From: a virus | Length of the DNA: 25,512 nucleotides | Virus record (IMG/VR): IMGVR_UViG_3300020152_000054 | Span: 1 to 25,512 of that record | Direction: 5' to 3' (one strand) | The notes under the pieces: model-generated | The model's input: only the letters and a program-made list of their open reading frames with translations | Databases searched by the model: none | What the model was told of the DNA's origin: nothing | Position numbers and translations under genes: made by a program | Shown: positions 1 to 25,512 of the stretch, piece after piece | How the letters are laid out: each line of letters starts with the position of its first letter | Numbering within the stretch: position 1 is the stretch's first letter

Positions 1-53
1 CCGCGCCCGTCGCCGACCAGCAGGAACGCCACCTCGGGCAGCGCCGCCGCGGC
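1..53 (-). pseudogene. Host glycosyltransferase gene fragment, interrupted by the prophage
   Basis: Read on the minus strand from base 53 downwards, one open frame gives AAAALPEVAFLLVGDGR. The pattern L-P-x-V-x-F-L-L-V-G-D-G is typical of the nucleotide-sugar-binding half of GT-B glycosyltransferases (GT4 type). Only 17 residues are visible and the gene runs off the left edge, so this is a family-level guess. The frame breaks where the phage end begins, which implies that the 5' part of the gene lies beyond the far end of the prophage. An ordinary intergenic end is the alternative. Confidence 0.5.
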
Positions 54-196
54 TGTAGAGAGACCAATGGTTTGACGTAGGAGGGTGCCGGGATTTGGAG
101 GGACAATCCGGGATCTGATGGGACGAATGGCCGGGATTTCCTTGGGTTTGGGCCATTCGTCAACCGTCGTTCGTCAAACCAAGCGTCGTCACGCTT
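54..196. repeat. Phage left end with candidate transposase-binding sites
   Basis: Three direct copies of CCGGGAT lie at 88-94, 108-114 and 131-137, spaced 20 and 23 bp. The stretch CGGGATCTGATGGGA at 109-123 looks, from memory, like the corresponding part of the Mu left end. Around them are inverted repeats: GGTTTGACG (69-77) with CGTCAAACC (172-180), and GACGAATGGCC (122-132) with GGCCATTCGTC (151-161). AAGCG/CGCTT (181-196) forms a short hairpin over the stop codon of the leftward gene. This fits the several end-type sites bound by MuA-family transposases; exact site boundaries are inference. Confidence 0.6.
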
Positions 197-488
197 CGGA
201 GCGCGCCGGCGACCGCTGGTCTGACGGTGTCGGTGGCGCCTGCAGCTCGTGCAGCTGGGCGCGCGCCAGACGCAGCTCGTACACCGCCTCCACCTGCCAG
301 GAGATTAAGCTCCCCAGCCCGGCGACGAGCATGCCCGCAACAGCGATCTCGAACCCATCGGCCAGATTGCGGGGGAAGCTTTGCAGCGCCCCGAGTACGC
401 CGACGAGCATGGTCACCACGCCGAGTATCAGCAGAAGCCCAGCCAGCAAAGACGATGGGCGCTTTACTGCGCGCTTATCCGCGGCCAT
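189..488 (-). CDS. Small two-helix membrane protein in the leftward immunity operon
   Basis: This 99-aa protein has two clear hydrophobic helices, about residues 14-35 (LLAGLLLILGVVTMLVGVLG) and 46-66 (FEIAVAGMLVAGLGSLISWQ), then a charged tail of about 30 residues with Arg, Glu and Gln that should be cytoplasmic. It is an inner-membrane protein of unknown function. Its ATG lies inside the end of the 68-aa gene upstream (14-nt overlap), so the two are probably translationally coupled and transcribed leftward with the repressor. Genes expressed from a prophage next to the repressor often act in the lysogen, for example in superinfection exclusion, but nothing in the sequence proves that. Frame, overlap and membrane pattern support a real gene. 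Confidence 0.65.
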   Translation of the reverse strand: MAADKRAVKRPSSLLAGLLLILGVVTMLVGVLGALQSFPRNLADGFEIAVAGMLVAGLGSLISWQVEAVYELRLARAQLHELQAPPTPSDQRSPARSEA

Positions 489-681
489 TGATGCTCTCCG
501 TGGTTATTGTTGAGCCATACAATAAACGAAAAGGGCAATTCGCGCCTGACGTGGCTGGGCACGTTTCAGCCATATCCAAGGCGGCGCGGTGTCGGCGCGA
601 TCTGTCTTTGACGGCCTCGCGCAGGATGGCCCGAATTTCTTCGGTTTCAGCGGGCAAGGCGAGCGCCCGTTTAACATACAT
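475..681 (-). CDS. Small charged protein of unknown function, leftward operon
   Basis: A 68-aa product starting MYVKRALALPAETEEIRA. The ATG at 681 is preceded on the minus strand by GGAG seven bases upstream, a good ribosome binding site; longer in-frame starts lack this support. Residues 10-42 are rich in Glu, Arg and Ala and look helical; the C-terminal third contains two Cys (CPATSGANC). No family is recognised. It overlaps the membrane protein gene by 14 nt and lies downstream of the repressor, so it may be a lysogenic-conversion gene. It could also be a small DNA-binding or antitoxin-like protein; no motif decides this. Confidence 0.5.
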   Translation of the reverse strand: MYVKRALALPAETEEIRAILREAVKDRSRRHRAALDMAETCPATSGANCPFRLLYGSTITTESINGRG

Positions 682-898
682 TGGCACACTCCGTGGTATT
701 CCCGCACTGCCGCGGACGCGGTGCGGGGTGGAGGGTCTCATCGACCGGTCGGTGTTTCTCCTCTCACGGGTGTGCCAACACCCGTTGACCGAGGCTGCCA
801 ACCTCGGCCCCCGCTCTTCCCTACTGCATACGCCGATATGTCGGTAAGGTAGCGCGGTGGCGTGATGATGCCACCAAAGCGAGTCATGCCGCAAGCGG
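682..898. promoter_or_regulatory. Gene-free stretch with two paired hairpins sharing TGCCAA
   Basis: No gene is seen here. ACGGGTGT/ACACCCGT (766-785, 4-base loop) and CCGAGG/CCTCGG (789-807, 7-base loop) are two adjacent inverted repeats, both with TGCCAA in the centre (773-778 and 796-801, 23 bp apart). A third TGCCAA (minus strand, 681-686) lies across the start of the 68-aa gene. The stretch separates the repressor from the two leftward genes and could be an operator pair, an attenuator or a terminator. Confidence 0.4.
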
Positions 899-1459
899 CT
901 ACCCAGCCAAGTGAATGATGTCCGCCAAGTCCGGATCACTGGCAATGTCGATGGGATGTCCGGCAACGCGCAGATCGAGGGGAACCGGCAACCCCTGGCG
1001 CTCCAGCTCGGCGCGCCGGCGCGCCTTCATGCGGTAGATCAGCACCGTCAATCGCGCCTTAGCCTCAGGCCGGAGCACCAGATCCTCCCTGGCGAGGTGC
1101 AGCTCCAGGCCGGAAACCAGGTTCCCGAGCAGCACCTCGTCCGACGGGACGAAACCGCCCGAGTCGTTGCCCGGCTGCGCCATCCGCTCACGCGTTCTCA
1201 TCGGCCCTTCGCCGGTCGCCAGCCAGTCGAGGCTCACCCCCTGAGCGGTGCACAGCGCGACCATGGTGTCGAGAAAGGGGCGGTTCAGTCCCTTGACCTG
1301 CCGGGACAGCTGCTCGGGCGATATCCCTGCCGCCTTGGCCGCCAAAGTTTTCGTCTCAAACAGGTCAACCACCATAGCGATGCGGGTTGCCAGTTCGCCG
1401 CCCGAACCGGAAACGGCGGTTTCCGGTTCGCCGTCTGGTTTCCGGTTCCCCTTACTCAT
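899..1459 (-). CDS. Phage repressor-like helix-turn-helix protein
   Basis: A 186-aa protein starting MSKGNRKPDGEPETA. The ATG at 1459 has GAGG seven bases upstream; an in-frame start at 1495 has no such support. Residues about 26-60 contain a helix-turn-helix of the XRE/Cro kind (TLAAKAAGISPEQLSRQVKG), followed by GVSLDWLATGEGP, a signature of phage CI-like N-terminal domains. The C-terminal half is helical and charged (LIYRMKARRRAELERQG) without a LexA-type Ser/Lys protease motif, so RecA-induced self-cleavage is not expected. It is transcribed away from the ner gene, as the Mu c repressor is, and is the likely master repressor of lysogeny. Its own coding start contains a large inverted repeat. 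Confidence 0.8.
   Translation of the reverse strand: MSKGNRKPDGEPETAVSGSGGELATRIAMVVDLFETKTLAAKAAGISPEQLSRQVKGLNRPFLDTMVALCTAQGVSLDWLATGEGPMRTRERMAQPGNDSGGFVPSDEVLLGNLVSGLELHLAREDLVLRPEAKARLTVLIYRMKARRRAELERQGLPVPLDLRVAGHPIDIASDPDLADIIHLAG
1404..1448. repeat. 11-bp inverted repeat with a third copy inside the repressor start
   Basis: GAACCGGAAAC (1404-1414) and GTTTCCGGTTC (1419-1429) form a perfect 11-bp inverted repeat around a 4-base centre. A third exact copy of GTTTCCGGTTC follows at 1438-1448. The array lies within codons ~4-19 of the repressor gene. The encoded residues (NRKPDGEPETAVSGSG) look like a flexible linker, so the conserved unit may be the DNA or mRNA: an operator for autoregulation, or a hairpin close to the ribosome binding site. 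Confidence 0.6.
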
Positions 1460-1565
1460 TGATTTTCCTCGATTTAATGCGCCCCCGACACCCATACAGC
1501 GTCAACGGAACCGTCAACCGTTTCCAGATCGAAAGTTTGCCTTGTATGCCGTACGCTTTCGAGGT
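1460..1565. promoter_or_regulatory. Divergent early operator/promoter region
   Basis: This is the only space between the leftward repressor and the rightward ner gene, so both promoters must lie here. It contains direct repeats CGTCAACGG (1500-1508) and CGTCAACCG (1512-1520) spaced 12 bp start to start, and an inverted repeat TCGAAAG (1529-1535)/CTTTCGA (1556-1562). The 10-mer CGTCAACCGT at 1512-1521 also occurs at the left end (158-167). Repressor and Ner are expected to bind here, and in Mu the transposase N-terminal domain also binds this region as a transposition enhancer. No convincing -35/-10 pair could be assigned by eye. Confidence 0.6.
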
Positions 1566-1889
1566 ATGACGATATCCATGTTGATTGACGTGACAAGCAT
1601 GCGGCACACACCCGACACGCATCCGATCCCCACCGATCCGACGCGCCGCGCGCAGTGGATCATCAGTGAGTTGAAGCTCGCCGGCAGCAGCCTTGCGGCC
1701 ATTGCGAAGGAGCTGAAGGTCACCCGCCAGGCCGGCGCGCTGGCGCTGCGCATGGGCTCCATCCGCTTCGAGCAGGCGATCGCCGCGAAGCTCGGCCGCC
1801 CGGTCCAGGATCTGTTTCCGGAGCGCTACCGCCCCGACGGCACGCGGACGCTCCGCACCCGCGATGCCGAGGATCGCGAGGCCGCATGA
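1566..1889 (+). CDS. ner: Ner-like DNA-binding regulator
   Basis: A 107-aa protein of the Mu Ner / Nlp family. The core about residues 32-85 (IISELKLAGSSLAAIAKELK, then an IAAKLGRPVQDLFPERY stretch) matches the Ner pattern: a helix-turn-helix, then I-A-x-x-L-G-x-P-x-x-D-L-F/W-P-E-R-Y. Ner shuts down repressor and early transcription during lytic growth; here the role is inferred from family and from its position as first rightward gene. The start is uncertain: ATG 1566 has GAGG too close and ATG 1578 too far, so a leaderless or weak start is possible. The N-terminal 25 residues vary in the family. The stop overlaps the next ATG (ATGA). Confidence 0.85.
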   Translation: MTISMLIDVTSMRHTPDTHPIPTDPTRRAQWIISELKLAGSSLAAIAKELKVTRQAGALALRMGSIRFEQAIAAKLGRPVQDLFPERYRPDGTRTLRTRDAEDREAA

Positions 1890-2101
1890 GTGCCGTTCCC
1901 ATACAGGGCGCTCACCCCCAGCGCCGCCTCGGCGAACCCCAGGCGCCGCCCGGCCTCGGCCAGCAGCGCCCCGGCCACCGGCCCGCCGGCGCCAAGCGCC
2001 GCCCCCAGCGCCGCCAGCCCGAGCACCAGGTGCCCCACCGCATCCCGACCGAACCGCTCTCCACCGAGTTTCACCGCAACCTCCAGCCTTCGCGTCGCTG
2101 A
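1886..2101 (+). CDS. Small basic proline-rich ORF, coupled to ner; doubtful
   Basis: A 71-aa frame whose ATG overlaps the ner stop codon by 4 nt, the same coupling used throughout this phage. Third codon positions are nearly all G or C. The product is very rich in Pro, Arg and Gln (KRRPQRRQPEHQVPHR) and resembles no family known to me. On the minus strand the same DNA holds an equally G/C-biased 82-aa frame (2074 to 1826) with GTG start and GGAGG five bases upstream. One of the two is probably a shadow of the other; position and direction favour the plus strand. Confidence 0.35.
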   Translation: MSAVPIQGAHPQRRLGEPQAPPGLGQQRPGHRPAGAKRRPQRRQPEHQVPHRIPTEPLSTEFHRNLQPSRR

Positions 2102-2142
2102 ACCCTCTCAAACGGGCAGGCGCACGGACAACGGGAACAGCA

Positions 2143-2622
2143 ATGTCCAAATTCCCCTACAAGCAACGCACCCCCGGCTCCCTGAAGGAAGCCGCGCACC
2201 AACTCATCAAGGAGTGCGGCGGGCTGGATGGCGCGGCGGAGATCGCGCGCGTCCGCAAGTCCCAGCTGTTCCGCTACACCAACGACAGCGAGGAAGACGC
2301 CAACTGCCACATGCCCGCCGACGTGGTGCGGTCGCTGGAGGCGTACTGCGGCCAGCCGATCATCACCGAGTACCTGGCGGCGGCTCAGGGCTGCGTCGTC
2401 TTCCGCCCGGAACCGGCGCCGGCCGGCGCCACCATCCCGCAGAGCGTCGCGGAGATCGCGGAGCAGACGTCCAAGCTGTTCCACGAGTTCGCCCTCGCCT
2501 TCGCCGACGGGCGGATCGATCCCGCCGAGGCCGGCAAGATGCTGAAGGCCGGCGACGCCGCGGTCCGTCACTTCATGCGCATGCGCCCGGAGCTGATGGC
2601 GCGCATCGAAGGCCGGGGGTGA
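2143..2622 (+). CDS. CII/CP76-like phage DNA-binding protein
   Basis: A 159-aa protein beginning MSKFPYKQRTPGSLKEAAHQ, with GGGA six bases before the ATG. Residues about 13-80 read as a helix-turn-helix: LKEAAHQLIKECGGLDGAAE, a turn ARVRKSQLFRYTN, then an acidic segment and MPADVVRSLEAYCGQPIITE. This is the arrangement of the phage regulatory CII family (Pfam Phage_CP76), in which the recognition helix is followed by S-x-L-x-R/K-x-x-N. The C-terminal half (SVAEIAEQTSKLFHEFALAF) is helical and may mediate oligomers. It ends two bases before the transposase start, so it is in the early operon and probably regulates transcription or transposition. Family assignment is by pattern only. Confidence 0.65.
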   Translation: MSKFPYKQRTPGSLKEAAHQLIKECGGLDGAAEIARVRKSQLFRYTNDSEEDANCHMPADVVRSLEAYCGQPIITEYLAAAQGCVVFRPEPAPAGATIPQSVAEIAEQTSKLFHEFALAFADGRIDPAEAGKMLKAGDAAVRHFMRMRPELMARIEGRG

Positions 2623-2624
2623 CC

Positions 2625-4829
2625 ATGGCCGGCGAGTGGCGCTCGGCCGCCGAGTGGGCGGCGCTGAACCTCCCCGAAGTGCCCGGCACCAAGCAGGGGT
2701 TCAACGACAAGGCGAAGGAAGGCAACTGGCAGCCGACCCGCCCGCGCCAGGGGCGCGGCGGGGGCCTGGAGTACCACGTCACCGCGCTCCCCGAAGCCGC
2801 CCGCATCGAGCTGGCGCGCCGGGAGCTGGCGGCGGCACCGCCCCCCGTCCCCGCCGCCCCGCCCGCGCCCAAGGCCGACCTGCAGGCGACCACCGCCCTC
2901 ACGACGCGGGGCCGCGAGCGCCTCGATGCGAAGCTCGCCATCGTCCGCGCCTTCGACGCCTTCGCCGGCCAGGCCGGCGGCCAGAACCTGGTGAAGCTCC
3001 GCCACAAGTTCGCCGGCTTCTACAACGCCGGCGAGATCGCGGTGGAGCCGTACGTCCGCCAGGAGCGGCCGACCATCTCCGTCTCCTCGCTGGAACGCTG
3101 GTCGAAGGCGGCCAAGTCCGGCGCCGCCGCCGCCCTCGCCGGCCGCTACGGCAACCGCAAGGGAACCGGCGTCTTCGACCGCGCCGCCGAGGACGTGAAG
3201 GGCTGGCTGGTCGCCGCCATGGTGGAGAAGCCCTACATCAGCGCCGAGATCCTGCGCCGCATGGCGGTCCAGCGCTTCGGCGAATACGTCGAGCTGTTCG
3301 ACGGCACCTCGGCGCCGATGCCGACCGAGCGCCACATCCAGCGCATCCTCGCCGACTGGCAGAAGCTGAACCGCCAGCTCCACCTGGCGCTCACCAACCC
3401 GGACGCCTGGAAGAACCGGCACCGCGTCGCCTTCGGTTCCGCGTCGGAGGGCATCGAGCGCCCCAACCAGCTCTGGGAGATCGACGCCAGCCCGGCCGAC
3501 GTCCTGCTCACCGACGGCCGCCACTCGATCTACGTGGTCGTCGACGTCTTCACCCGCCGGATCATGATCCTGGTGACCAAGGTGCCGAAGTCGGCGGCGG
3601 TGCTGCTGCTGATCCGCCGCGCCGTGCTGGCCTGGGGCATGCCCGAGGCGATCAAGACCGACAACGGCTCCGACTTCGTGTCGCGCCAGTCCGAGCGCGC
3701 CTACGCCCTGCTGGGCTGCGCCCACCCGACCTGCACCCCCTACAGCCCCGAGCAGAAGCCGCACGTCGAGCGCGCCATCGGCACCGTGCAGCACAGCCTG
3801 ATGCCGATGCTGGACGGCTACACCGGCCACGACGTGGCGACCCGGCAGGCGATCCGCTCCAAGGAAACCTTCGCCAAGCGCCTGGGCGAGAGCGACGCCG
3901 ACGCCTTCCGCGTCGCGCTCACCCGAGACGGCCTCCAGGCCGTCGCCGACGCCTGGGTCGAGCAGATCTACCACCAGAGCCCGCACGCCGGCCTCGGCGA
4001 CCGCACCCCGGCCGAGGTGATCGAGGCGCACGCCGGCACCATCGCGTGCGTCGCCGACGAGCGGCAGCTGGACATCCTGCTGATGCCGCTCCCCGACGGC
4101 GAGGGCACGCGCACCGTGGGCAAGAAGGGCATCCGCGTCGAGAACGCGGATTTCCAGGCGGTCGAGCTGATCCCGTTCATCAACACCGGGGAACGCTTCG
4201 AGGTGCGCCTGGACCCGGAGGACATGGGCCGCGTCTACGTCTACCGCCCCGATCCCTTCGAGTTCGTCTGCATCGCGCAGAACCCCGAGCGCACCGGCCT
4301 GGACCGCCGCCAGCTGGCCGCCGAGGCCAAGGCCCTCCAGGACCGCCTGATCGCCGACGGCAAGGCGCAGATCCGCGCCGCCAAGCGCCGCTTCAAGCCG
4401 CACGAGCTGGCCGACACGCTGATGAGCGGCGCCCTGCCGGCACCCGCGCCGGCCGCCACCATCACCGCCCTGCCGCGCGCCGCGCTGCCGGCTCCGGCCA
4501 CCGTCACCGCCGCCGGGTCCGCCGGCCTGTCGGCCGCCGCCCGCGCGATCGAGGCGACCAAGCCGGCCACCGCCAGCCCGCGCACCTCCGAAGACAACGC
4601 CCGGCAGGCCGACATTGCCCGCCGCATCGCGGCTCCCCCGACCGCCCCGGAGAAGCCCGAGGAGCGTTGGTGGCGCCGCGCCCAGGCCATCGAGGCGCGC
4701 GTCGCCGCCGGCGAGCCCGTCAGCGAGGACGATCTGGACTGGCTGGCGTCCAACCGCACCAGCGCTTGGTACGAGGCCCGCAAGCGCGACCAGGACCGCC
4801 GGGCCGGCTTCGCCCGCGTGGTGGAATGA
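2625..4829 (+). CDS. A: Mu-type DDE transposase A
   Basis: A 734-aa transposase (Mu A is 663 aa). The N-terminus (WRSAAEWAALNLPEVPGTKQ, then GGLEYHV) is the winged-helix Mu DNA-binding domain. The catalytic RNase H-like core carries D287 (LWEIDASP), D346 (IKTDNGSDF) and E382 (PHVERAIGT), with 35 residues between the last two, shorter than the 55 in Mu A. A Mu_transpos_C-like beta domain follows (about 480-560). The last ~190 residues are Ala/Pro-rich and end in a charged helix (ERWWRRAQAIEARVAAG), probably the region contacting the B protein. It cuts and joins the phage ends for integration and replicative transposition. Start ATG 2625 lies two bases after the previous stop. Confidence 0.95.
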   Translation: MAGEWRSAAEWAALNLPEVPGTKQGFNDKAKEGNWQPTRPRQGRGGGLEYHVTALPEAARIELARRELAAAPPPVPAAPPAPKADLQATTALTTRGRERLDAKLAIVRAFDAFAGQAGGQNLVKLRHKFAGFYNAGEIAVEPYVRQERPTISVSSLERWSKAAKSGAAAALAGRYGNRKGTGVFDRAAEDVKGWLVAAMVEKPYISAEILRRMAVQRFGEYVELFDGTSAPMPTERHIQRILADWQKLNRQLHLALTNPDAWKNRHRVAFGSASEGIERPNQLWEIDASPADVLLTDGRHSIYVVVDVFTRRIMILVTKVPKSAAVLLLIRRAVLAWGMPEAIKTDNGSDFVSRQSERAYALLGCAHPTCTPYSPEQKPHVERAIGTVQHSLMPMLDGYTGHDVATRQAIRSKETFAKRLGESDADAFRVALTRDGLQAVADAWVEQIYHQSPHAGLGDRTPAEVIEAHAGTIACVADERQLDILLMPLPDGEGTRTVGKKGIRVENADFQAVELIPFINTGERFEVRLDPEDMGRVYVYRPDPFEFVCIAQNPERTGLDRRQLAAEAKALQDRLIADGKAQIRAAKRRFKPHELADTLMSGALPAPAPAATITALPRAALPAPATVTAAGSAGLSAAARAIEATKPATASPRTSEDNARQADIARRIAAPPTAPEKPEERWWRRAQAIEARVAAGEPVSEDDLDWLASNRTSAWYEARKRDQDRRAGFARVVE

Positions 4830-4832
4830 GAA

Positions 4833-4861
4833 GCAGCCCGCCGGTGGGGCCGGCGGGCTGC
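4833..4861. terminator. Perfect 12-bp hairpin between A and B
   Basis: GCAGCCCGCCGG (4833-4844) and CCGGCGGGCTGC (4850-4861) pair perfectly around a 5-base loop, starting three bases after the transposase stop. There is no T-run behind it, so it is either a leaky terminator or an mRNA-stabilising/processing hairpin. Its position would lower B and downstream gene expression relative to A, or protect the A message 3' end. Confidence 0.65.
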
Positions 4862-4896
4862 GAGTTCAACGAGTGTAACTGTGTGAGGTCCCAACC

Positions 4897-5655
4897 ATGC
4901 CGACAGATGGCACCCCGGTCAATCCCCGATCCGCCTTCGCGCCACTGCGCAACATCGCGCTGATGGAGCAGCTGATCCTGTCGCTTCAGCAGCGGTCTCC
5001 GCACCTCCCCGGCATGGGGTGCTTCCACGGGCCGTCCGGCTTCGGCAAGACCTTCGCCGCGTCCTGGGCCGCCGCCAACCTGCGCGCCTGCTACGTCGAG
5101 GCCGGCAACAACTGGTCGCCGAAGTCGATGATGACGGCGATCCTCAAGGAACTCGGCCTCCCGGTCCGCAAGTCCGCCTCGGTGGACGAGATGAAGGCCG
5201 AGGCGGCCGAGGAGCTGGAGAAGTCGCGCCGGCCGCTGCTGATCGACGAGGCGGACCGGCTGGTCGAGCGGCGTCTGGTCGAGCAGGCCCGCGAGCTGCA
5301 CGACAACTCCGGCACCCCCGTCGTGCTGATCGGCGAGGAGGGCCTGCCGCACAAGCTGAAGCCGCTGGAGCGGGTGCACAACCGCATGCTCAAGTGGCAG
5401 CCGCTGGAGCCCTGCGATCTCGACGACGCGCGCCAGCTCGCCCGCCTGTACTGCCAAAGGATCGAGATCGACGACGACCTGCTGGCCCTCCTGGTCGCGC
5501 GCGTGCACGGCTCCACCCGCCGCATCGCGGTCAACATCGAGCGCTTCGCCGAGTTCGGCCACGGCGAGGGCCTGAAGCGCGTCACCTGCGCCGACTGGGG
5601 CGACCGCGAGATCTACACCGGCGCGCCCCCGGCCGTGCGGAGGTTCGTGGCGTGA
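4897..5655 (+). CDS. B: Mu B-like AAA+ ATPase, transposition target selector
   Basis: A 252-aa ATPase (Mu B is 312 aa). Walker A is GPSGFGKT (45-52), Walker B PLLIDEAD (113-120), and a sensor/arginine region follows (HNRMLKWQPLEPCDLDDARQ). In Mu and Tn7/Tn5053-type elements this partner coats target DNA as an ATP-dependent filament, delivers it to the transposase and gives target immunity. The protein is shorter than Mu B, lacking most of its N-terminal helix-turn-helix domain, as in B3-like phages. A GAGGT box lies six bases before the ATG. The stop overlaps the next start by four bases (GTGA). Confidence 0.92.
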   Translation: MPTDGTPVNPRSAFAPLRNIALMEQLILSLQQRSPHLPGMGCFHGPSGFGKTFAASWAAANLRACYVEAGNNWSPKSMMTAILKELGLPVRKSASVDEMKAEAAEELEKSRRPLLIDEADRLVERRLVEQARELHDNSGTPVVLIGEEGLPHKLKPLERVHNRMLKWQPLEPCDLDDARQLARLYCQRIEIDDDLLALLVARVHGSTRRIAVNIERFAEFGHGEGLKRVTCADWGDREIYTGAPPAVRRFVA

Positions 5656-6308
5656 CGACGGCCAAGCCCGCCCGCAAGGCTCGCCCTCCGCGGTCCTACG
5701 ACCGCTTGGCGGCGCGCGACCAGATGTGGGCGCTGATCCGCAAGCTGCGGCGCTTCACCGTCACCGATCTGCGCAAGGCGGGCGTCTCCAAGCAGGTCCG
5801 CATCTCCTTCCTGGAGGCGCTGCTGGGGAACGGCATCGTGCGCCGCGTCGGCGAGCAGCCGGGCCGTCGCGGTTGGACCGAGGCCCCGGTGACGGTGTAC
5901 GAGCTGGAGCAGGACCCAGGCGTCCTCACGCCGCGCTTCGATCGCGACGGGAAGCTCGACACCACCCCGTCCACCGCCGACCGCATGTGGGCGGCGATGA
6001 AGCCGCTGCCCAGCTTCTCCATCCCTGAGATCGCCTCGCTGGCCCGTGCCCCCCGCAGCACCACCGCGCGGTACGTCTCCTTTCTGCTGGCCGCCGGCTA
6101 TCTGGCCGAGCTGTCGCCCGGCGGCGGCTACCACCGCCAGGGCCGCTACCGCCTCAAGCCGCGCCGGAACACCGGCCCGCGCGCCCCGGTGGTGCGGCAG
6201 AACGGTGCGGTCTGGGACGCCAACGAGCGGCGCCAGGTCCTCGCCCCGCGCAAGGAACGGCAGGCCGCCCAGGCCGCCGCTGTGACGCCGGAGGAGATCG
6301 CGGCATGA
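5652..6308 (+). CDS. Protein with two tandem winged-helix-like domains
   Basis: A 218-aa protein with a GTG start overlapping the B stop. Two similar helical units are visible: about residues 25-70 (DQMWALIRKLRRFTVTDLRK ... GNGIVRR) and about 112-160 (DRMWAAMKPLPSFSIPEIAS ... LLAAGYLAEL). Each begins with D-x-M-W-A, then F-T/S-x-x-(D/E)-(L/I), a recognition-like helix, L-L-x-x-G-I/Y and a basic wing, so this looks like an internal duplication of a winged helix. It is probably a DNA-binding early regulator; its target is unknown. The C-terminal 50 residues are basic and low in complexity. Confidence 0.75.
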   Translation: MTTAKPARKARPPRSYDRLAARDQMWALIRKLRRFTVTDLRKAGVSKQVRISFLEALLGNGIVRRVGEQPGRRGWTEAPVTVYELEQDPGVLTPRFDRDGKLDTTPSTADRMWAAMKPLPSFSIPEIASLARAPRSTTARYVSFLLAAGYLAELSPGGGYHRQGRYRLKPRRNTGPRAPVVRQNGAVWDANERRQVLAPRKERQAAQAAAVTPEEIAA

Positions 6309-6685
6309 GCCAGCCCTCCGTCCAGAAGGCGCTCGCCGCCTGGGGCGACCCGCTGCCGGCCTGGGTCCGTCGCCTCGCCGAGGAGGTGGACGCCACCTCC
6401 CTGGCGGCCGTCGGCGCCCGTGTCGGCTACGGCAAGTCGGCGCTCTCCATGGTGCTGTCCAACCGCTACGGCGCCGGCACCGCCAAGGTGCAGGCCGCCG
6501 TCGAGGAGCTGCTGGGCCTGCCCGGCACCAGCGTCGTCTGCCCCGTCCTCGGCGAGATCCCGCACGACCGCTGCCGCGCCGAGCAGGCGGCCGGCTTCCG
6601 CCCCCACGCCCCGCTGGCCCGGCTGCTGCGCAGCCACTGCCGCACCTGTCCCAACCGCACCGACACCACCGGAGGTGCCCCGTGA
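6305..6685 (+). CDS. Helix-turn-helix regulator with C-terminal Cys/His cluster
   Basis: A 126-aa protein. Residues about 16-60 form a helix-turn-helix (WVRRLAEEVDATSLAAVGAR, then GYGKSALSMVLSNRY). The C-terminal part has CPVLGEIPHDRC (79-90) and later HCRTCP, a Cys/His set that could hold zinc. This N-terminal HTH followed by C-P-V-L-G-E-I-x-x-x-R-C is a layout I recall from small regulators common in P2-like and Mu-like prophages. The ATG overlaps the previous stop by 4 nt. A role in early gene control is inferred. Confidence 0.7.
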   Translation: MSQPSVQKALAAWGDPLPAWVRRLAEEVDATSLAAVGARVGYGKSALSMVLSNRYGAGTAKVQAAVEELLGLPGTSVVCPVLGEIPHDRCRAEQAAGFRPHAPLARLLRSHCRTCPNRTDTTGGAP

Positions 6686-7167
6686 CCGAACGCCTGACCG
6701 ACCCCGCTCCCTACACCCCCGACGCCGACGCCATCGACGCGCTGGCCGACCGCGTCGCCGCCGCGGATCTCGACAAGCCGCTCCCGCTGCTCAGCTTGGC
6801 CGGCGTCTTCGACCTGCGCGCCAAGGAGGCCGAGTGTTACGACCTCCAGGCCGCCGTGCGCATCGAGCGCCTGGCCGACACCCTGCGCCGCATCGCCACC
6901 ACCCGCCCCTTCGCCCCGGTGCCGGCCGAAACGCGCAGTTCCATCGCCGACGCCCTGCGCCATCAGGCGGTGTTCGTCCGCCGCGCCGAAGCCGCCCACG
7001 GCAAGCCGCGCCCCGCCGCCGCCCCCGTGCTCGACATGACCGCCGCGCTGGAGCGCCGCCGCGAGGCGGAGACCGCCGCGCGCCGGGCGAAGACCGCGCG
7101 CCTGATCGACCGCTTCGTGCCGCAGCTCCGCGCCGACTTCGACCCGGATGGAGGGAACGCCGCATGA
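6682..7167 (+). CDS. Hypothetical early-operon protein, mostly helical
   Basis: A 161-aa product with a GTG start overlapping the previous stop; GGAGG lies just upstream. The sequence is Ala/Arg/Asp-rich with long amphipathic helices (SIADALRHQAVFVRRAEAAH, ALERRREAETAARRAKTARL), and no enzyme motif. No family recognised. The basic C-terminal helix could bind nucleic acid. Its place inside an unbroken chain of 4-nt overlaps supports translation. Confidence 0.7.
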   Translation: MTERLTDPAPYTPDADAIDALADRVAAADLDKPLPLLSLAGVFDLRAKEAECYDLQAAVRIERLADTLRRIATTRPFAPVPAETRSSIADALRHQAVFVRRAEAAHGKPRPAAAPVLDMTAALERRREAETAARRAKTARLIDRFVPQLRADFDPDGGNAA

Positions 7168-7595
7168 AGTTCTCCCAGCACATCGAGAAGCGCCTGCTGC
7201 GCGGGCTGCGCTTCCTGGCGGAGGCCGAGAAGGAAGGGCGCCGCATGTCGGCGCGCGACCTCGGGCTCAACCTCGGCATGGCGGAAAGCGCCGGGATCGA
7301 AACGCGCCAGCTGCTGCTCAAGGCTGGCCTTTTGGTAGCGGAACAATCCAGGAGAGGCGGTGCCCCGCGCATCCGCGTCAGCGACGGCGGCTGGTACGCG
7401 CTCGGCGAGACACCGCCGGCCGCTGAGGCCGCCCCACCAGCGAAGAAGACCCGCCGCTGCCTGACGTGCCGCACCGACTTCGAGCCCGACGGCCCGATGT
7501 ACGTGTGCGACCGGTGCAAGGGCACCGAGGCATGGCGCAGCGGTGAAGCCTTCCCGGTGCACACCGGCACGCACACGCATCGGGGTGCCGCATGA
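7164..7595 (+). CDS. Small protein with winged-helix-like N-terminus and zinc-ribbon C-terminus
   Basis: A 143-aa product. Residues 1-75 (MKFSQHIEKRLLRGLRFLAE ... LLLKAGLLVAEQSRRGGAPR) look like a small winged helix. Residues about 98-120 contain CLTC and, 14 residues later, CDRC, a probable zinc ribbon of the C-x2-C...C-x2-C type. No exact family is recognised. Start ATG overlaps the previous stop. The combination suggests nucleic-acid binding in the early regulatory operon. Confidence 0.7.
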   Translation: MKFSQHIEKRLLRGLRFLAEAEKEGRRMSARDLGLNLGMAESAGIETRQLLLKAGLLVAEQSRRGGAPRIRVSDGGWYALGETPPAAEAAPPAKKTRRCLTCRTDFEPDGPMYVCDRCKGTEAWRSGEAFPVHTGTHTHRGAA

Positions 7596-7960
7596 GCCGC
7601 GTCTACCCCACCGCCGGCGCCACCGTGGAGATCGACCTGGAGGGTGGCGTCACCGTCGCCCGCACGGTCACCGCGGTTTCGGTCCGACCGGACCAACGCC
7701 TCGGCCTGACGCTGGAGGACAGCTCCGGCTGCCTGGACTTCCTGGTCCTCACCCCGGTCGGCACCGACGGCTGGAGCTACGCGTCGGCACCGATCAACCT
7801 CAACCGGGCGGTGGACGTCGCCGAGCGCGTGCTCGCCGGTGCCATCTTCCACGGCCCCGCTGCGGCGCCGGAGAAGCTGCTCGCCGCCGCGCTGCTGGAG
7901 GTCACCGGCTTCAAGGGCCGGCCGCGCCCCTGCCGCGTCCGCGTCGGGGGCGCCGCATGA
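7592..7960 (+). CDS. Hypothetical protein, early operon
   Basis: A 122-aa product. The first 70 residues alternate hydrophobic and polar residues (TVEIDLEGGVTVARTVTAVS, LGLTLEDSSGCLDFLVLTPV) and read as a small beta-rich domain; the rest is helical (AERVLAGAIFHGPAAAPEKL). No family recognised. It overlaps both neighbours by 4 nt, so it belongs to the same translationally coupled operon. Confidence 0.65.
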   Translation: MSRVYPTAGATVEIDLEGGVTVARTVTAVSVRPDQRLGLTLEDSSGCLDFLVLTPVGTDGWSYASAPINLNRAVDVAERVLAGAIFHGPAAAPEKLLAAALLEVTGFKGRPRPCRVRVGGAA

Positions 7961-8148
7961 GCGTCCGCCTCGGCATGGCGCTGCTGGCCGCCCTCGACAT
8001 CATTCCTCCGCCGTTTCCGGCCGTTCACCCGGCCGCCACGGCGCTGATCGGCACCGTCGCGGCGATGAGGCCGCTGCACCCCATCCGCCACCCCGAACGC
8101 CTCGCCCTCGGCGGCGCGCTCACCCCCACCAAGCCCACCCGGAGGTAA
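7957..8148 (+). CDS. Small hydrophobic protein of unknown function
   Basis: A 63-aa product starting MSVRLGMALLAALDIIPPPF. Residues 4-16 and 26-37 are hydrophobic but short and broken by prolines, so one weak membrane segment or a buried helix pair is possible. The C-terminus is basic (RHPERLALGG...KPTRR). The ATG overlaps the previous stop; GGGGG precedes it. No family recognised. Confidence 0.5.
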   Translation: MSVRLGMALLAALDIIPPPFPAVHPAATALIGTVAAMRPLHPIRHPERLALGGALTPTKPTRR

Positions 8149-8156
8149 AGCACCCG

Positions 8157-8798
8157 ATGACCAAGACCGAAACCCTGGCCGCCCCGTCGGCGGCCGTTCC
8201 CGAAGGCTACATGCGCGACCACCAGGGCGCGCTGTGGGCGGAGGACACCGTCAAGCCGCTGGACAAGCTGCGCACCGAACTGGTGGACGGGCTGGTCGCC
8301 CGCGCCCAGGCGCTGCGCACCACCATGGTGGACTTCAAGGCCACCGTCATGGCGGAGATCGGCGCCTTCGTGGATCTGGCGGCGGCCGAGTACGAGACCA
8401 GCCTGGGCGGCGTGAAGGGCAACCTGACGCTCCGCAGCTTCGACGGCCTGCGCGAGGTCCGCGTCCAGGTCGCCGAGAACCTGGCCTTCGACGAACGTCT
8501 GAAGGTGGCTGAAAAGCTGGTGGGCGATTGCGTCACCGATTGGGCGCGCGACGCTCGGCCGGAGCTTCAGACGCTCGTGCAGCGGGCCTTCAAGACGGAC
8601 AAGGAGGGCAACGTCTCCACCGCCGCGGTGCTGGCGCTGCGCCGTCTCAACATCGAAGACGAGCGCTGGCAGCGGGCCATGCGCGCCATTGCCGACAGCG
8701 TGGTCGCCACCGGCTCGAAGAGCTACGTGCGCTTCTACACCCGCGACAGCGCCGATGGGGCGGAAACGGCCATCTCCCTCAACCTCGCCAAGCTGTGA
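8157..8798 (+). CDS. DUF3164 family phage protein
   Basis: A 213-aa product matching the DUF3164 family found in the early region of most Mu-like phages. Family-like features are the N-terminal G-Y-M-x-D-x-x-G-A-L-W (residues about 22-32), a long central helix (DGLVARAQALRTTMVDFKAT), YETSLGGVKGNLTLRSFDGL, and the C-terminal RRLNIEDERWQRAMRAIADS with AISLNLAKL at the very end. Function is unknown; a DNA- or replication-associated early role is only inferred. The start is strong (GGAGG, 10-base spacing). Confidence 0.88.
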   Translation: MTKTETLAAPSAAVPEGYMRDHQGALWAEDTVKPLDKLRTELVDGLVARAQALRTTMVDFKATVMAEIGAFVDLAAAEYETSLGGVKGNLTLRSFDGLREVRVQVAENLAFDERLKVAEKLVGDCVTDWARDARPELQTLVQRAFKTDKEGNVSTAAVLALRRLNIEDERWQRAMRAIADSVVATGSKSYVRFYTRDSADGAETAISLNLAKL

Positions 8799-8806
8799 GG
8801 TGGGCG

Positions 8807-9103
8807 ATGAAAAAGTTTTCGCGCCACCGCACCCTGGACGAGCTGAAGTCTCTCTGCGCTGAGCGCGGGCTAAAGCTCAACACGGACCGGTATGACCATG
8901 CTGGTAGCGATTACGTCCTAGTGTCCGGCCTCTTCGCCGGAGAAGCCGCCGAGGTGTTGTGCAGCACCTTCAACGGGCGGTTCTTCGGTGCGCTGGCTGA
9001 CGGGCGGAAGTTCACCGAGGACGACGCCCACGACGGCCAGCCCTGGTTCGATGCCATCTTGGATCTGGTCTATGTGTTCGCTCCGGAGGCCGCCCATGGC
9101 TGA
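8807..9103 (+). CDS. Hypothetical 98-aa protein
   Basis: Product starts MKKFSRHRTLDELKSLCAER and is a compact alpha/beta-like small domain with aromatic residues (YDHAGSDYVLVSGLF, NGRFFGALADGRKFTEDD). No family recognised. Third-position G/C is lower at the start than in its neighbours (AAAAAGTTTTCG at 8810-8821), which may mark a recent acquisition. An AGGTGG box lies just upstream of the ATG. It overlaps the next gene by 8 nt. Confidence 0.65.
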   Translation: MKKFSRHRTLDELKSLCAERGLKLNTDRYDHAGSDYVLVSGLFAGEAAEVLCSTFNGRFFGALADGRKFTEDDAHDGQPWFDAILDLVYVFAPEAAHG

Positions 9104-9494
9104 GGGCCTCCCCGTCCTGATCCTGCTCGACCACTACCCGGCCGCGCTGGACAACGATGCGGGCAACCGCTTCGCGCATGTCCTCTCCCACATCGCCTCG
9201 GTGTGCATCACCGAGCACGGTGCCGCCGTGCCGGCCGAACTCCTCGGAACGCTGGCCACGCGCGCCGAGGATCTCCTGTGGGCCGGCGACGACGCCACGC
9301 CGCCGACCGAGGTCCGCGACAACCTGATCGCCGCCGCCGCCACCCTGATCGCCATGGTGCGCGTCTACGACGACAATCTGGCGCCGCTGCCGTCGGCCGA
9401 GGCCGCCGACGACATGGAGACCTCCGAGCCGGAGACGTGGGTCGGCCCGCGCCATGACATCCCCCTCCAGCCCAAGGGAGGTGCCCGTGGCTGA
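9096..9494 (+). CDS. Hypothetical 132-aa protein
   Basis: Product starts MAEGLPVLILLDHYPAALDN and is largely helical and acidic (RAEDLLWAGDDATPPTEVRD, EAADDMETSEPETWVG). No membrane segment, no enzyme motif, no family recognised. It overlaps both flanking genes by 8 nt, so it is part of the coupled early operon. The acidic C-terminus could be a DNA-mimic-like tail, but that is a guess. Confidence 0.65.
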   Translation: MAEGLPVLILLDHYPAALDNDAGNRFAHVLSHIASVCITEHGAAVPAELLGTLATRAEDLLWAGDDATPPTEVRDNLIAAAATLIAMVRVYDDNLAPLPSAEAADDMETSEPETWVGPRHDIPLQPKGGARG

Positions 9495-10059
9495 CGGCAC
9501 CATCCTCGCCCAGCCCGGCCCGGCGGCGATCCAGCTCTGGGTGCGCGGCGCCGTCGCCGCTCTGGCTGGTCACGGCGTGGGCCTGCCCGCCGCCAAGCGG
9601 ATCTCGCCCGCGGCCCAACTCCGGCGTCTCGGCTTCACCGTCCCCGACTACGACGAGCTTCAGCAGGGCATCGCCCGGCAGTGGGGCGTCGAGATCGTCA
9701 TCTCCACCAACGCGCGGGTCCAGGAGATCGCCGAGGCGATCCTGGCCGCCACCACCAGGAGGAAGCTCATGACCACCCGCGATCAGATCCTGCAAGGCGC
9801 ACGTGAGATCGTGGCCACCGAGGCCGGCCTCAAGAACACGGCCCAGCTCACGGCCGACACCCGCCTGCACCACGACCTGGACGGCCTGCCCGTGTGCCTC
9901 GCCCGCATCTGGGCCGGGCTGGAGGGGCGCTTCGGTGTCCTCTTCACGCTGACGGAGCTGATGGTGCACGGCCACCGCGACGGCCTGACCATCGGTGACC
10001 TGGTGGAGGCCGTCGCCGGCAAGCTGGAGCAGGCCGAGCCGAGCGAGGTCGCGGCATGA
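9487..10059 (+). CDS. Tandem acyl-carrier-protein-like protein lacking the carrier serine
   Basis: A 190-aa product with a GTG start overlapping the previous gene. Two regions match the ACP helix pattern. Domain 1 (about 38-90): [20 protein letters not shown], then WGVEI. Domain 2 (about 97-185): [20 protein letters not shown], then LEGRFGVLF and [10 protein letters not shown]. In a true ACP the D-S-L serine carries phosphopantetheine; here the positions read TVPD and DGLP, so neither domain has it. The fold is therefore predicted, but acyl carriage is not. A strong internal ribosome site (AGGAGG) and ATG at 9769 could make domain 2 alone. Function in the phage is unknown, perhaps binding or decoying a host ACP partner. 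Confidence 0.6.
9757..9771 (+). promoter_or_regulatory. Strong internal ribosome binding site and ATG
   Basis: A perfect AGGAGG (9757-9762) stands six bases before an in-frame ATG (9769-9771) inside the ACP-like gene. It lies exactly at the boundary of the two ACP-like domains, so a separate 96-aa protein (9769-10059) is likely made as well. The full-length GTG start has a weaker context. Confidence 0.6.
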
Positions 10060-10304
10060 GCGACGTCGGCGGCATCGCTATGGACCGGCTGCGGTCCTTC
10101 ATCGAGCGGATCGAGCGCCTGGAGGAGGAGAAGAAGGGCCTCCAGGACGACATCAAGGAAGTCTACGCCGAGGCCAAGGGCACCGGCTTCGACGCCAAGA
10201 TCATGCGCCAGATCGTCCGCCTCCGGAAGATGGACAAGGCCGACCTCCAGGAACAGGAGGCGATCCTGGAGCTGTACAAGCAAGCGCTGGGGATGGGCGA
10301 ATGA
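10056..10304 (+). CDS. GapR/DUF2312-like nucleoid protein
   Basis: An 82-aa product with the GapR (DUF2312) pattern: an N-terminal coiled-coil helix ([20 protein letters not shown]), then [20 protein letters not shown] and [10 protein letters not shown]. In Caulobacter, GapR is a small dimeric/tetrameric DNA-clamping protein that binds overtwisted AT-rich DNA ahead of replication and transcription. DUF2312 is largely alphaproteobacterial, which supports the host guess. A phage copy in the early operon may help replicative transposition or alter host nucleoid structure; that role is inferred. Overlaps both neighbours by 4 nt. Confidence 0.9.
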
Positions 10305-10543
10305 GCCACCACGCCCTCACCGTCGAGCTGTACGACGAGACCGGCGTCCCGGTCCTCCTCCTGGCCGGCCTGCCCGGCCAGGGGGAGGTTCCCCTGTTCC
10401 TGGCCGAAGACGGATCCTGGCGGACGCTCTGGCGGGTGCGTGGCCTGCCCGCGCGCCTCCCCGAGCGCCTGTGCATCGAGCACGGCTTGCCCTCCCTCCC
10501 CACCATCCTGCGCCGCGCGCTGGCGGCCGAAGGGGATGCATGA
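10301..10543 (+). CDS. Hypothetical 80-aa protein
   Basis: Product starts [20 protein letters not shown] and appears to be a small beta-rich N-terminal half ([20 protein letters not shown]) with a helical end ([15 protein letters not shown]). No family recognised. It is coupled to GapR and to the next gene by 4-nt overlaps. Confidence 0.6.
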
Positions 10544-10833
10544 CCGTCCACGTGGACCTGGCACTCCGCCTCGATGCCGCCGCCCGGCGGCTGGGCGAGC
10601 GCCTGCCCGTGGGCCGGCGGACCCGCCGTGAGCTGGAGCAGCTGCTGCGCGAGGCTCGCGCCGCCGTCCGGGCACCGCCGGCCGCAGCGCCGGCGCCGGC
10701 GCCGGCCGATCCGCTCGCCGCCTTCACCGCGGCGGCCGAGGCGGCCCGCCGGGCCGGCCTGTCCGGCCCGGAGCTGATCGACGCCTTCAACGACACGCTG
10801 GAGCGCTGCGCCGCTCCGGCACCCACGAGGTAA
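10540..10833 (+). CDS. Hypothetical helical protein with Ala/Pro linker
   Basis: A 97-aa product. Residues 1-38 are a basic helix pair (LRLDAAARRLGERLPVGRRT, RRELEQLLREARAAV), 40-58 an Ala/Pro linker (APPAAAPAPAPADP), and 60-92 an amphipathic C-terminal helix unit (AFTAAAEAARRAGLSGPELI). No family recognised. Start overlaps the previous stop. Confidence 0.55.
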   Translation: MTVHVDLALRLDAAARRLGERLPVGRRTRRELEQLLREARAAVRAPPAAAPAPAPADPLAAFTAAAEAARRAGLSGPELIDAFNDTLERCAAPAPTR

Positions 10834-10835
10834 GC

Positions 10836-11102
10836 ATGGTCAAGCGTTCACCCGCTCCGACGTTGGACGAGATCAGAGCAGCCTTTGATGCTGCGACGGC
10901 TGGCAAGGGGCGCAAGCTCGCGGCGCTGATCAAAAGCTTCAGCACCGACGACTTGGCGAAAGCCTTCGGGCATGTGTGCCAGGGCCAGGGCACGGTCTCT
11001 CTCGGCCTCGTCCTCTCGTTCGCGTCCGGAATGAAGGCCGAACGCGCCCACATTGCCGATCTATGCCGCGAGCACCGCAAGGCGCGGAGGGCCAAGCCGT
11101 GA
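10836..11102 (+). CDS. Hypothetical 88-aa helical protein
   Basis: Product starts MVKRSPAPTLDEIRAAFDAA, with GAGGTAAGC just before the ATG. The body is helical (LAALIKSFSTDDLAKAFGHV) and ends very basic (CREHRKARRAKP). Codon choice (TTTGATGCT, AGCAGC) is less G/C-biased than upstream genes. No family recognised. Confidence 0.6.
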   Translation: MVKRSPAPTLDEIRAAFDAATAGKGRKLAALIKSFSTDDLAKAFGHVCQGQGTVSLGLVLSFASGMKAERAHIADLCREHRKARRAKP

Positions 11103-11266
11103 CCGAGCTGGACATGGTCTATGCCCGCTTGGCGCCGGGCAGCCGCCGTAGCTGGCTGAAGCTGCTGCTCGACGGCTGGAGCTTCGCCGATCCGTTCGCG
11201 CCCGCGCCGATGCTGGGGCACCACGGCGCTTTCGCCGTGCTGATGACCCGAGAGGTGCGGCCTTAA
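11099..11266 (+). CDS. Small 55-aa hypothetical protein ending the early operon
   Basis: GTG start overlapping the previous stop by 4 nt, with GGAGG nine bases upstream. The product (TELDMVYARLAPGSRRSWLK ... LMTREVRP) has a short helical N-terminus and a hydrophobic middle with two His. No family recognised. It is followed by an 87-base gap, and then the methyltransferase. Confidence 0.5.
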   Translation: MTELDMVYARLAPGSRRSWLKLLLDGWSFADPFAPAPMLGHHGAFAVLMTREVRP

Positions 11267-11353
11267 CCGACCGTTTGCAGGAATTTCCAAACCGCCGCAG
11301 CGCAGCAATGGGACTGCGGTCCGCGACCCAAAAACAAGCTGATGGAGAGCACC

Positions 11354-12115
11354 ATGAAGAAGGTTTCGGTCCCCGCCGACGTGGCGAACGTGCTGCGTGG
11401 CGCGTCGGTCCAGGGCAACGTGATCGTGCTGCCTCCCGGCCAGTTGGAGCGGAAGCTCTACCAGGACGTTGATAAGGTGCTGAAGGCCATGGGCGGGAAG
11501 TGGGACCGCAAGGCCGGCGGGCATTCGTTCCCGCTTGATCCGTCGGAGATGCTGGCCGACGCGCTTGGGACCGGGAAGGCGCTCAACCGAAAGGGCACGC
11601 TCCAGTTCTTCCAAACCCCGGAGCCGCTGGCCGAGCGCATGGCGGCGCTCGCGCGCGTCACCGCGTCCGACATCGTGTTGGAGCCGAGCGCCGGGCACGG
11701 CCGGCTCGTCAACCCGGCCAAGAAGCTGGGGGCCGATGTGGTCGCCGTGGAGATCGACGCCACCAACGCGGACGTGCTGAGCGGCATCGGCGGGATCTCT
11801 GTCCATCAGGCCGACTTCCTGGAGTGGGGTCGGTACGAGCGGGGCCGCTTCAACGTGGTGCTGATGAACCCGCCCTTCAGCGGCGGGCAAGACATCGACC
11901 ACATCACTTCGGCTTGGAGCCTGCTCACCCCCGGCGGTCGCCTTGTGGCGATCTGCTCCGAGACCGCCTTCGGGACCAACACGAAGAAGGCGGCCGCCTT
12001 CCGTGATTGGCTCGCGAGCATCGGCGCGACGGTCGAAACGCTGCCGGCCGGCACCTTCCGTGAGGCCGGCACGGGGGTCGGCGCCCGGCTCATCTCAGCC
12101 GCACTCGCGAGATAG
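11354..12115 (+). CDS. N6-adenine-type DNA methyltransferase
   Basis: A 253-aa protein. ATG 11354 has GGAGAG at good spacing, so it is preferred over ATG 11342. The SAM-binding motif I is EPSAGHGRL (110-118), with an acidic residue in VVAVEID following, and the catalytic motif IV is NPPF (172-175), the signature of amino-methylating DNA methyltransferases acting on adenine N6. Residues 1-95 form an N-terminal domain (LYQDVDKVLKAMGGKWDRKA) seen in several phage orphan methyltransferases. No endonuclease partner lies nearby, so it is an orphan enzyme, probably modifying phage DNA against host restriction, as Mom does in Mu by different chemistry. Target site unknown. Confidence 0.88.
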   Translation: MKKVSVPADVANVLRGASVQGNVIVLPPGQLERKLYQDVDKVLKAMGGKWDRKAGGHSFPLDPSEMLADALGTGKALNRKGTLQFFQTPEPLAERMAALARVTASDIVLEPSAGHGRLVNPAKKLGADVVAVEIDATNADVLSGIGGISVHQADFLEWGRYERGRFNVVLMNPPFSGGQDIDHITSAWSLLTPGGRLVAICSETAFGTNTKKAAAFRDWLASIGATVETLPAGTFREAGTGVGARLISAALAR

Positions 12116-12360
12116 CGCCAAGGCTTCGTAGGAGCTGCGGCCTACCACGCTGCGCCGCAGCTAAGACGCACCACCAAACGAGGAATTGCTGCCGCAACCC
12201 GAATTGACGGGGCAGGAACCCGGAAACACTCCCTGGCCTAGACGGCGCGCCGGCTTCGGCTGGTTAGGAGATGAACTCAAAGCGCCCGCGACCTTTCGGC
12301 CATAGCAGAAGTACCGGCAGGTTGGGATGCCCGACAGCAATACACAGCGAGAGAATGACC
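12116..12360. other. Gap of 245 bases without a recognised gene
   Basis: This stretch lies between the methyltransferase and the Cys-rich small gene. Apart from the hairpin at 12133-12162 nothing firm was found. Base composition is more mixed than in the coding regions, and a promoter for the middle genes could lie towards its right side, but no clear -35/-10 pair was recognised. Confidence 0.5.
12133..12162. terminator. 9-bp hairpin after the methyltransferase
   Basis: AGCTGCGGC (12133-12141) pairs perfectly with GCCGCAGCT (12154-12162) over a 12-base loop, 17 bases after the methyltransferase stop. No T-run follows, so termination strength is uncertain. Confidence 0.5.
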
Positions 12361-12603
12361 ATGTACACCAAGGAACACGCCGACCTGCTGAAGCCGCACG
12401 CCGGCCGGAAGTGGCGACCGGCGAACGGATTTGAGGGCGACGTGTTCGCCGACAACGTGTGCGCGTCTTGCACCAAGGGGCCGGCGCATGGGTGCATGAT
12501 CGCCATGGCGACGATGGCGTTCGACGTGACTGACGACGCTTATCCGGCGGATTGGCAGATCGGAAGCGATGGCTTACCAACCTGCACCGCATGGGAGGGC
12601 TGA
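12361..12603 (+). CDS. Small Cys-containing phage protein
   Basis: An 80-aa product starting MYTKEHADLLKPHAGRKWRP. It has CASC then C seven residues later (CASCTKGPAHGC, residues 34-45), and one more Cys near the end (LPTCTAWEG): a possible zinc or structural Cys set. GAGAG lies upstream of ATG 12361; ATG 12355 in the same frame would add two residues. No named family is recognised, though this C-A-S-C pattern is familiar from small phage genes. Third positions are less G/C-rich than in neighbours. Confidence 0.6.
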   Translation: MYTKEHADLLKPHAGRKWRPANGFEGDVFADNVCASCTKGPAHGCMIAMATMAFDVTDDAYPADWQIGSDGLPTCTAWEG

Positions 12604-12606
12604 CCC

Positions 12607-13077
12607 ATGCCCCCGCGCGTCAAACCATCCGTCGCCAAGGCCGCCGATCCGCTGGCCGCGATCCGTCAGAAGGTTCAAATCCTCCGCCGTCAGGTGTCGA
12701 GTTTGAACGACGACACGTGGCGCGCCTTCCTGGCCAACCACGCCGGCGGCCAGACCAGCACCCGCGCCATGGACCGTCGCCAGCTGGAGGCGGTGGTCAA
12801 CGCGCTGCACGCCGCCGGCGCGCCGAAGCTGCCGCCCAAGAGCGCCGGCAAGCGGCGGCTGGCGGACACGGCGCAGATGAGCATGATCCGCGCCTTGTGG
12901 CTCCAGCTGCACGAGCTGGGGGCTGTCGACTCCACGACCGAGGCGGCGATCGCCGCCTTCGTCCGGCGGATGGTCGGCCAGGAGATGGGCGTGCTGGCGC
13001 CGGCCAAGGCCAACACGGTGATCGAGGGCCTGAAGGCGTGGCTGAAGCGCGCCGAGCGGCAGAAGGCGCCGGCATGA
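12607..13077 (+). CDS. gemA: GemA-like regulatory protein (Mu gp16)
   Basis: A 156-aa product of the GemA/DUF1018 family: IRQKVQILRRQVSSLNDDTW, then RAFLANHAGGQTSTRAMDRR, QLEAVVNALHAAG, and a C-terminal domain with ALWLQLHELGAV and KANTVIEGLKAWLKR. In Mu, GemA modulates host gene expression and lies upstream of mor. Position just before mor agrees. Starts three bases after the previous stop and overlaps mor by 4 nt. Confidence 0.9.
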   Translation: MPPRVKPSVAKAADPLAAIRQKVQILRRQVSSLNDDTWRAFLANHAGGQTSTRAMDRRQLEAVVNALHAAGAPKLPPKSAGKRRLADTAQMSMIRALWLQLHELGAVDSTTEAAIAAFVRRMVGQEMGVLAPAKANTVIEGLKAWLKRAERQKAPA

Positions 13078-13442
13078 TCGACACGCGTTACCTGATGGGC
13101 GTGCTGCGCCAGCTCGCCGACGCGGGGCACGAGGCCGCCGTGCCGAAGCTGGTGGCTGCGCGCGGCGGCACGCGGCTCTATATTCCCAGCACGCCGGCCG
13201 AGGGTGACGAGCTGGTCCGCCTGATCGGAATGCCGGCCGCCCGCGCACTGGCCGATTTGCGCGGCAACGAGGAGGTGGACATCCCGCTCGGCATCGGGAT
13301 AGGCGCCAAGAAGGCAGCCATCTCACGCATGGCTCACCGCCCGGCCAGCGAGATCGCCCGCACCGTGGGCACCACCGAGCGGCACGTCCGCCGGGTGCGA
13401 AACGCGGGCAACGACGACGGCGGGCAAGGCTCGCTGTTCTAA
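13074..13442 (+). CDS. mor: Mor-family middle transcription activator
   Basis: A 122-aa product with the Mor/C family signature: VPKLVAARGGTRLYIPSTPA (residues 20-39), L-I-G-M-P-A-A-R-A-L, EEVDIPLGI, and a C-terminal helix-turn-helix (PASEIARTVGTTERHVRRVR). Mor binds as a dimer and recruits RNA polymerase to the middle promoter in Mu. No separate C gene is seen, so this one protein may activate the late genes directly. The following non-coding stretch (13443-13591) is the natural place for its target promoter. Confidence 0.93.
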   Translation: MIDTRYLMGVLRQLADAGHEAAVPKLVAARGGTRLYIPSTPAEGDELVRLIGMPAARALADLRGNEEVDIPLGIGIGAKKAAISRMAHRPASEIARTVGTTERHVRRVRNAGNDDGGQGSLF

Positions 13443-13591
13443 TCCCCCGGACTTGTTCCGAGGGTCGGTCTTCCTTCGGCGTGTGCGAAGCTGGAGCGGG
13501 CAGCCCCCGCCCCGGACCACGTCCGGGGGTCGGTTTGGTCCGCGCACGCGCGAAGATCGCGGCATCCGTTCCCCGCCAGGATGCCCTTCCC
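13443..13591. promoter_or_regulatory. Intergenic region after mor with repeated hairpins; probable middle/late promoter site
   Basis: No gene is seen. An imperfect hairpin around 13444-13463 (CCCCCGGAC...TTCCGAGGG) and a perfect one at 13510-13528 share the pattern CCCCGGAC-N3-GTCCGGGG followed by GTCGG. The region precedes the lysis and head genes, so it probably ends the early/middle transcript and starts the Mor-driven one. The promoter itself could not be located by eye. Confidence 0.5.
13510..13528. terminator. CCCCGGAC/GTCCGGGG hairpin
   Basis: A perfect 8-bp stem with a 3-base loop. The same unit occurs at 22350-22370 and, with one mismatch, at 13444-13463. All three sit between genes and point the same way. 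Similar CCCCGGAC hairpins are common between genes in GC-rich alphaproteobacteria and often act as terminators or mRNA 3'-end stabilisers. Confidence 0.6.
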
Positions 13592-14170
13592 ATGCCAATA
13601 GGCGACCTGTTCGCCCCAGCATTGCGCTTCGTGTTTGAGCACGAGGGCGGCCTCTCCAATGATCCCGCCGACCCTGGTGGCACGACGCGGTGGGGCATTT
13701 CCCTGCGCTGGCTGATCAAGGCTGGGGAACTCGACCTCGACCATGATGGCCTGATGGACGGCGACATCGACGGCGATGGGGACATCGATGCCGACGACAT
13801 CCGCGCCATGCCGCGCGAGCGCGCCGCCACCCTGTACCGGCAGCACTGGTGGGACAAGGGCGGGTACGACCGCATCGCCGATCCGGTGGTTGCCGTCAAG
13901 ACCTTCGACTTCGCCGTCAACATGGGCTTCAGCCCCGCGCATCGCTGCCTTCAGCGGGCTGCCCGCGCCTGCCGCTACGTGATCAACGACGACGGCGTGA
14001 TCGGCGAGCAGACGTTGGGCGCTGTCAACGCCATCAACGGTGCGGTGCTTGCCGCCGCGCTGAAGAGCGAAGCCGCCGGCTTCTACCGCGGCCTTGTGGT
14101 CGCTCGGCCTGCCCTCGCGAGGTTTGAGAAGGGCTGGCTCAACCGTGCCTACAGCCATCCGCAACTGTGA
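13592..14170 (+). CDS. GH108-type endolysin with EF-hand-like insert
   Basis: A 192-aa muramidase of the glycoside hydrolase 108 / PG_binding_3 type. The catalytic motif is E18-G-G in EHEGGLSNDPADPGGTTRWG (16-35); the downstream part HWWDKGGYDRIADPVVAVKT and NDDGVIGEQTLGAVN is the peptidoglycan-binding portion. Residues 48-69 (LDLDHDGLMDGDIDGDGDID region) are Asp/Gly repeats like a calcium-binding EF-hand/dockerin loop, which is seen in some relatives. It degrades the cell wall at lysis. There is no signal peptide, so export needs the adjacent holin. Start ATG 13592 follows AGGA. Confidence 0.9.
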   Translation: MPIGDLFAPALRFVFEHEGGLSNDPADPGGTTRWGISLRWLIKAGELDLDHDGLMDGDIDGDGDIDADDIRAMPRERAATLYRQHWWDKGGYDRIADPVVAVKTFDFAVNMGFSPAHRCLQRAARACRYVINDDGVIGEQTLGAVNAINGAVLAAALKSEAAGFYRGLVVARPALARFEKGWLNRAYSHPQL

Positions 14171-14180
14171 GGTGACCGCC

Positions 14181-14957
14181 TTGGAGACCTTGTTCCTGCT
14201 CTCGCCCTATGGCATCGCCGCCGCCTTCGCGCTGGTGGCGTCGCTCGCCTTCATGACGGCCGGCTTCATCCTGCTGTACCGTCCGGGCGCCGGCACGCGC
14301 ACCGCCGTCGGGTGGGCGTGCATCACGGCCGCCGGCGTCCTGTTCGGCCTCGGCCTGTTCGCCTCGACCCACGCCGACAACCTGCTCTGGCTGCGCAACC
14401 TGCTCATCCTCGCCAAGGTCGCCGTCTGTACGGCCCTGCTCGTGCTGCTCGTCCGACGCAAGGCGGGCCGCGCCGCGCTGGCCGTGGCCGGGTGCGGCAT
14501 CGCGTTCATGCTCGGGCCGGGCGTGGCGCTCGCGGCCGACGGCACGTCGGTGGACCTTCGGCCGCTTACGGACGTCCTGATCGGCGGCGCGGCGACCATC
14601 CTGTCCGGCATCATCACCATCGGCGCCCTGTGGCTACGCCATTACCTGAAGGTGCGCCTGGGCATCGAGCTGGACGCCAGCACCCGCGACTACGTGCGGG
14701 ACGCCGCCGATCGCGCTGTCGATCTCCTGAAGGCTCGACTGGAGCGCCATGCCGGAAAGTCCAGCCTGACGGTGGACGTGCACAACGCGCTGGTGGCAGA
14801 CGCGGTGGACATGCTGGCTGAGCAGGTGCCGGACGGTCTGACCCGCCTCGGCCTCACCTCCGACAACATCCGGCAGATGCTGCTGACGCGCCTTGCCGCC
14901 CGCGGCTTCCTGCCGCCCGACGATGCCGCGCCGGCCGGCGCCGGCTTATCCCACTGA
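14181..14957 (+). CDS. Holin-like membrane protein
   Basis: A 258-aa protein read from TTG 14181, which has GAGGTGA at good spacing; GTG 14172 is an alternative. About four hydrophobic helices are visible: residues ~8-32, ~42-60, ~70-90 and ~95-118, then another near 130-155 (VLIGGAATILSGIITIGALW). The C-terminal ~100 residues (LRHYLKVRLGIELDASTRDY ... VADAVDMLAEQVPDGLTRLG) look like the cytoplasmic part of LL-H-type phage holins. Directly follows the endolysin gene, which supports the holin role. It is longer than most holins; the N-terminal helices may be a fused extra module. Confidence 0.7.
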   Translation: METLFLLSPYGIAAAFALVASLAFMTAGFILLYRPGAGTRTAVGWACITAAGVLFGLGLFASTHADNLLWLRNLLILAKVAVCTALLVLLVRRKAGRAALAVAGCGIAFMLGPGVALAADGTSVDLRPLTDVLIGGAATILSGIITIGALWLRHYLKVRLGIELDASTRDYVRDAADRAVDLLKARLERHAGKSSLTVDVHNALVADAVDMLAEQVPDGLTRLGLTSDNIRQMLLTRLAARGFLPPDDAAPAGAGLSH

Positions 14958-14973
14958 CCGGCCGGAGGGCGCC

Positions 14974-15276
14974 ATGGGCGAACTCGCCAAGTGGGGTTGG
15001 GCCATCGCCCTCCTGTTCAACCTGCTCCTCGGCTGGGCGATCTGGTCGCTGCGCAACGGCTTCGTGCCGCGCACCGAGTTCCAGGAACTCACCACCAAGG
15101 TCGCGCTGATCGAGAACGACCTGAAGCACCTGCCGACCCAGGACGATTTCGCCCAGCTGCGCGAAGGCATGTCCAAGCTCCAGGCCCAGGGCGACACAGG
15201 GGCCAAGGCGCTCGACCGCATGGCGCAGAGCGTGTCGCGCATCGAGGACTACCTGCTGAAGGCCAAGACCGCATGA
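14974..15276 (+). CDS. DUF2730-like membrane-anchored coiled-coil protein
   Basis: A 100-aa protein with one N-terminal membrane helix (residues 5-26, AKWGWAIALLFNLLLGWAIW), then a polar coiled coil (EFQELTTKVALIENDLKHLP ... LDRMAQSVSRIEDYLLKAKT). This is the layout of the DUF2730 family found after the lysis genes in Mu-like phages. It may be an inner-membrane spanin-like component, but no outer partner is seen. GGAGGG lies upstream of the ATG. Confidence 0.8.
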   Translation: MGELAKWGWAIALLFNLLLGWAIWSLRNGFVPRTEFQELTTKVALIENDLKHLPTQDDFAQLREGMSKLQAQGDTGAKALDRMAQSVSRIEDYLLKAKTA

Positions 15277-15569
15277 GCTTCAAGGATCACCTGACCGAGG
15301 ATCTGCGCCTGTGCCTCCTGCGCGTGCTCGCGGAGGCGCCGGGCGCCAAGGCCAACACCTCGATCCTCCAGGACGTCGTCAACGCGCTCGGCCACCATGC
15401 GACCCGCGAGCAGGTGGTGCAGGCGGTGAACTACCTCGAAGGCCTCCAGGCCGTGGCCACCGGGCAGGTCGGTTCCGTCCTGGTGGTGACCCTGCGCGCC
15501 AACGGCGAGAACCACCTGAAGCGCCTCGGCGCACCGCTGCCGGGCGTCAAGCTGCCCAGCCTGGGCTGA
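15273..15569 (+). CDS. Small winged-helix phage protein (VpaChn25_0724-like)
   Basis: A 98-aa protein: MSFKDHLTEDLRLCLLRVLA, then ANTSILQDVVNALGHHATRE, QVVQAVNYLEGLQAV and a short beta wing (GSVLVVTLRANGENHLKRLG). The order helix-helix-recognition helix-wing and the end GVKLPSLG match a small family in Mu-like phages placed just before the small terminase (Mu gp26 position). Role unknown, possibly DNA binding in packaging. Overlaps the DUF2730 gene by 4 nt. Confidence 0.8.
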   Translation: MSFKDHLTEDLRLCLLRVLAEAPGAKANTSILQDVVNALGHHATREQVVQAVNYLEGLQAVATGQVGSVLVVTLRANGENHLKRLGAPLPGVKLPSLG

Positions 15570-15573
15570 CGCC

Positions 15574-16113
15574 ATGCCGCGCCCGTCCTCCATCGACCAG
15601 CTCGCCCCGGAGATCCGGGAGGAGATCGGCCGCCTGCGCGACCGCGGCCGGACCCTCGACGAGATCCTGGACCATCTGCGCAAACTGGACGTGGACGTCT
15701 CCCGCTCCGCCCTCGGCCGGCACGTCAAGAAGATCGAGGAGATCGGCGCCCAGCTGCGCGAGAGCCGCGAGGTCGCCGAGGCACTGGTGCGCCAGCTCGG
15801 CGACACGCCGGACAGCGGCGTCGCCCGCCTCAACATCGAGCTGGGTCACACCCTGATCATGCGCCTGCTCGCCGGCAAGGACGGCGGGCCGGTGGAACTG
15901 GGGCCTGAGGAGGTGATGTTCGTCACCTCGGCGATCCAGAAGCTGACATCCGCGCGGAAGACCGACGCCGACCTGATCCTGAAGCTCCAGACCGAGGCGG
16001 ACAGGAAGGCGATCACCGCCATGGAGGCGGCCGGCAAAAAGCGCGGCCTGTCGGCCGCCGACGTTGCGTCGCTGAAGGAGACCTTCCTCGGCATCCGCAA
16101 GGCGGCGGCATGA
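15574..16113 (+). CDS. Small terminase subunit, DUF3486 (Mu gp27-like)
   Basis: A 179-aa protein beginning MPRPSSIDQLAPEIREEIGR. The N-terminal 55 residues are a helix-turn-helix (DEILDHLRKLDVDVSRSALG, RHVKKIEEIG), followed by long helices and KRGLSAADVASLKETFLGIR at the end. This matches DUF3486, the Mu gp27 small terminase, which recognises phage DNA for headful packaging. It is placed just before the large terminase with one small gene between. Confidence 0.92.
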   Translation: MPRPSSIDQLAPEIREEIGRLRDRGRTLDEILDHLRKLDVDVSRSALGRHVKKIEEIGAQLRESREVAEALVRQLGDTPDSGVARLNIELGHTLIMRLLAGKDGGPVELGPEEVMFVTSAIQKLTSARKTDADLILKLQTEADRKAITAMEAAGKKRGLSAADVASLKETFLGIRKAAA

Positions 16114-16418
16114 AGATCGTCGGGCCTCGCACCCTGCTGCTTCACCCAGCCGCGCGGTTCGGCTGGCGTGACGCCTTGCGCGGGCGTCCCTTCGAGTACG
16201 ACTTCCGGCTGCCTGACTTGGACCCGTCTGAGTGTTCCATGGCCTACGAGCTGGTGCGCCAGCTCGCCGGCGTTGCCGTCAAGGAAGGCGTCGATCCCGG
16301 CTTCTACCCCGAAGGTGAACCCAGCAAGGCGCTCGTCGCTCTCGTGCGGCGCGAGCTGGAGTGGGGCAGCGACGAGAGGACGGGCAATCTTGAGGGTGTG
16401 ACCAGGAGGGCGGCATGA
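16110..16418 (+). CDS. Small hypothetical protein between terminase genes
   Basis: A 102-aa product starting MKIVGPRTLLLHPAARFGWR. It has an aromatic middle (FEYDFRLPDLDPSECSMAYE) and helical C-terminal half (LVRQLAGVAVKEGVDPGFYP, LVALVRRELEWGSDERTG). No family recognised. Overlaps both terminase genes by 4 nt, so it is co-translated; Mu has no gene here. Lower third-position bias (CTCGCACC, TCTGAGTGT) hints that it is an insertion. Confidence 0.6.
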   Translation: MKIVGPRTLLLHPAARFGWRDALRGRPFEYDFRLPDLDPSECSMAYELVRQLAGVAVKEGVDPGFYPEGEPSKALVALVRRELEWGSDERTGNLEGVTRRAA

Positions 16419-18016
16419 CCGCCGCCGCGCTCGCCGCCCACGGCCTGCCGAAGGGCGGGCCGGCCGACCAGCTCGACGGCCTAGCCCGTGTCGAGCTGCT
16501 GCTCGGCTACCAGCAGCAGCTCCTGCACACGGCATCCCAGCACGCGCTGCTGGTGGCGGAGAAGTCCCGCCGCATCGGCTACACCTGGGCCGCCGCCGCG
16601 CTGGCGGTGCTGACGGCCGGCGCCGAGAAGAAGGCCGGCGGCATGGATGCCCTGTACCTCGGCCCGTCGCTCGACATGGCGCGCGAGTTCATCGACACCT
16701 GCGCCCAGTGGGCGCGGCTGTTCGGGCAGGCGTGCGAGGCCGTCGGCGAGGTGGAGCTGTTCGACGACGACGCGGACAAGGCGATCAAGGCGTACCGCAT
16801 CACCTTCGCCTCGGGCTTCGAGATCCTGGCGCTCACCAGCCGCCCGCGCTCGCTGCGCGGCCGGCAGGGGCTGGTGATCATCGACGAGGCTGCCTTCCAC
16901 GACGACCTGGACGAAGTGCTGAAGGCGGCGCTGGCGCTGCTGATGTGGGGCGGCAAGGTGCTGGTCATCAGCACCCACGACGGCGACCAGAACCCGTTCA
17001 ACCTGCTGATCCAGGACATCCACGCGGGCAAGCGCGGCGGCGGCGTGATCCGGGTGACGATCGAGGACGCGCTGCGCGACGGCCTGTACCGGCGCATCTG
17101 CTTCGTCACCGGCAAGGAGTGGACGCCGGAGGGCGAGGCCGCCTGGCTGAAGTCCATCCTCGACGCCTACGGCGACGCCGCGAAGGAGGAGCTGTACTGC
17201 ATCCCGCGCGCCGGCGGCGGCCGGTGGCTGCCGCGCTCGGCCTTCGAGGCGTGCGGCAGCCGCAGCGTTCCGGTGCTGCGCTGGACGGCGCCGGAGAACT
17301 ACCTGGCCGAGCCCGACCACCTCCGCGCCGCCGACATGGCGGATTGGTGCGAGCAGCACCTGAAGCCGCTGCTGACGGCCCTGGACCGCAACCTGCTGTC
17401 CGCCTTCGGCATGGACTACGCCATGGAGAGCGACCTGTCGGTGATCTGGGTCGGGCAGGTGCTGCCGGACCTGACCCGCCGCACCGCCTTCGTGGTCGAG
17501 CTGCGCCAGTGCCCCTTCGACCAGCAGCGCCAGATCGTCAACCACGTGCTCGACCGGCTGCCGCGCTGGCAGAAGGCGGTGCTCGACGCCGGCGGCAACG
17601 GCGCCGCGCTCGCCCAGGTCACGCAGACCAAGTTCGGCGTGGAACGGGTCGAGGCGCTGAAGCTCTCCCTCGACTGGTACCGGCTCAACATGCCGAAGGT
17701 GAAGAGCGCCATCGAGGGGCAGAGCTTCGTCCTCCCGGCCGACGCCGACGTCGTCGCCGATTTCTGCCTGGTGCAGCTGGAGGGCGGCGTCGCCAAGGTG
17801 CCGCACAACGCCCACACCAGGGGCACGGACGGCAAGCCCCGGCACGGCGACGCGGCCATCGCGGCGGCGCTCTTCTACTACGCCAGCCTGGCCGACGAGG
17901 AGCGGTACGAGTACCAGCCCGCCGGCGTGCCGCGCCACGACGGCGCCGGCGCCGATCCGGCCTACGCCCACGACGACGATGACGACGCGCGCCGCTTCGG
18001 CGCCGGAGGATGGTGA
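16415..18016 (+). CDS. Large terminase subunit (Mu gp28-like)
   Basis: A 533-aa packaging motor. The N-terminal ATPase has a Walker A-like KSRRIGYT (50-57), as in Mu gp28-type terminases, and Walker B LVIIDEAA (153-160), followed by VLVISTHDG, a coupling motif. The C-terminal RNase H-like nuclease has its first acidic residue at D334 (GMDYAMESDLS), then DAGGNGAAL and a last Asp at D479 (RHGDAAIA). It cuts and pumps DNA into the prohead. The stop shares one base with the next start (TGATG). Confidence 0.95.
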   Translation: MTAAALAAHGLPKGGPADQLDGLARVELLLGYQQQLLHTASQHALLVAEKSRRIGYTWAAAALAVLTAGAEKKAGGMDALYLGPSLDMAREFIDTCAQWARLFGQACEAVGEVELFDDDADKAIKAYRITFASGFEILALTSRPRSLRGRQGLVIIDEAAFHDDLDEVLKAALALLMWGGKVLVISTHDGDQNPFNLLIQDIHAGKRGGGVIRVTIEDALRDGLYRRICFVTGKEWTPEGEAAWLKSILDAYGDAAKEELYCIPRAGGGRWLPRSAFEACGSRSVPVLRWTAPENYLAEPDHLRAADMADWCEQHLKPLLTALDRNLLSAFGMDYAMESDLSVIWVGQVLPDLTRRTAFVVELRQCPFDQQRQIVNHVLDRLPRWQKAVLDAGGNGAALAQVTQTKFGVERVEALKLSLDWYRLNMPKVKSAIEGQSFVLPADADVVADFCLVQLEGGVAKVPHNAHTRGTDGKPRHGDAAIAAALFYYASLADEERYEYQPAGVPRHDGAGADPAYAHDDDDDARRFGAGGW

Positions 18017-18210
18017 TGGACCTTGCGAAGCTTCTGGCCACTTGGCGGCGCGGCCTGCTCCAGCGCCTGTCCGACAACCACCCGCTGATCGGCTTCGAGG
18101 GGATCGCCTTCGCCATCGCCGCCGTGCTGGCACTCGCCGTGGCCGTACTGTGGGATGCGGTGCTGTTTCCGGTGAAGCTGGCCCGGCGCTGCCGGAAGGC
18201 TGGTCGCTAA
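18016..18210 (+). CDS. Small single-helix membrane protein between terminase and portal
   Basis: A 64-aa protein MDLAKLLATWRRGLLQRLSD... with one hydrophobic segment (residues ~28-50, GIAFAIAAVLALAVAVLWDA) and a basic tail (KLARRCRKAGR). GGAGG six bases before ATG 18016. No family recognised; it is coupled to both neighbours by stop/start overlaps. A membrane protein in this place is unusual for Mu-like head modules. Confidence 0.6.
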   Translation: MDLAKLLATWRRGLLQRLSDNHPLIGFEGIAFAIAAVLALAVAVLWDAVLFPVKLARRCRKAGR

Positions 18211-19805
18211 TGCCCGCGATCCGCACGACCTCCCCGATCCTCGACCCGGTGACCGGCAAGCCGATCGAGCGCACCATCCTGACCGAGGAGATCTCCGGCC
18301 CGACGCTCACCGGTGTCCGCCAGATCTTCGCCGAGCACCCGTCGGAAGGGCTCACCCCCCGCCGCCTCGGCGGCATCCTGCGCGAGGCCGAGCAGGGCGC
18401 GGCCGACGCCTACCTGGCGCTGGCCGAGGACGTGGAGGAGAAGTTCATCCACTACCGCTCGGTGCTCGGCACCCGGCGCTTGGCCGTGTCGCAGCTGCCG
18501 ATCACCGTGGAGGCGGCCAGCGACGACGCGCTGGACGTCCAGGCCGCCGACCTGGTGCGCGAGGTGCTGAACGGCGACGAGGTGGACAGCGTCCTCTTCG
18601 ATATCCTGGACGGCCTGGGCAAGGGCTTCAGCGTGTCGGAGATCGTCTGGGAGACCTCGGCCCGCGACTGGCGGCCGGCGCGCGTCGAATGGCGCGACCC
18701 GCGCTGGTTCCAGTTCGACCGGATCGACGGCCGCACCCTGCGGCTGAAGGACGCCGGCCATCCCCAGGGGCGCGACCTGGAGCCGTTCAAGTACATCGTG
18801 CACCGGCCGAAGACCAAGTCGGGCCTGCCCATCCGCGGCGGCCTGGCGCGGCCGGCCTGCTGGGCGTGGATCTTCACCAGCTTCGGCACCAAGGACTGGC
18901 TGTCCTTCATCGAGACCTACGGCCAGCCGATCCGCGTGGGCCGCTACGGCCCCGGCGCGTCGAAGGAGGACATCGCCACGCTGATGCGGGCGGTGCGCAA
19001 TATCGCCGCCGACGCCGCCGCCGTGATCCCCCAGTCGATGGGGCTGGAGTTCATCCGCGCCGAGGGCGCGTCGGCGAACGCCGACATGTTCAAGCAGCTG
19101 CTGGAGTTCTTCGAGCGCCAGACCTCCAAGCTGGTGCTGGGTCAGACCACCACCACCGACGCCGTGTCCGGCGGCCACGCCGTGTCCCAGGAGCACCGCC
19201 AGGTGCAGGAGGACATCGAACGCGCCGACGGCCGCCAGCTCGCCGCCACGCTGCGCCGCGACCTCGCCGAACCGGTGGTGCGGCTGAACCTCGGCCCCAC
19301 TGCCCGCTCCCCCATCATCCGCATCGGCCGGCCGAAGGCGACCGACCTGAAGGTGTTGGTCGAAGCCGTCGCCAAGCTCGGCCCCCAGGGCCTGCGCGTC
19401 AGCGCCAGCGAGCTGCGCGACAAGCTGGGCTTCTCCGATCCGGACAAGGACGAGGAAGTGATCGGCGGCCAAGCCGCTCCCGCGACGGATGGTCTGACGA
19501 AGGACGGCCCACCGGCGACGGCCGGCGCCAAGGCGCTGGCGGCCGAGCAGGCGGCCGGCCCCGACGAAATGGACCGTCTGGTCGACTCCATGTTGGCCGA
19601 CTTCGCCGAGCTGACGGTGCCGGCGGTGGAGGCGGTGATCGCGGCGGCCAAGGACGCCACCGGGCCGGAGGACTTCCTCGCCCGTCTGGCCGGTCTCGCC
19701 GGCAGCCAGGACATGGCGGCGCTCCAGCAGGCCCTGGCGCAGGGCCAGTTCATGGGCCGCATCGCGGCGCGGGTGGGTGCGGCGGGAACAGGCAATGCCT
19801 CATGA
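18210..19805 (+). CDS. Portal protein, DUF935 (Mu gp29-like)
   Basis: A 531-aa protein of the Mu gp29 / DUF935 portal family. Family-like stretches: GILREAEQGAADAYLALAED, FIHYRSVLGTRRLAVSQLPI, GLGKGFSVSEIVWE, ACWAWIFTSFGTKDWLSFIE, YGQPIRVGRYGPGAS, and KLVLGQTTTTDAVSGGHAVS. The portal is the ring at the unique capsid vertex through which DNA enters. The last ~110 residues, Ala-rich and acidic, extend the family core. The start overlaps the previous stop (TAATG). Confidence 0.95.
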   Translation: MPAIRTTSPILDPVTGKPIERTILTEEISGPTLTGVRQIFAEHPSEGLTPRRLGGILREAEQGAADAYLALAEDVEEKFIHYRSVLGTRRLAVSQLPITVEAASDDALDVQAADLVREVLNGDEVDSVLFDILDGLGKGFSVSEIVWETSARDWRPARVEWRDPRWFQFDRIDGRTLRLKDAGHPQGRDLEPFKYIVHRPKTKSGLPIRGGLARPACWAWIFTSFGTKDWLSFIETYGQPIRVGRYGPGASKEDIATLMRAVRNIAADAAAVIPQSMGLEFIRAEGASANADMFKQLLEFFERQTSKLVLGQTTTTDAVSGGHAVSQEHRQVQEDIERADGRQLAATLRRDLAEPVVRLNLGPTARSPIIRIGRPKATDLKVLVEAVAKLGPQGLRVSASELRDKLGFSDPDKDEEVIGGQAAPATDGLTKDGPPATAGAKALAAEQAAGPDEMDRLVDSMLADFAELTVPAVEAVIAAAKDATGPEDFLARLAGLAGSQDMAALQQALAQGQFMGRIAARVGAAGTGNAS

Positions 19806-20841
19806 CATGGCTGTACGTCCCGCCCCACCTCTGCGAGGGCTTGCCCTGTGCGCCGGCGCCGGCGGGCTCGAACTGGCCCTCCACATCGCTGTGCCCGGCT
19901 ATCGCACTGTGTGTTACGTCGAGCGCGAAGCCTATGCTGCGGCCGCTCTCGTGGCGCGGATGGAAGATGCGTCCCTGGATCCGGCTCCTGTCTGGGACGA
20001 TCTTGCCACCTTCGACGGCCGACGCTGGCGTGGAGCGGTGGATATCGTCTCTGCGGGATATCCCTGCCAGCCCTTCAGCCAAGCCGGCCGGCGCCTCGGC
20101 ACCGCCGACCCGCGGCATCTGTGGCCCCACGTCCGGCGCATCATCGTCCAGTCCCGTCCTCGGCTCGTCTTCCTCGAAAACGTGCCCGCCCATCTCACGC
20201 TGGGGTATCCCCTCGTGCGCGGCCAACTACAAGCACTGGGTTTCCGAGTTGCGCAAGGGCTCTACAGCGCGGAGGAAGTCGGCGCGAGCCAGCGCCGCGA
20301 GCGCCTGTTCATCCTGGCCCACTGCGACGGCAATCTGCGGCAACGGCAACGACTACACGCGGGACCGCGGGATGAAGGGCAGCGAGCGCCTTTCGTTGGC
20401 GGGCATGGCGCGGTATTGGCCAACGGCGGAGGCGGCGAACGCCAAGTCGGGAGCCCAGATCAGGGACGGGCGGCGTGGCCTGTCCCTGGTGACGGTGTCG
20501 AAGCTCTGGCCGGCCGCTCTGGAACGGGACTGGAAGGCGCCGCCGCTGACGCCGACTGCGCAGCGCCGCACCGATGCCCCGAAGGCCGGGGACCATCTGG
20601 CGAGCTTCGCGGTGCACTCCTGGCCGGGGGAGGACTGCCTCTCTTCCCTCCTGGACCTTCTGACCACGGTGCCTGGGTGGACATCCTCCGCCGAGACCCG
20701 TCGCTTGTCCCCGCGGTTCGTAGAGCATTTGCAGGGGTGGCCCATCGGGTGGACCGACTGCGGCTCGGCGGTAACGGGGTTTGCTCTCTGGCTGGCGCGC
20801 GCGCGTTCTGCGCTCTGGCTGCTGAACTCGGCATCGGCTGA
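19795..20841 (+). CDS. Cytosine-5 DNA methyltransferase
   Basis: A 348-aa enzyme with the C5-methyltransferase motifs in order: I, LCAGAGGLELAL (18-29); II, VCYVERE; IV, GYPCQPFSQAG with catalytic C91; VI, FLENV (126-130); VIII, QRRERLF (166-172); X, LRLGGNGV (322-329). Residues ~175-290 are the target-recognition region, Gly/Ala-rich and poorly conserved. Start 19795 is chosen for the GGGA upstream; ATG 19807 is possible. It overlaps the portal gene end. No cognate endonuclease is seen, so it is an orphan phage enzyme, probably anti-restriction. From about 20372 the same DNA also carries a good +1 frame. Confidence 0.9.
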   Translation: MPHDMAVRPAPPLRGLALCAGAGGLELALHIAVPGYRTVCYVEREAYAAAALVARMEDASLDPAPVWDDLATFDGRRWRGAVDIVSAGYPCQPFSQAGRRLGTADPRHLWPHVRRIIVQSRPRLVFLENVPAHLTLGYPLVRGQLQALGFRVAQGLYSAEEVGASQRRERLFILAHCDGNLRQRQRLHAGPRDEGQRAPFVGGHGAVLANGGGGERQVGSPDQGRAAWPVPGDGVEALAGRSGTGLEGAAADADCAAPHRCPEGRGPSGELRGALLAGGGLPLFPPGPSDHGAWVDILRRDPSLVPAVRRAFAGVAHRVDRLRLGGNGVCSLAGARAFCALAAELGIG

Positions 20842-20854
20842 GGTCCATGGCTGA
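20372..20854 (+). CDS. Overlapping +1-frame ORF inside the C5-methyltransferase gene
   Basis: A 160-aa frame starting MKGSERLSLAGMARYWPTAE. It overlaps the methyltransferase in another reading frame and ends 13 bases after it. Its codons end in G or C more often than those of the methyltransferase frame over the same DNA. The product has W-P-T-A and RDWKAP elements and ends LSPRFVEHLQGWPIGWTDCG with a VTGFALWLARARSALW helix; L-x-P-R-F-V-E-x-L-x-G-W-P-x-G-W-T-D is a phrase I know from the C-termini of phage-type cytosine methyltransferases. Either two proteins are made from one DNA stretch, or a frameshift can join the upstream catalytic part to this tail. The start codon is uncertain. Confidence 0.5.
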   Translation: MKGSERLSLAGMARYWPTAEAANAKSGAQIRDGRRGLSLVTVSKLWPAALERDWKAPPLTPTAQRRTDAPKAGDHLASFAVHSWPGEDCLSSLLDLLTTVPGWTSSAETRRLSPRFVEHLQGWPIGWTDCGSAVTGFALWLARARSALWLLNSASAEVHG

Positions 20855-22034
20855 TCTCACCCCGCTGCCGCCCGAGCAGGCCATCCGGTTCCTGGAGGGC
20901 AAGGGCTACCGCGTCGGCTTCGCCTGGCAGGACGTCTGGCACGAGGAGCACGCGCTCTCCTTCACCATCGCCAAGATGGCCGAGTTCGACCTGCTCCAGG
21001 ACACTCACGCCTCGCTGGTCAAGGCGCTGAAGGAGGGGCAGTCCTACGAGCAGTGGGCGGCGGACATCGAGGGCGTGCTCAAAACGCGCGGCTGGTGGGG
21101 CCGGTCGGCCATGACCGACCCGCGCGACGGCGTGACGAAGATCGTCCAGCTCGGCAGCGAGCGCCGGCTGCGCATCATCTTCGACACCAACGTCCGCATG
21201 TCGATGGCGGCCGGCCAGTGGGAGCGGATCCGGCGTCTGGCGCCGGCGCGGCCGTACCTGCGCTACGTCGCGGTGCAGGACGCCAAGGTCCGGCCGGAGC
21301 ACCTGGCGTGGCACGGAACCGTGCTGCCCTGGGACCATCCCTGGTGGGAGACGCACAGCCCGCCGTGCGGCTGGCGCTGCCGCTGCACGCTCCAGCAGCT
21401 CTCGGCCAAGGACCTGGAGCGCAACAACCTCCAGGTCACCGAGGAACCGCCCCCCGACGATCCGCGCCCGTGGCTGAACAAGCGCACCGGCGAGGTGTCG
21501 ATGGTGCCGGCCGGCGTCGATCCCGGCTTCGCCTACCACAAGGGCCAGCGGTCGAGCGCCCAGCGCCGCGACCAGGCAATCGAGCGGCTGGAGGGCACTG
21601 AGCCGGCGATCGCCCGCCAAGCCGTCGACTCCATGGTCGCGGCACCCGAGTTCGCCGACTTCGCCACCGGCCGCTGGCCGGGCAGCACCCCAGTCGCCAT
21701 CCTGGAGCGCGCGCTGGGGCAGCGCATCGGCGCCACCGCGCAGGTGGTGCGCCTGTCGCAGGACACGCTGCTGAAGCAGCGGCGCGAGCACCCGGAGATC
21801 GAGGCGGCCGAATACGCGCTGGTGCAGGCCGCGCTCGACCGCGGCACCGTGATCCAGGACGGCGTCACCTCCCTGGTCTTCGTCCGCCAGGGGCGCACCT
21901 TGTGGCATGCCGTGGTGAAGGCGACCCGTTCCGGCCGCGCTCTGTTCCTCACGTCCTTCCGCCGCACCACGCGCGCCGACCTGAGGCGCGCCATGAAGCG
22001 CGGCACGGTGGTGCGGGACGGCGGCGATGAATGA
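20847..22034 (+). CDS. F: Head morphogenesis protein F (Mu gp30-like)
   Basis: A 395-aa minor head protein. N-terminal PLPPEQAIRFLEGKGYRVGF and FDLLQDTHASLVKALKEGQS are typical of Mu F; the Phage_Mu_F core (about 100-185) contains RRLRIIFDTNVRMSMAAGQW, YLRYVAVQDAKVRPEH and the Cys motif PPCGWRCRCTLQQL. Residues ~280-390 form an extra C-terminal domain (ATAQVVRLSQDTLLKQRREH ... ALFLTSFRRTT) that resembles the phage-barnase-EndoU-ColicinE5/D-like nuclease/BACON-type extensions on some F proteins; that match is weak. F is needed for prohead assembly. Its start overlaps the end of the +1-frame ORF. Confidence 0.92.
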   Translation: MADLTPLPPEQAIRFLEGKGYRVGFAWQDVWHEEHALSFTIAKMAEFDLLQDTHASLVKALKEGQSYEQWAADIEGVLKTRGWWGRSAMTDPRDGVTKIVQLGSERRLRIIFDTNVRMSMAAGQWERIRRLAPARPYLRYVAVQDAKVRPEHLAWHGTVLPWDHPWWETHSPPCGWRCRCTLQQLSAKDLERNNLQVTEEPPPDDPRPWLNKRTGEVSMVPAGVDPGFAYHKGQRSSAQRRDQAIERLEGTEPAIARQAVDSMVAAPEFADFATGRWPGSTPVAILERALGQRIGATAQVVRLSQDTLLKQRREHPEIEAAEYALVQAALDRGTVIQDGVTSLVFVRQGRTLWHAVVKATRSGRALFLTSFRRTTRADLRRAMKRGTVVRDGGDE

Positions 22035-22348
22035 GGTTGCGTGGTGACCGGGAGGGCTCCCACCCCGGCAGAGCCGGGCACCTCCACGCGCTCACCGGCG
22101 CAACGCCGGGACTACGGCCGGGAGTTTCACCGTGTTTCGGCCACCACCATCAAGATAGTCGCGCGGCCCTCCGGACGGAAGCCCATAGGATCGCCGCCTG
22201 TGCGGTTCAGCCCCGTTCCGGCTTGCGGAGTACCCCTGAGGGGGCGGAGCCGTTCAAAACCCCGTTCAAACGCCCGGCAAAGGGCAAGCGCGCCCTCATG
22301 TCCGGGGTGACCATCGCGGCCATCATGGTCGCGCGCGCGCGGACCTGA
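22031..22348 (+). CDS. Doubtful small ORF in place of Mu G
   Basis: A 105-aa frame whose ATG overlaps the F stop by 4 nt. The product is basic (HHHQDSRAALRTEAHRIAAC ... PFKTPFKRPAKGKRALMSGV) and resembles no family known to me. In Mu the next gene would be G (virion morphogenesis), which is absent. This could be a degraded remnant, a real small gene, or simply a non-coding stretch with several hairpins, including CCCGGC/GCCGGG at 22064-22078. The ATG overlap is the main support. Confidence 0.3.
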   Translation: MRLRGDREGSHPGRAGHLHALTGATPGLRPGVSPCFGHHHQDSRAALRTEAHRIAACAVQPRSGLRSTPEGAEPFKTPFKRPAKGKRALMSGVTIAAIMVARART

Positions 22349-22441
22349 TCCCCCGGACCAAGTCCGGGGGTCGTGCCACGCCCCATTCCCCTACGGTCGG
22401 CCCATCAGCGATCCCGCTTTCGTGCCAACCGGAGGGCCGGC
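22035..22441. other. 407-base stretch between F and I without a secure gene
   Basis: This is the longest gap in the head module. It holds the doubtful ORF above, a CCCGGC/GCCGGG hairpin (22064-22078), the repeated pair CCGTTCAAAAC / CCGTTCAAACG (about 22251-22273) and the CCCCCGGAC hairpin at 22350-22370. In Mu the space holds gene G. A promoter, a deletion scar or an RNA element are all possible. Confidence 0.5.
22350..22370. terminator. CCCCCGGAC/GTCCGGGGG hairpin
   Basis: A perfect 9-bp stem with a 3-base loop (CAA) followed by TCG; the third copy of the unit at 13444-13463 and 13510-13528. It may terminate the F transcript or separate it from the protease/head transcript. Confidence 0.6.
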
Positions 22442-23557
22442 GTGTCCAGCCGCACCACCCACGCCTTGCAGACGGCCACCGCCGTCCTGTGCGCCGCTCT
22501 CCCCGTCGCGGACGGGAAGGCGCCGGAGTGGGTGCACCTCATGCCGGCGGGCAGCTTCACCGCCGTTGATGGCCGCTCCTGGGTCCTGAAAGACGCCGCC
22601 GCGGTGATCGCCGCGTCGCTCGCCGGCGCCGCCGGCAACATGCTCCCCCTCGACTACGACCACGGCATGGACCTCGCCGCCCCGAAGGGCGGGCAGGCGC
22701 CGGCCTCCGGCTGGGTCACGGCGCTGGACCTCCGCGCCGACGGCATCTGGGGAAAGGTCGAGTGGACCGAGGCCGGTGCCCGATCCGTCGCCGCCAAGGA
22801 GTACCGCTTCCTGTCGCCGAGCTTCCTGCACGCCAAGGACGGCACGGTGACCCGCATCCTCGGCGCCGGCCTGGTGAACCGGCCGGCGCTCCACCAGCTC
22901 GCCCAACTCGCAACTCAACAGGGAGATCCGATGGATCCGACGTTGCAGGGCCTCCTGACGGTGCTCGGCCTGCCCGAGGCCACCGACAAGGACACGGCGC
23001 TCGCCGCCGTCACCGCGCTGAAGGCCGGCGCATCCACCCCGCCGGCGGCGCTTTGCTCCGCCGTCGGCCTCGCCGCCGGCGCCACCGCCGAGCAGATCGC
23101 CACCGCCGCCGCCAAGGCGGTGGACGGCGTCAAGGCGATCGCCGCCGCCGCCGGCCTGGAGGCCACCGCCACCGCCGACCAGGTGGTGATCGCGGTCAAG
23201 GGCCTGAAGGGCGGCGCCTCGGTGATGGAGCAGCAGCTCGCCACGCTGTCCGCGACGGTCAAGCAGCTCACCGACGGCCAGGTCGAGGCCAAGGTGGACG
23301 CGGCAATCGCCGACGGCAAGTTCCCGCCGGCGCAGCGCGCCAACCTGCTGGCCATCGCCGCCGCCAACCCGGTGCAGCTCGACGCGATGATCGCCGCGCA
23401 GCCGGTGCTGCTGAAGCCCGGCACCGCCGAGCCGAGCGGCGGCAAGCCGCCCGCCGACGGCGAGCTGACGGCCGACCAGAAGGCGGTCTGCAAGGCCATG
23501 AGCCTCAGCGAGGACGCCTTCAAGAAGGCCCTCGCGGCCCAGAAGGCGGAGGGCTGA
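22442..23557 (+). CDS. I: Head maturation protease I, with scaffold part (Mu gp32-like)
   Basis: A 371-aa protein read from GTG 22442, which has GGAGGG seven bases upstream. Residues ~1-160 are the Mu I-type protease: WVHLMPAGSFTAVDGRSWVL, MLPLDYDHGMDLAAPKGGQA (with the family D-Y-D-H), APASGWVTALDLRADGIWGK, AAKEYRFLSPSFLH. The remaining Ala-rich helical part (from ~164) is the scaffold. The protease processes the prohead. As in Mu, the scaffold is probably also made separately from an internal start. Confidence 0.93.
   Translation: MSSRTTHALQTATAVLCAALPVADGKAPEWVHLMPAGSFTAVDGRSWVLKDAAAVIAASLAGAAGNMLPLDYDHGMDLAAPKGGQAPASGWVTALDLRADGIWGKVEWTEAGARSVAAKEYRFLSPSFLHAKDGTVTRILGAGLVNRPALHQLAQLATQQGDPMDPTLQGLLTVLGLPEATDKDTALAAVTALKAGASTPPAALCSAVGLAAGATAEQIATAAAKAVDGVKAIAAAAGLEATATADQVVIAVKGLKGGASVMEQQLATLSATVKQLTDGQVEAKVDAAIADGKFPPAQRANLLAIAAANPVQLDAMIAAQPVLLKPGTAEPSGGKPPADGELTADQKAVCKAMSLSEDAFKKALAAQKAEG
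22931..23557 (+). CDS. Z: Internal in-frame scaffold protein Z
   Basis: ATG 22931 lies in frame within I, with GGGAG six bases upstream, giving MDPTLQGLLTVLGLPEATDK..., 208 aa. It is mostly Ala-rich helix and coiled coil (MEQQLATLSATVKQLTDGQV), and ends with DQKAVCKAMSLSEDAFKKAL, the C-terminal element of Mu-type scaffolds that contacts the head protein. Mu makes Z from the 3' part of I in the same way, so this nested gene is expected from the family. Confidence 0.8.
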   Translation: MDPTLQGLLTVLGLPEATDKDTALAAVTALKAGASTPPAALCSAVGLAAGATAEQIATAAAKAVDGVKAIAAAAGLEATATADQVVIAVKGLKGGASVMEQQLATLSATVKQLTDGQVEAKVDAAIADGKFPPAQRANLLAIAAANPVQLDAMIAAQPVLLKPGTAEPSGGKPPADGELTADQKAVCKAMSLSEDAFKKALAAQKAEG

Positions 23558-23558
23558 C

Positions 23559-23969
23559 ATGACCGCGCTCTCGACCGACCGCAACACCCCGGCCCGCGCC
23601 GGCTTCGCCGACCTGAAGCGCGACCTCGCCGCGAGCACCACCGTCTTCGCCGGCTCCATGGCGGCGCAGAACGCCGCCGGCGCCGCCGTCCCGGCCTCGG
23701 CCACCAACACGCTCACCGTGCTGGGCCGCGCCAAGCACCGCGCCTCCACGGCGGCCGGGTCCACCCTGCCGACCTCGGTGGAGATCGAGCGCGGCGTCTT
23801 CCGCTTCGCCAACTCCGGCGGCGGCGACGCCATCACGATCGCCGACTACGGCAAGCCCTGCTACGCGGTCGATGACCAGACGGTCGCCAAGACCAGCGAC
23901 ACCGGCGCCCGCCCGCAGGCCGGCATCATCCGCGACGTGGACGCCCAGGGCGTCTGGGTCGAGTTCTAA
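23559..23969 (+). CDS. Probable head decoration protein
   Basis: A 136-aa protein between scaffold and major head protein. It starts MTALSTDRNTPARAGFADLK and has a beta-rich C-terminal part (VEIERGVFRFANSGGGDAIT, IADYGKPCYAVDDQTVAKTS, GIIRDVDAQGVWVEF). The position and the phrase G-I-x-x-D-V-D-x-x-G-V-W-V are typical of small capsid cement/decoration proteins next to gpT in B3-like phages. GGAGGG precedes the ATG. Confidence 0.75.
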   Translation: MTALSTDRNTPARAGFADLKRDLAASTTVFAGSMAAQNAAGAAVPASATNTLTVLGRAKHRASTAAGSTLPTSVEIERGVFRFANSGGGDAITIADYGKPCYAVDDQTVAKTSDTGARPQAGIIRDVDAQGVWVEF

Positions 23970-23983
23970 GGGGGACCGCCCGC

Positions 23984-24877
23984 ATGCTTCTCACCTCGGC
24001 AAGCCTCCTCGCGCTGGCCACCGGCTTCCAGGCCGCCTTCCAGCAGGGCTTCGGCGGCGTCCAGTCGCAGTGGAACCTGGTCGCCATGGAGACGCCTTCG
24101 ACCACGTCGGAGGAGACCTATGGCTGGATGAAGGACATCCCCGGCATTCGCGAGTGGATCGGCCCGCGCGTCGTCCACAACCTGGAGGCCGCGTCCTACA
24201 GCATCCGCAACAAGTCGTGGGAACTGACCATCGGCGTCGATCGCGACGCCATCGAGGACGACCGCTTCGGCGTCTACACGCCGATGTTCTCGGAGATGGG
24301 CCGGCAGACCGCCGAGTTCCCGGACACCCAGGTCTTCCCGCTGCTCAACGCCGGCTTCAGCAAGACCTGCTACGACGGCCAGTATTTCTTCGACACCGAC
24401 CATCCGGTGACCGCCGCGGACGGCAGCACCGTGTCGGTGTCCAACATGCAGGCCGGCGCCGGCACGCCGTGGTTCCTGATGGACCTCAGCCGGTTCATCA
24501 AGCCGATCGTCTACCAGAAGCGCCGGGCCTTCGACTTCGTGCGGAAGGACGCCGTCGCCGACCAGGCGGTCTTCGACCGCAAGCAGTACCTCTACGGCGT
24601 CGAGGGCCGGGCCAACGTCGGCTTCGGCTTCTGGCAGCTCGCGTTCGGCTCGAAGGCGACCCTCGACCACGACAACTACGCCTCGGCGCGCTCGGCGATG
24701 CAGAGCTTCAAGCGCGACCACGGGTCGCCGCTCGGCATCAACCCGACGCACCTGGTGGTGCCGCCGTCGCTGGAGGGCAAGGGCCGCCAGATCCTGGAGA
24801 ACCAGCGCAAGGCGAACGGCGAGGACAACGAGTGGAAGGGCACGGCCAAGCTCGTCGTCGTGCCCTGGCTCGCGTAA
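23984..24877 (+). CDS. T: Major head protein T (Mu gp34-like)
   Basis: A 297-aa protein of the Mu major head subunit family, close to Mu gpT in length (305 aa). Diagnostic parts: FQAAFQQGFGGVQSQWNLVA at the N-terminus, YGWMKDIPGIREWIGPRVVH, NKSWELTIGVDRDAIEDDRF, FDTDHPV, FLMDLSRFIKPIVYQKRRAF and INPTHLVVPPSLEGKGRQIL. It has the HK97 capsid fold by family. A GGGGGA box lies upstream. Directly downstream lies the gp35-like gene, then the tRNA-like region. Confidence 0.96.
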   Translation: MLLTSASLLALATGFQAAFQQGFGGVQSQWNLVAMETPSTTSEETYGWMKDIPGIREWIGPRVVHNLEAASYSIRNKSWELTIGVDRDAIEDDRFGVYTPMFSEMGRQTAEFPDTQVFPLLNAGFSKTCYDGQYFFDTDHPVTAADGSTVSVSNMQAGAGTPWFLMDLSRFIKPIVYQKRRAFDFVRKDAVADQAVFDRKQYLYGVEGRANVGFGFWQLAFGSKATLDHDNYASARSAMQSFKRDHGSPLGINPTHLVVPPSLEGKGRQILENQRKANGEDNEWKGTAKLVVVPWLA

Positions 24878-24892
24878 CCGGAGGTGCAGAGC

Positions 24893-25171
24893 ATGACCAA
24901 GCGCATCCTTTTCGTCACCGCCGCCCTCCTGATCGCCGCCCGCACGGCCCAGGGCTTCCGCCGCTGCGGCATCCATCACCCGCCCGAGCAGGTGCGCCAC
25001 CCGCCCGGCACCTTCGACGCGGCCCAGGTCGAGGCACTCAAGGCCGAGCCCAACCTGATCGTCGTCGAGGCCGAGCCGACCGCCGAGGAGATCGCGGCGC
25101 TGGAGGAGAAGGGCATCGGCACCGACCCGAAGAAGAAGGCCACCGGCAAGACGCCCGCGCCGGCGAGCTGA
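24893..25171 (+). CDS. Mu gp35-like small protein (FluMu N-terminal domain)
   Basis: A 92-aa protein beginning MTKRILFVTAALLIAARTAQ, with GGAGG eight bases upstream. The pattern A-R-x-x-x-G-F-R-R-C-G...HP...F-D/T-x-x-Q-V-x-A-L-K-A-E-P-x-L-I-V-x-E is that of the FluMu N-terminal (HI1506-like) family placed after the major head gene. The residues LLIAARTAQGFRR could look like a signal peptide but are part of the conserved domain. The Lys/Ala-rich tail is disordered. Function unknown, perhaps head-completion. Confidence 0.85.
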   Translation: MTKRILFVTAALLIAARTAQGFRRCGIHHPPEQVRHPPGTFDAAQVEALKAEPNLIVVEAEPTAEEIAALEEKGIGTDPKKKATGKTPAPAS

Positions 25172-25180
25172 CGAGACGCT

Positions 25181-25350
25181 GGGGCGCAAGCCCCGCACGA
25201 GCTGGGGAGGTCGCGGGTTCAAATCCCGCCCATGGCTTCGGCCATCGGTAGCACAGCCAGGCAGTGCACCCCGCTTGGGGAGGGTCGCGGGTTGAAATCC
25301 CGCCGGTGCTCGTCGCCGTAGCTCAGCCTGCTAGAGCATCCCCACTTTTC
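25181..25350 (+). ncRNA. Cluster of tRNA-like modules, permuted layout
   Basis: In order: a GGGGC-GCAA-GCCCC hairpin (25181-25194); a canonical variable loop and T-arm, AGGTC + GCGGG-TTCAAAT-CCCGC (25208-25229); an acceptor-like hairpin closed by a TTCG loop (25230-25248); TA and a D-arm GCAC-AGCCAGGCA-GTGC (25249-25267); CCCC-GCTT-GGGG (25269-25280); a second variable loop and T-arm GGGTC + GCGGG-TTGAAAT-CCCGC (25282-25303); a second closed acceptor-like stem (25304-25318); TA and a second D-arm GCTC-AGCCTGCTA-GAGC (25319-25337); then TCCCC and ACTTTTC. T-arm, closed acceptor, D-arm is the order of a circularly permuted tRNA (3' half before 5' half). No normal cloverleaf with a 7-base anticodon loop and CCA can be drawn. 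From memory, a structured RNA motif called Mu-gpT-DE has been reported downstream of gpT; this may be that class. Confidence 0.75.
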
Positions 25351-25352
25351 GC

Positions 25353-25386
25353 GGCCGGCCGATGCCTCTTACGGGGTCGGCCGGCC
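25353..25386. terminator. 10-bp GC hairpin after the tRNA-like cluster
   Basis: GGCCGGCCGA (25353-25362) and TCGGCCGGCC (25377-25386) pair perfectly over a 14-base loop. No T-run follows. It may end the RNA element, stop or slow transcription, or be part of the structured RNA. Confidence 0.55.
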
Positions 25387-25411
25387 CCGTCACCCCGATT
25401 GCAAGATTGCC

Positions 25412-25512
25412 ATGACGCCCGACCGCGCCGACCAGACCCTGCTCCGCATCGACCAGACCGGTAGCACGCGCGGCCAGCACTCCGCGGCGCTGCGATACAC
25501 GCGCAGCGTCGT
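25412..25512 (+). CDS. Start of an unidentified ORF, cut by the window edge
   Basis: ATG 25412 opens a frame without stop to the end: MTPDRADQTLLRIDQTGSTR... In Mu the next gene after gp35 is gp36 (DUF1320), but these residues do not resemble its usual start. No clear ribosome binding site (GCAAGATTGCC upstream). It may be a small phage gene or non-coding. Confidence 0.3.
   Translation, partial: MTPDRADQTLLRIDQTGSTRGQHSAALRYTRSV

Follow-up and report, generated by a model that had tools for sequence, protein, structure and literature searches.

How can two reading frames over the same bases of a phage cytosine methyltransferase gene both appear to be protein-coding? The question was raised by an earlier note on a stretch of viral DNA (IMG/VR virus record IMGVR_UViG_3300020152_000054, positions 1–25,512; the 25,512 nt analysed here are referred to as the window), which described two coding-like frames in the 3′ half of the gene, over 20372–20854, and suggested either overprinting or a programmed or historical frameshift by which one C-terminus would be exchanged for a different one. 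Both frames are indeed open over this interval. The genes of the window form a Mu-like head region that comprises the terminase small and large subunits, portal, minor head protein, and head protease, and the methyltransferase gene is located between a Mu-like portal gene (17979–19805; PHROG_113 portal protein, E = 1.6e-139) and a Mu F-like minor head gene (20847–22034; PHROG_220 minor head protein, E = 3.6e-89). These and all other features of the window described here are on the plus strand.

The methyltransferase frame encodes the large subunit of a C5-cytosine methyltransferase (alpha; 348 aa from ATG 19795; 19795–20841), which matches Pfam PF00145 (DNA_methylase; E = 3.7e-26, residues 22–182 of the longer ORF) and PHROG_363, the latter over almost its entire length. 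As described previously, this frame remains open to a motif X with the sequence LRLGGNGV. The second frame is also real, but its extent had been set too small: the +1-frame ORF (beta; 350 aa; 19802–20854) begins at ATG 19802, ends with the stop codon at 20852–20854, and spans essentially the whole methyltransferase gene. The start of beta overlaps the TGA stop of the portal gene (19803–19805) as ATGA, and its 3′ end overlaps the ATG of the minor head gene (20847), so that both junctions are tight, as is typical of phage genes. The G/C third-position bias ascribed to the +1 frame is present as well. Over 20335–20690, alpha codon positions 1/2/3 have a G+C content of.88/.64/.60, which makes the wobble position of the +1 frame the richest; the neighboring genes have values of.73/.52/.89 and.71/.50/.95.

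Within the window alone, the openness of the two frames is moderately significant (P = 0.014 for the +1 frame given the alpha protein and codon use; P = 0.002 for alpha given beta). Relatives were obtained by searching viral contigs, phage records, and bacterial genomes with the beta tail, with alpha, and with a beta profile. Both parts were mapped in 233 of 240 loci, and beta was in the +1 frame relative to alpha in all 233; neither an in-frame fusion of alpha and beta nor a +2 arrangement was present among them. Neither a fusion of this kind nor a stand-alone beta was found in the 240 loci, and the five in which only beta was recovered are situated at contig edges or interrupted by insertions. 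The overlap between alpha and beta has a median length of 283 codons (91 non-redundant loci).

The evidence for conservation of the overlap is overwhelming in 96 non-redundant loci (<80% identity in alpha), in which the avoidance of stop codons was compared with expectations derived from synonymous-codon shuffles. With the alpha codons shuffled, the beta frame had 9 stops in the catalytic region versus 205.1 expected and was open over this region in 92 of the 96 loci (14.6 expected), while the control +2 frame had 502 stops versus 523.9 expected. With the beta codons shuffled, the alpha frame had 5 stops in the middle region versus 150.0 expected and none at the 3′ end versus 104.6 expected; the third frame, again used as a control, had 324 versus 293.5 and 206 versus 190.3, respectively. 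Avoidance of +1 stops was absent from four ordinary single-frame C5-MTases, including Dcm of E. coli (44 versus 50.8). The G+C content of the catalytic region ranges from 44 to 71% among the loci, which behave alike across this range. Homologs of one frame that are always interrupted and evolve freely, which the earlier note had named as evidence against dual coding, were not encountered; alpha remains open beyond motif IX of beta in 222 of the 233 loci. That the same bases code in two frames is strongly supported. In the window, the +2 forward frame is also free of stops over 19831–20334 (0 versus 2.5 expected), which is probably due to chance because the relatives show no +2 stop avoidance.

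Selection acts on both frames, and the constraint is specific to the region. Based on independent close pairs, the dN/dS-like ratios of alpha and beta are 0.25 and 1.38 in the catalytic region (57 pairs), 2.11 and 0.26 in the middle region (11 pairs), and 0.54 and 0.55 at the 3′ end (53 pairs), and raw substitution rates by codon position agree with these values. Each of the two frames is thus constrained somewhere. The frames form a relay, in which alpha is constrained first, beta next, and both at the end; elsewhere, a frame is open but its residues hardly matter. Such a relay with open filler is expected from two full-length proteins that each cross the filler to reach their second part. 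Over the catalytic region, the amino acid conservation of beta is barely above that of the shuffles and close to that of the control frame, and was therefore excluded as evidence; the constraint on beta in this region is local and concerns its start and the stretch over motifs VI–VIII.

Alpha carries motifs I–VIII and X. Motifs I, IV (PCQ), VI (ENV), and VIII of the catalytic domain are present, with C91, Q92, E128, N129, R168, and R170 invariant in alignment A5; the region of motifs I–VIII (19831–20322) is the one in which the beta frame is open with little amino acid constraint. In motif X (HRVDRLRLGGNGV; 20743–20781), D320, G326, and G328 are invariant in the same alignment, and the GNG is invariant or nearly so. 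The AF2 model of alpha is confident for residues 13–188 and for the helix of motif X (residues 331–345; pLDDT ~96). Its alignment to M.HhaI covers 192 of the 327 residues of that enzyme (Z = 22.2, 2.2 Å; VIA-align) and extends to residue 323 of M.HhaI, with motif X packed in the large domain. According to this model, alpha is an M.HhaI-like large catalytic domain plus motif X. A small domain with a TRD and motif IX is absent from the same chain, as residues 193–276 are disordered (pLDDT <50 in the AF2 model), the dN/dS-like ratio of alpha in the middle region is 2.11, and motif IX is located in the beta frame.

The missing part is apparently encoded by beta. Its variable, TRD-like region (20335–20704), which coincides with the disordered linker of alpha, contains WPTATA in the window and WPTP-type units among the relatives, where repeated WPTPTA.D units are followed by LNPxFVEWLMGWPIGWTDC. 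By pattern and position, this tail very probably represents motif IX. In the window, it reads LSPRFVEHLQGWPIGWTDC (20705–20761), shares the bases of its end with motif X of alpha, and resembles motif IX of Dcm (LTPRECARLMGF) and of a Rhizobium MTase in a pattern match; it includes nearly invariant positions in the alignment of beta (A4). Profile searches yielded no significant support for motif IX in beta, so that the assignment is strongly indicated rather than proven. Beta, whose tail the earlier note associated with other phage cytosine methyltransferases, matches PHROG_1008, annotated as DNA methyltransferase (E = 2.8e-14), and PHROG_27243 (E = 1.7e-8). Searches against Pfam and NCBIfam gave no match for beta, and comparison of the beta profile with solved structures returned only chance matches; little can be read from the AF2 model of beta (pLDDT 52). 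The term overprinting is appropriate in that both frames code, but not in its classic sense of a novel protein, because what the +1 frame appears to encode is the portion of this enzyme that alpha lacks, namely its recognition region and motif IX. Beta may serve as the specificity subunit.

The starts of the two frames are closely paired. In the window, ATG 19795 (alpha), ATG 19802 (beta), and ATG 19807 (alternative start of alpha) fall within 15 nt (19795–19809). Starts for both frames were available in 87 relatives, and in 78 of these the closest starts of alpha and beta are 2, 4, or 5 nt apart; the spacing from alpha to beta is +4 in 55 (e.g., ATGAATGAGCTGG), −5 in 13, and −2 in 10 (ATGTGG). 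A Shine-Dalgarno-like tetramer is located just upstream in 70 of the 87 by a loose criterion, and the M[ST]W at the start of beta is conserved. Experiments with E. coli have documented that AUGUG and GUGUG sites can initiate both overlapping frames, depending on the Shine-Dalgarno spacing (PMC9841429). Together with the paired starts, this makes it likely that both subunits are produced in step by shared ambiguous initiation, with beta presumably translated from ATG 19802 in the window.

The most plausible explanation for the locus, to which we assign a probability of roughly 0.8, is a two-subunit C5-MTase similar to M.EcoHK31I that is encoded by fully overlapping genes on the same strand, probably with ambiguous initiation. 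Frame 0 would encode alpha, the large catalytic domain with motifs I–VIII and X, whereas frame +1 would encode beta, whose variable recognition region and motif IX would constitute the small domain. Neighboring starts 2–7 nt apart, probably served by a single ribosome-binding site, would initiate both proteins, and each would cross the region of the other as open, unconstrained filler. Together, alpha and beta would form an active methylase by which the DNA of the phage is modified and perhaps protected.

Alternative explanations differ in what they make of the +1 frame. That it is meaningless, a by-product of high G+C content and codon bias or the result of a frameshift in a pseudogene, has next to no probability. 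High-G+C genes do carry long spurious ORFs, and the window alone yields only P = 0.014, but loci of 44–71% G+C behave alike, the effect is seen neither in synonymous-shuffle controls nor in canonical MTases, and the dN/dS-like ratio of beta in the middle region is 0.26. Chance or a G+C artifact was rejected as a general explanation based on the synonymous shuffles with control frames, the canonical MTases, and the dN/dS-like ratios. It is also improbable that beta is an unrelated overprinted protein, such as a regulator or an anti-restriction factor, and not a methylase subunit. The absence of significant profile similarity to solved small domains of C5-MTases and of any match in Pfam or NCBIfam would be in agreement with such a protein. 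Against it, alpha lacks both motif IX and the small domain, a motif IX pattern is present in beta at the matching place, and the +1 frame of two actinophage loci (L074 and L075) has motifs IX and X in canonical order.

The remaining alternatives concern how beta is translated. In a programmed frameshift, ribosomes would start in alpha, and some would shift to +1 after motif VIII, yielding a fusion of catalytic domain, TRD, and motif IX beside plain alpha. Although the part of beta that is useful for an MTase starts directly after motif VIII, and alpha ends 4–7 codons past motif VIII in three loci (L007, L013, and L014) in which beta continues, such a fusion would lack motif X, and neither the recurrent pairing of starts nor a +1 frame that is open through the entire catalytic region, before any shift would occur (9 versus 205 stops), would be explained; we regard a programmed frameshift as quite improbable. 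As a present mechanism, a frameshift that swaps the C-termini is not supported. The unused stretches could gain stops, yet the +1 frame stays open ahead of every useful shift site and the methyltransferase frame stays open behind it, which is better explained by two full-length proteins with adjacent starts of their own than by two ends of a single protein. A historical frameshift may have given rise to the split. Somewhat less improbable, albeit still unlikely, is the translation of beta solely from an internal start, such as ATG 20372 (20372–20374), which would yield a short beta of 160 aa and leave the beta frame over the catalytic region untranslated in this phage. Paenibacillus phage Lily has an annotated internal +1 gene of 163 aa (LILY_63), the beta subunit of M.EcoHK31I is small (176 aa), the amino acids of beta are unconstrained in the catalytic region, and two plasmid-borne relatives (L245 and L246) have stops upstream only. 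However, an internal start does not account for a +1 frame that is open over the catalytic region in 92 of 96 loci (14.6 expected), for the conserved M[ST]W and the paired starts, or for the ATGA coupling to the portal gene. What does run counter to the favored explanation is that motif IX was assigned by pattern and position and not by a significant profile match, that the structure model of beta gives little information, that the +1 frame of some relatives (L076, L245, and L246) is closed close to the start of the gene, and that alpha of others (L007–L009, L013, L014, and the actinophages L074/L075) ends beyond motif VIII or short of its end.

Several of the relatives deviate in the extent of their frames. 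In L007, L008, L009, L013, and L014, alpha ends 4–7 codons past motif VIII, and beta is very long, with many WPTP units; in the alpha frame, another short ORF that starts near CGMGNAD retains a well-conserved motif X under beta, which makes these loci possible three-piece methyltransferases. In the actinophage loci (L074:1027–2566 and L075:1156–2482), alpha terminates past motif VIII or is disrupted before that point, and LPTP repeats are present in the +1 frame together with motif IX and a canonical motif X in one chain; the tail of L075 retrieved nothing relevant among solved structures. Each is annotated as two separate DNA methylase genes, and in Gordonia phage Upyo the annotated start of the second gene is probably too far downstream. 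Beta is shorter in L076, L245, and L246, in which the first part of the gene is not open in the +1 frame. In the relatives from Lily, Bacteroides, and Lacticaseibacillus, beta is open only from around codon 65, so that an internal start is likely used there. L245 and L246 are short plasmid-borne MTases of Bacteroides and Lacticaseibacillus (42–50% G+C) with motif IX in a +1 frame that is closed only near the gene start, which suggests a short-beta lineage. Two other loci contain homing-type inserts in the split gene: an HNH-like ORF between motif VIII and motifs IX/X with motif IX-like sequence on both sides (L225), and an interrupting ORF between motif VIII and the IX/X region (L220).

The same arrangement is present in phages and prophages of many bacteria and in plasmid-borne genes of Bacteroides, Lacticaseibacillus, Picosynechococcus, and Leptospira. 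On plasmid pAQ5 of Picosynechococcus PCC 7002 (L240:1327–2437), frame 0 has a motif X-like end, and the motif IX-like FSPEAMAMYMGFP is located in the open +1 frame. Most records annotate only one frame, which is alpha in E. coli, Salmonella phage S9-5, and the plasmids, and beta in Pseudomonas phage phPA-G, Synechococcus phage Ssp-JY39, and Acidovorax phage Alfacinha3. Among L069, L070, L072, and L076, the choice of the annotators differs, with beta alone in three cases (once as a cytosine-specific methyltransferase) and both frames in Lily.

It seems rather probable that these loci represent a large, unrecognized class of phage (and plasmid-borne) C5-MTase heterodimers encoded by two full-length overlapping genes with a single ambiguous initiation site, in which shared initiation would fix the ratio of the subunits and the middle of the recognition subunit could diverge with hardly any constraint imposed by the catalytic subunit. 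If so, most of the short phage cytosine methyltransferases in current annotations would be half enzymes. If beta is required for activity, many annotated phage cytosine methyltransferases would be incomplete, and their expression alone or the inference of their specificity would fail. To our knowledge, long same-strand overlaps with selection on both frames have rarely been documented in tailed phages; here, the overlap spans a whole gene and is shared by the phages and prophages of numerous bacteria. The relay of constraint from alpha to beta to both is a clean natural case of a split enzyme encoded by a single stretch of DNA, and the paired starts offer a biological setting in which ambiguous initiation can be tested.

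The open literature that was searched yielded no published account of this overlap in phages. Beta and its relatives match the phage families PHROG_1008, PHROG_27243, PHROG_26627, and PHROG_35493, which indicates that the beta frame is already annotated in some genomes; however, the entries are listed as DNA methyltransferase (PHROG_1008) or without function, and do not record that the protein overlaps with or completes an MTase. Overlapping frames inside a phage methylase gene are also known from the out-of-frame HNH insert (ShiLan) in phage methylases (PMC11855218). In that case, the insertion is mobile and has its own ORF, whereas the overlapping frame described here is probably a part of the enzyme and is common to all relatives. 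M.AquI is likewise a C5-MTase in two polypeptides that is split after motif VIII, with motifs IX and X both in its beta subunit (PMC3404938). By contrast, motif X remains in alpha and motif IX is in beta at the present locus, where an M.AquI-type combination of motifs IX and X was not found, and the genes overlap along their whole length.

Lee, Kam and Shaw reportedly described in 1995 that the gene of the large subunit of M.EcoHK31I also encodes the small one, in a different frame. At the present locus, beta is in the +1 frame of the alpha gene, as it is in 233 of 233 loci; the gene of M.EcoHK31I itself was not found in the collections for comparison, and the E. coli genomes contained only four prophage-type relatives of the pair from the Salmonella phage, annotated as single methyltransferases. 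M.EcoHK31I (YGGCCR) consists of a large polypeptide with motifs I–VIII and X, in which the predicted TRD was also placed, and a smaller, separate polypeptide with motif IX (PMC3404938). The pair described here resembles it in having motifs I–VIII and X in the large chain and, by pattern and position, motif IX in the second. It differs in that the constrained variable region is located in beta and not in the large subunit, that beta comprises 350 aa (versus 176 aa) and spans the whole alpha gene, and that the pair is situated among phage head genes. Because of the variable region in beta and the extension of beta over the whole gene, the locus is not classified as a plain member of the M.EcoHK31I type. 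Split C5-MTases are not new as such; what distinguishes the present ones, most of which are only half annotated, is the variable region in beta and a beta that extends over the whole gene.

What the first reader, a model, noticed from the sequence alone, without database searches (positions are those of the whole stretch)
25181..25350. tRNA-like array in circularly permuted order downstream of the major head gene
Two T-arms and two D-arms with tRNA-grade details (TA before each D-arm, variable loops AGGTC and GGGTC, canonical TTCAAAT T-loop in the first copy) are arranged T-arm, closed acceptor hairpin, D-arm, twice. Anticodon-stem halves can pair across each unit: TGGGG (25203-25207) with CCCCG (25269-25273), and GGGGA (25277-25281) with TCCCC (25339-25343). 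The acceptor stems close on loops of 4-5 bases (TTCG; CTCGT), leaving no room for a CCA end. So the RNA would fold as a tRNA mimic or permuted pre-tRNA rather than a normal tRNA. Alternative pairings exist because the stems are G/C runs; in particular the middle D-arm and second T-arm could form a linear tRNA-like unit with an anticodon arm of only 12-13 bases. Possible roles: mRNA 3'-end processing by RNase P/Z, recruitment of tRNA-binding enzymes, or expression control of head versus later genes.
Basis: partly seen in the sequence, partly recalled or inferred. Interest (0 to 1): 0.9.

Follow-up and report, generated by a model that had tools for sequence, protein, structure and literature searches.

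The report
Paired phage tRNA mimics (YrlA-type)
A Mu-like phage carries, just after its head genes, two back-to-back RNA units that fold like tRNAs in circularly permuted order (the tRNA-mimic part of bacterial Y RNAs) but without the part that normally binds the Ro protein, and similar Ro-less pairs turn up in about a dozen phage lineages.

Summary
They match the effector half of Rfam YrlA (bacterial Y RNA; 38 and 32 bits, in the range of Y RNAs beside phage Ro genes). A covariance model built without the window finds both units at 62 and 61 bits (E~1e-13). Across eight phage arrays all four helices covary (0.441 vs 0.122 shuffled, 0/500). Unit 2 also swaps the tRNA tertiary pair G19-C56 to C19-G56 within the permuted unit, as a few ordinary phage tRNAs do. 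The linear-tRNA reading pairs only in the window. Unlike Ro-linked Y RNAs, tandem pairs lack the upstream UACUUC motif (0/12 vs 17/30 singles), and no Ro (TROVE) gene was found in the window or 14 other records with clear pairs. The pair is not conserved downstream of gpT: 8 of 75 relatives have tRNA-Met(CAT) there; one relative has a pair elsewhere in the head genes. Related arrays lie upstream of slipin-RtcB genes in bacteria. Verdict: a Ro-less, duplicated variant of the YrlA tRNA mimic. Role inferred: tRNA-elbow decoy or dock (about 0.4), or cis-acting mRNA element (about 0.3).

The parts
25203..25273 (+). Unit 1: permuted tRNA-mimic module (YrlA effector-domain type)
   Evidence: R2 (built without the window) 62.0 bits, E 3.4e-13; Rfam YrlA 32.0 bits
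25277..25343 (+). Unit 2: second permuted tRNA-mimic module, with the swapped tertiary pair C19-G56
   Evidence: R2 60.8 bits, E 6.6e-13; Rfam YrlA 38.4 bits; T-loop TTGAAAT and D-loop ...TGCTA read from the sequence
25203..25207 (+). Unit 1 anticodon-like stem, 5' arm; pairs with 25269-25273
   Evidence: complementarity, covarying across arrays
25269..25273 (+). Unit 1 anticodon-like stem, 3' arm
25213..25229 (+). Unit 1 T-arm GCGGG-TTCAAAT-CCCGC
   Evidence: sequence; helix 2 of A1, 100% paired
25230..25248 (+). Unit 1 acceptor-like hairpin closed by TTCG (one bulged C)
   Evidence: sequence; helix 3 covaries
25251..25267 (+). Unit 1 D-arm (G18 G19), preceded by T8 A9 at 25249-25250
   Evidence: sequence; helix 4, 100% paired
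25274..25276 (+). Linker CTT between the units
   Evidence: sequence; other arrays have similarly short linkers
25277..25281 (+). Unit 2 anticodon-like stem, 5' arm; pairs with 25339-25343 (plus T25276-A25344)
25339..25343 (+). Unit 2 anticodon-like stem, 3' arm
25287..25303 (+). Unit 2 T-arm with G56 (TTGAAAT)
   Evidence: sequence
25304..25318 (+). Unit 2 acceptor-like hairpin closed by CTCGT
   Evidence: sequence; helix 3 covaries
25321..25337 (+). Unit 2 D-arm with C19, preceded by T8 A9 at 25319-25320
   Evidence: sequence
25181..25194 (+). Upstream hairpin GGGGC-GCAA-GCCCC between the FluMu_N stop and unit 1; role unknown
   Evidence: sequence; similar hairpins seen by eye 5' of the L069, L105, L146 and L229 arrays, not tested statistically
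25353..25386 (+). Strong hairpin after the pair, without a T-run (not terminator-like)
   Evidence: sequence; MFE fold; terminator scan found none
24884..25171 (+). FluMu_N-type ORF (95 aa) ending 31 nt before unit 1
   Evidence: Pfam PF17891 E 1.2e-10
23984..24877 (+). Mu-like gpT major head subunit
   Evidence: Pfam PF10124 E 8e-131
25412..25512 (+). Next ORF in the same direction (runs off the record), so the pair lies between two genes
   Evidence: sequence

Best explanation
The element is a tandem pair of YrlA-type tRNA mimics, the effector half of a bacterial Y RNA, duplicated and without the Ro-binding half. It sits between two genes of the head region of a Mu-like phage. Shown here: its presence, the permuted fold by covariation including a tertiary swap, the absence of the UACUUC motif and of a Ro gene in the held sequence, and recurrence of such pairs in other phages. 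Inferred: the pair is transcribed with the head genes, each unit folds into an L-shaped body with a closed acceptor end and so cannot be charged, and the two exposed D/T-loop elbows bind or occupy host proteins that recognise the tRNA elbow (for example modification enzymes, or enzymes that cut or repair tRNA), acting as a decoy or dock in late infection.
For: YrlA match to both units, in the range of Y RNAs beside a phage Ro gene (50, 39.6, 25.8 bits). Leave-out model: both units E~1e-13. Covariation 0.441 vs 0.122, 0/500; anticodon-like stems 0/20000 shuffles. C19-G56 swap in unit 2, paralleled in ordinary phage tRNAs of L436 and L518. No TROVE in the window or in 14 other records with clear pairs. 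UACUUC upstream of 0/12 pairs versus 17/30 single modules. Position 14-36 nt after a same-strand stop in the window, L069, L105, L108 and L229. YrlA is reported to be modified by DusA and TruB (PMC8394870) and has been suggested to compete for an anticodon nuclease (PMC7790460). Related bacterial arrays lie upstream of slipin-RtcB genes or near RtcR.
Against: No expression, binding or phenotype data exist here; the decoy or dock role is inference. The pair is rare among gpT relatives (1 of 80) and its position varies, so it is not essential. The record is a 25.5 kb fragment, so a Ro gene elsewhere in the phage or host cannot be excluded. The mimics lack an anticodon loop, so nucleases that read the loop would not be fooled.
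Confidence: 0.45

Rival explanations
1. A cis-acting element of the late mRNA: the two compact units protect the upstream gpT-FluMu_N message from 3' decay, or invite cutting by tRNA-processing RNases between the genes.
For: The pair lies 31 nt after a stop and 68 nt before the next ORF, with no promoter- or terminator-like site found; in L069 it lies between two head genes; eight relatives have a tRNA-Met, itself an RNase P/Z target, downstream of gpT.
Against: Conserved D/T-loop tertiary nucleotides and the C19-G56 swap are more than a simple barrier needs; the closed acceptor gives no usual RNase P or Z ends.
Confidence: 0.3
2. It is a Y RNA for a Ro protein encoded elsewhere in the host or in the missing part of the phage.
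For: The effector domain matches YrlA; Ro genes sit beside arrays in other phages.
Against: No UACUUC Ro-side motif; anticodon-like stems end after 3-6 pairs and run into a 3-nt linker; no TROVE in the window or in 14 other records with clear pairs.
Confidence: 0.08
3. A degenerate linear tRNA or a piece of a tandem tRNA cluster.
For: Rfam tRNA matches the middle region at 23.3 bits; in the window the middle linker can form a 4-bp stem; relatives have tRNA-Met downstream of gpT.
Against: Linear pairing fails in 7 of 8 arrays; G19 of D-arm 1 and G56 of T-arm 2 could not pair; closed acceptor hairpins covary; ordinary tandem-tRNA junctions reach at most 54.6 bits with R1 versus 69-72 for the window.
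Confidence: 0.04
4. A permuted pre-tRNA gene matured into a real tRNA, as in some algae.
For: Gene order T-arm, acceptor, D-arm.
Against: Acceptor loops of 4-5 nt in the window leave no leader, trailer or CCA; no anticodon loop; bacteria lack the splicing endonuclease used for such genes (own knowledge).
Confidence: 0.02

Closest known systems
YrlA bacterial Y RNA (Rfam RF02553; structure 6CU1)
   Same: Permuted T-arm, closed acceptor hairpin and D-arm, tRNA-core nucleotides, stem in the place of the anticodon stem
   Different: Two units in tandem, 3-nt linker, no UACUUC motif, no Ro gene found, no RNA-repair genes found in the window
Phage-encoded Ro (TROVE) with Y RNAs (Brevundimonas phage Gurke, Xanthomonas phages Olaya and 10KY502B)
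   Same: Same effector module (R1 57-65 bits) in phage genomes
   Different: Those have Ro genes close by and UACUUC upstream of most modules
tRNA
   Same: D-, T- and acceptor-like arms, T8-A14, R15-C48, G18-T55 and 19-56 positions
   Different: Permuted order, closed acceptor, no CCA, no anticodon loop
Mu-gpT-DE RNA motif
   Same: Downstream of Mu-like gpT (own knowledge of the family)
   Different: No Rfam match even at E 10

Membership tests
YrlA Y RNA | Permuted tRNA-like effector domain with closed acceptor | tested here: met
YrlA Y RNA | tRNA tertiary-core nucleotides | tested here: met
   core T-loop and D-arm columns invariant in A1; 19-56 swapped but complementary in unit 2
YrlA Y RNA | Ro-binding basal stem with UACUUC-type motif | tested here: not met
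   absent upstream of the pair; 0/12 pairs versus 17/30 single modules
YrlA Y RNA | Encoded near a Ro (TROVE) gene | tested here: not met
   none in the 25.5 kb record; the record is a fragment
YrlA Y RNA | Rfam gathering score (69 bits) | tested here: inconclusive
   not reached: 38 and 32 bits, but Ro-linked Y RNAs of phage Olaya also fall short (50, 39.6, 25.8)
YrlA Y RNA | Modified by TruB/DusA, bound by effector proteins | not testable with these tools
   needs biochemistry
tRNA gene | Linear cloverleaf with anticodon loop and acceptor ends | tested here: not met
   ARAGORN none; Rfam tRNA below cut-off; linear pairing not conserved
Mu-gpT-DE | Match to the Rfam model | tested here: not met
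   no match at E up to 10

The most novel reading that the evidence does not exclude
Ro-less paired tRNA mimics are a separate class of phage noncoding RNA, shaped like a tRNA whose acceptor ends are joined and whose break lies in the anticodon stem, used as decoys for host enzymes that cut, sense or repair tRNA during infection.
Probability: 0.2. Interest if true: 0.85.

Novelty: new variant of a known kind. Interest (0 to 1): 0.6.

Why it matters
Bacterial Y RNAs are known as partners of Ro proteins. A tRNA-mimic half that occurs alone, in pairs, in many phages without Ro suggests that the mimic has a function of its own, and offers small, Ro-free RNAs in which to find the still unknown partner of the YrlA effector domain. 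The swapped C19-G56 pair is a natural compensatory change at a tRNA contact that is nearly always G19-C56.

Tried and rejected
Linear middle tRNA: rejected and by the G19 x G56 clash. Tandem ordinary tRNAs: most of the first pattern hits were Ser-Pro and similar tRNA pairs called by ARAGORN and were set aside. Conserved gpT-linked element: rejected; the weak R1 hits downstream of gpT proved to be mostly tRNA-Met genes, and the nearest FluMu_N relative found (L458) has no pair there. Mu-gpT-DE: no match. Folding energy alone was uninformative. The key Y RNA papers (Chen 2014, Wang 2018, Sim reviews) are not held in the library, so whether Ro-less tandem pairs were noted there is unchecked.

Full report
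What was checked. The window is a 25,512-base IMG/VR virus record with Mu-like transposase, portal, gpF, protease, gpT and FluMu_N-type genes. ARAGORN finds no tRNA and no Rfam family reaches its gathering score, but with a relaxed threshold YrlA (RF02553) matches both units, at 38.4 and 32.0 bits (E 5.5e-7 and 4e-5), ahead of tRNA at 23.3 bits.

Is the sub-threshold YrlA match meaningful? Y RNAs of Xanthomonas phage Olaya lie beside a TROVE-domain gene and score 50, 39.6 and 25.8 bits, also below the cut-off of 69. So the window's scores are in the normal range for phage Y RNAs. One caution: the YrlA model rings at E <= 0.001 in 7 of 14 control genomes, so I did not rest on it.

Relatives. 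Patterns for the permuted order and for the short D1-T2 spacing brought in viral and bacterial loci. ARAGORN calls were used to set aside ordinary tandem tRNAs. Clear tandem pairs remained in the window, L069, L105 (and copies L121, L178), L108, L146 (copy L156), L198, L229 (copy L264), L265, and later L511, L504, L463 and L497. In the ten contigs searched whole, nine have exactly two R1 matches and one (G010) has a third, weak one.

Fold. On 14 units from eight arrays, 93.3% of cells pair, 11 of 17 pairs have changes on both sides, and the covariation score is 0.441 against 0.122 in shuffles (0/500) and at most 0.118 in slid versions; all four helices contribute, including the closed acceptor and the anticodon-like stem. 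In a separate test the anticodon-like stems of 16 units total 66 Watson-Crick pairs against 26.5 +/- 4.4 when arms are re-dealt (0/20000); with 24 units it is 93 against 38.8 +/- 4.9 (0/20000), although three of the added units (504b, 463b, 497b) have only 1-2 pairs. The linear alternative gives a 4-bp mini-anticodon only in the window, and 0-2 bp in the other seven arrays.

Independent test. A model built without the window (R2) finds its two units at 62.0 and 60.8 bits; the next place scores 11.4.

Tertiary swap. Unit 1 has G19 and C56; unit 2 has TTGAAAT (G56) and TGCTA (C19). Within the permuted unit this keeps a pair; across units it would give G x G. G56 is rare among phage tRNAs in the scanned patterns: one contig with C19 (L518), one with G19 (L519, near a contig end), and a phage (L436-L438, near-identical contigs) whose two tRNAs both carry C19-G56. 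The numbers are small.

Ro. No TROVE match in the window, in ten array-bearing records, or in L511, L504, L463 and L497; L470, whose array lies in a tRNA cluster and was not counted as a clear pair, does have one in its record. UACUUC, seen upstream of Ro-linked Y RNA modules, is absent upstream of all 12 pairs. In a first list of single modules, partly chosen by eye, it was present in 16 of 18; in a list taken by score it was present in 17 of 30. So Ro-less single modules exist too.

Position. Among 80 gpT relatives only L069 has a strong pair, between the protease-like gene and the next head gene, not after gpT. ARAGORN finds tRNA-Met(CAT) downstream of gpT in eight relatives and a doubtful tRNA-Asp in a ninth, of 75 with enough sequence; L069 has both a pair and the tRNA-Met. 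Whether the pair replaced a tRNA is not shown. In the window, L069, L105, L108 and L229 the pair starts 14-36 nt after a same-strand stop codon (after SSB in L229); L265 and L497 lie among tRNA genes.

Bacterial relatives. Sphingobacterium (L361) and Niastella (L345) contigs carry multi-unit permuted arrays upstream of slipin (Band_7) and RtcB genes, Shimazuella (L324) upstream of a slipin gene, and Acidovorax (L370) near RtcR. No TROVE was found in the genomes behind L349, L324, L370 and L361 (G011, G013, G016, G030); Niastella (G012) has one on another contig from this array. RtcB was found in one of 11 array-bearing virus records, far from the array, and not in the window.

Literature. YrlA is described as a tRNA mimic modified by DusA and TruB, with a basal stem tied to Rsr (PMC8394870); phage Y RNAs are known (PMC12282133; PMC7765460; PMC7824862); a competitive-inhibitor role against an anticodon nuclease has been suggested (PMC7790460). 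I found no report of Ro-less tandem pairs in the held library, but the primary Y RNA papers are not held.

Verdict. A Ro-less, duplicated variant of the YrlA tRNA mimic. Identity as a permuted tRNA mimic: about 0.95. Function: decoy or dock for tRNA-elbow proteins about 0.4, cis-acting mRNA element about 0.3, the rest shared or unknown.

Noticed in passing
L083 (Gurke), L084 (10KY502B), L085 (Olaya): Genes annotated as hypothetical (FIG00441406 in the Xanthomonas phages) match TROVE and Ro60 vWA domains and sit beside unannotated Y RNA arrays; the annotated tRNA-Thr (L084 2964-3031) and tRNA-Ser (L083 3432-3506) overlap Y RNA modules and are probably miscalled.
   Followed up: partly
L024, L037, L044, L057, L059, L065, L069, L080: tRNA-Met(CAT) gene 340-762 nt downstream of gpT in eight Mu-like relatives.
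   Followed up: partly
L361, L345, L324, L370: Chains of permuted tRNA-like units upstream of slipin-RtcB genes (slipin only seen in L324) or near RtcR (L370) in bacteria.
   Followed up: partly
L436-L438, L518: Phage tRNAs with the tertiary pair 19-56 swapped to C19-G56.
   Followed up: partly
L283 4800-6350; also L257, L213: Phage tRNA clusters with many permuted-looking units and tRNA-like genes whose anticodon region is enlarged.
   Followed up: no
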